Assembly (NCBI GenBank): GCA_903870685.1
Contig: CAIQDX010000102.1
Span: 1 to 64,000 of the forward strand
Length of the DNA: 64,000 nt
DNA from: an uncultured Chitinophagaceae bacterium
GTDB lineage: Bacteria; Bacteroidota; Bacteroidia; Chitinophagales; Chitinophagaceae
Direction: 5' to 3'
Shown: positions 1 to 64,000 of the stretch, in pieces
Position numbering within the stretch: the first letter of the stretch is position 1
Layout of the letters: each line of letters starts with the position of its first letter
Translations under genes and position numbers: made by a program
The notes under the pieces: model-generated
What the model was told of the DNA's origin: nothing
What the model saw: the letters and a program-made list of their open reading frames with translations, nothing else
The model's database searches: none

Positions 1-344
1 GAAACATCGTATGAGATAGCACGAACACAAACATATTTGCTTAATGATTCTATTAATCTAAAATCAAACTTTGTTCTAACTTTTAAATAGGGATCGCCTT
101 TCGCAAGTTCTGTTGAATATTGTTTGAATTGAAACGCTTTTTCGTAACTATTTTTCCAGAATAAATAATGATCGCTAGTAATAGGAATTACATTTAAAAT
201 TTCATCCCCATTGTTTATTGAACTTCCATAAATCTGTTCATAAGAAATAAAAAAAGATTTATTTCCATATACCAATCTGTAGTTTTGGTCTATGATCCAG
301 AATGATTCCGGCGCATCTTCAAAAAAGGATAATAGATTCTGCAT
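1..344 (-). CDS. PAS-domain signalling protein, N-terminal part (truncated by window edge)
   Basis: An open frame runs from an ATG at 344 leftwards to the edge of the window, so only the first 114 or so codons are visible. The protein starts MQNLLSFFEDAPESFWIID and continues with a YRLVYGNKSFF stretch. This is the usual opening of a PAS sensor domain: a short helix, then a first strand and a conserved N at the start of the next helix. PAS domains sense small ligands or redox state and usually precede a histidine kinase or diguanylate cyclase. The output domain lies outside the window, so the full function cannot be given. No signal peptide is visible. Confidence 0.6.
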   Translation of the reverse strand, partial: MQNLLSFFEDAPESFWIIDQNYRLVYGNKSFFISYEQIYGSSINNGDEILNVIPITSDHYLFWKNSYEKAFQFKQYSTELAKGDPYLKVRTKFDFRLIESLSKYVCVRAISYDV

Positions 345-511
345 AGAACAGGAATAATGGATTTCACTATAAAATAATGGATTTTTATTTTAAACAGATG
401 TAGTTTTTTCACGGTATTTCTTGTAGTACAAAATAATATTTCCGTATTTAGAAAACAGCTTCAAGAACATAAGGCCAACAAATTCCTTTATTTTGTCGCG
501 AATCTTAGAAA

Positions 512-1723
512 ATGAAAACAAGAAAACAAGCAGCACTTGGGTTTATTTTTATTACTCTATTAATTGATGTAACCGGCTTTGGTATTATCATTCCTGTTAT
601 GCCAAAATTAATTTCTGAATTAATTAATGGCAACATCAGTGATGCATCGCAATGGGGTGGTTGGTTAATGTTTGCATATGCTATCATGCAATTTTTATGT
701 GCACCCATTTTAGGAAACCTCAGCGATAAATATGGAAGAAGACCTGTTTTATTGTTTTCTCTTTTTGGTTTTGGATTAGATTATATTTTACAAGGCTTTG
801 CACCAAATATTGGCTGGTTATTTATTGGAAGAATTATTGCCGGCGTTACAGGTGGCAGTTTCACTACAGCTGCTGCATACATTGCCGATGTTAGTACTCC
901 TGAAAAAAGAGCGCAAAATTTTGGAATGATTGGTGCTGCATTTGGTATTGGATTTATTGTTGGTCCAGTGCTTGGGGGAATATTAGGACATTATGGATCT
1001 CGAGTTCCCTTTTTTGCAGCTGCTGTACTTGCATTATTGAATTGGTTATACGGTTATTTTGTTTTGCCAGAATCATTATCGAAAGATCATCGTAGAAACT
1101 TTGAATGGAAAAGAGCAAATCCTGTAGGCTCTTTACTTCATTTAAAAAAATATCCTGTTGTGTCGGGATTAGTTGCATCTATTACATTATTATACATTGC
1201 GGCTCATGCTGTTCAAAGTACATGGACTTATTATACGATGAGTAAATTTGGTTGGGATGAAAGATTAGTTGGGTATTCATTAGGATTTGTTGGACTAACT
1301 GTTGGGATTGTTCAAGGTGGGTTAATAAGAATCATCATTCCAAAATTGGGCAATAATAGAAGTGTCTATATTGGATTAAGTTTATATGCAATTGGGTTTA
1401 CATTATTTGCGTTCGCTTCACAAACATGGATGATGTTTGTATTTATGATTCCTTATTCATTAGGCGGAATTGCCGGTCCATCTATTCAGGCAATTATTTC
1501 AAAACATTTTCCTCAAAATGAGCAGGGTGAATTACAAGGAGCACTTACCAGTTTACTGAGTGTCACTTCCATTTTCGGCCCGCTATTAATGACAAATTTG
1601 TTTTCATATTTTACTTCCGGGAAAGCACCGATTCATTTTCCTGGTGCAGCAATGTTATTTGGAGCCATACTTACAATAATCAGTACTGTTCTAGCTTTCA
1701 GAACATTGCAACACACAAAATAA
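512..1723 (+). CDS. TCR/Tet-family MFS efflux transporter
   Basis: A 403-residue polytopic inner-membrane protein with about twelve hydrophobic segments, the normal length for the tetracycline-type drug:H+ antiporter subfamily. Loop 2-3 carries motif A ([11 protein letters not shown], about residues 68-78). Helix 5 carries the antiporter motif C ([10 protein letters not shown], about 147-156). The first helix has the D[12 protein letters not shown] pattern typical of TetA-like pumps. The family exports small drugs in exchange for protons; the substrate cannot be read from sequence, and many chromosomal members are not resistance genes. It stands alone, convergent with the next gene. Confidence 0.85.
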
Positions 1724-1776
1724 ATTGAGTAATTATTTTTTTGAAAGAAGTTGAAGAAGAATTATTGTCCGATTTT

Positions 1777-2073
1777 TTATCTGCGGACAAAATAATGTTC
1801 AAAGCTTTCTGATCTTTTTTCAAAAGGAAAAATAACAGGTTCATTACCTTCTGTAGTAATACAAAAATCGTAAGAACCTTCAGGCATATGTGCTACACGA
1901 AGTTGAACAACTTGCCCTTTAAAACTTCCTTTACGTATAATTGAATTATTCCCCTTTTTATTAATAGCATATTGCAAAGTAAGTTCATGTAATGCAGGAT
2001 TGATTACTTGTACGAGCATATAATCGTACACAACATCTGATATAGATATGTCTTTTATCAATGCGGGGGGCAT
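1777..2073 (-). CDS. Small hypothetical protein with T9SS-tail-like beta pattern
   Basis: A 98-residue protein of unknown function with no signal peptide or membrane segment. Its pattern (VQVINPALHELTLQYAI, then a G-x-F-x-G turn, then LRVAHMPEGSYDFCITTEG) follows the strand layout of the type IX secretion C-terminal sorting domain (Por secretion tail): an NP near the start, a central G-x-x-x-G turn, and a late L/M-P-x-G-x-Y. That domain is normally a C-terminal appendage of a secreted protein, whereas here it makes up the whole protein. The resemblance is read by eye only. It ends convergent with the MFS gene. Confidence 0.5.
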   Translation of the reverse strand: MPPALIKDISISDVVYDYMLVQVINPALHELTLQYAINKKGNNSIIRKGSFKGQVVQLRVAHMPEGSYDFCITTEGNEPVIFPFEKRSESFEHYFVRR

Positions 2074-2169
2074 ACAGTGATAATTATGAAAAGGTAAAAT
2101 ATAAATATTTTTCGAAGAAAAGAATTTTATTTGCTGTTTTTTAAAAAAATAAAACGAATTAATATTAGT

Positions 2170-3243
2170 TCAAATTCTGTAGCATACTGCGTTTATATTC
2201 ATTCCGGCTCCAACGGAAGCAAACAGAACCACATCGCCGGTTTGTAATGAATGATCTTCTAATTTTCCTTTTTTAACAAGATCGAATAAAGTTGGAATTG
2301 TTGCCACAGAACTGTTTCCGAGTTTATGAATACTCATTGGCATTATATGTTCGGGTAATTCATTGATACCATAGAGTAGATACATTTTTTTAATAATTCC
2401 TTCATCCATCTTTTCATTTGCCTGATGCAAGAAGACTTTTTTTAGTTGATGAATTTTTACTCCACTTTTATCCAAACAATCTTTCATGGCTGCAGGAACA
2501 TATTTAATGGCATACTCATACACTTTTCTGCCGCGCAATTTTATATAACGAACACTTGGATCAGAATCTGGTAAATTAGATTTTCCCATAAATAAATAAT
2601 CAACTTCAACGCCGCAATGCGATTGCACACTTGACGAAAGAATTCCACTCTCAGTATTTTCTTTTGCTTCTGCAATGCAAGCTCCTGCCCCATCAGAAAA
2701 TATCATGCTGTCTCTGTCATAAATATCAATCACTCTCGATAAAGTTTCAGCACCAATCACCAAACATTTTCTTGCCATACCCGATTTAATAAATGCATCC
2801 GCTTGAATTAATCCTTGTAACCAACCGGGGCAACCAAATAAAATATCATACGCAATACAATTAGGATTTTTTATTCCTAAGGCTTTCTTTACTCTTGACG
2901 CTAATGCTGGCATAGCATCAGTTTGAATAGTTTCACTTATTACATTTCCAAAATTGTGGGCGAAAATAATTTGATCTAACGTTTCAGGATCAACACCGGC
3001 ATCTTCAATTGCACGCTGAGATGCAATCACAGCAAGATCTGACGCGTTTACTTCTTTCGAAGCATAACGCCTTTCTTCAATTCCAGTGATCTGTTTAAAT
3101 TTATCGGCAATTATTTCCGATGGCAATTCAATTCGTTCATTATCTTCTCCATAAAATTCATGAGAAGCAAAATCTCTGTTGCTTTTCATTTCATCAGGAA
3201 TAAAACTGCCTATGCCTGTTATAACAGTTCGAATACCACTCAT
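2170..3243 (-). CDS. Beta-ketoacyl-ACP synthase III family protein
   Basis: A 357-residue thiolase-fold condensing enzyme. The Cys-His-Asn triad is intact: C138 in a LFGCPGW context, H273 in LHQAN (272-276) and N310 in KLGNSS. The G-rich C-terminus (ASVGAGMNINA) is typical. KASIII enzymes condense an acyl-CoA with malonyl-ACP to start fatty-acid or specialised acyl chains. The gene is not in a fab operon, and the N-terminal region differs from housekeeping FabH, so it may be a secondary KASIII with a different primer. It is divergent from the HD-domain gene. Confidence 0.85.
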   Translation of the reverse strand: MSGIRTVITGIGSFIPDEMKSNRDFASHEFYGEDNERIELPSEIIADKFKQITGIEERRYASKEVNASDLAVIASQRAIEDAGVDPETLDQIIFAHNFGNVISETIQTDAMPALASRVKKALGIKNPNCIAYDILFGCPGWLQGLIQADAFIKSGMARKCLVIGAETLSRVIDIYDRDSMIFSDGAGACIAEAKENTESGILSSSVQSHCGVEVDYLFMGKSNLPDSDPSVRYIKLRGRKVYEYAIKYVPAAMKDCLDKSGVKIHQLKKVFLHQANEKMDEGIIKKMYLLYGINELPEHIMPMSIHKLGNSSVATIPTLFDLVKKGKLEDHSLQTGDVVLFASVGAGMNINAVCYRI

Positions 3244-3340
3244 TGTATTTTATTTTTATAATTGAGTTTGAGTGTAGCTTTAAATATACACCATGTATTT
3301 TTTACTTATCAAAAAATGCTGTGTATATTTTTACAGAAAC

Positions 3341-3348
3341 TATCTTTG
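3341..3348 (+). promoter_or_regulatory. Candidate -7 box for HD-domain gene
   Basis: TATCTTTG is a perfect match to the Bacteroidota -7 consensus TAnnTTTG. It lies 12 nt before the ATG at 3361 and so supports that start over an upstream in-frame ATG at 3262. No clear -33 TTG is seen, and the leader would be very short. Confidence 0.4.
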
Positions 3349-3360
3349 AAAGAAAAATTT

Positions 3361-3960
3361 ATGTCATTACTTCTCGGTCGAAATACATTCGGAAACATTT
3401 CAAACATTGGAAATCTTTTATCGAAAGAAGAAGCCGAAAATTTATTTCATGATTGGGTAATTAATCCAAAGCTTCAATTACATATGAAACAAGTTGCACA
3501 ATTGATGAGATGTTGGGCTAATGAAAAAGAAAATTTAAATCTCAATGATCAATGGAAATGGGAAATGGCGGGACTTTTGCACGATGCCGATTGGGATCAG
3601 TGGCCCGATCTGCATTGCAAAAAAATTATAGAAGAATTAGAGAATAGAAATATTGATCCCGAAGTTTTGCATGCCATTGCATCGCACGGCCCGCTTCACT
3701 TTGGCGTTGAACCAGAAAATAAGATGGATAAGATGTTGTATGCTTTCGATGAATTATCAGGATTAATTCATGCCTATTCTTTAATGAGACCTGAAGGTTA
3801 TACCGGAATGGAATTGAAAGGCGTTAAAAAAAGATTGAAAGAAAAATCTTTTGCCGCCAATGTTTCTAGAGATGATATCCAAGATGCATGCAACAGAGCA
3901 GAAATTAATTTGGATGAATTGATTGAATTTATTATTCCACGACAGGCACAAGTATTTTAA
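3361..3960 (+). CDS. HD-domain hydrolase
   Basis: A 199-residue protein when started at the ATG at 3361. A longer reading from 3262 adds 33 low-quality residues that overlap the probable promoter. The HD metal-binding signature is visible: H41, then H74-D75 in GLLHDADWD, then IASHGPLHFG, and later an acidic residue in AFDELSGLI. HD proteins of this small soluble type are usually phosphohydrolases on nucleotides or phosphoesters; the substrate is unknown. It is convergent with bshB1, the two stops being adjacent. Confidence 0.7.
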   Translation: MSLLLGRNTFGNISNIGNLLSKEEAENLFHDWVINPKLQLHMKQVAQLMRCWANEKENLNLNDQWKWEMAGLLHDADWDQWPDLHCKKIIEELENRNIDPEVLHAIASHGPLHFGVEPENKMDKMLYAFDELSGLIHAYSLMRPEGYTGMELKGVKKRLKEKSFAANVSRDDIQDACNRAEINLDELIEFIIPRQAQVF

Positions 3961-4689
3961 TTAAGTAACATTTTTTATTATTGCATCAAATGAATTAAGA
4001 CCGATTAATTTTTCAGAAATAAATCCTTCTGCATATTCAACACCAATTCTTTTTCCCAACATCATAGCTCTTGCTTTTACTGTTTCTAAAAATTGAGGTG
4101 ATGAAATATATGTTTGAGGCTCTTCATTTTCAGGATTAAAAAATTGAGACCCGTAACAAAGAACAGATTCCATCTTTTTATTCATGTGCGCAGAAATATC
4201 AATCACAAATGATGGTTGAATAAATCGATCCTGGATATAATGAAAAACATATGAAGGTCGCCATGCTTCCTGATGTTTACCATTATCATCAGTTTTTATT
4301 TTTCGTAGGCCTGCCAGAAAAGCCGCATCAGCAACTAGTTTGGCACTGCGACCATGATCGGGATGACGATCATCAGGTGCATTACAAAAAATAACTTCAG
4401 GTCTATATTTTCTAATTGATTCAATTATTTTTCTTTTATTGGTTTCATCATCTTGAAAAAAACCATCTGCCATACCAAGATTATCTCTAACCGAAACACC
4501 TAATAATTTTGCAGCATTATTAGACTCAATTACTCTTGTTTCGGCATTACCGCGTGTGCCTAACTCACCTCTTGTTAAATCAATAATGCCAACTTTTTTT
4601 CCTTCTGCAACAGATGCAAGAATAGAACCTGCACAACCTAATTCAACATCATCGGGATGAACACCAAAAGCTAAAATATTTAATTTCAT
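3961..4689 (-). CDS. bshB1: Bacillithiol biosynthesis deacetylase BshB1
   Basis: A 242-residue PIG-L family zinc deacetylase. Zinc ligands and catalytic residues are visible in HPDD (11-14) and HPDH (109-112). The sequence around TRGELGTRG (about 39-47) is characteristic of the BshB1 group, which removes acetate from GlcNAc-malate to give GlcN-malate, the second step of bacillithiol synthesis. Bacteroidota use bacillithiol as a low-molecular-weight thiol, so the assignment fits the organism. bshA and bshC are not in this window. It is downstream of rpmE2 on the same strand but separated from it by a strong terminator. Confidence 0.88.
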   Translation of the reverse strand: MKLNILAFGVHPDDVELGCAGSILASVAEGKKVGIIDLTRGELGTRGNAETRVIESNNAAKLLGVSVRDNLGMADGFFQDDETNKRKIIESIRKYRPEVIFCNAPDDRHPDHGRSAKLVADAAFLAGLRKIKTDDNGKHQEAWRPSYVFHYIQDRFIQPSFVIDISAHMNKKMESVLCYGSQFFNPENEEPQTYISSPQFLETVKARAMMLGKRIGVEYAEGFISEKLIGLNSFDAIIKNVT

Positions 4690-4726
4690 ATTTTCAGTTT
4701 ATAAAACACAATATTACACCAAAAAC

Positions 4727-4753
4727 AAAACCCAACCGCAGTGGTTGGGTTTT
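4727..4753 (-). terminator. Rho-independent terminator of rpmE2
   Basis: A perfect 11-bp stem (AAAACCCAACC pairing with GGTTGGGTTTT) with a 5-nt loop. On the minus strand it is followed by a T-rich tract. It lies between the rpmE2 stop and the bshB1 start, so it separates the two genes. Confidence 0.85.
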
Positions 4754-4773
4754 GAAATATTCTAAAAAAATGT

Positions 4774-5025
4774 TTATGCTTTTTTAGCGTAACGTTTGTT
4801 GAATTTATCGATACGACCTGCAGTATCAACCAACATATTTTTACCGGTATAAAAAGGATGCGATGTGTTTGAAATTTCCAATTTGATTAATGGATATTCA
4901 TTACCGTCTTCCCATTTAACTGTTTCTTTTGTGGCTGCAGTTGAGCGACTTAAAAATTGATAACCGTTACTCATGTCTTTGAAAACAACAAAACGGTAAT
5001 TTGTAGGATGGATACCTTGCTTCAT
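4774..5025 (-). CDS. rpmE2: 50S ribosomal protein L31 type B
   Basis: An 83-residue protein starting [10 protein letters not shown], with the L31 type B signature ([35 protein letters not shown]). It binds the large subunit near the central protuberance and bridges to the 30S head. The open frame extends 39 codons upstream, but that stretch covers the promoter, and L31 normally begins here. It lacks the zinc CxxC pair of type A, so it is the zinc-independent form. It has its own promoter and terminator. Confidence 0.95.
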
Positions 5026-5083
5026 ATTTTTGATTTTAGGTTGTACGGATTTTGCCGTACGATTATTAATAATTTTTGGATGG

Positions 5084-5115
5084 CAAAGGTAAGTTTCGGA
5101 AGCTTTGCTGCCAAA
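5084..5115 (-). promoter_or_regulatory. Promoter of rpmE2
   Basis: On the minus strand, TTTG (5112-5115) is followed after 20 nt by TACCTTTG (5084-5091). This matches the Bacteroidota primary sigma factor consensus of a -33 TTG and a -7 TAnnTTTG. It lies about 60 nt upstream of the L31 start. Confidence 0.65.
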
Positions 5116-5149
5116 TGAAATTAGTTTTAGTCTGAAATACAATACAGGA

Positions 5150-5641
5150 TTAGCTTTTCATGTTCTCGAATTGCAAAGGAAGTCCGAAATTTCCAGCTCT
5201 GCAAAGCGCAATTGCTTCCTGCAGATCATCCAATTTTTTGCCTGTAACCCGAATAATATTATCCATAATTGCGGGTTGAACCTTTAATCCGGCATCTTTA
5301 ATTGCTTTTACTATTTTTTTTGCGTCTTCCTGTTTCAATCCATTCTTTACTGAGATCTCTTTCTTAACCACTTTGCCGCTTGGATAAGCATCTTTCGAAA
5401 AATCAAATGAATTAGCATCAATCCCTTGCTTCATAGCGCGACTGATAATTACATCTAACACTTGCTTCATCTTCATATCACTCTCCACTTCTACCATAAC
5501 CATATAATCTTTTTTATTCAATTCGATCTTTACAAGAGAATCTTTAAAATCAAACCGATTTTGAATTTCTTTTTTTACAGTATTGATCGCATTATCTAAA
5601 GTTTGCAGATCAACTTTGCTGGCAATATCAAATGATGGCAT
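5150..5641 (-). CDS. yajQ: YajQ-family nucleotide-binding protein
   Basis: A 163-residue soluble protein starting [11 protein letters not shown] and containing [15 protein letters not shown] and [11 protein letters not shown], the hallmarks of the YajQ/DUF520 family. Members have two ferredoxin-like domains and bind cyclic di-GMP or nucleic acids in other bacteria; the partner here is unknown. The length is normal. The reading ends just upstream of the rpmE2 promoter. Confidence 0.92.
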
Positions 5642-5655
5642 ACAAAAAATTTTTA

Positions 5656-5663
5656 CAAAGATA
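5656..5663 (-). promoter_or_regulatory. Candidate -7 box for yajQ
   Basis: TATCTTTG on the minus strand, 15 nt before the yajQ ATG, is a perfect match to TAnnTTTG. No convincing -33 TTG was found. Confidence 0.45.
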
Positions 5664-5664
5664 A

Positions 5665-7101
<1,437 letters not shown>

Positions 7102-7164
7102 AAAATGAATGCTGAATGTGTTATATTTCACTATTGACAATTCTCTATTTTCAAAAAATAATTT

Positions 7165-7611
7165 ATGCTGATAGCAACTTTACAAGAAATATTCAAACGC
7201 GATCTTCTAAAATTAATAACAGAAATTGAATCTTATAAAGATGAAACCTATTTGTGGGCTGTTGATAGATCGGTTACTAATTCTGCTGGTAATTTGTGTT
7301 TGCATTTGATTGGCAACCTGAATTATTTTATTGGTGCAGAGTTTGGCAAAACAGGTTATGTTAGAGATCGACCTCTTGAATTTTCAGATAAAGATGTTCC
7401 AAGAGAAATATTGATTCAAAAAATTAACGATACCATTTCTGTTGTAGAGAATTCATTAAGCAAAATAACGGATGATCAATTGCAACAAGAATATCCAATC
7501 ATTGTATTTACTGAGAAAATGAGCAATGAATATTTTTTAATTCATTTAGCAACACATCTTTCTTATCATTTAGGACAAATTAATTATCACAGAAGATTAT
7601 TAGATTCTTAG
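7165..7611 (+). CDS. DinB-like protein (DUF1572)
   Basis: A 148-residue four-helix-bundle protein. Three well-spaced histidines that would bind a metal are visible: LCLHLIGNLNYFIG, HLATHLSYHLGQINYHRR. This is the DUF1572/DinB_2 pattern. Family members are possible metal-dependent transferases, often linked to low-molecular-weight thiols such as bacillithiol; the activity here is unknown. It follows the GH109 gene on the same strand after 63 nt. Confidence 0.75.
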   Translation: MLIATLQEIFKRDLLKLITEIESYKDETYLWAVDRSVTNSAGNLCLHLIGNLNYFIGAEFGKTGYVRDRPLEFSDKDVPREILIQKINDTISVVENSLSKITDDQLQQEYPIIVFTEKMSNEYFLIHLATHLSYHLGQINYHRRLLDS

Positions 7612-7644
7612 CATTTTTTTTCAGACTACAGAATATAAATGAAA

Positions 7645-7739
7645 CTTTAGTTGCGTCGCACTCTTCAACATCCAGAATATTCTGAACTTTTGTTTGCAAA
7701 GTAAAGAACAGAACGTACAAGAGTGCGACGCAACTAAAG
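7645..7739. repeat. Dispersed repeat pair with 21-bp perfect inverted arms
   Basis: The arms at 7645-7665 and 7719-7739 are perfect inverted complements of 21 bp, each containing TTGCGTCGCACTCTT or its complement. The 53-nt centre holds AGAATATTCT and AAGAACAGAACGTAC. The right arm and part of the centre match the repeat at 18779-18830, 21708-21731, 58545-58638 and, in part, 12937-12970. It fills the gap between the DinB-like gene and lipB. Confidence 0.8.
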
Positions 7740-7797
7740 CCCTATCTGTGTTTCAAAAGATCGGTTCATAAAAAATAAAATAATTTACTTTCGTTGA

Positions 7798-8487
7798 ATG
7801 AAACAGGAAATTTTTTTTAAAGACCTTGGTTTACGTTCGTACAAAGAAGTGTGGGATTTACAAGAAATTTTATTGAAACAAAATGTAGAGAAGAAGTCAA
7901 ACGTTAATGAACACTTATCAACTGTCAATCATTTATTATTTGTTGAACATCCACCGGTTTATACTTTGGGAAAAAGCGGTCATAAAGAAAATGTTTTGAT
8001 GACCGATGAGGAATTGCAACAAAACGAAATAGAATTTTTTCATATCAACCGTGGCGGTGATATTACATTTCATGGACCACAACAATTGGTTGGTTATCCT
8101 ATTTTGGATCTTGATAAATTTAAACCGGATCTCGGTTGGTATTTAAGAAGTTTAGAAGAAGTAATTATTTTAACCATGGCCAATTTTGGTTTAAAAGGTG
8201 AAAGAAGTAAAGGTGAAACAGGTGTTTGGATGGACACAGAAATTAAAGGGAGAGAAAGAAAAATTTGTGCCATGGGAATTAAATGCAGTCGCTGGATAAC
8301 CATGCACGGCTTTGCTTTGAATGTAAATACTGATCTCAGTTATTTTGATAATATCATTCCGTGCGGTATTCAAAATAAAAAAGTTACATCGCTTAAAAAT
8401 GAGTTGGGAACTGAAGTTGATATGAATGATGTAAAAGAAAAATTAAAACACAATTTCGAAATTGTATTTGATGCAGTAATTATTTAA
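7798..8487 (+). CDS. lipB: Lipoyl(octanoyl) transferase LipB
   Basis: A 229-residue enzyme that moves octanoate from ACP to the lipoyl domains of 2-oxoacid dehydrogenases and GcvH in the cytoplasm. Conserved blocks are present: HPPVYTLGKS (51-60), RGGDITFHGPQQLVGYP (85-101), RKICAMGIK (154-162) and NIIPCGI (185-191). The catalytic Lys is K155 and the catalytic Cys is C189, with the same 34-residue spacing as in the E. coli enzyme. The ATG follows a TACTTTCG box closely. lipA is not in the window. Confidence 0.95.
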   Translation: MKQEIFFKDLGLRSYKEVWDLQEILLKQNVEKKSNVNEHLSTVNHLLFVEHPPVYTLGKSGHKENVLMTDEELQQNEIEFFHINRGGDITFHGPQQLVGYPILDLDKFKPDLGWYLRSLEEVIILTMANFGLKGERSKGETGVWMDTEIKGRERKICAMGIKCSRWITMHGFALNVNTDLSYFDNIIPCGIQNKKVTSLKNELGTEVDMNDVKEKLKHNFEIVFDAVII

Positions 8488-8500
8488 ACTGATTTTTTTC

Positions 8501-9031
8501 TTACAAAAAAGTGTAAAAGAAAAACCCCAATCCACCTGCTGCAATCAGCATACTTAACCACCATAATTCTTTTCGCCTAGTTAAAATAGCAATGGCCGAA
8601 ATAGCAATTGATATTTGAAACAATGTAACTGCTCTCGATAAAATGATATGTTTTTCTAAATGAAAAGTAGAATCATTTTGAGCTTCTTCAGCTTTCTTTT
8701 TAATTTCTTCCTGTTCTTTTTTATATTTTTCTACATCGGCAGGAACTGCTTTGGAAAAATTAATTTCCAAGGATTTTATTTCTGCTTTAATTCCTTTTGC
8801 CTGATAATAAGCCCATTGATCGGATGCTTTGATTTGTGAGATCAATGCTTCGTTGGAATGATGACCTGCCATCAATCCCGATATTGCTGCAAACACCGCC
8901 ATGAATGCTGTTGATATTGCAACATACATAAACCAGCCCGATTCTCTTTTTTCTTCTTTTTTAAATTCTTCTTCCACTTTTTCCTGAATAGCTTCGTGCA
9001 AATGTTCGGTTGGTATTTCAATTTCGTCCAT
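8501..9031 (-). CDS. DUF4337-family membrane protein
   Basis: A 176-residue protein with a charged N-terminus (residues 1-30), one transmembrane helix at about 33-55, a central coiled-coil rich in E and K (about 85-120), and two C-terminal transmembrane helices (about 130-176). The layout and the GHHSNEALISQIKASDQWAYYQAK stretch (about 56-79) match the DUF4337 family of unknown function. It is convergent with lipB. Confidence 0.75.
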   Translation of the reverse strand: MDEIEIPTEHLHEAIQEKVEEEFKKEEKRESGWFMYVAISTAFMAVFAAISGLMAGHHSNEALISQIKASDQWAYYQAKGIKAEIKSLEINFSKAVPADVEKYKKEQEEIKKKAEEAQNDSTFHLEKHIILSRAVTLFQISIAISAIAILTRRKELWWLSMLIAAGGLGFFFYTFL

Positions 9032-9246
9032 GGTAAAAAATTTTATAAATATACAAACTTGATTTTTATAGAATCAGAAATTGAATATCATTTACTACAT
9101 CAAAAAATATTAATGCATTTAGAATTACCGGAAATGAAACAATAAGAAGCATAAACAAACGTTTTAATGAGAATTTAAGCTGAAAAAGAACCTATATCTA
9201 ATTAAAATTTGAAACTTGTTTAATTTTACTACGAAATTCAGATAAT

Positions 9247-9870
9247 ATGAACCGTTTATTTTTATCTTTTTTAATTGTTATTTCTGTTTTTGCAGTTGCT
9301 TGCAGACATCATAAAAAAATTCAAATGCCTATCAAACCAGTAGAAGTTGCAAAACCGGTTGAGGCAGTAGTTGATACAAATACTTATGTTCCTTTTACAA
9401 AAGATTTATACAACAGACTGAAAGCTTATAACATTGATGTAAAAAAAGTTCAATTTTTTGTGGATCAACAAATGGTATTAAACAGGTATATTGATGTAAA
9501 TAAAGCTGAATTGAAATCAGGTGTTGTAAAATTTGTAAACGGAAGATATACTAATGAGATTGTTATCCCAGCACTAACTCCTTGCGTTGTTGATTCAATT
9601 GATTATGACGGTTTCAGAGTAAGTTTTGAAAAAGGGAGTTATAATTTTTTTAAATTCATCAATAACAAATATTCTCCCGATTTTTTTGCATTTTCTGGAA
9701 GTAATTGGAAAGAAGGAACCGCCGAAATTTATTATGACAAACAAGTGTATCGCGTAAGTTGTGGTAGTTGTTCAAGCGTTTCTGATGTAAAGCTAATGGT
9801 TAAACAAAGTGATATGGATAAAAGTGAAACCAAAACAAAGACACTAACAGGAAGAAAAGTAGATTTCTAA
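9247..9870 (+). CDS. Hypothetical lipoprotein
   Basis: A 207-residue protein with a lipoprotein signal: hydrophobic residues 4-17 and a lipobox ending VFAVAC at Cys19. The mature part is a mixed alpha/beta domain with no motif I recognise; a CGSCSS stretch near the C-terminus could be a metal or redox site. It is likely anchored in the outer membrane facing the periplasm. It ends at a bidirectional terminator shared with the convergent OmpA gene. Function unknown. Confidence 0.7.
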   Translation: MNRLFLSFLIVISVFAVACRHHKKIQMPIKPVEVAKPVEAVVDTNTYVPFTKDLYNRLKAYNIDVKKVQFFVDQQMVLNRYIDVNKAELKSGVVKFVNGRYTNEIVIPALTPCVVDSIDYDGFRVSFEKGSYNFFKFINNKYSPDFFAFSGSNWKEGTAEIYYDKQVYRVSCGSCSSVSDVKLMVKQSDMDKSETKTKTLTGRKVDF

Positions 9871-9911
9871 AAAAAATATTTACTCAAATCAGAATTAACT
9901 AATTCTAAGGC

Positions 9912-9948
9912 AAATAAAAAATCCTGCAATATGCAGGATTTTTTATTT
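9912..9948. terminator. Bidirectional terminator between lipoprotein and OmpA genes
   Basis: A perfect 17-bp stem with a 3-nt loop (core TCCTGCA-ATA-TGCAGGA) flanked by A and T runs on both sides. It can therefore end transcription from both convergent genes. Confidence 0.9.
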
Positions 9949-9969
9949 CTAATAATCTATTAAAAATTA

Positions 9970-11304
9970 TTATTGTTTTACTTTAAATTCAACTCTTCTG
10001 TTTTCAGCTTTTCCTTTAGTAGTTTTATTATCGCCAACAGGATTTGCATCGCCGTAACCGTTTGCAGTTAATCTTTCTGCACTAACACCTTTCTTCACTA
10101 AATATGCTTTAACAGCATCAGCTCTTTTTTGAGATAATATTTTGTTCTTATCACTTTTGCCTGTGTTATCAGTATAACCATCAACTAAAATATTTAAAGT
10201 TGGATGTTCAGATAAAATTTTCGCTCCTTTATCTAATTCAGCACTTGCTACTTTAGTTAACACAGCACTTCCAGTTACGAATTGAACATTCTCTGCTTTA
10301 AAATTAAAGTCTTTCAATTCTGGACATCCGTGATTTGAAGCAGGCCCTTTTTCAGTTGGACATTTATCTTCTTCATCATTAACACCATCACCATCGGTAT
10401 CTGGAATTGGGCAACCTTGATAACGGGCAACACCAGGAACAGTAGGACATTTATCTTCTTCATCATTAATACCGTCTTTATCAGTATCAGGAATTGGACA
10501 TCCTTGATATTTTGCAATACCTTTTACAGTTGGACATTTATCATTTTCATCATTGATTCCATCTCCATCAGTATCAGGAATTGGACAACCATCATATTTA
10601 GCAATACCAGGAACAGTTGGGCATTTGTCTTTACTATCCACAATACCATCTCCATCTGTATCTTTTTCAACAACAGGTGGCGGAGGTGGAGGTAAAGGAG
10701 CAAGTTTAACTGGTTTCTTATCAAATAAAGGAGATGAAAAACCTAATTTATATTGATAATTATAATTGGTCATATCCGTAACACGAATATTATATAACCA
10801 TTCTAAATGGATAAATGTACCCTCGCCTAAAGCAAACTGCAAACCTGCACCTACCGGAGCAAAAGCTCCAAAATAAGTACCACCTAACATTGAAAGACCT
10901 AGTCCAGCTGTTGCATAAGGAACAACAAAATAATTATCGGGTAACAATTTGAAATTTAATCCGGCAGTAGTTTCTAATAAAAATTTATCACTTCCAGATG
11001 TTGTACCGTCAAAAAAAGGATAAGTCAAAAATGATGCATTTAAATTAGCAGTGAAATCAATATAATCTGTAAACCCTTGATAATATTGGATTCCCATCCC
11101 TGGTTTCATTGTGCTAACCTTAGGCCATTGATTTCTAATAACAATTCCTAAAGAATTATTACCAACTGCATCAGCACCAGCAAAATCCTTTAAGAAAAAA
11201 TTTATTCCAAGTGTTGGTCTTTTTTTCCAACTCTCAGTAGATGACTGACTAAAAGAAGTTACAGCCATTACTGTAACTATTAAAAATAATAGAACTTTCT
11301 TCAT
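9970..11304 (-). CDS. OmpA-family outer membrane protein with TSP type-3 repeats
   Basis: A 444-residue protein when begun at the ATG at 11304; the frame runs 8 codons further to a TTG, which falls in the promoter. In order it has a signal peptide (about 1-20), an N-terminal beta-barrel-like domain (to about 195), a proline linker (PLPPPPPPVVE), and four calcium-binding thrombospondin type-3 repeats (DTDGDGIxDxxDKCPTxxG). A C-terminal OmpA domain follows with the peptidoglycan-binding residues in YTDNTG and LSQKRADAV. It should link the outer membrane to peptidoglycan. The repeats are also visible as a DNA periodicity at about 10330-10670. Confidence 0.9.
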   Translation of the reverse strand: MKKVLLFLIVTVMAVTSFSQSSTESWKKRPTLGINFFLKDFAGADAVGNNSLGIVIRNQWPKVSTMKPGMGIQYYQGFTDYIDFTANLNASFLTYPFFDGTTSGSDKFLLETTAGLNFKLLPDNYFVVPYATAGLGLSMLGGTYFGAFAPVGAGLQFALGEGTFIHLEWLYNIRVTDMTNYNYQYKLGFSSPLFDKKPVKLAPLPPPPPPVVEKDTDGDGIVDSKDKCPTVPGIAKYDGCPIPDTDGDGINDENDKCPTVKGIAKYQGCPIPDTDKDGINDEEDKCPTVPGVARYQGCPIPDTDGDGVNDEEDKCPTEKGPASNHGCPELKDFNFKAENVQFVTGSAVLTKVASAELDKGAKILSEHPTLNILVDGYTDNTGKSDKNKILSQKRADAVKAYLVKKGVSAERLTANGYGDANPVGDNKTTKGKAENRRVEFKVKQ

Positions 11305-11325
11305 AAGTAGTTTTTTTGAGTTCAA

Positions 11326-11333
11326 CAAAAATA
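11326..11333 (-). promoter_or_regulatory. Candidate -7 box for ompA-like gene
   Basis: TATTTTTG on the minus strand, 21 nt upstream of the ATG at 11304, is a perfect TAnnTTTG match. It overlaps the TTG that would extend the frame, which argues for the ATG as start. Confidence 0.5.
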
Positions 11334-11386
11334 CAGGGTGATTTTGATTTTATGAAAATTAAGATTTCCTTAGTAATTAACATTTT

Positions 11387-11788
11387 TTAATCATTTTGAG
11401 AATTGGGGATTTCTTCTACTTTAACCCGTGTCAATCCTCTGCCAATAAATCCCAATTCTTTTGCAGCCGATCTGCTCAAATCCACTACTCTACCTCTTTT
11501 TGCCATTTTAGCATGCATATGATCATTAATTCTAACTTTTATTGTTTTATTGTTTCTCAAATTTGTTACTCTAACCCACGTATTTAAAGCAAAATTATTG
11601 CTGGCTGCCGAAAATTTACTATTTCTATACGTTTCACCATTTGAAGTTTTTGTACCATCCAGACTTGTACTGTAAAAACTTGCAATCCCGATTATTGTTT
11701 TTGGTTTATACATACTTTCAGTATCCTTTTGTGCCCTTGCACAAATACTGAAACCTAAAATCAAAACAACACTAATAATCTGCTTCAT
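11387..11788 (-). CDS. RlpA-family septal ring lytic transglycosylase-like protein
   Basis: A 133-residue exported protein starting at MKQIISVVLILGFSICARAQ (signal peptide 1-20). The double-psi beta-barrel signature is present: GIASFYS, SNGETYRNSKFSAASN, VRVTNLRNNKTIKVRINDHM and VVDLSRSAAKELGFIGRG. RlpA proteins cleave or bind denuded peptidoglycan strands at division sites. The invariant H/D region is present as ND-HM. The SPOR domain of longer relatives is absent, which is common in Bacteroidota. An upstream reading to 11848 would overlap the divergent dipeptidase gene, so it was not used. Confidence 0.82.
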   Translation of the reverse strand: MKQIISVVLILGFSICARAQKDTESMYKPKTIIGIASFYSTSLDGTKTSNGETYRNSKFSAASNNFALNTWVRVTNLRNNKTIKVRINDHMHAKMAKRGRVVDLSRSAAKELGFIGRGLTRVKVEEIPNSQND

Positions 11789-11830
11789 ACCAAACGAATT
11801 TGTAATTTGAACCAGCAATAAACCAAAACT

Positions 11831-12553
11831 ATGATGAAAAATAAACAAAGAGTTTGGATAAGCCTAATATTTTATGTTTTTGTTATTACCAATACATGTA
11901 AATCGCAACAAACTAAATCACTGAATCAGGAATACACATTAAATGCTATAAATAATTTAAATGCCTTCAAATCATTATCTGCATTAGATTCTAATAAAAG
12001 AATGATCAAACTTAATAAAAGAATTAAGGACATCAAACTCGAGTTACGTTATGCTTCTGTGAACAATTTTATGCATCGTGAAATGTATCCGCCAAAAACA
12101 AATTTTAGTTTTTTACGATTGCCAGTTGTGAATGCTTTAGTTAAGGTGCAAGAAAATTTAAATCAAAAAGGATTAGGGTTAAAAATATTTGATGCTTATC
12201 GTCCATATGATGTGACAAAAAAATTCTGGGAATTAGTTCATGATGAAAGATATGTGGCAAATCCTGCTAAAGGTAGCGGACATAATCGCGGAACATCGGT
12301 TGACCTTACTATTATTGAATTACAAACAAATCAAGAATTAAATATGGGAACTGATTTTGATAATTTCACAGATTCAGCTCATCACAGTTTTACAAACTTC
12401 CCAAAAAATATTTTAGACAATCGAATACTATTAAAACAAACCATGGAACAATTTGGTTTCATTCCTCTTGAAACAGAATGGTGGCATTACAGTTGGCCTA
12501 ATGCAGAACGATTCGAAATATTAAATCTAAGTTTTAAAGAATTAAATAATTAA
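11831..12553 (+). CDS. D-alanyl-D-alanine dipeptidase (M15D, VanX/DdpX type)
   Basis: A 240-residue exported zinc peptidase. Zinc-binding blocks are SGHNRGTSVDLT (H and D ligands) and EWWHY (catalytic Glu and third ligand). KIFDAYRPY supplies the conserved Arg. It hydrolyses D-Ala-D-Ala; without van ligase genes nearby it more likely serves peptidoglycan turnover or recycling than resistance. The N-terminus is a signal sequence ending near ITNTC, an imperfect lipobox. ATGATG at the start leaves two possible first codons. It is divergent from rlpA and abuts the next gene end to end. Confidence 0.88.
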   Translation: MMKNKQRVWISLIFYVFVITNTCKSQQTKSLNQEYTLNAINNLNAFKSLSALDSNKRMIKLNKRIKDIKLELRYASVNNFMHREMYPPKTNFSFLRLPVVNALVKVQENLNQKGLGLKIFDAYRPYDVTKKFWELVHDERYVANPAKGSGHNRGTSVDLTIIELQTNQELNMGTDFDNFTDSAHHSFTNFPKNILDNRILLKQTMEQFGFIPLETEWWHYSWPNAERFEILNLSFKELNN

Positions 12554-12868
12554 TTACGTTTCTTGCGATACTTTTTTAAACTTCTCGGTTTTTTCATCGG
12601 CAGTAATATCTTCTTGACTGCGAATTTGTATCTGTACATTACTGATCCATTCTTTACAACCTTTCAAAAATAAATGTTCATTCACATCATGAATCACTTG
12701 CATCACTGCATCATACTTACCTTCAATCACAGTTGAAAAAGCACCAACTTCATATTTAATTCCCGATTGCTCAATAATTTCAATCGCATCATCAACCCAA
12801 TCATAAGGATGTTTATCCTGCACAATCGGAACAACTTGAATAGAGGCGTTAATAATAAATGAATGCAT
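12554..12868 (-). CDS. MTH1187-family thiamine-binding protein
   Basis: A 104-residue protein of the DUF77/MTH1187-YkoF superfamily: small ferredoxin-like domains that bind thiamine or its precursors and form tetramers. Visible signs are INASIQVVPIV at the N-terminus, the IEQSGIKYEVGAFSTVIEG block and the VIHDVNEHLF helix. There is no linked thi operon here, so its role is open. It is convergent with the dipeptidase gene, their stop codons being adjacent. Confidence 0.8.
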   Translation of the reverse strand: MHSFIINASIQVVPIVQDKHPYDWVDDAIEIIEQSGIKYEVGAFSTVIEGKYDAVMQVIHDVNEHLFLKGCKEWISNVQIQIRSQEDITADEKTEKFKKVSQET

Positions 12869-12936
12869 AATTTTTATTTAATCAGCTTTTGTTTTTCATG
12901 GCATCTTCGTTGCCCCTGATTCTTTCAGCGAAAAAA

Positions 12937-12970
12937 TCGCACACTTGTACTTTCAGTTCTTTACTCAGCA
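12937..12970 (-). repeat. Partial copy of dispersed GTACAAG repeat
   Basis: On the minus strand this reads AAAGAACTGAAAGTACAAG followed by TGTGCGA, matching the 7.7 kb and 18.8 kb copies but lacking the terminal CGCAAC. It sits upstream of the thiamine-binding gene and downstream of the GH27 gene. Confidence 0.55.
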
Positions 12971-12981
12971 ATTATCGAATT

Positions 12982-15180
12982 TTAATTCGAAACTTTAATT
13001 AAACTTACTCCATGAGGTGCAACTTTTGTTGTAAAATTATTTTCAAAAACACCAAGATTTTTTTGTCGCCACAAGTCTCTTACTTTCATATTTTTTTGTA
13101 ATAAAAGATCAGACCAATTGATTGATATTTTTTGATATTGCTCATTCAAATTAAAAATACCAACAGCTTTACTTCCATCTTCCAACTCTTTTATCCAAAC
13201 CTGATAATTTTTTGTTTTAATAATTTGTTTTGCTTCTTTTCCCAACACATCTTGATTAACTGCAATTACTTCATCATTGGTTAATAAACTTAATGTAAAA
13301 TCATCTATTTTACTGATGTCGCATCCAATTAATAATGGCGACGAAAGTAAACACCACAAACTGATATGTGTATATTGTTCATCGGGTGTAAGCCTTGTAG
13401 GATGCAGGTTTTCGCCCCAGCCAACTTGTCCTACAATTAACATATCGGGATCGCTCCATCTTCCGGGTTTTGTATAATTATGCTGTTCGGTTTGACTAAA
13501 ACCAATACTTTTTAAACTTTCCCATGTGTCTTCAATATCGCCGGTTGTGCGCCAGCAATTACCATCCACTTCATGCCCCCATTGCCAAACTTTTTTCATT
13601 CCGTACTGACATAAACTATACACAATATCTCTTGGTTGTTTACGCAAAGCATCACGCATTACGATGTATGGTTTTTGATAAGCTGCCAACGAAGTATCTT
13701 TTCCTGCAATATTTTCGTAACTGCACCAATCATATTTTAAATAATCAACACCCCATTTGTTATAAGAGTTTGCATCATTCATTTCATATTTATACGAACC
13801 CAAATAACCACCGCATGTTAACGGACCGGGAGATGAATAAATTCCAAACTTCAAACCTTTACTATGTAACCAATCGCCCAATAATTTCATGTCTGGAAAT
13901 TTATTATTAGTGAGAACATTACCATCTGCATCGCGTTTTGGTTGTTCCCAACCATCATCAATATTCATGTATGTCCAACCATGATCTATCAAACCTTTAT
14001 CAATTAAAGCTTGTGCACTTGCTTTTACTTTTTCGGTACTAACACTTAATCCCCAACAGTTCCAACTATTCCATCCCATTGGTGGTGTTAATGCTAAAAC
14101 ATCACCAACTTTTATAGTAAAATCTCTTTCAACTTTTCCTTTTGCATTACTAACAATTACTTTCATTTTATAATCACCACGTTCTTGCAAACTGCCTGTA
14201 ATGATTCCGGTTTTATTATCCAACATTAATCCTTTTGGCAAATTATTTATTCCGTATTTTAAGGGCTTCAGTCCTGTTGCAGCAATTTTATACAACACCG
14301 GTGATGATGGACGAATGCCAAAAATTTTTGCACCATTGATCTTTGGAAATGCAGACACAGCAGGCGTTAGAATATATGGAACCGTTTTAGTGATTTCAAT
14401 TGTTTTACCTGTATGTTGTTCTTTAAATGTTGCTGAAATGTAAGATCGCTGACCAGTTTTATTTTCAATATTTGTTGTAAGACTTTGATTAGGATTAATA
14501 GAAATATCTTTTGTTGTATTTTGAATGACACTATCATTTTCAGGATTAATTATTTTTATGATTAATTTCCCTGTTAACTTTAATTGAATATCATTTCGAA
14601 GTGAAATAATGTTTTGTTTTGTTGAAACAGATAAATTCATTTTAACGCCATCAATCAAATCCATCATACCAACAAAAGGAACAGTACCAAAAATTCCACC
14701 GCCGCCTCCACCATCGTAAACTCTTACTGCCAAAACATTTTCGGCATCCCATTTTAATACAGGATTATTTGTTGAAACATGAAATTCGCTTGTAAAATTC
14801 CAAGCCGATTCGTAACCGTTTTTATCATCAGCCATTCTACCGGTTTGTCCAATTTTAATTCCATTTAAGTAAGCAATACCAGCATCATCGATCTTTGAGA
14901 GGAAAACTCTTAATGAATCTTTCCAGTAAGATTTATTTTTTAAAGAAGATGGTAAATTAAAATGAAAACGATACCAAGCATAACCATTATAATCAGGATA
15001 GCCTTGCAATTCCCAGTCGTAAGTAGCATTTATCAATCCCCATTTACTGTCATCGAAATTAAAATTTTTCCAATCGGGATTATCGCCTGTCATAAATTTT
15101 GCAGCAGGCATTTGAATAGTTTCCTGAGCTGAAGCACTAATCACAATAAAAAATATAAACAGCAATACAATCTTTTTCAT
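12982..15180 (-). CDS. GH27 alpha-galactosidase, secreted
   Basis: A 732-residue enzyme starting MKKIVLLFIFFIVISASAQ (signal peptide); the frame extends 22 codons upstream but without a signal-like start. In order it has a jelly-roll sugar-binding domain (about 20-180), a putative Ig-like domain, and a GH27 TIM barrel from LTPPMGWNSWN. YLKYDWCSY carries the nucleophile Asp, and RWSDPDML the probable acid/base Asp. A C-terminal beta domain follows. It removes terminal alpha-galactose from oligosaccharides or glycans in the periplasm or outside the cell. There are no SusCD genes beside it. It is divergent from the Gfo/Idh gene. Confidence 0.9.
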   Translation of the reverse strand: MKKIVLLFIFFIVISASAQETIQMPAAKFMTGDNPDWKNFNFDDSKWGLINATYDWELQGYPDYNGYAWYRFHFNLPSSLKNKSYWKDSLRVFLSKIDDAGIAYLNGIKIGQTGRMADDKNGYESAWNFTSEFHVSTNNPVLKWDAENVLAVRVYDGGGGGGIFGTVPFVGMMDLIDGVKMNLSVSTKQNIISLRNDIQLKLTGKLIIKIINPENDSVIQNTTKDISINPNQSLTTNIENKTGQRSYISATFKEQHTGKTIEITKTVPYILTPAVSAFPKINGAKIFGIRPSSPVLYKIAATGLKPLKYGINNLPKGLMLDNKTGIITGSLQERGDYKMKVIVSNAKGKVERDFTIKVGDVLALTPPMGWNSWNCWGLSVSTEKVKASAQALIDKGLIDHGWTYMNIDDGWEQPKRDADGNVLTNNKFPDMKLLGDWLHSKGLKFGIYSSPGPLTCGGYLGSYKYEMNDANSYNKWGVDYLKYDWCSYENIAGKDTSLAAYQKPYIVMRDALRKQPRDIVYSLCQYGMKKVWQWGHEVDGNCWRTTGDIEDTWESLKSIGFSQTEQHNYTKPGRWSDPDMLIVGQVGWGENLHPTRLTPDEQYTHISLWCLLSSPLLIGCDISKIDDFTLSLLTNDEVIAVNQDVLGKEAKQIIKTKNYQVWIKELEDGSKAVGIFNLNEQYQKISINWSDLLLQKNMKVRDLWRQKNLGVFENNFTTKVAPHGVSLIKVSN

Positions 15181-15369
15181 AAAAACATATTTGAAGAGTC
15201 GATAGTTGTTTGAATTCAATTTAAAAATACTTATTGTTTTCAACATGGGTTATTTTAAATAATTGAGACAGGTTTTTAATTTTTAAGAAAGTTTTATTTC
15301 CACATCTTCACATCAGTTTCTCTTTCACTTTACCTAATCATTATCTTTACCCGAATTAAAAGCTTCTAT

Positions 15370-16344
15370 ATGTTGAAAGTCGGCGTTTTTGGTGTTGGTC
15401 ATCTTGGGAAATTTCATTTGAATAATTGGAAAGAAATTGAAGGCGTTAAACTGGTTGGATTTTTTGATCCGAACAACGAAAATGCGAAACAGGTTACTGC
15501 CGAGTATGGCTTGAAACGCTTTATGGACGAGGATAAGCTGATGGATATATGCGATATTATTGATGTGGTTGTTCCAACCGATCATCACTTCGAGGTATGC
15601 ATGGCTGCGGTTAGAAAAGGCAAACATGTTTTTGTTGAAAAGCCTTTGACAAATACCATTGACGAAGCAAAGCAATTGGTGGAGATGATCAAAGAAGCCA
15701 ATGTAAAATTTCAGGTTGGACATGTGGAAAGATTTAATCCTGCCTATCTCGCCATCAAGGATATGAATTTGAATCCTATGTTTATTGAAGTGCATCGTTT
15801 GGCGCAATTTAATCCACGTGGTACTGAAGTAAGTGTGATATTGGATTTGATGATCCATGATATCGACATCATTTTAAGTTTGATTAAAAGTGATGTGAAA
15901 AATATTTTAGCAAGTGGTGTGGCTGTGATGACCGATACGCCTGATATTGCTAACGTTCGCATTGAATTCAATAATGGTTGTGTGGCTAATTTAACGAGCA
16001 GCAGAATCAGCATGAAGAAAATGCGCAAAATGCGTTTGTTTCAAAAAGATGCTTATTTAGGAATTGATTTTCTTCAAAAGAAAACTGAGATCATTAAATT
16101 GAAACAACCTGATGATAAAAATGTTTTTTCGTTTGATATTGAAACTCCTAACGGCAAAAAAACAATTGCTGTTGCCAATCCCGAAATTCCACAAGCCAAT
16201 GCGATTAAATTAGAATTGGAAAGTTTTGTAAATGCCATCAATAATAAAACAACACCAGTTGTTAGCGAAATTGATGGATTATTGGCGATGGAAGTTGCAC
16301 ATCAGATCTTAGAAAAAATGGGCAACACAAGTATTTTGGTTTAA
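15370..16344 (+). CDS. Gfo/Idh/MocA-family NAD(P)-dependent sugar oxidoreductase
   Basis: A 324-residue enzyme. The Rossmann fold starts VGVFGVGHLGKFH (4-16). The conserved EKPLTNT block (near 95) holds the catalytic Lys, and VGHVERFNPA begins the C-terminal sheet domain. The HDIDIIL motif carries the catalytic His. The sequence resembles enzymes that oxidise UDP-GlcNAc at C3 during lipid A or surface-sugar synthesis, but substrate choice is inferred only. It precedes a sugar transferase on the same strand by 33 nt, which supports a role in surface glycans. A TATCTTTA box lies at 15342-15349. Confidence 0.8.
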   Translation: MLKVGVFGVGHLGKFHLNNWKEIEGVKLVGFFDPNNENAKQVTAEYGLKRFMDEDKLMDICDIIDVVVPTDHHFEVCMAAVRKGKHVFVEKPLTNTIDEAKQLVEMIKEANVKFQVGHVERFNPAYLAIKDMNLNPMFIEVHRLAQFNPRGTEVSVILDLMIHDIDIILSLIKSDVKNILASGVAVMTDTPDIANVRIEFNNGCVANLTSSRISMKKMRKMRLFQKDAYLGIDFLQKKTEIIKLKQPDDKNVFSFDIETPNGKKTIAVANPEIPQANAIKLELESFVNAINNKTTPVVSEIDGLLAMEVAHQILEKMGNTSILV

Positions 16345-16377
16345 CATGTTTTGAGTGCAATTAATATTATCTAAGTA

Positions 16378-16959
16378 ATGGAAACTGTTTTAAAAAGATT
16401 GATTGATTTGATTTTATCGGTAGCTGCATTAATAATATTATCGCCGGCATTATTGATCATTGCATTAATTACAAAATTAACATCCCAAGGTTCTGTATTG
16501 TATAAACAAGAACGAATTGGTCACAACGAAAAACCTTTCACGATTTATAAATTCAGAAGCATGTTTGCTGATGCCGAAAAAAACGGACCGGCATTATCGA
16601 GCGACAACGATGAACGTATTACAGCCTGGGGAAAATTCATGCGAACATGGCGTTTAGATGAATTACCGCAGTTATGGAATATTGCAATTGGCGATATGAG
16701 TTTGGTTGGACCGAGACCCGAAAGAAAATATTATATCGATCAGTTGATACAACAATCACCTCAATATTCAAATCTTCTGAAAGTTAAACCAGGATTGACT
16801 TCCTGGGGAATGGTAAAATTTGGATATGCATCTTCTGTTGAAGAAATGACGCAAAGAATGGAATATGATTTGATGTATATTGAAGATGCTTCTTTGTTAC
16901 TCGACTTCAGAATTATCTTACATACATTCAGTTTGGTTATATCAGGAAAAGGAAAATAA
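16378..16959 (+). CDS. Undecaprenyl-phosphate sugar-1-phosphate transferase
   Basis: A 193-residue bacterial sugar transferase (PF02397 type). It has one N-terminal re-entrant hydrophobic helix (about 12-35), then KQERIGHNEKPFTIYKFRSM, RTWRLDELPQLWN, GDMSLVGPRPE and KVKPGLTSWG. These are the catalytic and phosphate-binding blocks of the PglC-like core that starts lipid-linked glycan assembly at the inner membrane. It is the short form without the WbaP-type N-terminal helices. The neighbouring oxidoreductase and GNAT-like protein suggest a small surface-glycan unit; no flippase or polymerase is nearby. Confidence 0.9.
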   Translation: METVLKRLIDLILSVAALIILSPALLIIALITKLTSQGSVLYKQERIGHNEKPFTIYKFRSMFADAEKNGPALSSDNDERITAWGKFMRTWRLDELPQLWNIAIGDMSLVGPRPERKYYIDQLIQQSPQYSNLLKVKPGLTSWGMVKFGYASSVEEMTQRMEYDLMYIEDASLLLDFRIILHTFSLVISGKGK

Positions 16960-16984
16960 AGTAAATTGTTTTATTCATCTTTAT

Positions 16985-17902
16985 TTGAGATCTCACAAAA
17001 TAAATATCATTCCATCACATCAAATTGATCTCACAAAATGGGATGATTGTATTTTAAAAAGCGATAACGGATTTATCTACGCAACATCTTCTTATTTAAA
17101 TGCAATGACAGATGATTGGTATGGATTGATCATGAATGATTATAAAACAATCATGCCATTACCATGCAGAAAAAAACTTGGAATTAATTATTTGTACACG
17201 GCACCTTTCATGCAGCAATTAGGATTGATCGGTGATGAAGATATAAATCCAAATGCTGTAATTATTGCTTTACAAACTTTTGCAAAATATGGTGATTACT
17301 TTTTCAACTTTAAAAATAGTTTTATTGAATCTTATGATTCAGTAAAAAATTACAACAACTTTATCCTTGATCTTTCTGTTGATTACAAAAACATTCTAAA
17401 TAATTATTCAACCAACCTTCAAAGAAATTTAAAGAAAGCGCAATCTGAAAACATTGAATATTTTATTTCTGAAGACATTCAGCAAACATTAAAATTGCAT
17501 CAACGATTGCAATCAAAAAATATTTTGCACGTTACAAGTCACGATTATGATCGTTTCGAAAATCTTTGTTTTTTAGAAAAGGAAAAAGAGCAATGCTTTG
17601 TTCGCCAAGTAAAAAATAAAAGCGGAGAAATTTTATCGGCGGCCATTTTATTAAAAGACAATCGCCGCATCTACAATATCATCAATGCAACAACTCATGA
17701 AGGAAAAAATAGTAATGCCAACCATTTTTTAATGGATAAGATCATTCAGGAATTTGCAGGTAAAAATCTATTATTTGATTTTGAAGGCTCGAATATTGCC
17801 GGCGTACAAAATTTTTACGAAATGTTCGGAACCCTTAACCAGCCTTATTTTCACTGGCATTACAATAAGCTTCCATTCCCATTAAAATTATTCAAACGCT
17901 GA
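16985..17902 (+). CDS. GNAT/FemAB-like acyltransferase, start uncertain
   Basis: About 305 residues. The C-terminal half has the GNAT/FemAB pattern: NLQRNLKKAQ, then AAILLKDNRRIYNIINATTHEGKN, then a final LFDFEGSNIAGVQNFYEMFG block, as in the acetyltransferase-6 group. Such proteins add amino acids or acyl groups to sugars or peptidoglycan. The only in-frame ATG codons (16880 and 16886) lie inside the sugar transferase; the recognisable protein starts near INIIPSHQIDLTKWD, so a TTG at 16985 is the best visible start. Its 3' end overlaps ispD by 15 nt on the opposite strand. Confidence 0.65.
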   Translation: MRSHKINIIPSHQIDLTKWDDCILKSDNGFIYATSSYLNAMTDDWYGLIMNDYKTIMPLPCRKKLGINYLYTAPFMQQLGLIGDEDINPNAVIIALQTFAKYGDYFFNFKNSFIESYDSVKNYNNFILDLSVDYKNILNNYSTNLQRNLKKAQSENIEYFISEDIQQTLKLHQRLQSKNILHVTSHDYDRFENLCFLEKEKEQCFVRQVKNKSGEILSAAILLKDNRRIYNIINATTHEGKNSNANHFLMDKIIQEFAGKNLLFDFEGSNIAGVQNFYEMFGTLNQPYFHWHYNKLPFPLKLFKR

Positions 17903-18568
17903 TCTTTCTTCCAATATTTTTTCTGCAATTAACAGATCAATTGGTCTTGTAATTTTAAGATTATTGTATTCACCTTCAATTAAAAATATTTCCTTACCAG
18001 TTGCTTCAACAACTGTTGCTTCATCTGTAAATGAATGATTAAACTCTTGTTGAAATGCCGGCAAAATAATTTCACTGGTAAATGTTTGTGGTGTTTGAAC
18101 CATGCGAATGTTATCTCTGTCTGCAACAACATTCTTTTCACCATCAGCAATTCTAATACTATCTGATGCAGCAACAGCCGGAACTGCACTTCCTTTTTCA
18201 ATGGCCTGCTCATAACATTTTTTTATCAAATCCTTGCTCACCAAACATCTTACGCCATCATGAACAAATACAACAGATTGATCTTTGATAGCTTTCAATC
18301 CATTTTGTACAGAATGAAATCTTGTTACACCACCACTAATTATTTGAATACGATCTTTATTTACAAAAGAATTTCTCAATTCAATTCCACTTTCTAAATG
18401 TGCTAATGGCAATACTAAAACAACTTGCATGTCGTCGTAAGCCAATAAAAAAGTATTGATACTGTACCACAACACCGGCTTTCCTCTTAATAATAAAAAT
18501 TGTTTAGGAATTTCAACACCCATTCTTTGACCCATTCCTCCGGCAACTATTACGGCAAACTTTTTCAT
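17888..18568 (-). CDS. ispD: 2-C-methyl-D-erythritol 4-phosphate cytidylyltransferase
   Basis: A 226-residue cytoplasmic enzyme of the MEP isoprenoid pathway that joins CTP and MEP. The N-terminal nucleotide-binding signature VAGGMGQRMGVEIPKQF is intact, and VHDGVRCLV and the TDEATVVE block (substrate and metal binding) follow. Its length is normal. The partner kinase ispE is at 40.9-41.7 kb, so the organism makes isoprenoids by the MEP route. It is convergent with the GNAT-like gene with a small overlap. Confidence 0.93.
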   Translation of the reverse strand: MKKFAVIVAGGMGQRMGVEIPKQFLLLRGKPVLWYSINTFLLAYDDMQVVLVLPLAHLESGIELRNSFVNKDRIQIISGGVTRFHSVQNGLKAIKDQSVVFVHDGVRCLVSKDLIKKCYEQAIEKGSAVPAVAASDSIRIADGEKNVVADRDNIRMVQTPQTFTSEIILPAFQQEFNHSFTDEATVVEATGKEIFLIEGEYNNLKITRPIDLLIAEKILEERSAFE

Positions 18569-18692
18569 TATGTAAATTTAAAGACTTGTAATTTAAAAAC
18601 ATTACTTTTACTTTCAATTAAAGTTTCAGCATTGCAGCCCGATTATCCAAATAAAATTTTCTCCGATAAACGCAGCAACTATATTTTATTAG

Positions 18693-20237
<1,545 letters not shown>

Positions 20238-20268
20238 TGGAATAAAGATTTGAACTGATTTATTTTTT

Positions 20269-20304
20269 AGGTTGCTAATTTGAAAAAGTTGGCAACCTTT
20301 TTTA
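20269..20304 (+). terminator. Terminator of tpl
   Basis: AGGTTGC pairs with GCAACCT across a 16-nt loop, followed directly by a run of T. It lies 32 nt after the tpl stop. Confidence 0.7.
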
Positions 20305-20515
20305 TTTTAATCAGTTGAGTGATTATTATTTCATCGTAATTAAAAAAATAATTCTTTGGCAGATAGTCTAACGACAATACAAAAGGCGTAATATTAAAAC
20401 ATTTATTTTCAATACATGTTTTTGGTTTACCATCATCTTATAGCATAAATTAGCGTTTTGCCTAAAGTCTAAAAAATACCTCAACATTGACAATCAACTT
20501 TTTTTTAATTAAGTT

Positions 20516-21676
20516 ATGGACAGACAAAATTTAGAACCAATTGAGCAGACAAAGCGACTAGTAATAGTAGACATACTTCGTGGTTGGGCGTTGATTGGTG
20601 TTGTTTTAGTAAACTACTTTTTGTTTTTCTATATGACACCAAATGCTGACATTCCTCAAAACGATTATGCAAGTCATATATCAAGATTAGTAACTGACAT
20701 CTTCTTTACAAACAAAAGCCGAATAATGCTTAATGTTTTGTTTGGCTTCGGGTTTGCAACAGTTATTAATAATGTCGTACAAAAAGGAATTAACCCAGTT
20801 TCTTTCTTTGCTAAAAGAATGTTTTGGTTGTTTGTAATCGGTATAATAAATACTTGTTTTTACTATGGCGACTTTTTAAAAGACTATGCTATTGTGGGTT
20901 TAATGATGTTATTCTTTTATAAGGCTGACAAAAAAATTTCCTTGTATGTTGCAATATTTCTAATGCTAATTTATCCAGCAACAGGCGACTTTTTTGGCAA
21001 CCACGAAATTATGCAGACACAGCAAACCGATTTATCCTTATATCAAAGTCATAATATTTTCAAAGTTTTATCTTATGGTTTTTTTGAAGGTATAAAAGAA
21101 TTGTATTCATTGGGCAGACTATTAGGCATTAACTTATTTGTACTTTCGTGCTTTTTAGTTGGGCAGTATTTTTACAAAATTGATTTTTTTAGAAAAATAA
21201 TAAGTGGCGAAATTTCTGCAAAGAAAATTTTTTGGACAAGTTTAGGAACAACTATTTCTGTTGCCATTATCACGAATGTAGTTTCAAAAGTTTTTAAGAG
21301 TAATGTCTTAAAACATTACGACACTACCTTTTGGTTAGAATTTGGTTTAATGCTTGTGTTTGTTTCTGCTATTTGTTGGCTTTACAAAAAGAACAAAATG
21401 AAACATTTATTTGCTTCAGTACAGGCAGTTGGTAAAATGACACTTTCCAATTATGTAATGCAAAATATTATAAGCATATTTTTATTTTCAGGGTTTGGAT
21501 TTGAATTTTTAGGGAAACTACCATTATTTGCTTATATCACTATTGCTTTGATAATTTATTTTGCACAGACATTTTTTAGTAGATGGTGGCTTTCAAAATA
21601 TAATTATGGTTTTGTTGAGTGGGTATGGCGACAACTAACTTATATGAAAAAGTTACCTTTAAAAAAATCAAATTAA
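20516..21676 (+). CDS. DUF418-family membrane protein
   Basis: A 386-residue polytopic protein with about ten transmembrane segments. The N-terminal RLVIVDILRGWALIGVVLVN block and the C-terminal DUF418 region (GKMTLSNYVMQNIIS, then FSRWWLSKYNYGFVEWVWRQLTY by position about 353-375) match the YeiB/DUF418 group, which is related to heparan-alpha-glucosaminide acetyltransferase-like and acyltransferase-3 membrane proteins. A role in membrane acyl transfer is possible but unproven. It stands alone after the tpl terminator. Confidence 0.8.
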   Translation: MDRQNLEPIEQTKRLVIVDILRGWALIGVVLVNYFLFFYMTPNADIPQNDYASHISRLVTDIFFTNKSRIMLNVLFGFGFATVINNVVQKGINPVSFFAKRMFWLFVIGIINTCFYYGDFLKDYAIVGLMMLFFYKADKKISLYVAIFLMLIYPATGDFFGNHEIMQTQQTDLSLYQSHNIFKVLSYGFFEGIKELYSLGRLLGINLFVLSCFLVGQYFYKIDFFRKIISGEISAKKIFWTSLGTTISVAIITNVVSKVFKSNVLKHYDTTFWLEFGLMLVFVSAICWLYKKNKMKHLFASVQAVGKMTLSNYVMQNIISIFLFSGFGFEFLGKLPLFAYITIALIIYFAQTFFSRWWLSKYNYGFVEWVWRQLTYMKKLPLKKSN

Positions 21677-21707
21677 AAAATAAAAATGCTGCACAAGTGG
21701 TTTGTCT

Positions 21708-21731
21708 GAACGCACAAGTGTGCGACGCAAC
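21708..21731 (+). repeat. Short copy of dispersed GTACAAG repeat
   Basis: GAACGCACAAGTGTGCGACG then CAAC matches the conserved end of the family, with GCAC in place of GTAC. A partial echo (GCACAAGTGG) lies 18 nt upstream. It is between two convergent genes. Confidence 0.65.
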
Positions 21732-21769
21732 AAAAGTTAAATTGAAATACAAAAGCCGGCTACAAAAAA

Positions 21770-22717
21770 TTATTTATAAATACTCACTTCGCTGAAACCC
21801 TTGCTGTTCTTGATTCCGCGGTACATGCCTGCACTGTTCAATACCATTGCGTGATTGGCATTAGCATCAACACCGATCATTCCACCTTCGCCGCCAATGT
21901 TCAATAATTTTTTATTTACCACTTCATCCATGGCTTGTTGCAAGGTAAAGTTTTTGTATTCCATCAAACAACTCACATCGTAAGCAGCAACAGTGCGTAT
22001 AAACATTTCGCCGTGTCCTGTGCAACTGATGGCGCATGTTTTATTGTTTGCATAAGTACCGCAACCAATCACAGGACTATCACCAATGCGTCCATATTTT
22101 TTATTGGTCATACCTCCCGTACTTGTTGCAGCAGCAAGGTTTCCATCGGCATCGCAAGCAACTGCACCAACTGTTCCAAATTTTTTATCACGCAATAATT
22201 CTTCGAGATGATGATTGGTATGATCGAGAGAATAATTATCTGAATCACGAATTGCTTTCCATTGATCGTAACGAAAAGCAGAATAAAAATATTCGTCGGG
22301 TTCTAATTTTATTCCTTGTTTAATGGCAAAATCATTGGCACCTTTTCCACTTAAAAAAACATGATTACTATTTCGCATCACTTCGTTTGCCAACACAATT
22401 GGATTGCGAACATTACGAACACTCGCAACAGCACCGGCACTAAGATCGCTTCCATCCATGATAGCAGCATCCATTTCCTGCACACCTTTTTTAGTGAACA
22501 CTGCACCGCGACCTGCATTAAATAAAACGTTGTCTTCTAAAATTACAATCGAGGCTTTGATGGCATTTACTGCAGTTCCTCCTTTTTCTAAAACGGCAAA
22601 ACCTGCATCGAGTGATGCTTGCAGTGCTTTAAAATAAGCTGACTCCAATTCCGGCGACATGTCTTCTTTTAAAATAGTTCCAGCTCCGCCATGAATTACA
22701 ATCGAAAAATTTTTCAT
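21770..22717 (-). CDS. Isoaspartyl peptidase / plant-type L-asparaginase
   Basis: A 315-residue Ntn-hydrolase proenzyme. Self-cleavage should occur before T182 in KKFGTVGAVACD, making that Thr the nucleophile of the beta subunit. The N-terminal HGGAGT (9-14), GRGAVF, and the substrate-binding RIGDSPVIGCGTYA and CTGHGE blocks are all intact. It hydrolyses beta-aspartyl dipeptides and asparagine in protein repair and peptide turnover. No signal peptide is seen, so it is cytoplasmic. It is divergent from the DUF6498-like gene, 72 nt apart. Confidence 0.92.
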   Translation of the reverse strand: MKNFSIVIHGGAGTILKEDMSPELESAYFKALQASLDAGFAVLEKGGTAVNAIKASIVILEDNVLFNAGRGAVFTKKGVQEMDAAIMDGSDLSAGAVASVRNVRNPIVLANEVMRNSNHVFLSGKGANDFAIKQGIKLEPDEYFYSAFRYDQWKAIRDSDNYSLDHTNHHLEELLRDKKFGTVGAVACDADGNLAAATSTGGMTNKKYGRIGDSPVIGCGTYANNKTCAISCTGHGEMFIRTVAAYDVSCLMEYKNFTLQQAMDEVVNKKLLNIGGEGGMIGVDANANHAMVLNSAGMYRGIKNSKGFSEVSIYK

Positions 22718-22789
22718 TTCGTTATTTGGTGTTTTATTACACCAAATTTATTTAATTTAACAACATAGAAATTCTACAATTTTTAGGCA

Positions 22790-23449
22790 ATGCTTAAACG
22801 TAAGTTAACAACCAGCGACTTTCTTTTAATATTAGTAAATCTCATTCCGGTATATGGTGTTTGGTTTGAGGGCTGTAATGCTTCGCAAATTTTTTTAGTG
22901 TATTGCTTAGAAACGATAATCATAGGAATATTAAACGTTTTGAAAATGACCTTTGTGACACTATTCATAAAAAGTAAAGATGAATGGAGAAATAATGGTT
23001 TCACAACATTGCAAACAGGATGGCTTTTTATTTTCTTTTTTATTTTTCATTACGGCATTTTTGTTTTTATACAAACACAGATTTTTTTTGATGTTAGTGG
23101 TTTAATAAAAAGTAATTCTGTTTTCGGAAACTATACAGCAATACCTAATGCTTTAGGCAATGAAGGCAAATTATTGTTACTGATATTTGTTATTTATTAC
23201 TCTTTGCAAGACTTCTATAATTTCTTTTTTGCAGGAGAGTATAAAACTATATCATTGAACAGTTTAATGTTTCGGCCGTATGGCAGAATTATTATTCAGC
23301 AATTTGTAGTTATTGCAGGAAGTATGTTCTTGACTTTTGGTGCCGGAAAAATATTTATCTTAATCTTGGCAACTGTAAAAATATTTTTCGAAGTATATTT
23401 CAATTTCAACAACATAATTGCTTATGCTGATAAAAATGGCAAAGCATAA
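22790..23449 (+). CDS. DUF6498-like membrane protein
   Basis: A 219-residue protein with about six hydrophobic segments and a conserved opening (SDFLLILVNLIPVYGVWFEGC, about residues 9-29). The GW/EW-rich layout fits the DUF6498 family of unknown function. Late residues RPYGRIIIQQFVVIAGSMF are typical. It ends 2 nt before the convergent kinase gene. No functional inference is safe. Confidence 0.65.
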   Translation: MLKRKLTTSDFLLILVNLIPVYGVWFEGCNASQIFLVYCLETIIIGILNVLKMTFVTLFIKSKDEWRNNGFTTLQTGWLFIFFFIFHYGIFVFIQTQIFFDVSGLIKSNSVFGNYTAIPNALGNEGKLLLLIFVIYYSLQDFYNFFFAGEYKTISLNSLMFRPYGRIIIQQFVVIAGSMFLTFGAGKIFILILATVKIFFEVYFNFNNIIAYADKNGKA

Positions 23450-23451
23450 AA

Positions 23452-24438
23452 TTATCCCAATAACAATTTACATTCATCCAAAAGCTTTTTCTTGTCAATG
23501 GCTGCTGTGCCTACTTCTTCGCAGACCAATCCACCGGCAATATTTGCCATTTCTGCTGCCAACAACATGTTTTTTGTTGCAGCATAAACTAAAGATGCAA
23601 CAGCAATAACGGTATCGCCTGCTCCGCTTACGTCTGCAATGTTGCGAATATGTGTGGGAATGATTTTTGAATGATCAGGTGATTGAAAGAAAACACCTTT
23701 TTCAGATAGAGTGATGAAGGATATTTGGTGTTGTAATTGTTCCTGTAATAAAGAATGAATCTCGTTTAATGAAGATTTATTTACATCTTCCAACAATAAA
23801 TTCAACCCTTCTTTTACTTCTTTTAAATTAGGTTTGAAAATATCGACAGATTTAAATGCAAAGAAATTTTTTCTTTTTGGATCAACAGCAGTAACCACAT
23901 TAATTTGTTTGCACAATTCGATCAATTCATGAATTACTTTTTCCGTCAGCACACCTTTATTATAATCTTCAAAAATTAAAACATCGGGTTTATTCTTTGC
24001 GAACAATAATTTTACCTGATCGACCAGTTCTTTTTCTTGAGCAGTATGAATATCTTTTGTGATCTCCGCATCTAATCGCATCATTTGTTGGTTGCGACTG
24101 ATGATACGAGTTTTATTTGTGGTAATTCTTTTATCGGATGCAATTAAATAATCAGTATTGATATTATGTTTTTGAAACAATTCAGTCAATTGTTTTCCAT
24201 CGGCATCATCGCCAATAACCGAAATAACAAAAGTAGTTGCACCTAGTGAAACGCTGTTCAGCGCTACGTTTCCGGCACCACCAATTCGATATTCATGTTT
24301 ATCTAATGCAACAACAGGCACAGGTGCTTCGGGAGAAATACGTTCAACATGTCCCCACCAATAAGTATCCAGCATAACATCTCCAACTACTGCAACTTTC
24401 AGATCTTGAAAAGAAGAAAATAACTGATCGAAATTCAT
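23452..24438 (-). CDS. D-glycero-beta-D-manno-heptose-7-phosphate kinase-like PfkB protein
   Basis: A 328-residue PfkB/ribokinase-fold kinase, equal to the N-terminal domain of HldE (RfaE domain I). Visible blocks: VVGDVMLDTYWWGHVERISPEAP at about 18-40, GGAGNVALN, and the catalytic DVSGAGDTVIA near the C-terminus. It phosphorylates heptose-7-phosphate on the way to ADP-heptose for LPS. The cytidylyltransferase domain is absent, so it is the split HldA type. The start at 24438 lies 4 nt after the permease stop, so the two are probably co-transcribed. Confidence 0.85.
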   Translation of the reverse strand: MNFDQLFSSFQDLKVAVVGDVMLDTYWWGHVERISPEAPVPVVALDKHEYRIGGAGNVALNSVSLGATTFVISVIGDDADGKQLTELFQKHNINTDYLIASDKRITTNKTRIISRNQQMMRLDAEITKDIHTAQEKELVDQVKLLFAKNKPDVLIFEDYNKGVLTEKVIHELIELCKQINVVTAVDPKRKNFFAFKSVDIFKPNLKEVKEGLNLLLEDVNKSSLNEIHSLLQEQLQHQISFITLSEKGVFFQSPDHSKIIPTHIRNIADVSGAGDTVIAVASLVYAATKNMLLAAEMANIAGGLVCEEVGTAAIDKKKLLDECKLLLG

Positions 24439-24442
24439 TTTT

Positions 24443-25876
24443 CTATTTTGATTTATTTGCGACTGCAAGATAATACAAAGGCACACCGATTAATGCAATG
24501 GCTAATCCCCATAAAGAATAAGTTGGTGATGCCCAAACTAATCCAACGCAAAATGAAACGGCTAAAATAATATATAATGCAGGCATTACAGGATAACCGA
24601 ATGCTCTGTATGGTCTTACTGCATCAGGCAATTTTTTTCTTAAAATAAAAATACCGATGATGGTTAAAATATAAAATATCACTACCACAAAAGAAACCAT
24701 CGTTAACAGATCACCATATTTTCCGCTTAAACATAAAGCACTTGCAACTAAAGCTTGTAACCACAATGCATATTCAGGAACTGCATTTTTATTTAGTTCG
24801 CCTGTTTTCTTAAAGAACAATCCATCCTTTGCCATCGAATAATAAACTCTTGCACCTGCTAATATTAATCCGTTGTTACAACCGAATGTAGAGATCATGA
24901 TCATCACTGCAATCACAATCGTTCCGGCATTTCCAAATATAGCATTGGCGGCAGTTACAGCAACTCTGTCGTTCTCTGCAAATGCAATTGAATTTAATGG
25001 CAACACATGCAAATACATTAAATTAGTTGTGACATAAATAATGGTAACGATCAATGTTCCCAAGAAAAGACTTAATCCAATATTGCGTTGCGGGTTCTTT
25101 ATTTCGCCTGCAATAAAAGTTACATTGTTCCAAGAATCGCTGCTGAAAATAGAACCCACCATTGCGGCAGAAACAGCGCCAATTAAAACTGCACCCGAAA
25201 TAGGTTGCCAACTTGTTGGTTGTAAAACACCATTACTATCTTTTGCACCTAAATCCTGAACAGCATGAAAACCTGTTTGCCAATTCTCAAACCAATAACT
25301 ATGTTTCGCTAAAATAAATCCAAACAATATCAATCCAAATAATGAAAATAGTTTTGTGAAAGTAAAAGTGTTCTGAATGATTTTTCCGCCCTTCACTCCT
25401 TTTGTATTGGTGTAAGTAAGAAAAAGAATTAATGCGATAGCGAGTATTTGTGCCGCAGATATTTTTATAAATCCAAGATCAGCAATAATATTACTTTCAC
25501 TAACCGATGGAATCAGATAAGCAGTAAATCTGCTGAAAGCCACAGCCACAGCGGCTATTGTTGCAGTTTGAATAACCGAGAAGAAACTCCATCCAAACAA
25601 AAATCCAACCAATGGATTATATGCTTCTTTTAAATAAACATATTGCCCGCCTGCTTTTGGATACATCGCACTTAACTCGCCGTAACTCACTGCAGCAGTA
25701 ATTGTCATAAAGCCGGTTATTAACCAAACTGCAATTAACCATCCTGCGCTTCCAACGTTTCTGCTGATGTCGGCACTAACAATAAATATACCCGAACCGA
25801 TCATGCCACCGGCAACAATCATCGTAGCATCCAATAAACTAAGTGTTGGTTTAAATGATGTGGTAGAATTACTCAT
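24443..25876 (-). CDS. APC-family amino acid permease
   Basis: A 477-residue inner-membrane transporter with twelve transmembrane segments. GGMIGSGIFIVSADI (about 23-37) is the unwound substrate-binding stretch of helix 1 in the LAT/APC group, and YPKAGGQYVYLKEAYNP follows. The substrate is probably a neutral amino acid but cannot be fixed. Its ATG comes directly after the T run of a terminator-like hairpin, leaving no room for an ordinary leader unless transcription reads through. The heptose kinase follows after 4 nt. Confidence 0.88.
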   Translation of the reverse strand: MSNSTTSFKPTLSLLDATMIVAGGMIGSGIFIVSADISRNVGSAGWLIAVWLITGFMTITAAVSYGELSAMYPKAGGQYVYLKEAYNPLVGFLFGWSFFSVIQTATIAAVAVAFSRFTAYLIPSVSESNIIADLGFIKISAAQILAIALILFLTYTNTKGVKGGKIIQNTFTFTKLFSLFGLILFGFILAKHSYWFENWQTGFHAVQDLGAKDSNGVLQPTSWQPISGAVLIGAVSAAMVGSIFSSDSWNNVTFIAGEIKNPQRNIGLSLFLGTLIVTIIYVTTNLMYLHVLPLNSIAFAENDRVAVTAANAIFGNAGTIVIAVMIMISTFGCNNGLILAGARVYYSMAKDGLFFKKTGELNKNAVPEYALWLQALVASALCLSGKYGDLLTMVSFVVVIFYILTIIGIFILRKKLPDAVRPYRAFGYPVMPALYIILAVSFCVGLVWASPTYSLWGLAIALIGVPLYYLAVANKSK

Positions 25877-25880
25877 AAAA

Positions 25881-25906
25881 AAATCCCGCTGTTTGTAACG
25901 GGATTT
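25881..25906 (-). terminator. Terminator of ompH-like gene, abutting the permease start
   Basis: AAATCCCG pairs with CGGGATTT across a 10-nt loop. On the minus strand the T run is immediately followed by the permease ATG. It lies 24 nt after the OmpH stop. Confidence 0.75.
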
Positions 25907-25929
25907 GAAGATAGTAAAAATGATTTAGT

Positions 25930-26511
25930 TTATTTTTTCTTCTTGTACAATTCGTTCAAACCCTTCAACAAATCATTTGTAATATTATAGACAGAATCTT
26001 TATAATAAATCAGATCAGGAGAACCTGCGAATATGTAAGAATAACCTTTGCCTTTATTATAATCTTTTAAATAGTCTTCAATTTTCTTTTTTACATCCTG
26101 CAATTTCTTTACGGTTTCATCCTGCATTTCCTGATCCATCACTTGCTTTCTGCTCTTCAAATTTTTATCCATTTCCACTAATTCCTGTTGCTTGTTGGCA
26201 AGTTCGGCTTGAGAAAAAGAGTTACCATTCTTTTGTAAGTCCTGATATTTATTTCTGAAGTTATTTTCCATTTGTGCCAATTCTTTTCCTAATTCCTGAT
26301 CTTTAGAATTAAGTGTGCTTCTAACATCTTTGAAATACTCGAATTGATTTTGAACAGAGTCCATATCAAAATAAGCTATACTGAATCCACCGGCGACAGT
26401 TGTATTATTTGATGCAGTTTGAGCAGATTTTTTTGAAGAAAAGTGCAAATAAAATAATACTGCCACTGCAATTGCAAGCACAATATTTAAACCAAGGGTA
26501 AAATTTTTCAT
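25930..26511 (-). CDS. OmpH/Skp-family periplasmic chaperone
   Basis: A 193-residue protein with an N-terminal signal or anchor helix (about 7-25), the small beta core IAYFDMDSVQ, then a long charged coiled-coil (about 60-150) rich in K, Q and E, and a final strand pair (YSYIFAGSPDLIYYKDS). This is the trimeric jellyfish layout of Skp, which carries unfolded outer-membrane proteins through the periplasm. It is separate from bamA and lpx genes here, so it may be a second Skp copy. Confidence 0.85.
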   Translation of the reverse strand: MKNFTLGLNIVLAIAVAVLFYLHFSSKKSAQTASNNTTVAGGFSIAYFDMDSVQNQFEYFKDVRSTLNSKDQELGKELAQMENNFRNKYQDLQKNGNSFSQAELANKQQELVEMDKNLKSRKQVMDQEMQDETVKKLQDVKKKIEDYLKDYNKGKGYSYIFAGSPDLIYYKDSVYNITNDLLKGLNELYKKKK

Positions 26512-26529
26512 TGATGGGGTTTAAGCTCG

Positions 26530-26537
26530 CAAAAATA
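26530..26537 (-). promoter_or_regulatory. Candidate -7 box for ompH-like gene
   Basis: TATTTTTG on the minus strand, about 19 nt before the start codon, is a perfect TAnnTTTG match. The -33 region is AT-rich without a clear TTG at normal spacing. Confidence 0.45.
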
Positions 26538-26658
26538 GAGTCAAAATAAAAAAAGAAGTGTTAAAAGAGTTTTATAGAGTATTATTTTTTGTTGAATAAA
26601 GAAGTGCACATTCCCTATCTAAAAACCCACTCATTTAATCTTTCGTAGATTCGCCGCG

Positions 26659-27987
26659 ATGCAACAGAAAAAATATTCAGTAGAACAGGTTCTTTCTAAT
26701 TTAAAGATCAAAGCATTGAACGAAATGCAATTGGCTTCCATTGAAGCTAATGAAAAGCATGGCGATGTTATTTTATTATCAGCTACGGGCTCAGGGAAAA
26801 CACTAGCTTTCTTATTGCCTGTGCTTCAATTATTGAATGAAGACAATAAACAAACACAAGCAATGATCATCGTGCCTTCACGCGAACTGGCACAACAAAT
26901 TGATGATGTTTTTAAATCGATGCAAACTGGTTTTAAAATAACTTGTTGTTACGGCGGACATAAAAGAGAAACCGAAGAAAATAATTTAGTGCAGGCTCCT
27001 GCCCTATTAGTTGGCACACCCGGAAGAATTGCCGATCATATTCGCCGTGGAAATATTACTTTAAATTCTATTGAGACTTTGGTGTTGGATGAATTTGATA
27101 AATCGCTTGAATTGGGTTTTAAAGAAGAAATATCTTTTATCATTGGTTCATTACCATCAATTAAAAAAAGAATTCTAACATCTGCAACAGAATCTTTGGA
27201 GATCCCTTCATTCATTGGTTTGCAAGATGCCGAGAAGATCAATTTCTTATCGGATGAAGAATTAAGCATTGAGAGGCTGGCTATCAAAACTGTTTATTCG
27301 GATGAAAAAGATAAGATAGAAACTTTGCTGCGATTAATTTGTATGCTGGGTGGCCGTTCTATGATCGTATTTTGTAATCATCGCGAATCGGTTGAACGTG
27401 TTAGTCAGTTGCTGACTGATAAAGGAATTTACAATGAGTTCTATCATGGTGCGATGGAACAACAGGAAAGAGATAGTGCATTGTGCAAATTCAGAAATGG
27501 TACGACCAATGTTTTAGTAACAACCGATCTGGCATCACGTGGCTTGGATATTCCGAACATTCGTTACATCATTCATTATCATTTACCGCATACCGAAGAA
27601 ATATTTACACATCGTAATGGAAGAACAGCAAGAGTTGAAGCAAGTGGAACAGTGATCTTAATTTTATCGGAAGAAGAAAAATTGCCGGATTATATAACAG
27701 GTGCTGTTGAACAATTGCAATTGCCCGATTCTTTAGTATTGCCCGATAAACCTTTGTGGACAACACTCTTCATTGCCGCAGGTAAAAAAGACAAAGTGAA
27801 TAAAATTGATATTGTTGGATTCTTATCAAACAAAGGACAATTAAAAAAAGAAGATATTGGTTTGATCGAAGTGAAAGATTTTTTCTCTTTTGTTGCTATT
27901 AAGAAAATAAAAGTAGGTGCTGTTTTACAACTGATAAAAAATGAAAAGATCAAGAATAAGAAAGTAAAGATCGATGTGGCGAAATAA
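26659..27987 (+). CDS. DEAD-box RNA helicase, DbpA-like
   Basis: A 442-residue ATP-dependent RNA helicase. Motif I is ATGSGKT (42-48), Ia PSRELAQQ, Ib TPGR, motif II DEFD (144-147) instead of DEAD, motif III SAT (175-177), motif V TTDLASRGLD and motif VI HRNGRTAR. The C-terminal 70 residues (KVNKIDIVGFLSNKG... IKKIKV) form the DbpA RNA-binding domain that recognises 23S rRNA hairpin 92. It probably acts in large-subunit assembly. The DEFD box is an uncommon but seen variant. A single-gene unit. Confidence 0.88.
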   Translation: MQQKKYSVEQVLSNLKIKALNEMQLASIEANEKHGDVILLSATGSGKTLAFLLPVLQLLNEDNKQTQAMIIVPSRELAQQIDDVFKSMQTGFKITCCYGGHKRETEENNLVQAPALLVGTPGRIADHIRRGNITLNSIETLVLDEFDKSLELGFKEEISFIIGSLPSIKKRILTSATESLEIPSFIGLQDAEKINFLSDEELSIERLAIKTVYSDEKDKIETLLRLICMLGGRSMIVFCNHRESVERVSQLLTDKGIYNEFYHGAMEQQERDSALCKFRNGTTNVLVTTDLASRGLDIPNIRYIIHYHLPHTEEIFTHRNGRTARVEASGTVILILSEEEKLPDYITGAVEQLQLPDSLVLPDKPLWTTLFIAAGKKDKVNKIDIVGFLSNKGQLKKEDIGLIEVKDFFSFVAIKKIKVGAVLQLIKNEKIKNKKVKIDVAK

Positions 27988-28018
27988 TTGAATAATTTTT
28001 ATTGCAGATCTATCGCTA

Positions 28019-28531
28019 TTAATCAACCTGATTAACAATTATCTTTTGTAACCCCTGGATATATCTTCTTCCGGTAACAAAATCTTTAGTAGAGATCATT
28101 GATATCCTTGAGTTGATCTCTTTTAATTTCTTGCCATCCATTTCTGTGATAAGATAGAAATGATCACCTGATTCATTATTGAAAATCTCATTCCATGAGA
28201 ACACAACTTTATAACCATCTGATGCAATGAAAACGAAATAGTATTCGTTTAAATATTTTGGCTTGCTCGCAGGAATTTCAATGTTCTTAAAAATATCCTT
28301 AAGTAATACTCCTTTTAAGTTCTTAATGGTTCCAAAGTTTTTACCATCAGGACTAACAATAGTTATATCGGCAAAACTTGTTTTAGAAAATGTATCAAGT
28401 GTGTTTATGGTATAAGTAATGGGGTGTTTTATTTTGCCAACAATTTTTAATGTATCAGTAGCAGGAATAATGTTTTGTGCTTTTGAAATAAAAGAACAAA
28501 ACAAGAACAGCATCATTAGAATTCTTTTCAT
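28019..28531 (-). CDS. Exported molybdopterin-oxidoreductase-like small protein
   Basis: A 170-residue protein with a signal peptide (MKRILMMLFLFCSFISKAQ). The mature part (ITYTINTLDTF, NLKGVLLKDIF, FIASDGYKVVFSWNEIFN) resembles the oxidoreductase molybdopterin-binding fold as found in short Bacteroidota proteins annotated that way. The Cys that binds molybdenum in true sulfite oxidases is absent, so cofactor binding is doubtful. The ATG at 28531 was chosen because the longer frame starts with TTG. Probably periplasmic; function unknown. Confidence 0.6.
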   Translation of the reverse strand: MKRILMMLFLFCSFISKAQNIIPATDTLKIVGKIKHPITYTINTLDTFSKTSFADITIVSPDGKNFGTIKNLKGVLLKDIFKNIEIPASKPKYLNEYYFVFIASDGYKVVFSWNEIFNNESGDHFYLITEMDGKKLKEINSRISMISTKDFVTGRRYIQGLQKIIVNQVD

Positions 28532-28607
28532 AGCCAACTATATATTTCTAATCCAATAATATTATTACTGCACAAATTAAATGCTTTATCAGATTCTGAA
28601 AATAAAA

Positions 28608-28638
28608 AAAGAGGCAAGAAATTTATACTTGCCTCTTT
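28608..28638 (-). terminator. Terminator of fbaA
   Basis: A perfect 11-bp stem (AAAGAGGCAAG with CTTGCCTCTTT), 9-nt loop, followed by seven T on the minus strand. It lies 18 nt after the fbaA stop. Confidence 0.9.
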
Positions 28639-28655
28639 GATCTATAAGATAAAAT

Positions 28656-29723
28656 CTATGCGTTACGGTTAATGCAATTCAAATCATCGAATGCAACTTC
28701 CAAACGCTTGCTGAAACTTTCTTCAGCTTTGCGTAACCAAACACGTGGATCGTAGTATTTTTTATTTGGTTTATCTGCACCTTCAGGATTACCCAATTGA
28801 CCTTGTAAATAACCCTCATTCTTTTTGTAGAACTGTTGAATACCTTCCCAGAAAGCCCATTGTAAATCGGTATCAATATTCATTTTGATAGCACCATAAC
28901 TGATAGCTTCACGAATTTGATTCTGCGGAGAACCGCTACCACCATGGAATACAAAGTAAACAGGTTTTGGTCCGGTCTTTAATTCGTTTTGAATATACAC
29001 CTGACTGTTATGTAATATTTCAGGTTTCAGTTCTACATTACCCGGTTTGTAAACACCGTGCACATTTCCAAATGCAGCGGCGATAGTAAACAGATTACTT
29101 ACTTTTCCTAATTCAGTATAAGAGTAGGCAACATGTTGTGGTTGTGTATATAATTTATCGTTTTCAATACCACTGTTATCAACACCATCTTCTTCACCAC
29201 CTGTAACACCTAATTCAATTTCAATGCTCATTCCCAATGGTGCCATGCGTTTAAAGAATTCAACTGAAGTATGAATATTTTCTTCAATTGGTTCTTCAGA
29301 AAGATCCAACATGTGAGAACTAAATAAAGGCTGGCCCTTTTCTTTATAGAATTTTTCTCCTGCATCTATCAATCCGCTCACCCATGGCAACCATTTTTTT
29401 GCAGCATGATCTGTATGCAATACAACAGGCACACCATAAGCTTTTGCAACATTGTGAATGTGTAATGCCCCCGAAATACCACCTAAGATATTTCCTTGTA
29501 GATTATCGTTGTTCATTCCTTTACCGGCAATGAATTGCGCACCGCCATTAGAGAATTGTATGATAACAGGTGAATTAACTTTTGCTGCCGTTTCCAAAAC
29601 TGCATTAATGGTATTTGTACCAATTGTATTAACTGCAGGTAATGCAAACTGATTGTCTTTTGCATCGTTGTACAATGCTTCTAATTCTTTTCCGAACAAT
29701 ACCCCGGCTCTATATTTTGCCAT
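28656..29723 (-). CDS. fbaA: Class II fructose-bisphosphate aldolase
   Basis: A 355-residue zinc aldolase that interconverts fructose-1,6-bisphosphate with DHAP and glyceraldehyde-3-phosphate. Zinc ligands lie in VVLHTDHAAK, GNVHGVYKPGN and VFHGGSGS; IEIELGVTGGEEDGVDN (about 166-182) and MNIDTDLQWAFWEG are the class IIA signatures. The length matches the E. coli FbaA type. Clean terminator and promoter on both sides make it a single-gene unit. Confidence 0.96.
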   Translation of the reverse strand: MAKYRAGVLFGKELEALYNDAKDNQFALPAVNTIGTNTINAVLETAAKVNSPVIIQFSNGGAQFIAGKGMNNDNLQGNILGGISGALHIHNVAKAYGVPVVLHTDHAAKKWLPWVSGLIDAGEKFYKEKGQPLFSSHMLDLSEEPIEENIHTSVEFFKRMAPLGMSIEIELGVTGGEEDGVDNSGIENDKLYTQPQHVAYSYTELGKVSNLFTIAAAFGNVHGVYKPGNVELKPEILHNSQVYIQNELKTGPKPVYFVFHGGSGSPQNQIREAISYGAIKMNIDTDLQWAFWEGIQQFYKKNEGYLQGQLGNPEGADKPNKKYYDPRVWLRKAEESFSKRLEVAFDDLNCINRNA

Positions 29724-29774
29724 GATAAAAATTTGTTTTAAATGAATAAATAATAACCAAGTCTAAATCGGGCG

Positions 29775-29782
29775 CAAAGATA
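29775..29782 (-). promoter_or_regulatory. Candidate -7 box for fbaA
   Basis: TATCTTTG on the minus strand is a perfect TAnnTTTG match and gives a leader of about 45 nt before the fbaA ATG. No clear -33 TTG. Confidence 0.5.
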
Positions 29783-29862
29783 AGAATTGTTGATAAGAAC
29801 GTTTGTTAGCTTTTGATAGAAAAGAATTCTATAACAATTAAATAATTAAAGAAGGATTTTCA

Positions 29863-29921
29863 CATTGAGCTTGCCGAAATGTGCTGAGCGTTTTATAAAT
29901 GACTTCGACAAGCTGCCAATG
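29863..29921. repeat. Imperfect inverted repeat (CATTGAGCTTG / CAAGCTGCCAATG)
   Basis: Left arm CATTGAGCTTGCCGAA (29863-29878) pairs with right arm TTCGACAAGCTGCCAATG (29904-29921), with a 2-nt bulge and one mismatch. The arms resemble the TGAGCTTGTCGAAG short intergenic elements often seen in this phylum. It is in the gap between fbaA and the cystathionine beta-synthase gene. Confidence 0.6.
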
Positions 29922-29970
29922 ACACATTGTTTTACATGTTAAAAATGAATATGTTATTTAGTATTTTTTT

Positions 29971-30050
29971 AACCACAAAGACACAAATAGCACAAAGCAT
30001 TATGGAGAAGTTAAAAGGCACAAAGGAAAATCCTTCGGATTTTTTTAGGA
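29971..30050 (+). repeat. CACAAAG-type repeat without a gene
   Basis: AACCACAAAGACACAAATAG then CACAAAG, a second GGCACAAAGG, and a hairpin AAAATCC-TTC-GGATTTT (30027-30043). It resembles the end of the GxxExxY cassette at 51262-51794, including the TTC-loop hairpin, but no gene is present. The rest of 29724-30199 has the fbaA promoter and AT-rich sequence. Confidence 0.5.
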
Positions 30051-30199
30051 TAAAAGAATGGTGAAGTTGAGTATTGTATCATTTTTAAGGAGCTTGTTTT
30101 ACAACGCAAAAATTAGCACTCAGTCTAACAACATTTAGCCATGCATTAATTGTTAAACGTTTTTTCATTTAGCATTTACAATTCAGCATCTAACATTTA

Positions 30200-31558
30200 T
30201 TATTTCGCCAGACTTTGTATTACGTCGTACTTGGTAACAATATGATACGATCCTGTTTCATCTTTTGCCAATACCGCACCATTTTCTTTGGTAATTAAAC
30301 TTCCCAATCTTTCAACAGGCGTTTCAAAATCAACAACAGGATAAGCATGCTCCAATACCGTTTCAACGGTTGCATTTTTTATTTCGGGATTATTAAATAC
30401 TTTTTGAAATAATCCATTTTCACTAACGGCACCAATGATCTCATTATCTTTTACTACCGGAATTTGTTCAATATCATATTTCTTCATCATGGCAACTGCA
30501 TCAGCAACAGTTTGCGTAGGTTTTATGGTAACTAATTTTTTTCCGGCTCTACCACTAACAATATCCTTGAATGTTTTTACATCCAAGAAACCACGTTCCA
30601 TCATCCATTGATCGTTATATATTTTTCCAACGTAACGACTGCCATGATCGTGAAATACACAAACAACAACATCGCCTTTCTTTAATTTGGTTTTCAATTG
30701 CATCAATCCTTGCAAACAACTGCCTGCACTATACCCGCAAAATAATCCTTCTTCTTTGGCAATACGTCTAGCCATTACTGCACCATCTTTATCTGATACC
30801 TGTTCGAAATAATCTATCACACTCATATCATAATTCTGCGGAACAAAATCTTCTCCAAAACCTTCGCTGATGTATGGATGCACTTCGTTCATATCAATCT
30901 CTCCTGTTCTGAAATATTTTGTCAGTAAACTTCCATGCACATCAATGGCCCATACCTGAATATTGGGATTTTTTTCTTTTAAATATTGAGCAGTACCGGT
31001 AACTGTTCCACCGGTTCCCGCAGTACAAACAAAATGTGTTATGGTACCATCTGTTTGTTTCCATATTTCGGGTCCGGTACTTTCATAATGTGCCAAACGA
31101 TTGGCCAGATTATCGTACTGGTTCATGTGATAACTATTGGGCACTTCCAATGCCAAACGTTTTGCAACGCTGTAATAACTCATCGGATCTTCGGGTAAAA
31201 CATTCGTGGGACAAACAATTACCTCTGCACCAACAGCTTTTAAAATATCGGCTTTTTCTTTGCTTTGTTTATCGGTAGTAACAAAAATACATTTGTACCC
31301 TTTTACGCATGCAGCCAATGCCAAACCCATACCGGTATTGCCGCTGGTACATTCTATGATAGTGCCACCGGGTTTTAATTTGCCTTCTTTTTCGGCCACT
31401 TCCACCATCTTTAATGCCATGCGGTCTTTAATAGAATTGCCCGGATTAAAATAATCAACCTTTGCTAAAACAGTGCAGGGCAAGTCTTTGGTTATCTTAT
31501 TTAATTTAATTAAAGGCGTGTTACCAATTGTTTCTAAAATGTTATTCTTAATATCCAT
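30200..31558 (-). CDS. Cystathionine beta-synthase (with C-terminal CBS pair)
   Basis: A 452-residue PLP enzyme. K44 in NPGNSIKDRMA is the PLP lysine; SGNTGMG and GTGGTVTG bind the phosphate. The C-terminal region (about 335-452) holds two CBS domains (MKKYDIEQIPVVKDNEIIGAVSE by position about 363-385, and the final repeat). The combination, together with the NQYDN and EGFGEDF blocks, fits cystathionine beta-synthase rather than plain cysteine synthase; it would join serine and homocysteine in transsulfuration, though sulfide use is possible. The ATG at 31558 has an upstream promoter; the longer frame to 31603 crosses it. Confidence 0.88.
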   Translation of the reverse strand: MDIKNNILETIGNTPLIKLNKITKDLPCTVLAKVDYFNPGNSIKDRMALKMVEVAEKEGKLKPGGTIIECTSGNTGMGLALAACVKGYKCIFVTTDKQSKEKADILKAVGAEVIVCPTNVLPEDPMSYYSVAKRLALEVPNSYHMNQYDNLANRLAHYESTGPEIWKQTDGTITHFVCTAGTGGTVTGTAQYLKEKNPNIQVWAIDVHGSLLTKYFRTGEIDMNEVHPYISEGFGEDFVPQNYDMSVIDYFEQVSDKDGAVMARRIAKEEGLFCGYSAGSCLQGLMQLKTKLKKGDVVVCVFHDHGSRYVGKIYNDQWMMERGFLDVKTFKDIVSGRAGKKLVTIKPTQTVADAVAMMKKYDIEQIPVVKDNEIIGAVSENGLFQKVFNNPEIKNATVETVLEHAYPVVDFETPVERLGSLITKENGAVLAKDETGSYHIVTKYDVIQSLAK

Positions 31559-31574
31559 GCTATGGTGTTTGCTG

Positions 31575-31603
31575 CAAATGTAATCTTTTGCAAAAACTAA
31601 CAA
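31575..31603 (-). promoter_or_regulatory. Promoter of cystathionine beta-synthase gene
   Basis: On the minus strand TTG (31601-31603) is followed after 18 nt by TACATTTG (31575-31582), a full Bacteroidota -33/-7 match, 17 nt before the ATG. Confidence 0.6.
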
Positions 31604-31726
31604 TGGTTAGCAATAAAATAATGTAAAAACCTCCTAGGTTTGGGCTGCTAATCATTCGAGACTAATTCGCTCATCCTTCGTTCGGTTGCAAATCTATCCT
31701 TAGTAATTTTTGAATCGGGTGTTACG

Positions 31727-31770
31727 CTTGCTCTATCCTTGCTGTATCCTTGCTGTATCTCTGCTGCATC
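31727..31770. repeat. Four tandem 11-bp units
   Basis: Units CTTGCTCTATC, CTTGCTGTATC, CTTGCTGTATC and TCTGCTGCATC follow each other exactly. They lie in a 500-nt gap without an intact gene. Confidence 0.7.
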
Positions 31771-31820
31771 CTTCGTTGAACCTGTTGTTTAAGATTAGCC
31801 GTATAAGAAAGATTTTTTTC

Positions 31821-31997
31821 TTACTGCAAAAGAAGATATTCCTTGAGTTCAAAATGATATACAGTTTGTTTACCCATTAGTTTTTGGCGGTATGCGTTTT
31901 TTAATTTCTCGTCCTTTAAAATGCTTTGTGTATAAGCAAGATAGAACTTTGGGAGCCGAAAGATGTTGAGTAAGATAAAATAATTGGTTGCTGTTTC
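31821..31997 (-). pseudogene. Possible C-terminal gene remnant
   Basis: On the minus strand a frame reads TNYFILLNIFRLPKFYLAY, then KDEKLKNAYRQKLMGKQTVY, then HFELKEYLLLQ and a stop at 31821. It has normal-looking protein composition for about 55 codons but no start codon, and an in-frame TAA lies just upstream. It may be the tail of a decayed gene; I do not recognise the family. Chance cannot be excluded. Confidence 0.3.
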
Positions 31998-32103
31998 TTC
32001 TTAAAAAAGAAGACTGCCCCGATTCAGTGTTTACATATAACGATGTTGTAAATAAAAGTTACCTTGAAAGTATCTCTGCATTTATCATCATTAAAATAAT
32101 AAA

Positions 32104-33447
32104 GTGAAAAAGATTGTTGCCACCTCAGCAAATTTGCTTTTTTTTATTCTACCATTTTTAAGTACAAATTTAAAGGCGCAAAACAAAATAGATCCAGACA
32201 GCATCAAGAATAAAATGCAATGGTTTGCTGATGCGAAGCTTGGAATATTTATTCATTATGGTATTTATGCAGTAAATGGAATTGGTGAAAGTTGGAGTTT
32301 TCATAATAAAGAAATCAGTTGGGCTGATTATATGAAACAGATGAATGGGTTTACTGCCAAAAATTATCATCCGCAAGAATGGGCTGATCTGATAAAAGAA
32401 AGTGGGGCACGCTATGCGGTCATCACCACCAAACATCATGATGGTGTTGCTTTATGGGATACAGAAGAAAAAACTTTAAATGTTGTACAAAATACTCCCG
32501 CAAAAAAAGATATCCTCTCTCCTTTCTTTGCAGCGCTGAGAAAAAATAATATTAAAACAGGTGCCTATTTTTCATTGATCGATTGGAGTCATCCTGATTA
32601 TCCGGGATTTTTAAAAGACAGTAACAGATATAAGATTTCATCCGATACTGTTAGATGGAATCATTTTAAAAGATTTCTATTCCATCAATTAACAGAATTA
32701 TCAAATAATTATAATCCCGATCTGTGGTGGTTTGATGGTGATTGGGAACATTCAGCTGCAGAATGGCAAAGCAGTGATATAAGAAATTTGTTATTGAATA
32801 AAAATAAAACCGCCATTATCAATGGACGATTACAAGGTTATGGTGATTATGATACACCAGAACAAAATTTTCCAATAGCGCGTCCTGATTTTAAATGGTG
32901 GGAATTATGCATAACGACAAATGATAATTGGGGTTTTCAGCCAAAAGATCAGCATTGGAAAACTGCTTATGAAGTGATCACAATATTTGCTGATGTAATT
33001 TCTAATGGTGGCAATTTATTGTTAGATATTGGTCCAAAGGAAGATGGAACTATTCCACCACAAGAAATAAATGTTTTGAAAGAATTAGGCAAATGGAATA
33101 AAAAACATGAAGAAGCAATCTTTGGAACATTAGGCGGAATTGAACAAGGACATTTTTATGGACCAACAACTTTATCAAAAGATTCTTCAACATTGTATTT
33201 ATTTATTCCGGCAAGAACAAGCGGACAAATCATGTTAAAAGGATTAGATAATAAAATTCTAAGCATCGAAGTTGTCGGTAGTGGAGCAAAATTGCAACAT
33301 AAAATTGTAGGCAAAATTTCATGGAGTAAAATTCCGGGTCTGGTGTACATTGATGTTCCATCCAATGTACTCGACAGTTATATTACTGTCTTAAAAATAA
33401 AACTGGATAAACCAATTCATTTATATAAAGGTAAAGGTGGATTATAA
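32104..33447 (+). CDS. GH29 alpha-L-fucosidase, secreted
   Basis: A 447-residue enzyme with a GTG start, then a signal peptide (KKIVATSANLLFFILPFLST, ending LKAQ). The GH29 barrel shows KLGIFIHYG (45-53), TTKHHDG (108-114) and WWFDGDW, where D211 is the likely nucleophile, and ends with a short beta domain. It removes alpha-linked fucose from glycans in the periplasm or outside. No SusCD or sulfatase genes are adjacent, so it is not in an evident PUL. Confidence 0.9.
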   Translation: MKKIVATSANLLFFILPFLSTNLKAQNKIDPDSIKNKMQWFADAKLGIFIHYGIYAVNGIGESWSFHNKEISWADYMKQMNGFTAKNYHPQEWADLIKESGARYAVITTKHHDGVALWDTEEKTLNVVQNTPAKKDILSPFFAALRKNNIKTGAYFSLIDWSHPDYPGFLKDSNRYKISSDTVRWNHFKRFLFHQLTELSNNYNPDLWWFDGDWEHSAAEWQSSDIRNLLLNKNKTAIINGRLQGYGDYDTPEQNFPIARPDFKWWELCITTNDNWGFQPKDQHWKTAYEVITIFADVISNGGNLLLDIGPKEDGTIPPQEINVLKELGKWNKKHEEAIFGTLGGIEQGHFYGPTTLSKDSSTLYLFIPARTSGQIMLKGLDNKILSIEVVGSGAKLQHKIVGKISWSKIPGLVYIDVPSNVLDSYITVLKIKLDKPIHLYKGKGGL

Positions 33448-33887
33448 ATTATTGACTGAAGATTAGATATAAATTCATAGAATAACTGAATCAATTAAAA
33501 TTTGTACAGAATTATAAAATCACACATGACTGAATACTCACTCTTTATAAAAATAGAAATTTTATTTATTGCTGATTGATACCATTAAATGTTTTCTAAA
33601 ACCGAAGGTTTTATTAAGAATATTAAAAATATATTTACTTATCCTTGGTTATTTTAATTTTTTGTATTATCATTATTTATAAAACTAAAATTAACTGTTA
33701 GTCTATTATTCTTTCTGAGCTTTATACACCCATTGTAAGTCAAGAAATATTAATAAATTCCTTTCGTTTTTGTTTTGCAATTTTCTTTTAGCATTTTAAA
33801 GTCTTCATTTATCCTCTAAAAAACATTCATTGAATGAAAGCTTCGATGAAACTGTACTTATTTTTTTACATATAAAACCTAACAATC
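33448..33887. other. AT-rich intergenic stretch
   Basis: Very AT-rich, with no frame that looks coding. A weak hairpin AAAACC-GAA-GGTTTT lies at 33598-33612, possibly the end of the fucosidase transcript. I see no promoter with a perfect TAnnTTTG box. Confidence 0.5.
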
Positions 33888-34652
33888 ATGAAAAAAATGA
33901 TCATTGCTTTACTGGCTGTAAGTCTTATTGCCTGTAACAGTACCCAAACTCGTAAGAACACAGACATTATTCAGCAAAATTTAAAAGGGAAAGTGCAGAC
34001 CCTTGAGGAAAGAACAACAAACTTCGACAGCACAGGAAAGGCAAAGTCTGATTCGGCAATAAACATTTCCGATTTTAATGCAGAGGGTTATATTACAACT
34101 TACACATCAAAAGATTCTTCAGGAAAAATAACTGTAAACCAAACTATAGCACATAATGCAGACGGAACAACGAGCGAAGTAAAAAATACAAAAGATGGTA
34201 AACAAACTTTTCGCGTTACAATAGACGTAGATAAGAACGGAAATTATACGGGCGCTAAAACATATGACTCAACAAATAAACAAGACAGTTATTACACAGA
34301 CTTTAAAACAAATGAATATGGTATTACCTATGCAGGCAAACAGCATTTCATGAACGGTAAGTTAAAAAACACTTTCGATATGAAATATGAGGGACCTAAT
34401 TTTGTTGGAGGTACCGCTACTGATAGTACAGGTAAGATTTCTTATCAGGGTACAGTAAAACTGAATGAGAAAGGCGATGCTATAGAAGAACATTATACTA
34501 CTCATGAAAAGGATAGTACTATAACTAAAAACCTTACTTATAAGTATGATAGTTACGACGACAAAGGCAACTGGACACAGCGTACAACCTCTGATGATAA
34601 AGGTAAACAAATCACTATCGTAAAAAGAATATTCGCTTATTATAAAGATTAG
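33888..34652 (+). CDS. Hypothetical lipoprotein with YD-like repeats
   Basis: A 254-residue protein with a clear lipobox (LLAVSLIAC, Cys16). The mature region is made of beta-hairpin-like units with D-x-x-G turns (FNAEGYITTY, HNADGTTSEV, VDKNGNYTG, LNEKGDAIEEHY, YDDKGNWTQR), reminiscent of YD/RHS-type or YwqK-type short repeats. It is probably on the outer membrane. No toxin or transport link is visible, and it is followed by a strong terminator. Function unknown. Confidence 0.7.
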   Translation: MKKMIIALLAVSLIACNSTQTRKNTDIIQQNLKGKVQTLEERTTNFDSTGKAKSDSAINISDFNAEGYITTYTSKDSSGKITVNQTIAHNADGTTSEVKNTKDGKQTFRVTIDVDKNGNYTGAKTYDSTNKQDSYYTDFKTNEYGITYAGKQHFMNGKLKNTFDMKYEGPNFVGGTATDSTGKISYQGTVKLNEKGDAIEEHYTTHEKDSTITKNLTYKYDSYDDKGNWTQRTTSDDKGKQITIVKRIFAYYKD

Positions 34653-34668
34653 TAAGAATAGTTTATTT

Positions 34669-34727
34669 AAAAAATGGTACAAGTTGTTCAACATAATTAT
34701 GTTCGCAATTACTTGTACCATTTTTTT
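34669..34727 (+). terminator. Long terminator hairpin after lipoprotein gene
   Basis: A 15-bp outer stem AAAAAATGGTACAAG with CTTGTACCATTTTTT encloses an inner palindrome AACATAATTATGTT; a T run ends it. It starts 17 nt after the stop codon. Confidence 0.85.
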
Positions 34728-35091
34728 CCTTCACGCTATCCATAGACTTCTTCTATGGTCTATGAATTTTTAATTATAAAGCAACCATGTCTGATTTTCA
34801 TTATTTATTTAAAGAGTATTTCGCTTAATCTATGATAGCGTCGTATATTGAGGCTTGCTGCATACAGTACAGAGCATTTAAAGAATTGTACAAAAGGAAT
34901 GGAATTTGAAATAGTTGATTCAGTCTTACAAATGTTAAATTAGGAGCTTATATTTTTTGTGTTATCGAATGTTTATAGGAATTCTTAAAAAGATTTTTGT
35001 TGAAGTTGAAATCTAACAAAATAAAAAATCGTTGTGGCAGTCAACTATATTGTTAATTTTAGAAACAAAACACGAAATACTTCCTTAATAA
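34728..35091. other. AT-rich intergenic stretch
   Basis: No coding frame. A small hairpin CCATAGA-CTTCT-TCTATGG lies at 34740-34758. Nothing else recognisable before the DUF1080 gene. Confidence 0.5.
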
Positions 35092-35097
35092 ATGCAT

Positions 35098-35733
35098 ATG
35101 AAAAAACAATTTTACATTTTACTATTGTCATTTTGCTTTCTATCTTTCACCACTGCTGATCTAAACAGACATGGATGGATATCCTTGTTTGATGGTTATT
35201 CATTAGACGGCTGGAAAGTGGGCGAAAATGCAGCTACTTTTTCTGTTGATAGCGGGATGATCATCGTACACGGTAAAACAGCACATTTATTTTATACAGG
35301 TAATGTATTAGATCATCAATTTAAGAATTTTGAATTCAAGGCTGATGTGATGACAAGACCCGGTGCCAATTCAGGCATTTATTTTCATACAGAGTTTCAG
35401 CAGGGCAGCTGGCCTGATAAAGGATTTGAAGTGCAAGTGAACAATTCGCATTCCGATTGGAAAAGAACAGGCAGTCTATACAATATTGTTGATACCAGAG
35501 AAACCTATGTGAAGGATAACGAATGGTTCACAGAATATATTAAGGTAAATGGCAAAAGGGTCATCATTAAATTGAATGATATTGTGGTAGTTGATTATAC
35601 AGAGCCAGAACACCCCAAAAGGTCTGCAGATGAAACAAACCGTGTTATTTCCAGTGGAACATTTGCTTTGCAGGGTCATGACCCCAAGAGCATTGTCTAT
35701 TTTAAAAATATCATGGTAAAGCCGTTGGAGTAG
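35098..35733 (+). CDS. DUF1080 (3-keto-disaccharide hydrolase-like) secreted protein
   Basis: A 211-residue jelly-roll protein with a signal peptide (MKKQFYILLLSFCFLSFTTA). The DUF1080 signs are GWISLFDGYSLDGWKVG, the ADVMTRPGANSGIYFHTEF block (about 80-98), GFEVQVNN and ALQGHDPKSIVYFKNI. Family members hydrolyse 3-keto-glycosides or bind glycans and often partner with Gfo/Idh oxidoreductases; none is adjacent here. An ATG two codons earlier (35092) is also possible. It is convergent with murB. Confidence 0.85.
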   Translation: MKKQFYILLLSFCFLSFTTADLNRHGWISLFDGYSLDGWKVGENAATFSVDSGMIIVHGKTAHLFYTGNVLDHQFKNFEFKADVMTRPGANSGIYFHTEFQQGSWPDKGFEVQVNNSHSDWKRTGSLYNIVDTRETYVKDNEWFTEYIKVNGKRVIIKLNDIVVVDYTEPEHPKRSADETNRVISSGTFALQGHDPKSIVYFKNIMVKPLE

Positions 35734-35778
35734 AGAATCAAGTAACGAAGATCAACAAATGCAGAAAATTATTTTGCA

Positions 35779-36798
35779 TCAAACAATATTCACTTCTCTT
35801 TCCAATTCAATGCTAAACTTATTTTTAACTGAGATAATTATTTCTTCACTCAAATCATAAATTTCTTTTCCCGTAGCATTACCATAGTTCACTAAAACCA
35901 AAGCTTGCAAAGGGTTACAGCCTGCATCGTTTTTACGATAACCTTTCCATCCGCATTGTTCAATTAACCAAGCAGCGGCAATTTTATAATTCATATCATC
36001 TATCTGATACGCCGAGATATTTTTATTTTGTTCCCATATCACATGCCAGCGAAATTTAGAAACAACAGGATTCTTAAAAAAACTTCCTGCATTACCTACA
36101 ACTTTTGGATCAGGTAATTTGCTGCTTCTAATATTAATAATTGCCTGCGAAATATTTTTTATTGAGAGGTCTTTTGCGTGCATTTTTTCAAGCTCTTCAT
36201 TTATCGCACCATAAGAAGTATTTAATTGCGACAGCTTTCTTAATTTATAAGTAACATTCAACACCACAAATTGGCCTTTGTATTTATTTTTGAAAACAGA
36301 TTCGCGGTAACCAAATGCACATTCATCCAAAGAAAATGTTTGAATTGTTTTATCGTTGATGTGATAGGCTTCCACACTTTCTAACACATCTTTGATCTCC
36401 ACACCATAAGCACCAATATTTTGAATGGGGCTTGCTCCCACACTTCCCGGAATCAGGCTTAGATTTTCAACGCCTGCATAATTATGATCGATGCAATGCA
36501 AAACAAATTCGTGCCAAACCTCACCGGCAGCAGCTTTCACATAATAGAACTTATCATCTTCTTTCATTATTTCAATTCCTTTCAATTCATTCTTTAAAAC
36601 AAGACCATCAAAATCTTTGGTGAATAAGATATTACTTCCACCACCTAGGATTAGTCGGGAGTCGGGAGTCGGGAGTCGGGAGTTAGAAAGCAATTCGATT
36701 AATTCATCAACCGTTGCAAAAGATGAAAAATATTTTGCCTTAGCATCAATGTTGAAAGTGTTGTAAGGTTTTAATGAGATATTTTCCTGAATTTGCAT
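35779..36798 (-). CDS. murB: UDP-N-acetylenolpyruvoylglucosamine reductase MurB
   Basis: A 339-residue FAD-dependent enzyme that makes UDP-MurNAc for peptidoglycan. The FAD loop ILGGGSNILFT and the catalytic NAGSFFKNP Ser are present, as are GSVGASPIQNIGAYG and FGYRESVFKNKY. It starts at MQIQENISLKPYNTF; the longer frame to 36882 would overlap the divergent gene. Four copies of a 7-bp repeat lie inside the gene (36653-36680), encoding SRLPTPDSRL just before the FAD loop. It is the type I form (E. coli-like size). Confidence 0.92.
   Translation of the reverse strand: MQIQENISLKPYNTFNIDAKAKYFSSFATVDELIELLSNSRLPTPDSRLILGGGSNILFTKDFDGLVLKNELKGIEIMKEDDKFYYVKAAAGEVWHEFVLHCIDHNYAGVENLSLIPGSVGASPIQNIGAYGVEIKDVLESVEAYHINDKTIQTFSLDECAFGYRESVFKNKYKGQFVVLNVTYKLRKLSQLNTSYGAINEELEKMHAKDLSIKNISQAIINIRSSKLPDPKVVGNAGSFFKNPVVSKFRWHVIWEQNKNISAYQIDDMNYKIAAAWLIEQCGWKGYRKNDAGCNPLQALVLVNYGNATGKEIYDLSEEIIISVKNKFSIELEREVNIV
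36653..36680. repeat. Heptanucleotide tandem repeat inside murB
   Basis: Four exact copies of AGTCGGG on the plus strand, with a fifth partial copy. The unit is not a multiple of three, so a change of one unit would shift the murB frame, while three units would not. Confidence 0.9.
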
Positions 36799-36816
36799 GA
36801 AGCAAAATAAAGAAAT

Positions 36817-37488
36817 ATGCAGCAACAAACAGCAGTTGTAATTGGCGCAACCGGAATGATCGGCAATTTGGTCACACAACAATTATTAAACGATGATGCA
36901 TTTAATAAGGTTAGGATATTGGTACGCAAACCGGTTTTGCTTCAGCACCCTAAACTGGAAACTGTTTTGGTGAATTTTGCTGATATGAATGATTATAAAA
37001 ATAAATTAGGCAATGGTGATTATATTTTTAGTTGCATAGGTACAACACAGAAAAATGTAAAAGGAGATAATCAATTGTACCGTACCATTGATTATGATAT
37101 TCCTTTTCATGCTGCTACATTAGGTAAAGAAGCAGGGTTTCAAAGTTTTTCAATGGTGTCATCAGTGGGTGCAAATAAAGCAAGTCCCAATTTTTATTTA
37201 CGATTGAAAGGCGAATTGGAAGAAGCTGTTGCTGCTGTTGGTTTTAACGGCTTACACATTTTCAGGCCTTCTATGTTATTGGGAAATAGAAATGAATATC
37301 GTTTTGGCGAGAATGTTTTGCAGGGAACCTTAAAAACTTTTTCTTCATTGCTTTTTGGATCTTTTAATAAGTATAAAGCAATTGAAGGGTCAACCGTGGC
37401 AACTGCCATGGTAAATGCTGCCAAGCAAAATGCAGAAGGGAAATTTTTTTATGAGTATGATGCAATAGAGTTACTTGCAAAATCTTAA
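36817..37488 (+). CDS. NAD(P)-binding oxidoreductase, atypical SDR
   Basis: A 223-residue Rossmann protein starting AVVIGATGMIGNLV (G-x-x-G-x-x-G, about 6-19). SSVGANKASPNFYLRLKGELE (about 110-130) carries the Y/K region, and IFRPSMLLG is typical of the TIP30/HTATIP2-like and YbjT-like atypical SDRs. Such proteins bind NADPH; catalytic activity is uncertain. It is divergent from murB with only 18 nt between the starts, so promoters must overlap the coding starts. Confidence 0.8.
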   Translation: MQQQTAVVIGATGMIGNLVTQQLLNDDAFNKVRILVRKPVLLQHPKLETVLVNFADMNDYKNKLGNGDYIFSCIGTTQKNVKGDNQLYRTIDYDIPFHAATLGKEAGFQSFSMVSSVGANKASPNFYLRLKGELEEAVAAVGFNGLHIFRPSMLLGNRNEYRFGENVLQGTLKTFSSLLFGSFNKYKAIEGSTVATAMVNAAKQNAEGKFFYEYDAIELLAKS

Positions 37489-37499
37489 ACCAATAGAAA

Positions 37500-40010
37500 T
37501 TATATTGGATCTACATCGGGCAAAATAGTTACACTGCGATAATTTTTATTTGTTTGAATGATCACTGTTTGTTGCTGTATTTCTCTTTTACAATGATTAA
37601 TAAGTGTTGCATCTTTTGGCAACTTCAACATGATCTCCCAAATATATTGATTGCGAATCCTGTCAACCACCGGTTGTGCAGGTCCATTCAAATAGTTGCT
37701 GTAATTGAGTTTCAGCCCCTGCATCATAATATTCGCAGCTTCTTCAGCAATATGTTTTTCTTTATGTTTGAAGATGATAGTTATTAAACGAGTGAACGGC
37801 GGATAGTGATATGCTTTACGACTTTCCAATTCGTAAACAAACAACTTTTTGTAATCATGTTCTTTTACAAATTGCAAAACAGGGTGATGCATATTGCTTA
37901 CTTGTACCAATACATTTCCTTTACCATCTTTACGACCGGCACGTCCACTTACCTGTTCCATTAGCTGAAATGCTCTTTCATTAACACGAAAATCTGTGAA
38001 GTTTAAAATGCCGTCTGCATCAATGATACCAACCAGATTAACATGTTCGAAATCCAAACCTTTTACCACCATTTGTGTGCCCACTAAAATATCAATACGC
38101 TGTTGCTCGAATAATTTAATCATGTTATCATGTGCATCTTTTCCTTTCACTGTATCATAATCCATGCGTGCAATTTTTGCATCGGGAAATTGTTCCACCA
38201 ATAGCTCTTCTATCTTTTCGGTACCAAAATTCTTCTGAATAAAATTATGACTTCCGCATGCTGCGCAAGTTGTAATGACCGGATAAGTTGTTCCACAATA
38301 ATGGCAACTTAATTTATTTTTTGCTTTGTGATAAGTCAATGTAACATCGCAATGTTGACATTGAGGGATCCATCCGCAAGTATTGCAGATCATGTACGGC
38401 GAATAACCTCTTCTATTCTGAAATAAGATGACTTGTTTTTTTTGTTGCAGCGATAATTCAATGGCAGCAATAAGTTGCGGTGATAATGCAATTTTTGATT
38501 TATCTTTTTGTGCGATCTTTTTTACATCAATTAATTCGATAGTTGGTAATTCAACATTGCCGTAACGTTCGTTTAAAACAACCAATCCATATTTATTTTG
38601 TGTGCAATTAAAATAACTTTCAACTGATGGTGTTGCACTGCCTAATAAAACTTTTGTCCCGCCATCGGCGGGAAATAAAGACGCATAATAAACTGCAGCA
38701 TCCCTTGCATGATAACGTGGTGCAGGCTCTTGTTGTTTAAAAGAAGCATCGTGTTCTTCATCAACAATAATTAATCCGAGATCTTGGAATGGTAAAAACA
38801 AAGATGATCTTGCACCCAGCACAGCTTTGGTTTCGCCGGTTTTTATTTTATTCCAAATTTCTACTCTTTCGTTTGGATTAAATTTGGAATGATAGATAGC
38901 AATTTGTCCGCCGAAATGTTTTTGCAAACGACGAATAATTTGTGAGGTCAATGCGATCTCCGGCAACAAATACAAAACTTGTTTTCCTTTTTTTATGTAT
39001 TCATCAATCAGTTGAATATACAATTGTGTTTTGCCGCTGGCAGTAACGCCGTGCAATAAACAAACTTGTTTTTCATCAAATACTTTTAATACTTCTTCGG
39101 CGGCTTGTTGTTGTGCAATTGAAAATTCGAAATCAATATTGGTATCTTTTGCAAGTGGTTTAATTCTGTCGATAGATCTTTTTTCTGCTATCAAAATCTT
39201 TTTATCTATCAACCCTTTTAGTTGTGCTGCAGTAGCATTTGATTTTTTTAATAATGCAGATTGAATGACCTCACCTTCGGTTTTTATTAAATGCAGATAA
39301 GATAAAAGCAGTTCCATTTGTTTGGGTGCTTTACTCCAGTTATTTAACAGATCGGCTAACTTTTCTTCATTGTGATAATCTGCATGAAGTGAAATAAATA
39401 CTTCTGTTTTTTCTTTGTATTTATCTTTCAGTTCTTCCCAAATAAAACAAACTTTTTTATCAATTAATTTCTTGATGACAGGATACACATGTGATGCATC
39501 CAGTAATTGTTGTACTTCACTCAAACGCAGTTCCTTCTTAACTTCCAGGGCTTCAGCAACAATATATTCTTCATCATTCAAATCAGAAAAATCAATACCA
39601 TATTCTTCATTCCAAATTAAAATACTTTCACTCGATAATTTTAAATTTGACGGAATAGCAGCTTGCATTACTTCGCCTTCGCTGCACATATAATAATTGG
39701 AAATCCATTGCCATAGTTGTAATTGTTTTTCGTACACCAATGGTTCATCATCCAAAATATTTAATAATTCTTTTGGCTCGAATGCAGCAGGTTTTTGCTG
39801 ATGAATATTTTTAATGATGCCTGCATATTTTTTATTACGCAATTGCACTTCAACTCTTATTCCAACTTTTGCAGCGTTTTGTAAATGCTGAGGAATGGCC
39901 CAAGTATAATTTGTAGGTAATGCCAATGGAATGATGACTTCGCAATAGAAACCCCCAACCTCTGAAGGGGAGTTTGAAAACAGCGTATTTTTTTCTTCTT
40001 GCTTACTCAT
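37500..40010 (-). CDS. priA: Primosomal protein N' (replication restart helicase PriA)
   Basis: An 836-residue 3'-to-5' DNA helicase that reloads the replisome at stalled forks. An N-terminal 3'-end-binding domain starts near YCEVIIPLALPTNYTW. Walker A is GVTASGKTQ, motif II VDEEHD, and a zinc module holds paired CxxC motifs (CNTCGW, CQHCD, CHYCG, CAACG). The C-terminal helicase lobe ends normally. Residues 1-22 are an unusual extension partly encoded by the small repeat at 39951-39974. Confidence 0.95.
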   Translation of the reverse strand: MSKQEEKNTLFSNSPSEVGGFYCEVIIPLALPTNYTWAIPQHLQNAAKVGIRVEVQLRNKKYAGIIKNIHQQKPAAFEPKELLNILDDEPLVYEKQLQLWQWISNYYMCSEGEVMQAAIPSNLKLSSESILIWNEEYGIDFSDLNDEEYIVAEALEVKKELRLSEVQQLLDASHVYPVIKKLIDKKVCFIWEELKDKYKEKTEVFISLHADYHNEEKLADLLNNWSKAPKQMELLLSYLHLIKTEGEVIQSALLKKSNATAAQLKGLIDKKILIAEKRSIDRIKPLAKDTNIDFEFSIAQQQAAEEVLKVFDEKQVCLLHGVTASGKTQLYIQLIDEYIKKGKQVLYLLPEIALTSQIIRRLQKHFGGQIAIYHSKFNPNERVEIWNKIKTGETKAVLGARSSLFLPFQDLGLIIVDEEHDASFKQQEPAPRYHARDAAVYYASLFPADGGTKVLLGSATPSVESYFNCTQNKYGLVVLNERYGNVELPTIELIDVKKIAQKDKSKIALSPQLIAAIELSLQQKKQVILFQNRRGYSPYMICNTCGWIPQCQHCDVTLTYHKAKNKLSCHYCGTTYPVITTCAACGSHNFIQKNFGTEKIEELLVEQFPDAKIARMDYDTVKGKDAHDNMIKLFEQQRIDILVGTQMVVKGLDFEHVNLVGIIDADGILNFTDFRVNERAFQLMEQVSGRAGRKDGKGNVLVQVSNMHHPVLQFVKEHDYKKLFVYELESRKAYHYPPFTRLITIIFKHKEKHIAEEAANIMMQGLKLNYSNYLNGPAQPVVDRIRNQYIWEIMLKLPKDATLINHCKREIQQQTVIIQTNKNYRSVTILPDVDPI
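39951..39974 (-). repeat. Small palindromic element translated within priA
   Basis: On the minus strand: AACTCCCCTTCAGAGGTTGG then GGGT. It is an inverted copy of the element at 40065-40086 (CCCCTttAGAGGTTaGGGG). In priA it encodes NSPSEVGGF near the N-terminus, before the conserved start of the domain. Confidence 0.7.
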
Positions 40011-40064
40011 AAAAATGCGAAATGCTAAAATACGCCAATAGTTTTTTTGAAGTTGAGATTCTTA

Positions 40065-40086
40065 TTCCCCTTTAGAGGTTAGGGGT
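40065..40086 (+). repeat. Small palindromic element overlapping the plsC stop
   Basis: TTCCCCTTTAGAGGTTAGGG then GT. On the minus strand its end supplies the last codon (Pro) and the TAA of plsC. It matches the inverted copy in priA at about 18 of 21 positions. Confidence 0.7.
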
Positions 40087-40828
40087 AAATTCGATAACGT
40101 TTTAATCCTTCGTCCATTAAATTATACACCAGTTGTTTCAGTTTCTGAATATCATCCATGGTATAATTATTTACTTCAACCTCATCTAAAAAAACTACCC
40201 TGCATTTTCCGGGAGTTAATGCGAAAATGCTTTTATAATGTAAACGGTCGATTGTGTCAATAAATAAAAGTGGTTTGATTGGAGTTTGTGTTTCGATGGC
40301 GATACGAAAAGCACCATCATAAAAATCTTTCAATGGTTTTCCTGTTTCATTAAATGTTCCTTCCGGAAAAATAAAAATAGAAATACCGTGATTGATAGCG
40401 GCTTTTAAAGCACGAACACTTTTAGATCTTCGTGTTGCGTCTCTTCTGTCAACCAGTATCACCGCGGCTTTATAGATCCATCCAAATACCGGAACTTTTA
40501 TCATTTCATATTTTCCTAACACTCTTAACGGTTGTTTGATAGCGGCAACTATCGGCGGAATATCCATGTACGAAATATGATTGGCAACAAAAATGTATTG
40601 CTGATCTTTATTATGAGGCGCTTCATAAATTTCTTTATGCCGAATGCCAATGCAGAAATACCAAGTTCTCGTCCACACCGAACAAATCTTATAAATAAAA
40701 TTTCCTCCTTTAATTCCAAATACCGAAGCAATTAAAACAAACGGAAGTACAGCAAACATGATGATGATAAAAACAAGCAATGCATAAATGCAATAAATAA
40801 ATTGTATTGGCTTGAGTAAAATTTTCAT
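40079..40828 (-). CDS. plsC: 1-acyl-sn-glycerol-3-phosphate acyltransferase
   Basis: A 249-residue membrane-bound enzyme with two N-terminal hydrophobic helices (about 10-42). The acyltransferase motif I NHISYMD and motif III FPEGTFNETGK are present. It adds the second acyl chain to lysophosphatidate in phospholipid synthesis. The stop codon lies in a small repeat element. It sits in a minus-strand series between ispE and priA, 68 nt from priA. Confidence 0.92.
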   Translation of the reverse strand: MKILLKPIQFIYCIYALLVFIIIMFAVLPFVLIASVFGIKGGNFIYKICSVWTRTWYFCIGIRHKEIYEAPHNKDQQYIFVANHISYMDIPPIVAAIKQPLRVLGKYEMIKVPVFGWIYKAAVILVDRRDATRRSKSVRALKAAINHGISIFIFPEGTFNETGKPLKDFYDGAFRIAIETQTPIKPLLFIDTIDRLHYKSIFALTPGKCRVVFLDEVEVNNYTMDDIQKLKQLVYNLMDEGLKRYRIYP

Positions 40829-40868
40829 TTATGTTTTAGAAAGGTTTTACATGAAGATAAAGATGTTA

Positions 40869-41714
40869 TTACAAAATTTGCATAAAATAATTTGAGGGGA
40901 AATTAATTTCAGGATGATTGTTTTTTTCGAAAATACCATACACAGTACTGCCGCTTCCACTCATTGAAACATAAGTTGCACCTGCATTGTAGAAGATTTT
41001 TTTTATTTGACGAATTGCAGAATATTCATTCATGACAGATTCTTCGAAATCATTTTTTAATAAATCTTTCCAATTTGCAACAGGTTGCTGAATAATATCT
41101 TTGATAGAACTCTTTGGTTGCTGCGGAATGATTTGAGCAAATGCCCAAGCAGTTGAAACATGAATACCAGGATTAACAATTACAAATTTATATGCGGAAA
41201 GATCAAGTTTAATTTCTTCCATCTTCTCTCCTCTTGATGTTGCAAAGCAGGGGCGATTGATAATAAAAAATGGACAATCACTTCCTAATTGCAAAGCATA
41301 ATTTATTAATTGTTCATCAGATAAATGAAGATCGAATTTTGTGTTCAATAATTTTAAAGTAAATGCAGCATCGGCACTGCCACCACCCAGTCCTGCACCC
41401 ATTGGAATATTTTTATGCAGATGAATTTTTACCGAAGGAAGTTTAGGAAAATTTTTTTTTAATAAATGGTATGCTTTAACGCAAAGATTATTTTTATGAT
41501 CGATCTCAACAGGTAAACCGCTATTTGAAAATTCAATCTTTAATTCATTGCTTTTTATTTCGGAGATACTGCAATCGGTATTATTTTGAATGATCTCTAC
41601 AACATCTTTTATTAAAATTGGATAGAATACAGTTTCCAAATCATGATAACCATCTTCTCTTTTGCGGATGATGTTTAATCCAAGATTTATTTTTGCATTG
41701 GGAAAACTGATCAT
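40869..41714 (-). CDS. ispE: 4-diphosphocytidyl-2-C-methyl-D-erythritol kinase
   Basis: A 281-residue GHMP kinase of the MEP pathway. The ATP loop is PMGAGLGGGSADAA, the N-terminus is FPNAKINLGLNIIRKREDGYH, and SGSGSTVYGIF is the late glycine-rich motif. It phosphorylates CDP-ME at the 2-hydroxyl. It is a partner of ispD at 17.9-18.6 kb. It lies 40 nt upstream of plsC on the same strand. Confidence 0.94.
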   Translation of the reverse strand: MISFPNAKINLGLNIIRKREDGYHDLETVFYPILIKDVVEIIQNNTDCSISEIKSNELKIEFSNSGLPVEIDHKNNLCVKAYHLLKKNFPKLPSVKIHLHKNIPMGAGLGGGSADAAFTLKLLNTKFDLHLSDEQLINYALQLGSDCPFFIINRPCFATSRGEKMEEIKLDLSAYKFVIVNPGIHVSTAWAFAQIIPQQPKSSIKDIIQQPVANWKDLLKNDFEESVMNEYSAIRQIKKIFYNAGATYVSMSGSGSTVYGIFEKNNHPEINFPSNYFMQIL

Positions 41715-41789
41715 TAAACTATGATTGAAAAGTTAGGATTAAAAGGAAAGGAAATTCGGTTATCATTATTAATCCTGTTAATCGTAGTT

Positions 41790-42377
41790 CTATTTTCTTT
41801 TATTAATCTCGTCTCTGATAGCTATAGCACGTATATAATCTTCGTGTTCTAACACGTCATTCAATAAACTTTGTAACTCATCCAAATTCATACTGGATAA
41901 GTCTTCTGTGCCACCGCCGGTTTCCTGAATACCAACAGGCTCTCCTTTTTTCTTCTTTTCAGAAGTATCATCCATTAAGATACCGGCACTTTCTAAAATA
42001 TGTTCGTACGTATAAATCGGACAACCAAATCTAACTGCTAAAGCCAATGCATCGCTTGTTCTGCTATCGATCTCAACAGTATCACGTTCACTGCTGCAAA
42101 CTAATTTCGAATAAAAAATCCCTTCCTGTAAATCGCTGATAACTATTTCCTGCAACTCTACATTAAAAGAGTTCATGAAATTTTTCATTAAGTCATGAGT
42201 CAATGGTCTGCTAGGTTGCATTCTTTCCAAAGCAACAGCAATGGCTTGTGCTTCAAAACCACCAATAACAATTGGCAAGCGACGTAAACCATTTATCTCG
42301 CCCAACACAACAGCATAAGAATGTGTTTGAGTGATACTGTGAGAAAGCGCAACAATTTCTAATTCGATCTTCTTCAT
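41790..42377 (-). CDS. Bifunctional nuclease-family protein (DUF151) with UvrB/C motif
   Basis: A 195-residue protein. Residues 1-135 form the DUF151 domain (LPIVIGGFEAQAIAVALE, EIDSRTSDALALAVRFGCPIY by position about 100-120). The C-terminal 35 residues (LDELQSLLNDVLEHEDYIRA then AIAIRDEI) match the UvrB/UvrC interaction helix pair. The combination is common in Bacteroidota. DUF151 proteins have weak nuclease activity in some bacteria. The ATG at 42377 was chosen; a GTG 3 codons earlier is possible. Confidence 0.85.
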   Translation of the reverse strand: MKKIELEIVALSHSITQTHSYAVVLGEINGLRRLPIVIGGFEAQAIAVALERMQPSRPLTHDLMKNFMNSFNVELQEIVISDLQEGIFYSKLVCSSERDTVEIDSRTSDALALAVRFGCPIYTYEHILESAGILMDDTSEKKKKGEPVGIQETGGGTEDLSSMNLDELQSLLNDVLEHEDYIRAIAIRDEINKRK

Positions 42378-42424
42378 AACGTCCACGAAAATAAATCAAA
42401 TTGAAACACAAACTGCATAAGCTA

Positions 42425-42470
42425 TAAAACAAAAATTCCATTCATTAAATTGAATGGAATTTTTGTTTTA
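42425..42470 (-). terminator. Terminator of etfA
   Basis: A perfect 20-bp stem (core AATTCCATTCA with TGAATGGAATT) and a 6-nt loop, 20 nt after the etfA stop. It separates the etf pair from the DUF151 gene. Confidence 0.88.
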
Positions 42471-42490
42471 TCTATTATTTAAATGATCAA

Positions 42491-43453
42491 CTAATTATTG
42501 TGCAATTTTTTGATCTCTGAAATTAATTGTGGAACTACTTCAAACGCATCTCCAACAATTCCATAATCAGCTGCTTTAAAGAATGGCGCTTCAGGATCTT
42601 TATTAATCACCACCATTACTTTACTTCTGTTCACTCCTGCCAAATGTTGAATCGCACCGGAGATACCAATAGCAATGTATAAGTTTGGAGCGATCTGTAA
42701 ACCTGTTTGTCCAACATGTTCGTGATGTGGTCTCCAGTCTGCATCAGCAACGGGTCTGCTACAAGCTGTTGCTGCATGCAATTCGTGCGCAAGTTCTTCG
42801 ATCATTCCCCAATTCTCAGGACCTTTCATACCACGTCCTGCACTTACAACAATATCAGCTTCTGATAATGGAACTTCACCACTTACTTTATTAACTGCCG
42901 TAACTTTTATTTTAGCTGCTTCGACAGTTGCATTTAATGTTTCAACTGTTGCAGTTCCATCTGCACTTGTAACATGAAAACTATTTGGATTTAAAGAAAT
43001 AATTTTTATTGCAGTTGCAATATTTACATTGGCGAATGCTTTACCGCTGAAGACAGATTTCTTTACAACAAAACCATTCGAAGTATCAGGTAATGCAATG
43101 GCACCTGCAACCAATCCTGCTTTAAGTTTTGCTGAAATCCTTGCGGCTATTGCTTTTCCTGTTGTATTATGACTGATCACAACAACAGTTGCATTAGTTG
43201 CTGCAACAGCTTCTTCAATTACTTTAGTATATACATGTGCATCAACATGATTCAAAGTTTCATTGGCAACATGATGCACTTTTGTTACACCATATTTTCC
43301 CAAAGCACTTAAATCATCATTCACAGTTCCCAAAACAATTGCTTCGGCATTGGTGCCAATTTGTGCTGCTAATTTTACGCCGTAGGTTAATACTTCGTAA
43401 GAAGATTTCTTGATATGATTTTCTGTTTGATCAACAAATATTAATACTGACAT
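42491..43453 (-). CDS. etfA: Electron transfer flavoprotein alpha subunit
   Basis: A 320-residue FAD-binding subunit. The C-terminal FAD domain shows SAGRGMKGPENW, ATACSRPVADADW, VGQTGLQIAPNLYIAIGISG (about 236-255) and INKDPEAPFFKAADYGIVGD. With EtfB it carries electrons from acyl-CoA dehydrogenases to the quinone pool. etfB lies 83 nt upstream, so the two form an operon ending at a strong terminator. Confidence 0.95.
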   Translation of the reverse strand: MSVLIFVDQTENHIKKSSYEVLTYGVKLAAQIGTNAEAIVLGTVNDDLSALGKYGVTKVHHVANETLNHVDAHVYTKVIEEAVAATNATVVVISHNTTGKAIAARISAKLKAGLVAGAIALPDTSNGFVVKKSVFSGKAFANVNIATAIKIISLNPNSFHVTSADGTATVETLNATVEAAKIKVTAVNKVSGEVPLSEADIVVSAGRGMKGPENWGMIEELAHELHAATACSRPVADADWRPHHEHVGQTGLQIAPNLYIAIGISGAIQHLAGVNRSKVMVVINKDPEAPFFKAADYGIVGDAFEVVPQLISEIKKLHNN

Positions 43454-43536
43454 ATTTCTGATATTAAATGGTAAATGCTAAATTTTAAATGATTGATGTT
43501 TCATAAACTTTTTTTCTACACTTTAGAAGTTAGAGA

Positions 43537-44280
43537 TTAAATCGCTTTTGCTTCTTCGTGTAATAATCTCACCAACTCTGCAACATTATCAGCCGCAACT
43601 AATTTAACTCCTGCTTTTGCCGGAGGTAATTCAAAACTTACCAAAGAGGTCAATGCATCAACAGCAATAGGTTCTACAACTTTCAATGGTTTAGTTCTTG
43701 CAGCCATAATTCCACGCATGTTTGGAATACGTTGTTCGGCAACACCTTTCTGGCAACTTACCACTACAGGCAATGAAACTTCATTTGTTTCTTCACCACC
43801 TTCTATCTCCCGATCAATAGTTGCAACGGTCCCATTCAAATCAAATTTTGTGGCCAATGAAACATAAGCTACGTCAATCAATTCTGCAACGAAACCACCA
43901 ATTGAAGAACCGTTATAATCAATTGTTTCTTTTCCGGTCAATATCAAATCATATGCACCTTCTTTTGCAACAGCTGCAATTTGCGATGCAATAAAATAAC
44001 TGTCGCTGCTATCTGCATTTACACGAATAGCCTCATCACCGCCTAATGCCAATGCTTTGCGGATAATTGGATCATAATCCGCACCACCAACACTTATCAA
44101 ATGCAAAACAATACTTGCATCTTTTTCTTTTAATTCCAAAGCTCTAACTAATGCATTCCATTCGTCAGATGGATTGATGATCCATTGCACACCGGCATCA
44201 TCAAACTTTGTATTACCATCTTTGAAAGCTATTTTTGAAGTAGTGTCGGGAGTTTTACTGATGCAAACTAAAATTTTCAT
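43537..44280 (-). CDS. etfB: Electron transfer flavoprotein beta subunit
   Basis: A 247-residue subunit starting MKILVCISKTPDTTSKI, with the AMP-binding region (ALALGGDEAIRV, DLILTGKETIDYNGSSIGG by position about 120-138) and the recognition loop near IMAARTKPLKV. It pairs with EtfA. A full promoter lies 50-80 nt upstream. The region just after its stop resembles a decayed copy of the CCCCTTTAGAGG element. Confidence 0.95.
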   Translation of the reverse strand: MKILVCISKTPDTTSKIAFKDGNTKFDDAGVQWIINPSDEWNALVRALELKEKDASIVLHLISVGGADYDPIIRKALALGGDEAIRVNADSSDSYFIASQIAAVAKEGAYDLILTGKETIDYNGSSIGGFVAELIDVAYVSLATKFDLNGTVATIDREIEGGEETNEVSLPVVVSCQKGVAEQRIPNMRGIMAARTKPLKVVEPIAVDALTSLVSFELPPAKAGVKLVAADNVAELVRLLHEEAKAI

Positions 44281-44330
44281 GAGCTGAATTTTATATCGTC
44301 AAATAATTTAGTTGTTTATGCAACTATTTG

Positions 44331-44360
44331 CAAATATAGGGTTGTTTTTATTGCAGCAAA
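44331..44360 (-). promoter_or_regulatory. Promoter of etfBA
   Basis: On the minus strand TTTG (44357-44360), 18 nt, then TATATTTG (44331-44338): a full match to the Bacteroidota consensus. The leader to the etfB ATG would be about 45 nt. Confidence 0.62.
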
Positions 44361-44389
44361 ACTTTGAAGGAAAATAATTTTAAACATTT

Positions 44390-44701
44390 ATGAACAGAAT
44401 AGAACGTCTACTTGAATTTTTAAACGCAACACCAAAAGATAATTTTCTGCGACATGCTTTGGCATTGGAATATTTGAAAATAAATGAAGATGAAAAAGGA
44501 AAAGAATTATTTCTTGAAATATTAAATGAATCGCCTGATTATATTGGTTCATATTATCATTTAGCTAAACTGTTTGAAAAATTAAATGATAGAGAATCTG
44601 CCATCAATTGGTATGAAAAAGGAATGGCAGCTGCTAAAGAAGCAAAAGACCAACATGCTTATAATGAATTACAGGGAGCTTATGAAGATTTGATTTATTG
44701 A
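44390..44701 (+). CDS. Small TPR protein
   Basis: A 103-residue all-helical protein with two or three tetratricopeptide units (FLRHALALEYLKINEDEKGK, SYYHLAKLFEKLNDRESAIN WYEKG by position about 52-76). TPR proteins mediate protein contacts; no partner can be named. It is divergent from etfB and 90 nt upstream of hutU on the same strand. Confidence 0.82.
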   Translation: MNRIERLLEFLNATPKDNFLRHALALEYLKINEDEKGKELFLEILNESPDYIGSYYHLAKLFEKLNDRESAINWYEKGMAAAKEAKDQHAYNELQGAYEDLIY

Positions 44702-44791
44702 TAATAGATTTTTACTTCGCTAAATAATTTCCATTCACCTACAAATCAATTTAATACTTAACTTTAATTCAACGAATAAACGATTATTGCT

Positions 44792-46492
44792 ATGAATACC
44801 GAAAGAAAGTACGACCCTGTTAAGTACAAAACACCTACAGGAACTTCACTCAATTGTAAAGGATGGATTCAGGAAGCTGCATTAAGAATGCTGTTAAATA
44901 ATTTGAATCCTGAAGTTGCTGAACGTCCCGATGATCTGATAGTTTACGGTGGAAGAGGTAAAGCTGCACGTAATTTCGAATCACTCGATCTCATCATCAA
45001 AGCATTAAAAGAAATTGAGAATGATGAAACATTATTAATTCAAAGCGGTAAACCTGTTGGTATTTTAAAAACACATGTTGATGCACCACGTGTGCTGATT
45101 TCTAATTCTCAACTCGTTCCTCGTTGGGCAACATGGAAACATTTTAATGAATTAGAAAAGAAAGGTTTGATGATGTATGGACAAATGACTGCAGGAAGTT
45201 GGATCTATATCGGCTCGCAAGGAATTGTTCAGGGAACCTATGAAACCTATGCAGCCATTGCAACAAAACATTTTGGTGGAACATTGAAACATACTTTAAA
45301 TGTAACCGCAGGATTAGGTGGCATGGGTGGCGCACAACCATTATCCATTACAATGAACGAAGGTGTTGCATTGATCGCAGAAGTGGAAGAATGGCGAATT
45401 GATAAAAGACTCGAAACAAAATATCTTGATGAAAAAATTATAAATATTGATGAGGCCATAGATAAAGCGATCGAATATAAAAAAGCAGGTGCTGCAAAAA
45501 GTATTGGTGTTTTATGTAATGCAGTAAATTTGTTGGAAAGATTAATTGAAAGAAATATTATTCCTGATACATTAACAGATCAAACATCTGCACATGATCC
45601 TTTAATTGGTTATTGGCCGCATGAATTATCTTATAAAGAAGCAAAAGAATTGCGTGCCGAAAATCCGCAGCTTTATACAAGCTACGCATATAAGAGCATG
45701 TATCTGCATGTTCAGTTGATGTTGAAATTAATGGACAAAGGTTCTATCACATTCGACTATGGAAATAATATTCGTGCAAGAGCAAATGAACACGAACGTA
45801 ATAATCCCGATTCAAGATTAACACATCATACTTGTTATGATTTTCCGGGATTTGTTCCGGCATATATCCGTCCATTATTCTGCGAAGGAAAAGGGCCATT
45901 TCGTTGGGCAGCTTTAAGTGGTGATGCCAATGATATTGCAGTAACAGATGAAGTTATTCTTAATTTATTTCCGCAAAACGAAGGATTAATTCGTTGGATG
46001 AAAATGGCAAAAGAAAGAATTGCATTTCAAGGATTGCCTGCAAGAATTTGTTGGCTAGGACAAGGCGAAAGAGAAAAAGCAGGATTGGCATTTAATGAAT
46101 TGGTTCGTACCGGAAAAGTAAAAGCTCCCATTGTTATTGGAAGAGATCATCTCGATACCGGTTCTGTTGCATCACCAAACAGAGAAACAGAATCTATGCT
46201 TGATGGCAGTGATGCCGTTGCCGATTGGCCAATATTAAATGCATTGGTAAATACTGCAGGCGGTGCCAGTTGGGTTAGTCTGCATCAAGGTGGAGGTGTT
46301 GGCATGGGTTACAGTATTCATGCAGGAATGGTAATTGTTGCCGATGGTACCGATGCAGCAGCAGCAAGACTTTCAAGAGTTTTAAGAAACGATCCTGGTA
46401 TGGGCGTTATTCGCCATGCCGATGCAGGATATGATATTGCAAAAGATACTGCAAGGGAACATGGATTAAATATTACGGATAGATTGAAATAA
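44792..46492 (+). CDS. hutU: Urocanate hydratase
   Basis: A 566-residue NAD-dependent enzyme of histidine breakdown that hydrates urocanate to imidazolonepropionate. The NAD site [23 protein letters not shown] and the C-terminal [15 protein letters not shown] blocks are intact. The length is normal. hutH, hutI and a formiminoglutamate hydrolase are not neighbours, so the pathway genes are dispersed. Confidence 0.96.
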
Positions 46493-46727
46493 TATTTTAT
46501 AGAGAGAAAGTGAATTGTTTTTTGATTGATAATTTTCAAAGTAATAATCAGTTTGCATATTACTAAATGTTTTAATGACGATAAGTAATTAAATATTTCT
46601 ATGACTAAGTTTCGTTTCAATCAATCTTGTATTCTATAAAATGTTAAAAATAAAAGTTAGTAATAATTAAAGCTTAAGTCTACCGATTTCTTATCAATCT
46701 CTATTTTAATTTTTGCCATTATTAAGG

Positions 46728-46735
46728 TATGTTTG
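46728..46735 (+). promoter_or_regulatory. Candidate -7 box for DUF2723 gene
   Basis: TATGTTTG, a perfect TAnnTTTG match, 25 nt before the ATG at 46760. No TTG at the usual -33 distance. Confidence 0.45.
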
Positions 46736-46759
46736 CCCCACTCTTAAAAACCAAGACCA

Positions 46760-49700
46760 ATGAATTTTAAAAAGACAAATAATTTAGTTGGATGGGCAAT
46801 TGGTTTAATTGCCTGTACAGTTTATATTTTAACTGCCGAAGCCGGTGGTAGTTTCTGGGACTGCGGCGAATTTGTAAGCAGTTGTTTTAAAGTACAAATT
46901 CCGCATCCGCCGGGAGCTCCTTTATTTATTTTATTAGGCAGGTTCTTTATTATTTTATTTGGAAATAATCCAATGACTGCTGCAAAAGCCGTGAACATCA
47001 TGAGTGCTTTGGCAAGTGGTTTCACCATTTTGTTTTTGTTCTGGACCACCACACACTTTGCAAGAAGAATTGCAAAAGTTGGTGTGAATGATTCAATGAC
47101 TCAAGCTCAAACATGGGGTATCATGGGTGCCGGTGTTGTTGGTGCATTGGCTTATACTTTCAGCGATTCATTCTGGTACAGCGCTGTTGAAGGTGAAGTT
47201 TATGCAATGAGTTCTTTCTTTAGCGCCATTGTATTTTGGGCCATCTTAAAATGGGATAATGAAGCCGAAGCAAATAAACCGGGTGCAGATAAATGGTTAG
47301 TATTTATTTTCTTTTTGATTGGTTTATCAGTAGGTGTGCACTTGTTATGTTTATTAAATATTCCTGCCATAGTAATGGTTTATTATTTCAGAAGAAGAGA
47401 AAATTTCAATTATAAAATAATTCGCAAATGGTTTTTGATCTTAACCATTTCTGCTGGTGTATTGGCATTTTTTGCAGCAATGATAGGTGCAAGTGGAGAA
47501 GCAAATGAAGAACGCGGTCTTTCAACAGATGGAACAGTTGCCGGTTTAATGATCTTGGGAACTGCCATTGCTGTTGGCTTATTATTTTTTATTGAAAGAT
47601 TGAATAAACAAAAGAAAGAGTATAATGGTGGAATGTATATTTTCTTTTTATTAGGTTGTATTATTTTAGGCGTAATGCAAATTGTTGTCATTCAATACAG
47701 CATTGGATTTGCAGGCACTTTCGACAGAATATTTGTTAATAATGCAGGATTGCCTTTCTTCAGTGGATTTACAACATTCTTTGTTTTATTGGCAATATTA
47801 ATTTGGTTGACACTTCGCTTTGCTGAAAAAAAATCATGGTATTATTTACGTCTAGCCGTTTGGTGTTTTGCTTTTAGTTTAATTGGGTACAGTACTTATT
47901 TAACAACTATGATTCGCAGTAATGCCGATCCTGCTGTTGATATGTATAATGTAGATAATCCAATGAGTTTAGTAGGTTATTTAGGTCGCGATCAATATGG
48001 TGATTTCCCATTATTATATGGACAAAAATATACTTCCGATCCTGTTGACTATAAATTAGGTGCTACAAAATTTCAGAAAGGGAAAACAAATTATATTGAA
48101 TCAGGAAAAGATGGACATTATGTTTATGCACCCGAAGATAAAATGATTTTACCGCGTGTTTGGGATGCCAGCAACGATCAATCTCACGCCGATTATTATT
48201 CTGCATTTTTAGGAATTGAAAAATACAGAGATAAAGATGGCAGAGAAAAATACGACCATGCTCCTACTCAACTAGACAATATTAAATTCTTTTTCGGGTA
48301 TCAATTTTATTGGATGTACTTCCGATATTTTGGTTGGAATTTTATTGGCAAACAAAATGATATACAAGGTGTGTTCATTGGTAATGGTCGCGATGGTAAC
48401 TGGATCACAGGCATCAATTTTATTGATAGTTTAATTTATGGCGATCAATCAAACATGCCGGACAGTTTAAAAAATAATAAAGCACATAACCGTTTATTTG
48501 CATTACCATTTATTTTAGGATTGATAGGTTTATTTTATCATTTCAAGAAAAAGAATGATGATGGATTGGTTACTTTAATTTTATTCTTCTTCACCGGAAT
48601 TGCCATTGTGTTGTATTTGAATCAGGCAGGCAATCAACCACGTGAACGTGATTACGCTTATGTTGGAAGCTTCTACGCATTTGCCATTTGGATTGGAATT
48701 GGTGTTATGAAAATTTCAGAATGGCTCAGTAAAAAAATATCACAAACAACCGCTTCTGCAGTTGCAACAATTATTTGTTTATTGGCTGTACCAATGGTTA
48801 TGGCTCAACAAGAATGGGATGATCACGACAGAAGTAAAAAAGAATTAGCAAGAGATCTGGCAAAAGATTATTTAGAAAGTTGTGCGCCAAATGCAATTCT
48901 GTTTTCATTCGGCGATAACGATACTTATCCTTTGTGGTATGCACAGGAAGTGGAAGGAATTCGTACTGATGTTCGTGTCATCAATTATAGTTTATTGGGT
49001 ATCGATTGGTACATCAATCAATTGCGATATAAAGTAAATAAAAGCGATTTGATTGATGTGATCTGGAACGACGATCAAATTGAAGGTCGTAAAAGAGATT
49101 ATATTGTTTACAATCCTAAAACAATTCCTCAAGATCGTTTTTATGATCTGTACGACATGATGAAAAATTATGTTGGAAGTGATGATCCTGAAAAGATGGA
49201 TAATTCAAGAGGCGAATTACTAAACTCATTCCCGTCTAAAAAAGTTTCTGTTCCGGTTGATAAAGAGCTGGTTTCTAAAAATGGAACAGTTAATGCAAAA
49301 GATAGTGTAGTGAGTGAATTAAGATTTGAAATTCCTCGCAATACTTTAATGAAAAATGATCTGGCTGTTTTAAATATCATTGCCGCTAATCATTGGAAAC
49401 GTCCGATTTATTTTACAGGAGGTTTTGGTGAAATTGGTTTTGCAAAATATTTACGCAAAGATGGATTGAGTTATCGTTTGGTTCCTGTTGAAGGAAATGA
49501 TATGAATGGCGATTGGATGTATGATAAATTAATGAACAAATTTGGATTTGGCAATGCCGAATTAAAAAGTGTTTATTATGATGAAGAAAATCGCAGACAC
49601 TTACAAAACATCCGTCAGGCTTATGGCGAATTAGGTGCATACTTAGCAACAAAAGGAAATAAAGATTCTGCAAGAAATGTTTTGAACAGAGCAGATAAAA

Positions 49701-50029
49701 TGATCTTGCAAGAAAATTTCGCTTACGGAATGGTTAGTCGTTATAATCAACATAACCGTACTTCTTTATTATTCCTCGATGCTTGTTACAGAGCTGAAGC
49801 AAAAGACTTGGCAGCTAAAGTTGAAGCATCAGTTAAAAAAGATCTGCAACAACAAATTAAATATTATAATTCACTAAGCGGAATCAGAGCTGAAAATATG
49901 TCTGAAGAAAAACGCATTGCCGAAAGCTACTTAAAAACAATCGATCAAATGGATCAGATGTATAATTTAAAAACAAGTATTGAAAACGGAAAGACAATTG
50001 CAAATGATAGTGGTAAACTAAAAAAGTAA
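46760..50029 (+). CDS. DUF2723 protein, GT117-type membrane glycosyltransferase
   Basis: A 1089-residue membrane protein. The N-terminal half (1-400, then about 570-690) has many transmembrane helices. The opening AGGSFWDCGEFVSSCFKVQIPHPPGAP (about 28-54) carries the acidic and PHPPG residues typical of DUF2723, related to protein O-mannosyltransferases. The C-terminal half is soluble (from about 700) with a NDTYPLWYAQEVEGIRTDVRV stretch (about 721-741). It probably moves a lipid-linked sugar to a periplasmic acceptor. A strong terminator follows. Confidence 0.88.
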   Translation: MNFKKTNNLVGWAIGLIACTVYILTAEAGGSFWDCGEFVSSCFKVQIPHPPGAPLFILLGRFFIILFGNNPMTAAKAVNIMSALASGFTILFLFWTTTHFARRIAKVGVNDSMTQAQTWGIMGAGVVGALAYTFSDSFWYSAVEGEVYAMSSFFSAIVFWAILKWDNEAEANKPGADKWLVFIFFLIGLSVGVHLLCLLNIPAIVMVYYFRRRENFNYKIIRKWFLILTISAGVLAFFAAMIGASGEANEERGLSTDGTVAGLMILGTAIAVGLLFFIERLNKQKKEYNGGMYIFFLLGCIILGVMQIVVIQYSIGFAGTFDRIFVNNAGLPFFSGFTTFFVLLAILIWLTLRFAEKKSWYYLRLAVWCFAFSLIGYSTYLTTMIRSNADPAVDMYNVDNPMSLVGYLGRDQYGDFPLLYGQKYTSDPVDYKLGATKFQKGKTNYIESGKDGHYVYAPEDKMILPRVWDASNDQSHADYYSAFLGIEKYRDKDGREKYDHAPTQLDNIKFFFGYQFYWMYFRYFGWNFIGKQNDIQGVFIGNGRDGNWITGINFIDSLIYGDQSNMPDSLKNNKAHNRLFALPFILGLIGLFYHFKKKNDDGLVTLILFFFTGIAIVLYLNQAGNQPRERDYAYVGSFYAFAIWIGIGVMKISEWLSKKISQTTASAVATIICLLAVPMVMAQQEWDDHDRSKKELARDLAKDYLESCAPNAILFSFGDNDTYPLWYAQEVEGIRTDVRVINYSLLGIDWYINQLRYKVNKSDLIDVIWNDDQIEGRKRDYIVYNPKTIPQDRFYDLYDMMKNYVGSDDPEKMDNSRGELLNSFPSKKVSVPVDKELVSKNGTVNAKDSVVSELRFEIPRNTLMKNDLAVLNIIAANHWKRPIYFTGGFGEIGFAKYLRKDGLSYRLVPVEGNDMNGDWMYDKLMNKFGFGNAELKSVYYDEENRRHLQNIRQAYGELGAYLATKGNKDSARNVLNRADKMILQENFAYGMVSRYNQHNRTSLLFLDACYRAEAKDLAAKVEASVKKDLQQQIKYYNSLSGIRAENMSEEKRIAESYLKTIDQMDQMYNLKTSIENGKTIANDSGKLKK

Positions 50030-50062
50030 ATCGTTAGTAATTATAATTTCGAATTAAGATAA

Positions 50063-50095
50063 AAATAATGCCTCGCAGCTTGTGAGGCATTATTT
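50063..50095 (+). terminator. Terminator of DUF2723 gene
   Basis: A 12-bp stem AAATAATGCCTC with GAGGCATTATTT, 9-nt loop and T-rich end, 33 nt after the stop. Confidence 0.85.
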
Positions 50096-50153
50096 ATTAT
50101 AAGCTTATCATAACTTCATGCGAATCTTGATAAAATTTATTTAGTTTACAATT

Positions 50154-51251
50154 ATGATCGGTCATCGTTTCATACAATTTAATCCGAACGAAAACAACAA
50201 ACCAAAATTTGAGCAAATGCTCGACATTTTTATGCAGTTGCTTACCTACACCAATGGCGATGCAAAAGAAGCATTGAGTTGGATGAATGAATTAGACAAA
50301 CAATATAATATCAGCAACGATGAATATGGCATGGGCGATTTTATTGATGATCTGAAGAACAATGGTTATATGAAAGAAAATCCTGTTGATGGTAGTTTTA
50401 AAATAACAGGAAAGAGTGAACAAACCATTCGCAAAAAAAGTCTGGAAGAAATATTCGGTAAACTAAAGAAAACAAAATCCGGAAATCATCAAACATTTAA
50501 GCCAGGACAGGGTGATGAAATAAATCCTGAAACACGTCCATTTCAGTTTGGTGATATGTTAGAACAAATTGATTTTACAGAAAGTATTCGCAATTCACAG
50601 ATCAATCACGGCATTGAAAGTTTTTCGATGCATGAAGATGATCTTCAAATAAGAGAAACAGATTTTAAATCACAAACATCAACTGTTTTAATGATCGATA
50701 TTTCGCACTCAATGATCTTATATGGTGAGGATAGAATCACTCCTGCAAAAAAAGTAGCGATGGCATTGAGCGAATTAATTCAAACAAAATATCCGAAAGA
50801 CACTTTGGATATTGTTGTGTTTGGCAATGATGCATGGACTGTTGAAGTAAAGGACCTGCCTTATTTACAAGTTGGTCCATATCACACAAATACAGTTGCA
50901 GGATTAGAATTGGCAATGGATATTTTGCACAAAAGAAAAAATTCGAACAAACAAATTTTTATGATCACCGACGGCAAACCAACTTGTTTAAAAGTTGGCA
51001 AACGTTATTATAAAAACAGTTTTGGTATCGACAGAAAGATCATGAATCGTTGTATTAATCTGGCAGCACAATGCAAGAAATTAAAAATACCAATCACCAC
51101 TTTTATGATCGCTTCGGATCCTTACCTGCAAAAGTTTGTACAGGAATTTACCGAGATGAATCAAGGCAAAGCATTCTTCGCATCATTAGATAAATTGGGT
51201 GCATTTATCTTTAAAGATTTTGAAAGTGGAAAACGTAAGACTGTATATTAA
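50154..51251 (+). CDS. VWA-domain protein (chelatase/MoxR-partner type)
   Basis: A 365-residue cytoplasmic protein. The first 160 residues are helical and charged. The VWA domain follows with a complete MIDAS: D182-x-S184-x-S186 in IDISHSM, T247 in YHTNTVAG and D273 in MITDGKPT. Its partner is the AAA+ ATPase at 51826-53370; such pairs act as metal-dependent chaperones or insertases (compare ChlD-ChlI, CbbO-CbbQ, RavA-ViaA). The client is unknown. A GxxExxY cassette separates the two. Confidence 0.88.
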   Translation: MIGHRFIQFNPNENNKPKFEQMLDIFMQLLTYTNGDAKEALSWMNELDKQYNISNDEYGMGDFIDDLKNNGYMKENPVDGSFKITGKSEQTIRKKSLEEIFGKLKKTKSGNHQTFKPGQGDEINPETRPFQFGDMLEQIDFTESIRNSQINHGIESFSMHEDDLQIRETDFKSQTSTVLMIDISHSMILYGEDRITPAKKVAMALSELIQTKYPKDTLDIVVFGNDAWTVEVKDLPYLQVGPYHTNTVAGLELAMDILHKRKNSNKQIFMITDGKPTCLKVGKRYYKNSFGIDRKIMNRCINLAAQCKKLKIPITTFMIASDPYLQKFVQEFTEMNQGKAFFASLDKLGAFIFKDFESGKRKTVY

Positions 51252-51313
51252 AAGCAGAAATTTGCCACGAAGGCTCTAAGACACAAAGTTTTTTTTACAA
51301 AAAAAATGAAGAA

Positions 51314-51706
51314 ATGTCACAAATGCTTTTATCAGATTATGAGGAATATTTAGGTAAAGAAATTGTTGATTGTGCTTTTAAAGTTCACAAACAACTTGGC
51401 GGTGGATTGTTGGAGAAAATTTATGAAGCATGTTTCTGTTATGAGTTAGAAAAGAAAGGAATAAAATATAAACGTCAAGCATCTTTGCCAATTGTTTATG
51501 ATGATAAAGTGTTTGATGAGGGATTAATAATTGATGTTTTAGTTGATGATTTAGTTGTTTGCGAATTTAAAGCTGTTGATAAAATCAATGATATTTGGAA
51601 AGCTCAGATAATAAGCCATCTCAAACTTTCTGGTTTACGTTTAGGATATCTTATAAATTTTAATGTGCCATTGATTAAAGACGGTATTAAAAGATTTGTA
51701 GTTTAA
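51314..51706 (+). CDS. GxxExxY protein, PD-(D/E)xK nuclease fold
   Basis: A 130-residue protein named for its motif, here G31-L-L-E34-K-I-Y37. The nuclease-like core follows: D74 in LIIDVLVDD and E84-x-K86 in VVCEFKAVDK, then a helix with Q98 (KAQIISHLKLSG). This is the PDDEXK_3 family, widespread in Bacteroidota and of unknown function; the residues for a metal-dependent nuclease are intact. It is enclosed by inverted repeats. ATG at 51314 follows a long T run; no typical ribosome site is seen. Confidence 0.85.
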   Translation: MSQMLLSDYEEYLGKEIVDCAFKVHKQLGGGLLEKIYEACFCYELEKKGIKYKRQASLPIVYDDKVFDEGLIIDVLVDDLVVCEFKAVDKINDIWKAQIISHLKLSGLRLGYLINFNVPLIKDGIKRFVV

Positions 51707-51746
51707 TCATGTTCAGTAAAGTTGAACCACAATAACAAAAGGTTTA

Positions 51747-51765
51747 GGAAAAACTTCGTTTTTCC
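51747..51765 (+). terminator. Hairpin at the end of the GxxExxY cassette
   Basis: GGAAAAAC-TTC-GTTTTTCC, an 8-bp stem with 3-nt loop, between the gene stop and the right inverted end. The 30.0 kb relative has a comparable TTC-loop hairpin. Confidence 0.55.
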
Positions 51766-51825
51766 TTCTTTGTGACTTACTGTCTTCGTGGCAAAAAAAA
51801 TATATTGAAGTCTAAAAAAATAATT

Positions 51826-53370
51826 ATGAATATTCAGAAGATCAAAACTTTAGGCGAATTAAAAAAGAGTGGTTATAAACCAAGATCGATCAAAGAAGAA
51901 ATTAGAAATAATTTGATTGAGAAAATTAAAAATAAAGAAAATGCTTTCACAGGAATTTTAGGTTATGAAGATTCTGTTATTCCTGATACAGAAAGAGCAT
52001 TATTATCCCGTCACAATATTTTGTTTTTGGGATTACGCGGTCAGGCGAAAACCAGAATGGCAAGACAAATGGTTGATCTGTTGGATGAATATATTCCTGT
52101 TGTTGCAGGCAGCGAAGTGAATGATGATCCGTTACAACCATTAAGTAAATATGCAAAAGATATTATTGCAGAATATGGTGATGATACACCCATTCAATGG
52201 ATTCACAGAAGCGAACGATATGGCGAAAAGCTTGCTACGCCTGATGTTAGCGTTGCCGATTTGATTGGTGATATTGATCCGATAAAAGCTGCTAATTTAA
52301 AATTAAGTTTTGCTGATGAAAGAGTAATTCACTACGGTATCATTCCAAGAAGTAATCGTGGCATTTTTGTAATTAATGAATTGCCCGATCTGCAGGCAAG
52401 AATTCAGGTTGCATTGTTTAATATTTTACAGGAAGGCGATATTCAAATTCGCGGATTTAAATTAAGAATGCCATTAGATATTTTATTTGTGTTTACTGCA
52501 AATCCCGAAGATTATACCAATCGCGGAAGTATTGTAACTCCGTTAAAAGATAGAATTGAATCGCAGATATTAACGCACTATCCAAAAACAATTGAAACAT
52601 CTTTAGCAATTACAGAACAAGAATCGCATATCCTCGAAGAACAAAAACAAAGAGTAACTGTGAGTGATATTATTAAAAGATTGATAGAACAAATTGCATT
52701 TGAAGCAAGAAGTAATGAATACGTTGATAAAAAAAGTGGAGTGAGTGCAAGGCTTACCATTGCTGCATTTGAGAATGCCATGAGCAGTGCAGAACGCAGA
52801 GCAATCATTCATGATGAAAAGCATACACAGGTTTGGATAAGTGATTTAGTTGGTGTTATTCCATCTATTACCGGAAAGATAGAATTGGTATATGAAGGTG
52901 AACAGGAAGGACCATATCAAGTGGCGGTTAATTTATTGGATAAATCTATCCGCACACAATTCATTCAATATTTTCCCAATCCGGAACAAACAAAAAAAAG
53001 AAGAAGCACCGGAAAAAGATCTGTTGAGGAAAAAGAAATTGAGAATCCATATAAATCAATCACACGTTGGTTTGATGCAGGAAATCATTTAGATATTTTT
53101 GTTGAGATAAAAGATGCTGATAAGATCTCAGCATTATATCAGGTTGATGGATTACATGCTTTTGTAAAAAAATATTTTAATAAAGCCAATGAAAACGAAA
53201 CTGCATTGCTGATGGAATTTGTTTTACACGGATTGGCTTCTTATTCCTTAATCAGTAAAAAAGTAATTGAAGGAAGAATAGAATTCAAAGACTTGATGGG
53301 CAGCATGATGAATTTAGGCAATATTAGTCTTGGTGAAGATGATGATTTGAATGATGATGATTTCAGATAA
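51826..53370 (+). CDS. MoxR/BchI-type AAA+ ATPase
   Basis: A 514-residue ATPase related to magnesium-chelatase subunit I. Walker A is GLRGQAKT (69-76). The Walker B strand reads IFVINELPD (180-188), with Asn-Glu in place of the usual Asp-Glu. Sensor 1 is FVFTANPEDY, and the arginine-finger region is near TPLKDRIES. An extra C-terminal helical region (about 330-514) ends in an acidic tail. It should drive remodelling with the VWA protein upstream. The frame extends to 51772, but that part is inside the inverted repeat; MNIQKIKTLG is the likely start. Confidence 0.88.
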   Translation: MNIQKIKTLGELKKSGYKPRSIKEEIRNNLIEKIKNKENAFTGILGYEDSVIPDTERALLSRHNILFLGLRGQAKTRMARQMVDLLDEYIPVVAGSEVNDDPLQPLSKYAKDIIAEYGDDTPIQWIHRSERYGEKLATPDVSVADLIGDIDPIKAANLKLSFADERVIHYGIIPRSNRGIFVINELPDLQARIQVALFNILQEGDIQIRGFKLRMPLDILFVFTANPEDYTNRGSIVTPLKDRIESQILTHYPKTIETSLAITEQESHILEEQKQRVTVSDIIKRLIEQIAFEARSNEYVDKKSGVSARLTIAAFENAMSSAERRAIIHDEKHTQVWISDLVGVIPSITGKIELVYEGEQEGPYQVAVNLLDKSIRTQFIQYFPNPEQTKKRRSTGKRSVEEKEIENPYKSITRWFDAGNHLDIFVEIKDADKISALYQVDGLHAFVKKYFNKANENETALLMEFVLHGLASYSLISKKVIEGRIEFKDLMGSMMNLGNISLGEDDDLNDDDFR

Positions 53371-53377
53371 AATATTA

Positions 53378-54637
53378 TTAAGCAGCTAACTCTTTTAATG
53401 CTTTTACTAAAACATCTAAATCAGATACAGATGTAAAAACGTTTGGTGTAATTCGGCATCCATGAACATTAGCACCATCAATTGCAACTGTATATATTTT
53501 ATATTTCTTCAACAATGTTTCTGCTAACAAAGAAGGATTCATTCCTTTGATACCAACATTTGCAATGGCACAGGAACGTGTTGGGTCTGCAGGTGTATTC
53601 AGTATTACCTTATCAATATTTCTTAGCTGATTGGTCCAATAATTTTGTAAATAACGCAAACGCGATTCTTTTCTTTCGGCACCAATCTTATAATAAAAAT
53701 CTATAGCATCACTTACAGCAAGATCAGTATGTGCAGGATGTGTGCCCACATGATTCAATCTTAAAATATCATCTTCCTTTCTTCCTTCAGCTAATAATGG
53801 CCAAACTTTATTTATATTTTCTTTTTTAACGTATAACATTCCAACACCAAGCGGAACTGCTAACCATTTATGCAAACTTGCTCCGTAATAATCACAATGC
53901 AGATCAGGAATTTTAAATTGAATTTGTGCAACAGCATGTGCACCATCAACCAATACTTCAACACCTTTGCTATGTGCCATGTCGCATATTTTTCGAACGG
54001 GTAATATTTGTCCGGTAATATTTATCATGTGCGAAACCAATAGCAGCTTAGTTTTTGGCGTGATTGCATTTGAATAAAGATTGACTATCTCTTCATCTGA
54101 AGAAGGATGATTAGGAACAGAAATAATTTTATTTATAACACCATATCTTTTCGAAACCTGATTAAACATTTCGAGCATCGATCCATAATCCTGTTCGGCC
54201 ATTATCGCTTCATCGCCGGTATTCCAATGCAAGCCTCCAATGATCATGTCAAGCGATTCAGTTGTATTGCGTGTTAGAATTAATTCATCAGAAGAACATC
54301 CAACCAACGCTGCAACTTTGGATGACATTTTATTTTTATTATCGAATTGAACGGTTCGCATATAATAAGAACCCTCGTAATTCACTTCGCGAATATGCTG
54401 AATAAAATTTTCAAGAATTGGTTGCGGAAGAATATTATAATATCCACTTTCCAAATTAATATACTCTGGTTTTAGTTTATAATTGCCACGAATGGTTGCC
54501 CAAAAATCTTCGTCAGATGTAATTTCATTTGTAGATCGTTCGGCATTTTCAGAAATAAATTTATCCATTGCCGATAAAGAAAATGGAACAGTTAAACCTG
54601 CCATCATCAATCCTTTTATGAAAGAACGTTTTTTCAT
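53378..54637 (-). CDS. Exported class V aminotransferase-like PLP enzyme
   Basis: A 419-residue protein with a Tat-like N-terminus (KKRSFIKGLMMAGLTVPF; KR rather than RR). The fold type I core shows TRNTTESLD, DGAHAVAQ and the PLP lysine in YYGASLHKWLAVPLG. It is closest to the isopenicillin-N-epimerase-like and cysteine-desulfurase-like class V group. The substrate is unknown; export of a PLP enzyme by Tat is plausible as it folds in the cytoplasm. It is convergent with the AAA+ gene and divergent from the M20 gene. Confidence 0.85.
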   Translation of the reverse strand: MKKRSFIKGLMMAGLTVPFSLSAMDKFISENAERSTNEITSDEDFWATIRGNYKLKPEYINLESGYYNILPQPILENFIQHIREVNYEGSYYMRTVQFDNKNKMSSKVAALVGCSSDELILTRNTTESLDMIIGGLHWNTGDEAIMAEQDYGSMLEMFNQVSKRYGVINKIISVPNHPSSDEEIVNLYSNAITPKTKLLLVSHMINITGQILPVRKICDMAHSKGVEVLVDGAHAVAQIQFKIPDLHCDYYGASLHKWLAVPLGVGMLYVKKENINKVWPLLAEGRKEDDILRLNHVGTHPAHTDLAVSDAIDFYYKIGAERKESRLRYLQNYWTNQLRNIDKVILNTPADPTRSCAIANVGIKGMNPSLLAETLLKKYKIYTVAIDGANVHGCRITPNVFTSVSDLDVLVKALKELAA

Positions 54638-54784
54638 TAGAACAATTTTATGAAAGTAAGATAAGCAGCTTCAAATGAAAACTCAAAAATTATGTTTAAC
54701 TATTTTGATATTTTTTCAATTCGCAAATTATTTTAAAAATCTATTTTGTATTTATAGTTATCGTATTTTTCAAAAAAATAAAGC

Positions 54785-56074
54785 ATGAAAAAATATTTTC
54801 TTTTCCTGGCAATAATTATTTGTACAAAAACATTTACACAAGAACTGCCAAAGAATTTTTCTGATCTACTAAAAAAAGTAGAACCAGAAATGATTCAATG
54901 GAGAGAGCATTTTCATGAATTTCCCGAACTCTCGAATCGTGAATTTAAAACAGGTGCATTAATAGCAGATTCACTTAAATCATGGGGGCTTGAAGTAAAA
55001 TATCCCATTGCAAAAACAGGAGTTGTTGCCATACTCAAAGGTGGCAAACCCGGCGCTGTGATTGCATTGCGTGCAGATATTGATGCATTGCCGATTGTAG
55101 AAAGAACACCTGTTTCATTTGCATCAAAAGTAAAATCCGAATATAATGGTCAACCCGTTGGTGTGATGCATGCATGCGGTCATGATGCACACACAGCTAT
55201 TTTAATGGCTACTGCAAAATTGTTGAAGCAGATGCAAAAAGATATTCCGGGAACTATTGTGTTTATATTTCAGCCTGCTGAAGAAGGTGCCCCCAATAAA
55301 GAAGAAGGTGGTGCTCCGTTGATGATAAAAGAAGGAACAATGGATGATCCGAAAGTTGAAGCTGTTTTTGGATTACATATGGCAGCGAGTGTTCCTGTTG
55401 GTGACTTAGCATATAAAATTGGTGCAGCACAAGCTTCTTCTGATCTTTTTAAAATTGTTGTACATGGCAAAGGCCGTCACGGTTCTATGCCATGGAGTGG
55501 AATTGATCCGATTGTTGTATCGGCACAAATCATTGAAGGCTTGCAAAATATTGTTAGCCGTCAATCTGATCTTACCAAAGCACCTGTTGTAATTTCTGTT
55601 GGATCGATGCATAGTGGTGTGCGTTCTAATATCATTCCTGAAACTGCAGAAATGAATGGAACGATCAGAACGCTTGATGCAGCGATGAGACTTGAAGTAC
55701 ATGAAAGAATGAAAAGAACTGTGAAATCAATTGCTGAAAGTGCCGGTGCTACTGCAGAAATTGAAATTGTTACACAAACATTAGTGAATTATAATGATCC
55801 GGTATTAGCAAAAAAAGTATTGCCTGCATTATCGAAAGCAGCAGGTATTGATAATGTCTTTGAATCGCATTGGACTACTGCAGCAGAAGACTTTTCTTTT
55901 TATGGTGAGAAAGCGCCTTCGTTCTTTTTCAGTTTAGGCGGTATGCCAAAAGGAAAAGATCCAAAAGATGTTGGACAACATCATACAGCCGATTTTTATT
56001 TAGATGAATCAGGTTTTATTGTTGGTGTGAAAGCGTTTTGTAATATTATTTTCGAATATGCAAAAGCGAAATAA
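54785..56074 (+). CDS. M20D-family amidohydrolase, exported
   Basis: A 429-residue metal-dependent amidohydrolase with a signal peptide (MKKYFLFLAIIICTKTFTQ). Metal and catalytic residues lie in MHACGHDAHTA, FQPAEEGAP, GLHMAASVPVG and WTTAAEDFSFYGE. Relatives cleave N-acyl amino acids, hippurate or indole-acetyl amino acids. Probably periplasmic. It ends in a bidirectional terminator shared with the convergent small membrane protein. Confidence 0.9.
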   Translation: MKKYFLFLAIIICTKTFTQELPKNFSDLLKKVEPEMIQWREHFHEFPELSNREFKTGALIADSLKSWGLEVKYPIAKTGVVAILKGGKPGAVIALRADIDALPIVERTPVSFASKVKSEYNGQPVGVMHACGHDAHTAILMATAKLLKQMQKDIPGTIVFIFQPAEEGAPNKEEGGAPLMIKEGTMDDPKVEAVFGLHMAASVPVGDLAYKIGAAQASSDLFKIVVHGKGRHGSMPWSGIDPIVVSAQIIEGLQNIVSRQSDLTKAPVVISVGSMHSGVRSNIIPETAEMNGTIRTLDAAMRLEVHERMKRTVKSIAESAGATAEIEIVTQTLVNYNDPVLAKKVLPALSKAAGIDNVFESHWTTAAEDFSFYGEKAPSFFFSLGGMPKGKDPKDVGQHHTADFYLDESGFIVGVKAFCNIIFEYAKAK

Positions 56075-56097
56075 AAAAGTTTATTGATGATCCCATA

Positions 56098-56132
56098 AAA
56101 TAAATCCCGATGTAATTTATCGGGATTTATTT
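56098..56132. terminator. Bidirectional terminator, overlapping a CDS end
   Basis: A 14-bp stem AAATAAATCCCGAT with ATCGGGATTTATTT, 7-nt loop, T runs on both sides. It ends the M20 gene; on the minus strand part of it encodes the last residues (KSR) and stop of the next gene. Confidence 0.88.
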
Positions 56133-56566
56133 TTTTCATTTGCATCTTCCAAAATCCAAATCTCTCCTCGTTTAAAAATAAAATATAAAATCGTGTATGC
56201 GGTAAAAGCCAATGCAAGTATAAGTTGTACAGGTGCTAGCCATTCAGGCTTTAACCCTTTCGTTAGTCTAAAAAATAGTGGTCCCGCAAGTAAAGAAATC
56301 AAAAAAGTAGAGTACAAAATAGTATAATACTTCATTCCATTATTAATCTCTAAATAAACTTCTTTACCATCTTCGACTTTTACAATTAATGTTTGTGTTT
56401 TTAACCATTTCATTTTCACCTGAACTGCATATATACCCGCATCTTCCAAAACAAATGTTTTTGAATTAGCCATTAGAGCAACTTCTTTTCCGTCAAAGAA
56501 AACAGTAAAAGTTGCGTTTCGGAAAAAGAAATTATTTTTTTTGTTGATGATAATTTTTGCACTCAT
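56117..56566 (-). CDS. Small membrane protein, tandem paralog A
   Basis: A 149-residue protein: an N-terminal soluble beta domain (about 1-75: AKIIINKKN, FTVFFDGKEV, AGIYAVQVKMKWLKTQTL) followed by two transmembrane helices (about 83-102 and 112-131). It is clearly related to the neighbour at 56653-57102 in layout and in AKIIIN, DGKE/DDKE and NGMKY positions. The beta domain looks like a PEGA-like or immunoglobulin-like module. Function unknown. Its last codons lie in the terminator. Confidence 0.75.
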   Translation of the reverse strand: MSAKIIINKKNNFFFRNATFTVFFDGKEVALMANSKTFVLEDAGIYAVQVKMKWLKTQTLIVKVEDGKEVYLEINNGMKYYTILYSTFLISLLAGPLFFRLTKGLKPEWLAPVQLILALAFTAYTILYFIFKRGEIWILEDANEKNKSR

Positions 56567-56617
56567 AAAATTAAAACTATGATTATATGTTGATTGGTTA
56601 ATTGAAATTTGATTAAT

Positions 56618-56650
56618 AATAAATCCCGATGAATTTCATCGGGATTTATT
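56618..56650 (-). terminator. Terminator of paralog B
   Basis: AATAAATCCCGATG pairs with CATCGGGATTTATT, 5-nt loop. It is nearly the same sequence as the terminator of paralog A, as if copied with the gene. Confidence 0.85.
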
Positions 56651-56652
56651 TA

Positions 56653-57102
56653 TTAAGTATTGAAAATATTTCTATGGTCAATTTCTAGAACCAGATATTT
56701 ATTTCGAGCGAAAATGGCATAATATAAAAAGTATAATAAGCTTGGTAAAATACATATCACCATAAAATAAGGCAACCAGTTAGGTTGATTACCACCAGAA
56801 TTTTTATCTATTATTCTTGGAACAAAGCATCCAAAAAGTAAAATATATAATACCCAAACATATTTCATTCCATTGCGGGCCAATAAAAATTTATTTTCAC
56901 TTTTATTCAATGTAATAGTCAGAGGTTCACTTTTGTAAAATCCGTATTTCAGATATATTATATGCACTCCCTCTTCCACAACAATTTCTTCTGCACTACC
57001 ATTCTTTACTCTACCTGCTTCTTTATCATCAACAAATATTTTGAAATCTCTCATTCTGTTCATCCATTCACTTTTTCTGTTGATGATAATTTTTGCAAGC
57101 AT
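56653..57102 (-). CDS. Small membrane protein, tandem paralog B
   Basis: A 149-residue protein with the same design as paralog A: MLAKIIINRKSEW, a beta domain with FKIFVDDKEAGRVKNGS and GVHIIYLKYGFYKSEPL, then NGMKYVWVLYILLFG and a second transmembrane helix (about 112-132), with a short charged tail. Equal length and shared motifs point to tandem duplication. Function unknown. It lies 18 nt downstream of the aspartokinase stop on the same strand. Confidence 0.75.
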   Translation of the reverse strand: MLAKIIINRKSEWMNRMRDFKIFVDDKEAGRVKNGSAEEIVVEEGVHIIYLKYGFYKSEPLTITLNKSENKFLLARNGMKYVWVLYILLFGCFVPRIIDKNSGGNQPNWLPYFMVICILPSLLYFLYYAIFARNKYLVLEIDHRNIFNT

Positions 57103-57119
57103 AAAATATAACTTAAGTA

Positions 57120-58439
57120 TTACAAACCGAATAATCCTTTATTCAATAACTGCAATGTTTTTGTTTTGTATTGACTGTCGACCAAAAAAGAAACATTGTG
57201 ATAACTTCCACCGTAACAAACCATTCGTACAGGTATTTCTGCAATGGCATCAAACAATTTTTTCATCACATCATTTGTTTGTTCAATCTCATTTCCAACA
57301 ATAGAAATGATGGTTTGATTCTTATCAATTTCAGTGGTACCAAAAGGTTCCAACTCACGAATAATATCATTTAAAAAAGTATCATTATCAATGGTTACAG
57401 ATACCGCAACTTCAGAAGTGGTAACCATATCAATCGATGTTTTATATTTTTCAAACACTTCAAATACTTTTCTTAAAAAACCATACGCCAATAACATCCG
57501 GCTGCTTTTTATTTTAATGGCAATGATACCATCTTTTGCCGCAACCGCTTTCACACCAATACTTCCGGCTTCTTTGGTAATGGTTGTACCAACAGCTTCG
57601 GGCTGCATGGTGTTTAATAATTTAACAGGAACATTTTCCTGTTGTGCCGGCCAAATACAAGTTGGATGTAAAATCTTTGCACCGAAATATGCTAACTCAG
57701 CAGCTTCTTCAAAACTTAATTGTTCAATAGCAAAAGTTTTATCAACAACACGCGGGTCGTTATTGTGCATGCCATCAATATCAGTCCATATTTCGCAAAC
57801 AGATGCTTTAACTGCTGCTGCGATCAATGATGCCGAGTAATCGCTGCCACCGCGTTTTAAATTATCCACTTCTCCCCTTGCATTTTTACATATATAACCT
57901 TGTGTGATAAATAATTTTTTATCGCTGTGGTGTTGCAATAATGCATTTAATTTTGTTTGAATGGCAGCAAATGCCGGTTCTTCATTTGCATCAATGCTCA
58001 TGAATTCCAATGCAGGTAATAATAAATGTTCAATGCCTTGTTCTTCTAAATAAACACAAAACAATTTTGTGCTCATCAATTCGCCCTGCGCTAAAATATC
58101 TTTATACAATGCATCGCTGAAAGAAATGCGTAAAATAATATTTAAGAATTCGAAATGTTCTGTAACAATAACATTTGCTTTTGCCTGCAATGCTTCTCCG
58201 GTAACCAATTCGCCAACAAACTTTCGGTAATGTGCTTCTAATTTATCGATACTTGCTTTTGCAGCAACCCTGTCGCTTTGCGATAAATGGTTACTGATCT
58301 CCACCAAGGCATTTGTTGTTCCGCTTAAGGCGCTTAATACAACAATGGTTGGTTCTGCATCTTTGGTGATCAGTTGCGATACCTGATGCATGCGTTCGGG
58401 CTTGCCAACACTGGTTCCGCCGAATTTCATCACTTTCAT
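57120..58439 (-). CDS. lysC: Aspartate kinase
   Basis: A 439-residue monofunctional aspartokinase with N-terminal KFGGTSVG (4-11), GELMSTKLF, LKRGGSDYSA and EIWTDIDGMHNNDPR, and two C-terminal ACT domains (from about 300) for feedback control by lysine or threonine. It makes aspartyl phosphate, the first step to lysine, threonine and methionine. There is no homoserine dehydrogenase fusion. A -7 box lies upstream. Confidence 0.93.
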   Translation of the reverse strand: MKVMKFGGTSVGKPERMHQVSQLITKDAEPTIVVLSALSGTTNALVEISNHLSQSDRVAAKASIDKLEAHYRKFVGELVTGEALQAKANVIVTEHFEFLNIILRISFSDALYKDILAQGELMSTKLFCVYLEEQGIEHLLLPALEFMSIDANEEPAFAAIQTKLNALLQHHSDKKLFITQGYICKNARGEVDNLKRGGSDYSASLIAAAVKASVCEIWTDIDGMHNNDPRVVDKTFAIEQLSFEEAAELAYFGAKILHPTCIWPAQQENVPVKLLNTMQPEAVGTTITKEAGSIGVKAVAAKDGIIAIKIKSSRMLLAYGFLRKVFEVFEKYKTSIDMVTTSEVAVSVTIDNDTFLNDIIRELEPFGTTEIDKNQTIISIVGNEIEQTNDVMKKLFDAIAEIPVRMVCYGGSYHNVSFLVDSQYKTKTLQLLNKGLFGL

Positions 58440-58461
58440 ATTCTATAATTTTTACGAGTTG

Positions 58462-58469
58462 CAAATGTA
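58462..58469 (-). promoter_or_regulatory. Candidate -7 box for lysC
   Basis: TACATTTG on the minus strand, 22 nt before the lysC ATG, a perfect TAnnTTTG match. Confidence 0.5.
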
Positions 58470-58544
58470 GGCGAATGTGGCAATTAGTAAAGTTATTGCG
58501 TAGAATTTTTAGTTAACGAGCGTTAGTATGGTTATTGGACTGTA

Positions 58545-58638
58545 GTGGCGTCGCACATTTGTACCACAACAATTCTATTCAACAAATAATAAAAATTTTG
58601 TTCAATTAAATTACAACAGTACAAGAGTGCGACGCAAC
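58545..58638. repeat. Dispersed repeat, facing pair
   Basis: Left arm at 58545-58564 (GTGGCGTCGCACATTTGTAC) faces right arm at 58619-58638 (GTACAAGAGTGCGACGCAAC); the AT-rich centre contains a near-palindrome (ATTCAACAAA ... TTTTGTTCAAT). It is the same family and arrangement as 7645-7739. The rest of 58440-58756 has the lysC promoter and an 8-bp inverted repeat (CGCCATTG ... CAATGGCG, 58682-58733) of unknown role. Confidence 0.75.
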
Positions 58639-58756
58639 AGCAGTTGACTAGAATTACAAAAGCTAAGTACAAAAATAGTTAACGCCATTGCAGATGCTAA
58701 GCATTTTAAAATATTACTTGCTTCAAACAATGGCGAATTATTTTATGGAGTAAAGA

Positions 58757-59410
58757 TTAATTTAGTTTATACGATTTCAATGTTTGTGAATAATCTAAAT
58801 ATAAAGAATAGGTAGGGCTATTTGGATTTAGAGAATATTCTTCGATGCGCACCACTCCTATACCAGGCGATACATAATAAACATTGGCATAAATAACATT
58901 TCCATCAACATCAGTTACATTTTCCAGATTTTTGTAACAGGTATAACCATTTATATTAAATGTTGTTTTAAATCCATACAGCATATCAGATTCGGCACTA
59001 TTAGAATTAGAAAACTCCCCAGTTGAATCGTTTAAAATTCCACCCGATGGTGTTAAAGAAAAAAACAAGTAAGATGAAGTATTGATACTATCCATTGAAT
59101 AAAGCGAATTATTAGAACCATCAACACCAACATAACCCGATGCACCAAACCAACCTAACGCATCGTTGTATGCATAAAGGGTTATGCCATTACTATTTGT
59201 TGTTTGGTTAGAGATGAATGATGAATCGGAATAACTATCTATTGTGTTGCCATTTGCATCGAAGCTAGAATCTTGATAAACCCAAACATTACCAGTCTTT
59301 AAAGGCCAAAGCGAAGCTGAATTATTTTGTGCAGCATTATTATCAACAGTTTTTGTGCATGCTGATAAAATCATTAAACAAATTATAGCTGAAATGGAAA
59401 GTTTCAACAT
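58757..59410 (-). CDS. Hypothetical lipoprotein
   Basis: A 217-residue lipoprotein (lipobox ILSAC, Cys18). The mature part is beta-rich and Ser/Asn-rich, with a WPLKTGNVWVYQDSSFD block (about 34-50) often seen at the start of Bacteroidota lipoproteins of unknown function. It is probably on the outer membrane. No neighbours suggest a role. Confidence 0.7.
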   Translation of the reverse strand: MLKLSISAIICLMILSACTKTVDNNAAQNNSASLWPLKTGNVWVYQDSSFDANGNTIDSYSDSSFISNQTTNSNGITLYAYNDALGWFGASGYVGVDGSNNSLYSMDSINTSSYLFFSLTPSGGILNDSTGEFSNSNSAESDMLYGFKTTFNINGYTCYKNLENVTDVDGNVIYANVYYVSPGIGVVRIEEYSLNPNSPTYSLYLDYSQTLKSYKLN

Positions 59411-59528
59411 CTTTCGGGTTTTCTTTACAGCAATAAGAGGCTAATAATTTGTCAATCGTTTACTGGGTAAATGTTAATAAAAATAAAAAATAATAGGTGC
59501 TGAATTAAATAACCTAAAAGCAAGCCAA

Positions 59529-59945
59529 TTAAGGATTGTAAGGTTGTAAATGGCAAGGTTTGCCCTTTTGAGGTCCGCCCCCATCTTCAGCTCTTTTACA
59601 AATGGGTGGTAATTTTTTATATGTTTCTTCAACTGCTTTTGTATCATCAGCATCATAACCGGCATTATTTAAAACAGTTCTTATAACATCAGGTGTAACA
59701 CGATCGGGATAATATTGAATTCTAATTTCTCCGGCTATTAAATTATATTTTCTTTGAACGATGCCACTTTCCATCGTTGATTCATTTTCGGAGGTCAAAT
59801 ATTTTTCCAACCGTTCTTTACATTCCCAGCATTTTAAATTGTTTGATTTAATAGTTATCCATTCTTTTTTTGCAGCCATCACTTGCGATTGCGCATAAAA
59901 TGGGAAACAAAAAATAATAGAGACCAAAAGAAATTTTATTTTCAT
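59529..59945 (-). CDS. Exported heavy-metal-associated (HMA-like) protein
   Basis: A 138-residue protein with a signal peptide (MKIKFLLVSIIFCFPFYAQS). An HMA-like ferredoxin fold follows with the metal-binding pair in LKCWECKERLEKYL and the late VLNNAGYDADDTKA helix. The tail has two more Cys (PICKRA, KPCHLQ). It may bind copper or another soft metal in the periplasm. It lies 13 nt downstream of pyrE on the same strand, probably co-transcribed. An ATG two codons earlier is also possible. Confidence 0.75.
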   Translation of the reverse strand: MKIKFLLVSIIFCFPFYAQSQVMAAKKEWITIKSNNLKCWECKERLEKYLTSENESTMESGIVQRKYNLIAGEIRIQYYPDRVTPDVIRTVLNNAGYDADDTKAVEETYKKLPPICKRAEDGGGPQKGKPCHLQPYNP

Positions 59946-59958
59946 AATCATGAATAAT

Positions 59959-60588
59959 TTATTTCATCCAGTTAGCCGGATCATTGCACCATTGCATCAA
60001 TAAATTTTCTGTATCGGCCGAAACAATATTTTTTTCAACTGCCAAACTTATTAAAGTTTGATAATTGGTTAATGATTGATAAGATACGGCAGCATCTTTA
60101 AATGCTTTCTCAGCTACATCAAATCCATAAGTAAAAATAGAAACCATTCCAACAACTTCTAATCCCGATTGTTTTAAAACATCCACCACCTGTAAACTGC
60201 TTTTGCCTGTTGAAATCAGATCTTCGATAACCAATACTTTTTGCCCGGCAGAATAATATCCTTCGATCTGATTTCCTAAACCATGTTCTTTTGGTTTTGG
60301 TCGAACATAAATGTATGGCAGTTTTAATTGATCGGCTGCCATCGCTCCCCATGCAATACCTGCTGTTGCCACTCCTGCAAGCATTTCGGCCTGAGGAAAT
60401 TTTTCGAATATCATATTACACATTTCACTTTTTATAAAATCGCGTACATAAGGAAATGATAATACTTTTCTGTTATCACAATAGATTGGGCTTTTCCAAC
60501 CACTTGCCCAGGTAAAAGGATTTTCAGGACTTAATTTAATTGCCTGAACCTGCAATAATTTTTCTGCAACAGCTTTTTCATTCGTCAT
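59959..60588 (-). CDS. pyrE: Orotate phosphoribosyltransferase
   Basis: A 209-residue enzyme of pyrimidine synthesis that joins orotate and PRPP to give OMP. The PRPP-binding loop VLVIEDLISTGKSS and the YVRPKPKEHGLGNQIEG flexible loop (about 96-112) are intact. pyrB and pyrR are 2-3 kb away on the same strand, so some pyrimidine genes cluster loosely here. Confidence 0.95.
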   Translation of the reverse strand: MTNEKAVAEKLLQVQAIKLSPENPFTWASGWKSPIYCDNRKVLSFPYVRDFIKSEMCNMIFEKFPQAEMLAGVATAGIAWGAMAADQLKLPYIYVRPKPKEHGLGNQIEGYYSAGQKVLVIEDLISTGKSSLQVVDVLKQSGLEVVGMVSIFTYGFDVAEKAFKDAAVSYQSLTNYQTLISLAVEKNIVSADTENLLMQWCNDPANWMK

Positions 60589-60652
60589 AAAACGAAGGTA
60601 AAGTTTGAATAATTATTTTTGATTGTAGATTGCATAATCTTATCAACAAAAC

Positions 60653-61066
60653 ATGAAAAGAAAAATTATTGCAGCAGGTGGTTTGGTATCAAATAATAAG
60701 AATGAATTATTGATGATATTTCGCAGGGGAAAATGGGATCTGCCAAAAGGTAAATTAGATAAAGGTGAAACCATTGAAGCATGTGCTGTTCGTGAAGTGA
60801 AAGAAGAAACAGGCATTACAAATATTGCGTTGGGCAAATTGATCGCTGTTACTTATCACGATTATTTTGATGAATGGATGCAGGAAGATGTTACAAAAGA
60901 AACACATTGGTATGCAATGAGAATTTTTGATGATCAAAAATTGATCCCGCAAACCGAAGAAGATATAACCGAAATAAAATGGGTGAATAAAATTGAAATG
61001 AAAAGTTATTTGCAAAACACGTATCAAACAATCATTGAAATAATAGAAAAGTGGAAAAAATTATAG
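60653..61066 (+). CDS. Nudix hydrolase
   Basis: A 137-residue protein with a complete Nudix box (GKLDKGETIEACAVREVKEE then TGI, about 33-55), which binds the metal for cleavage of nucleoside diphosphates linked to another group. The compact single domain starts KRKIIAAGGLVSNN and includes WDLPKGK. The substrate is not predictable. It is divergent from pyrE. Confidence 0.88.
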   Translation: MKRKIIAAGGLVSNNKNELLMIFRRGKWDLPKGKLDKGETIEACAVREVKEETGITNIALGKLIAVTYHDYFDEWMQEDVTKETHWYAMRIFDDQKLIPQTEEDITEIKWVNKIEMKSYLQNTYQTIIEIIEKWKKL

Positions 61067-61068
61067 CG

Positions 61069-61497
61069 TTATTTTTTAATCAGCACCGCAACAGTTAATC
61101 GGCTAACACAAATTAATTTTTCTTTTTCATCATGAATTTTAATTTCCCAAACATGTGTGGCAGCACCCAAATGAAATGCTGTTACAGTTCCAATAACTAT
61201 TCCACTTTTAACAGTACGAACATGATTTGCATTTATCTCTAATCCAACACAAATATTTTTATCTGTATCTATAACCAGTGCAGAAGCAACGCTGCCAAGG
61301 GTTTCAGCGAGTGCAACACTGGCGCCACCATGCAATAAACCGTAAGGCTGTCTAGTACGATCATCAACAGGCATTGTTGCTTTCAGATAATTGTCGCCAA
61401 TTTCTGTAAACTTCATTCCTAAATGTTCGCTTAAATTATTTTTACCTAATTGATTCAATTGATCAAGAGCGACATCTTTCTTAAACCAGATACTCAT
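61069..61497 (-). CDS. Hotdog-fold acyl-CoA thioesterase (PaaI/MenI type)
   Basis: A 142-residue hotdog protein. The conserved LLHGGASVALAETLGSVAS block (about 53-71) holds the catalytic Glu and the CoA contact. This group includes PaaI and the 1,4-dihydroxy-2-naphthoyl-CoA hydrolase of menaquinone synthesis. Its ATG follows the coaD stop without a gap (TAG-ATG), so translation is probably coupled to coaD. Confidence 0.88.
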   Translation of the reverse strand: MSIWFKKDVALDQLNQLGKNNLSEHLGMKFTEIGDNYLKATMPVDDRTRQPYGLLHGGASVALAETLGSVASALVIDTDKNICVGLEINANHVRTVKSGIVIGTVTAFHLGAATHVWEIKIHDEKEKLICVSRLTVAVLIKK

Positions 61498-61977
61498 CTA
61501 TAATAAATGATTTTCGTGAATTGATTTACCAACTAGGTCGGGAAGAAATAATGAAGCATCACCACCATTCTTAATAATGTCTCTAACAATAGTTGATGCC
61601 ACCGAAGTATATTTTGGTTCGCCGGTTAAAAAAACAGTTTCGATGCTTCTGTCCAATGTACGGTTTGCATCAGCAATTGTTTTTTCATATTCAAAATCGC
61701 TAACATAACGAATGCCGCGTAAAATAAAATTTGCTTTAATGATTCTGCAATAATTGATGGTTAATCCATCATACATTACGCTTTCAACTTTTGGTTCATT
61801 TTTATAAATCTCTTTCACCCAATTCACTCTTTGCTCTGCACTGAACATGGGACTTTTTGAAGAATTTAAACCAATCCCTACATAAATTTTATCAAACAAA
61901 GGCAAAGCTCTGTTGATAATATCAACATGACCTAATGTTACAGGATCGAATGTTCCGGGAAATAAACAAATACGCAT
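61498..61977 (-). CDS. coaD: Phosphopantetheine adenylyltransferase
   Basis: A 159-residue enzyme of CoA synthesis that moves AMP to 4'-phosphopantetheine. The nucleotidyltransferase motif FPGTFDPVTLGH (6-17), the RGIRYVSDFEYE block and the late YTSVASTIVRDI helix are intact. Length is normal. The thioesterase gene follows directly. Confidence 0.95.
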   Translation of the reverse strand: MRICLFPGTFDPVTLGHVDIINRALPLFDKIYVGIGLNSSKSPMFSAEQRVNWVKEIYKNEPKVESVMYDGLTINYCRIIKANFILRGIRYVSDFEYEKTIADANRTLDRSIETVFLTGEPKYTSVASTIVRDIIKNGGDASLFLPDLVGKSIHENHLL

Positions 61978-61983
61978 GTTACT

Positions 61984-62038
61984 GAGTTATGAGTTATGAG
62001 TTATAAGTTATAAATCATTCTTCCTTTATAACTTATAA
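61984..62038. repeat. 7-bp tandem repeat and AT hairpin between pyrB and coaD
   Basis: Three copies of GAGTTAT and one AAGTTAT (61984-62011). The end overlaps a 14-bp hairpin TTATAAGTTATAAA / TTTATAACTTATAA (62001-62038). It may act as a weak processing or termination signal after pyrB. Confidence 0.75.
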
Positions 62039-62045
62039 TTCAAAA

Positions 62046-62972
62046 TTAGTTATCTCTATTCGCAAGTAAATATAACACAGCCATTCTAACTGCAACACCA
62101 TTTTCTACTTGATTTAAAATGATGGAAAATGGCCCATCGGCAACATCACTGTCTAATTCAACGCCACGATTAATCGGGCCGGGATGCATGATGGTGATTT
62201 CCTTTCCTAAACTTTCTAATAATTTTCTGTTGATGCCATATGCTAAACTGTATTCTCTCAATGAAGAAAACAAAGGTTGATTCTGACGTTCTAACTGAAT
62301 GCGTAAAACATTTGCAACATCGCACCACTGCAACGCTTTCTTCACATTATATTCAACACGAACATTCAATGCTTCGGTAATATATTTTGGAATAAGTGTT
62401 GGCGGACCTGCTACAACAATTTCAGCTCCCATTTTTTTCAATAAATAAATATCACTTAATGCAACACGACTGTGCATGATATCGCCGATGATGGCAACTT
62501 TTAATCCTTCCAAATGTCCGAACTTTTCTTGCATGGAAAACGCATCAAGTAAAGCCTGCGTAGGATGTTCATTGATACCGTCACCGGCATTTACAATGGC
62601 AGCAGGAATATGCTTTGCAAGAAAATGTGGTGCACCACTGGCACTATGCCGCATCACCACCATATCCACTTTCATGCTAAGAATATTATTTACAGTATCC
62701 AATAAAGTTTCTCCTTTTGCTGCAGATGAGCTGCTTAAAGTAAAATTAAGTGTGTCTGCACTCAATCTTCTTTCAGCCAATTCAAAACTCATTCTGGTAC
62801 GCGTTGAATTTTCATAAAAAAGATTTACGATGGTTACATCACGCAATGAAGGAACTTTTTTTACAGGCCGTTGTAAAACGTCTTTGAAATTAGATGCAGT
62901 TGATAAAATTAATTGTATATCCTCTTTGTTGAGGTGTTTGATACCAAGAAGATGTTTGGTAGATAGTCTCAT
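62046..62972 (-). CDS. pyrB: Aspartate carbamoyltransferase catalytic subunit
   Basis: A 308-residue enzyme of pyrimidine synthesis. The carbamoyl-phosphate loop STRTRMSFE and the HPTQALLDAF and HPGPINRGVE blocks are present. No pyrI regulatory subunit lies beside it. It is 28 nt downstream of pyrR, so the two form an operon. Confidence 0.95.
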   Translation of the reverse strand: MRLSTKHLLGIKHLNKEDIQLILSTASNFKDVLQRPVKKVPSLRDVTIVNLFYENSTRTRMSFELAERRLSADTLNFTLSSSSAAKGETLLDTVNNILSMKVDMVVMRHSASGAPHFLAKHIPAAIVNAGDGINEHPTQALLDAFSMQEKFGHLEGLKVAIIGDIMHSRVALSDIYLLKKMGAEIVVAGPPTLIPKYITEALNVRVEYNVKKALQWCDVANVLRIQLERQNQPLFSSLREYSLAYGINRKLLESLGKEITIMHPGPINRGVELDSDVADGPFSIILNQVENGVAVRMAVLYLLANRDN

Positions 62973-63000
62973 TAAAAAGCGAAGATAAAGTATTCAATAA

Positions 63001-63531
63001 TTAATTGTCTAATAATTCTACACATTCCCGAGAATCTTTTTCTTTCCAGCAAACTTTTACTTTTTGCGAGAAGATGGTATCGATGGATTGACCAACATAA
63101 TCGCCCTGAATCGGAAACTCACGACTAAACCTTCTGTCAATCAAAACACATAACTCAACTTTTGCCGGACGACCGAAATCAAGTAACGCATCCAATGCAG
63201 CACGAATGGTTCTTCCTTTGTATAACACATCATCAATAATGATCACATTTTTGTTTTCTATGCTGAAAGGAATGTCGGTCTTATTTGCAACATGCAATTC
63301 GTTCCGAACATCATCTCTATAAAAAGTAATATCGAGTTTGCCGTATTTAATGGAGTCAGGTGCCGACAAGAGTTTCAACTCATTCACAATTCTGTTGCTT
63401 AAATTAACACCGCGTGGCTGAATACCGATGATCACGGTATCTTTTAAATGCAAATGATTTTCGTGTATCTGATGAGATAAACGTTTTACCACTAATGCAA
63501 GTTGCTTTTCGGAAAGAATTGTTTTCACCAA
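63001..63531 (-). CDS. pyrR: PyrR pyrimidine operon regulator / uracil phosphoribosyltransferase
   Basis: A 176-residue type I phosphoribosyltransferase. The PRPP loop is NVIIIDDVLYKGRTIRAALD, with IGIQPRGVNLSNRI and CVLIDRRFSREFPIQ as PyrR-specific blocks. In Gram-positive bacteria PyrR binds pyr mRNA to control attenuation; here no anti-antiterminator was recognised between pyrR and pyrB, so its regulatory role is inferred. Confidence 0.92.
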   Translation of the reverse strand: MVKTILSEKQLALVVKRLSHQIHENHLHLKDTVIIGIQPRGVNLSNRIVNELKLLSAPDSIKYGKLDITFYRDDVRNELHVANKTDIPFSIENKNVIIIDDVLYKGRTIRAALDALLDFGRPAKVELCVLIDRRFSREFPIQGDYVGQSIDTIFSQKVKVCWKEKDSRECVELLDN

Positions 63532-63615
63532 TTATTTTTTGCTAAAATACACCTAAAAACAATTCCATAAGATTATCTCTTTTCAATTTAAAGAAGGTTT
63601 TACTTTGCAGCATTC

Positions 63616-64000
63616 ATGTTATCACTAAAAAAAATATCAGTAGTTCAGTTTAAGAATTACGAACAAAAGCAATGGCTGTTCAATCAGCGCATTACAGCCA
63701 TATGCGGACCAAACGGCAGCGGTAAAACAAATTTGCTCGATGCCATTTATTATTTGTGTTTTACCAAGAGTTATTTTTCGCGACAAGATGCACAAATTGT
63801 TCAACAAGGAAAATCGGGTTTAAGAGTTGATGCTATTTTTGATAAAGATGAAAAAGAACATGAATTGGTATGTATTATTCGAGAAAATAATAGAAAGGAA
63901 TTTTGGGCTGATGGCGAAGAGTATAAAAAATTCTCAGAACATATTGGCAAATTTACATGTGTGATGATCGCTCCGGATGATGTTGAATTAATTACCGGCA
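63616..64000 (+). CDS. recF: DNA replication and repair protein RecF (partial)
   Basis: The first 128 codons are visible; the gene runs off the window. The start MLSLKKISVVQFKNYEQ is typical of RecF, with Walker A GPNGSGKTN, then LLDAIYYLCFTKSYFSRQD by position about 42-60, and MIAPDDVELITG at the edge. RecF helps load RecA at gaps through RecOR. It is divergent from pyrR. Confidence 0.92.
   Translation, partial: MLSLKKISVVQFKNYEQKQWLFNQRITAICGPNGSGKTNLLDAIYYLCFTKSYFSRQDAQIVQQGKSGLRVDAIFDKDEKEHELVCIIRENNRKEFWADGEEYKKFSEHIGKFTCVMIAPDDVELITG

Follow-up and report, generated by a model that had tools for sequence, protein, structure and literature searches.

Inverted arrays of 8-nt units border a GxxExxY gene of the PD-(D/E)xK family in a Chitinophagaceae genome and recur at related loci

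Introduction

REPs are found as singles and pairs, and MITEs of Bacteroidetes are reportedly treated in published work. In the REPtron, tnpA_REP (RAYT) is bordered by REPs that are also dispersed genome-wide, and the part of the literature used here describes the gene as mostly single-copy (PMC8266576). The 23S rRNA IVS of Coxiella has a 28-bp terminal stem which is cut by RNase III, according to the portion of PMC4990558 consulted. Direct repeats of the heptamer TAACTGA occur in Beggiatoaceae, Cyanobacteria and Bacteroidetes, and in one genome they lie mostly just upstream of start codons, as stated in the section of PMC4679880 used here.

Here we describe a 535-bp unit, measured arm to arm, from an uncultured Chitinophagaceae bacterium, in which a GxxExxY gene stands between two inverted unit arrays, the arms. 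Like the REPtron, it combines a small nuclease-family gene with cognate repeats on both sides, and the repeats that border the gene are dispersed in genomes as well. However, the enzyme is of the PD-(D/E)xK and not the HUH Y1 type (only PF13366 and TIGR04256 are matched in the element), the arms are built from serial 8-nt units that contain free positions, in place of a tagged palindrome, and the PF13366 family reaches several copies per genome (up to 15), unlike tnpA_REP as characterized in the part of the source cited. With the 23S rRNA IVS encoding S23p (PF05635) the unit shares inverted terminal arms around one small ORF. In contrast to the IVS, it is located between two protein genes, for a VWA-domain protein and a MoxR-type ATPase, with no Rfam match at the gathering score in the analysed DNA, its cargo is a putative nuclease and its arms carry mismatches at fixed positions. 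MITEs and short insertion sequences are likewise short and intergenic, with terminal inverted repeats and both empty and filled sites, but the present unit gives no transposase profile match and no recognised target-site duplication, and its arms consist of repeated units whose type goes with the cargo. The TAACTGA heptamers are similar as short intergenic units of scattered phylogenetic spread, yet they are direct repeats, and the text considered describes none that are inverted around a cargo gene. In the open-licence PubMed Central literature the GxxExxY name was found in only two papers, with mentions that do not concern function in the excerpts retrieved; the arm sequences gave one unrelated match there and no text describing these ends.

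Results

The GxxExxY unit and its neighbours

The window, i.e. the whole 64,000-nt stretch of DNA analysed here, is part of a 3.18-Mb genome (G000). The GxxExxY gene (51314-51706, plus strand) encodes 130 amino acids including the catalytic-type residues E34, D74, E84 and K86. It is preceded by the left arm (51261-51288, plus strand), the 8-nt unit array GCCACGAAG GCTCTAAG ACACAAAG reading toward the gene, and followed by the right arm (51768-51795, minus strand), the inverse array, which reads GCCACGAAG ACAGTAAG TCACAAAG toward the gene. The units have the form CACnAAGn. Comparison of the left arm, TTTGCCACGAAGGCTCTAAGACACAAAG, with the reverse complement of 51768-51795 gives 28 nt with 86% complementarity at a spacing of 479 nt, and the inverted pair of the original prediction (23 of 27 positions) was thereby right to within a base. 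The short arm motif CCACNAAGNCNNNAAGNCNC, with at most one mismatch allowed, has two matches in the 64-kb window, both of them the arms, compared to 0.02 expected from shuffles.

ORFs and profile matches bear out the proposed location between a VWA and a MoxR-type gene. The upstream host gene codes for the VWA-domain protein (50154-51251, plus strand) and its stop codon lies 9 nt from the left arm. The downstream host gene codes for a MoxR/ChlI-like AAA+ ATPase (51826-53370, plus strand); its ATG, chosen at 51826 where the ORF list opens the frame at GTG 51772, is found 30 nt past the right arm. Between the GxxExxY gene and the right arm there is, as anticipated, a small perfect terminator-like hairpin (51746-51766, plus strand; one found versus 0.1 expected), followed by the bases TCTTTGTGAC, a weak T tail. 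The congener G003 shows a similar hairpin at the same place.

The protein encoded in the window matches TIGR04256 with 136.3 bits (cut-off 35) and PF13366 with 131.5 bits (cut-off 22). PF13366 is named for PD-(D/E)xK, and the D...ExK residues that mark membership of this superfamily are present. Across 40 aligned sequences the GxxExxY motif (G31, E34, Y37) is invariant; D74, K86 and Q98 are also among the invariant residues and E84 is kept in at least 90%, in line with the intact catalytic core that had been claimed. When PDB entries were re-aligned to a structure model (pLDDT 95.4), the Cas4-like 4ic1 (Z 9.2) and BamHI (Z 8.0) scored best, while Foldseek against the PDB gave no match at E ≤ 0.001, with lambda exonuclease coming closest (0.0046). 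A sequence search of solved structures returned only weak matches, to unrelated enzymes. Overall, there is moderate support for the predicted PD-(D/E)xK fold. Within the window's family, PF13366 is matched in 76 of the 117 genomes sampled, with up to 15 matches per genome. Eight relatives are found on plasmids, and tblastn at 1e-5 detected none in phage records.

Inverted unit arrays recur at related loci

We then compared the flanks of the best 80 of 352 GxxExxY loci, which form one clade as a result of this choice and include a few genomes twice. Judged by record titles, their hosts are Bacteroidota, Ignavibacteria, Planctomycetota, Acidobacteria, Scalindua and Celaenobacter, mostly as metagenome bins. 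Inward-facing arms are found on both sides in 64 of the 80 loci, on one or both sides in 78 and on neither side in 2, and in one of these two (L024) arms are visible at a slightly different spacing. On each side, 71 of the 80 flanks reach an arm score of at least 13/17, against a background of 0.017 per 250 nt in other parts of these loci, and the left flank aligns to the reverse-complemented right flank with a score of at least 18 in 66 loci. The consensus arm across this best-80 set is GCCACnAAGnCaCnAAGnCaCnAAG, often with another CACnAAG about 3 bases on; in the 55 loci that fit a stricter pattern the core letters are conserved and the n positions free. An 8-nt period is also seen in 3-mer repeats at lag 8, which are 3.6-fold more frequent in the first 130 nt of the flank than at 670-800 nt. 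The window's family also provided 29 GxxExxY loci at greater distance; 22 of these beat all 100 shuffles, with unit types different from CACnAAG.

The expectation that inverted ends would recur at unrelated loci is thus confirmed, with hosts of several phyla by record title. The original prediction had named two observations that would speak against it, namely the gene at the same place without repeats and repeats placed at random relative to the gene. Neither was made, and the five GxxExxY copies at a VWA-MoxR junction (window, L015, L107, L112 and L027) are all armed.

The unit type follows the protein clade

Three unit types, CAC-AAG, CGG-AAG and CAC-AAA, account for 76 labelled rows of the 80 (4 unlabelled), and on the protein tree they require 2 changes, the minimum possible. 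A wider set of 111 combines the 80 loci with the 29 more distant ones and with two sibling GxxExxY loci of the window's genome, L001 and L003. Here 8 unit types, labelled by simple regular expressions in 94 rows (17 unlabelled), require 14 changes compared to a shuffled mean of 35 and a lowest shuffled value of 31; both protein trees are quick trees with many open forks. Arm k-mer similarity correlates with protein identity (r = 0.57, 104 of 111 loci; permutations ≤ 0.24), whereas control flanks 600-800 nt away do not (r = 0.02, 98 loci); a further control with the arms "read outward" is uninformative by construction. The two arms of an element are of the same type at the first unit in 55 of 55 cases versus 44.4 in shuffles. 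Judging from sequence, the simplest cause of this coupling would be that the protein itself recognises its units, although co-inheritance alone could also generate it.

Filled, empty and refilled gaps

Related sites in congeners differ in what they contain. At the L001 site G000 and G003 carry GxxExxY with ACAGAT-type arms, G004 carries an S23 gene (PF05635 match) with other arms, as identified by eye, and G002 two other ORFs, while the site is empty in two contigs of G001 (bin contamination 4%). The L003 site holds GxxExxY in G000, is empty in G004 and contains, by eye, a short gene-less remnant with the same arm in G002 and G003 and an aminotransferase-like gene (label by reading) in G001. 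No target-site duplication was recognised by eye between filled and empty sites at L001 and L003, the flanks of which have diverged.

Of the five congeners, only G000 and G003 have GxxExxY at the VWA-MoxR gap; in G001, G002 and G004 the gap carries another hairpin. A survey by eye and script covered 33 loci, 5 of them from the genus and 28 chosen by best score from the others among 103 matching family genomes. It found GxxExxY in 4 (one broken), gene-less hairpins in 7 (L110 being cut by the contig end), a short or no insert in 13, and toxin-antitoxin-like or other small genes in 4; one gap is unclear, and in 4 loci the VWA gene is non-adjacent or was not found. A further GxxExxY case at this gap, L027, has CGG arms. 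The VWA-MoxR gap is an insertion hot spot, and the toxin-antitoxin-like genes present in other genera indicate that it serves as a general landing site. An empty junction had been predicted to match the outside sequence exactly. Short insert-free VWA-MoxR gaps in other genera and empty sibling sites in congeners agree with this, but the exact match was not obtained at the window site, where the gap of G001, G002 and G004 is occupied by the other hairpin.

Individual gaps show additional arrangements. Toxin-antitoxin-like small genes (names by reading) were seen in L100, L103, L111 and L116, all in other genera. In L107, from another genus, three tandem gene-less CAC hairpins stand beside the GxxExxY gene, and G110 of that same genus has two gene-less CAC hairpins at its VWA-MoxR gap, at a contig start (L110).

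The VWA tree groups G000 with G001 and G003 with G002 (support 93/98 and 88/89), while the MoxR tree leaves the grouping open. Between G000 and G003 synonymous divergence (pS) at the window site is 0.35 for the GxxExxY gene versus 0.63 for VWA and 0.54 for MoxR, the number of synonymous sites being approximate in the MoxR comparison. The VWA grouping together with the lower divergence of the gene suggests, though not securely, a transfer or a second insertion into one site. At the L001 site, the gene and its neighbour are alike at synonymous sites (0.62 and 0.65).

Arms away from the gene

Arms also stand alone, as gene-less hairpins and as tandem hairpins, away from the gene. A reversed control pattern gave no match in any of the 117 genomes searched. 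We fetched 40 arms from five genomes (G099, G058, G107, G031 and G008), picked mostly where one exact arm was listed. Five have an inverted partner of at least 13/17 within 900 nt and 35 lack a clear partner, a proportion that gives no estimate for genomes at large because the picked sites favour singles; in a few cases the partner is of another unit type. In G004 and G077 arm matches stand in close inverted pairs. G020 has 22 arm matches, 15 of them with a partner 9-96 nt away and some being the two arms of one hairpin, and gives no PF13366 match at E ≤ 0.001. This indicates that arms persist or spread without a resident GxxExxY gene: either they survive loss of the gene, or they are also moved by some other factor. 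The proposal that ends and cargo travel together consequently stands in part. It agrees with the arms on both sides at 64 of 80 loci and with the clade-coupled unit type; the solitary arms, the gene-less hairpins and G020 do not conform to it.

PF13366 is present in 27 of 28 arm-positive genomes versus 49 of 89 others. This association is only weakly specific, because Y1_Tnp (27/28 versus 62/89) and S23 (27/28 versus 60/89) are associated with arms too, if less strongly. The copy-number association of GxxExxY is significant (P = 2e-5), but we do not take it as proof of mobilisation by GxxExxY, because Y1_Tnp (P = 0.002) and S23 (P = 0.001) are associated as well and the genomes are not independent.

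Orientation and transcription

The GxxExxY gene is in sense with both neighbours 72 times and opposite to both twice. Near neighbours are available for 64 of the 80 loci (53 in sense, 1 opposite) and for 24 of the 29 distant loci (19 in sense, 1 opposite). The distance from the stop codon of the co-directional upstream gene to the arm has a median of 16 nt (43 loci, drawn from the 49 of 80 that have both arms and both neighbours, with 31 left out). The fetched, mostly gene-less arms show 8 versus 10 orientations relative to transcription (27 of 40 usable). Given the sense bias of the gene and its absence from the sampled arms, the direction of transcription does not seem to determine how arms insert. 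A scan restricted to sigma-70 sites gave 2 promoter-like matches around the unit compared to 3.9 in shuffles, and the sole match on the gene's strand (51220-51249) lies outside the unit. As no promoter-like match above chance lies inside the unit, the gene probably persists at sites where it is transcribed as part of a host operon.

Mismatches at fixed positions of the stem

To characterize the stem we used 73 distinct arm pairs, 40 from gene-less and 34 from gene-bearing units with one in both groups. The n positions of paired arms match in 44 of 219 cases versus 65.1 expected, and none of 2000 shuffles is that low. The deficit is clear in gene-less hairpins (20/120 versus 35.4) and weak in gene-bearing units (24/102 versus 30.2); in the 55-locus analysis these positions pair no better than chance. 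The middle base of C-x-C matches above chance in gene-bearing units (51/68 versus 41.4), with no excess in gene-less units (47/80 versus 46.5). Since n positions match less often than by chance, a perfect stem is not what is kept, and we rejected it as the conserved feature. Avoidance of unstable perfect palindromes in DNA would produce such an excess of mismatches, while selection for an RNA stem would not.

S23 genes and other repeats

Of 30 S23/IVP loci outside rRNA (L125-L154), 16 have inverted flank arms that beat all 50 shuffles; for four loci close to a contig edge (L128, L136, L143 and L149) the position was set by rule of thumb. Analyses of orientation, similarity and periodicity cover 25 of the 30. 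Their flanks show a strong 7- and 14-nt periodicity, S23 reaches up to 16 copies per genome, and 19 of 22 S23 genes with near neighbours are in sense with both versus 3 opposite. The S23 four-helix-bundle genes may be a second cargo, with arms of 7-nt units. Arm type correlates with S23 clade (r = 0.79), but we make no claim of coupling here, as the far-flank control is also high (0.62) because several S23 loci look like the same site.

Further repeats are present in the window. A gene-less hairpin at 61979-62045 consists of TAAGTTA-type 7-nt units, the unit type in the arms of several S23 genes. Six copies of the repeat TTGCGTCGCAC(A/T)CTTGTAC (7651, 7715, 18781, 21712, 58546 and 58619; at most 3 mismatches, 0.02 expected) were found, and its core also occurs in the VWA-MoxR gap of relatives. 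Inverted arms of 37 nt at 56098-56134 and 56615-56651, 92% complementary and each a palindrome, enclose a gene for 149 amino acids on the minus strand (56117-56566) and are possibly paired terminators.

Discussion

We favour, with moderate confidence, the interpretation that the GxxExxY protein is a nuclease with its own cognate end arrays, which act at the level of DNA and follow a dispersal logic like that of the REPtron with an unrelated enzyme and unrelated repeats. The 535-bp unit would then be one copy of a dispersed element class made up of a small PD-(D/E)xK nuclease gene and two inverted arrays of recognition units. The protein would bind its cognate array as DNA and cut at or near it, and repair of the break may copy the gene-bearing unit, or the arms alone, into other intergenic gaps. 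Such copying would be analogous to the service that the REPtron gene is thought to provide to REPs. The steps of cutting and copying are those we infer from comparative sequence data.

An unlikely alternative is an IVS-like RNA unit, in which the two arms form a stem in the operon transcript, this stem is cleaved by RNase III or another host enzyme, and the gene is a tolerated insert. The arms are indeed paired in the predicted RNA fold of the unit (z -2.9, 0/100 shuffles as stable), the gene lies in sense in operons, and S23, the IVS protein family, also has comparable arms on its two sides at loci outside rRNA; the Coxiella IVS, with its 28-bp terminal stem and RNase III cleavage, provides a precedent (PMC4990558). 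An RNA function is however difficult to reconcile with n positions that are mismatched more than by chance, with arms that stand alone and with sampled arms that show no orientation to transcription (8 versus 10; 27 of 40 usable).

It is also quite improbable that GxxExxY is simply a host-beneficial gene, with a role in defence or regulation, and that the arms are operators or mRNA stability signals without any element. Inverted arms on both sides of the gene, their presence far from it as hairpins, tandem hairpins and singles, and gaps that are empty or refilled between congeners argue against this, even though the protein is under purifying selection (dN/dS of 0.058 at the window site and 0.105 at the L001 site), the gene is kept in sense in operons, and toxin-antitoxin-like genes (by reading) occupy the same gap in other species.

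Arms that are REPIN/MITE-like repeats moved by a resident RAYT (Y1_Tnp), with GxxExxY as a passenger, are very unlikely. Y1_Tnp does occur in 27 of the 28 genomes with arms, among them G020, where PF13366 gives no match. However, no Y1_Tnp (PF01797) match at E ≤ 0.001 was obtained in the genome that contains the window, and the arm type follows the GxxExxY clade. We further inspected 20 Y1_Tnp loci from 11 arm-positive genomes, selected from a larger number of listed matches. CAC units do not form the best inverted flank pair at any of these loci; no CACnAAG unit lies near 15 of them and 1 to 3 lie near the other 5. At 10 of the 20, a different inverted pair exceeds all 50 shuffles. Because the best inverted pairs differ in sequence from the arms and the window's genome is without a Y1_Tnp match, a RAYT is a poor candidate here, and we rejected it as the mobiliser. 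A cognate nuclease is a better fit than either RAYT mobilisation or a perfect RNA stem.

Finally, one locus with a 28-nt arm pair could be put down to repeats that arose by chance, or to a gene with AT-rich flanks that was simply inherited vertically, but both are refuted by arms on both sides at 64 of 80 loci over a background of 0.017 per 250 nt and by the absence of the reversed control pattern from 117 genomes.

Extending the cognate-nuclease interpretation, we tentatively raise a broader and rather doubtful proposal, that GxxExxY and S23 together represent minimal mobile elements of a categorically new class. Either protein would read its own array of 7- to 9-nt units as inverted, purposely mismatched ends, cut-and-copy would take place at the DNA level with no transposase, persistence would depend on host operons, and non-autonomous arms would make up a large part of the intergenic hairpins of Bacteroidota.

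With cognate end arrays assigned to it, the orphan family PF13366 becomes one half of a protein-DNA pair that can be tested. A recognition unit is predicted for this pair, and nature offers variants of it (CAC/CGG, AAG/AAA) as well as filled and empty sites. If the cognate-nuclease interpretation is true, it would account for dispersed intergenic repeats of the CCACnAAG kind and provide a small nuclease whose sequence specificity may be readable.
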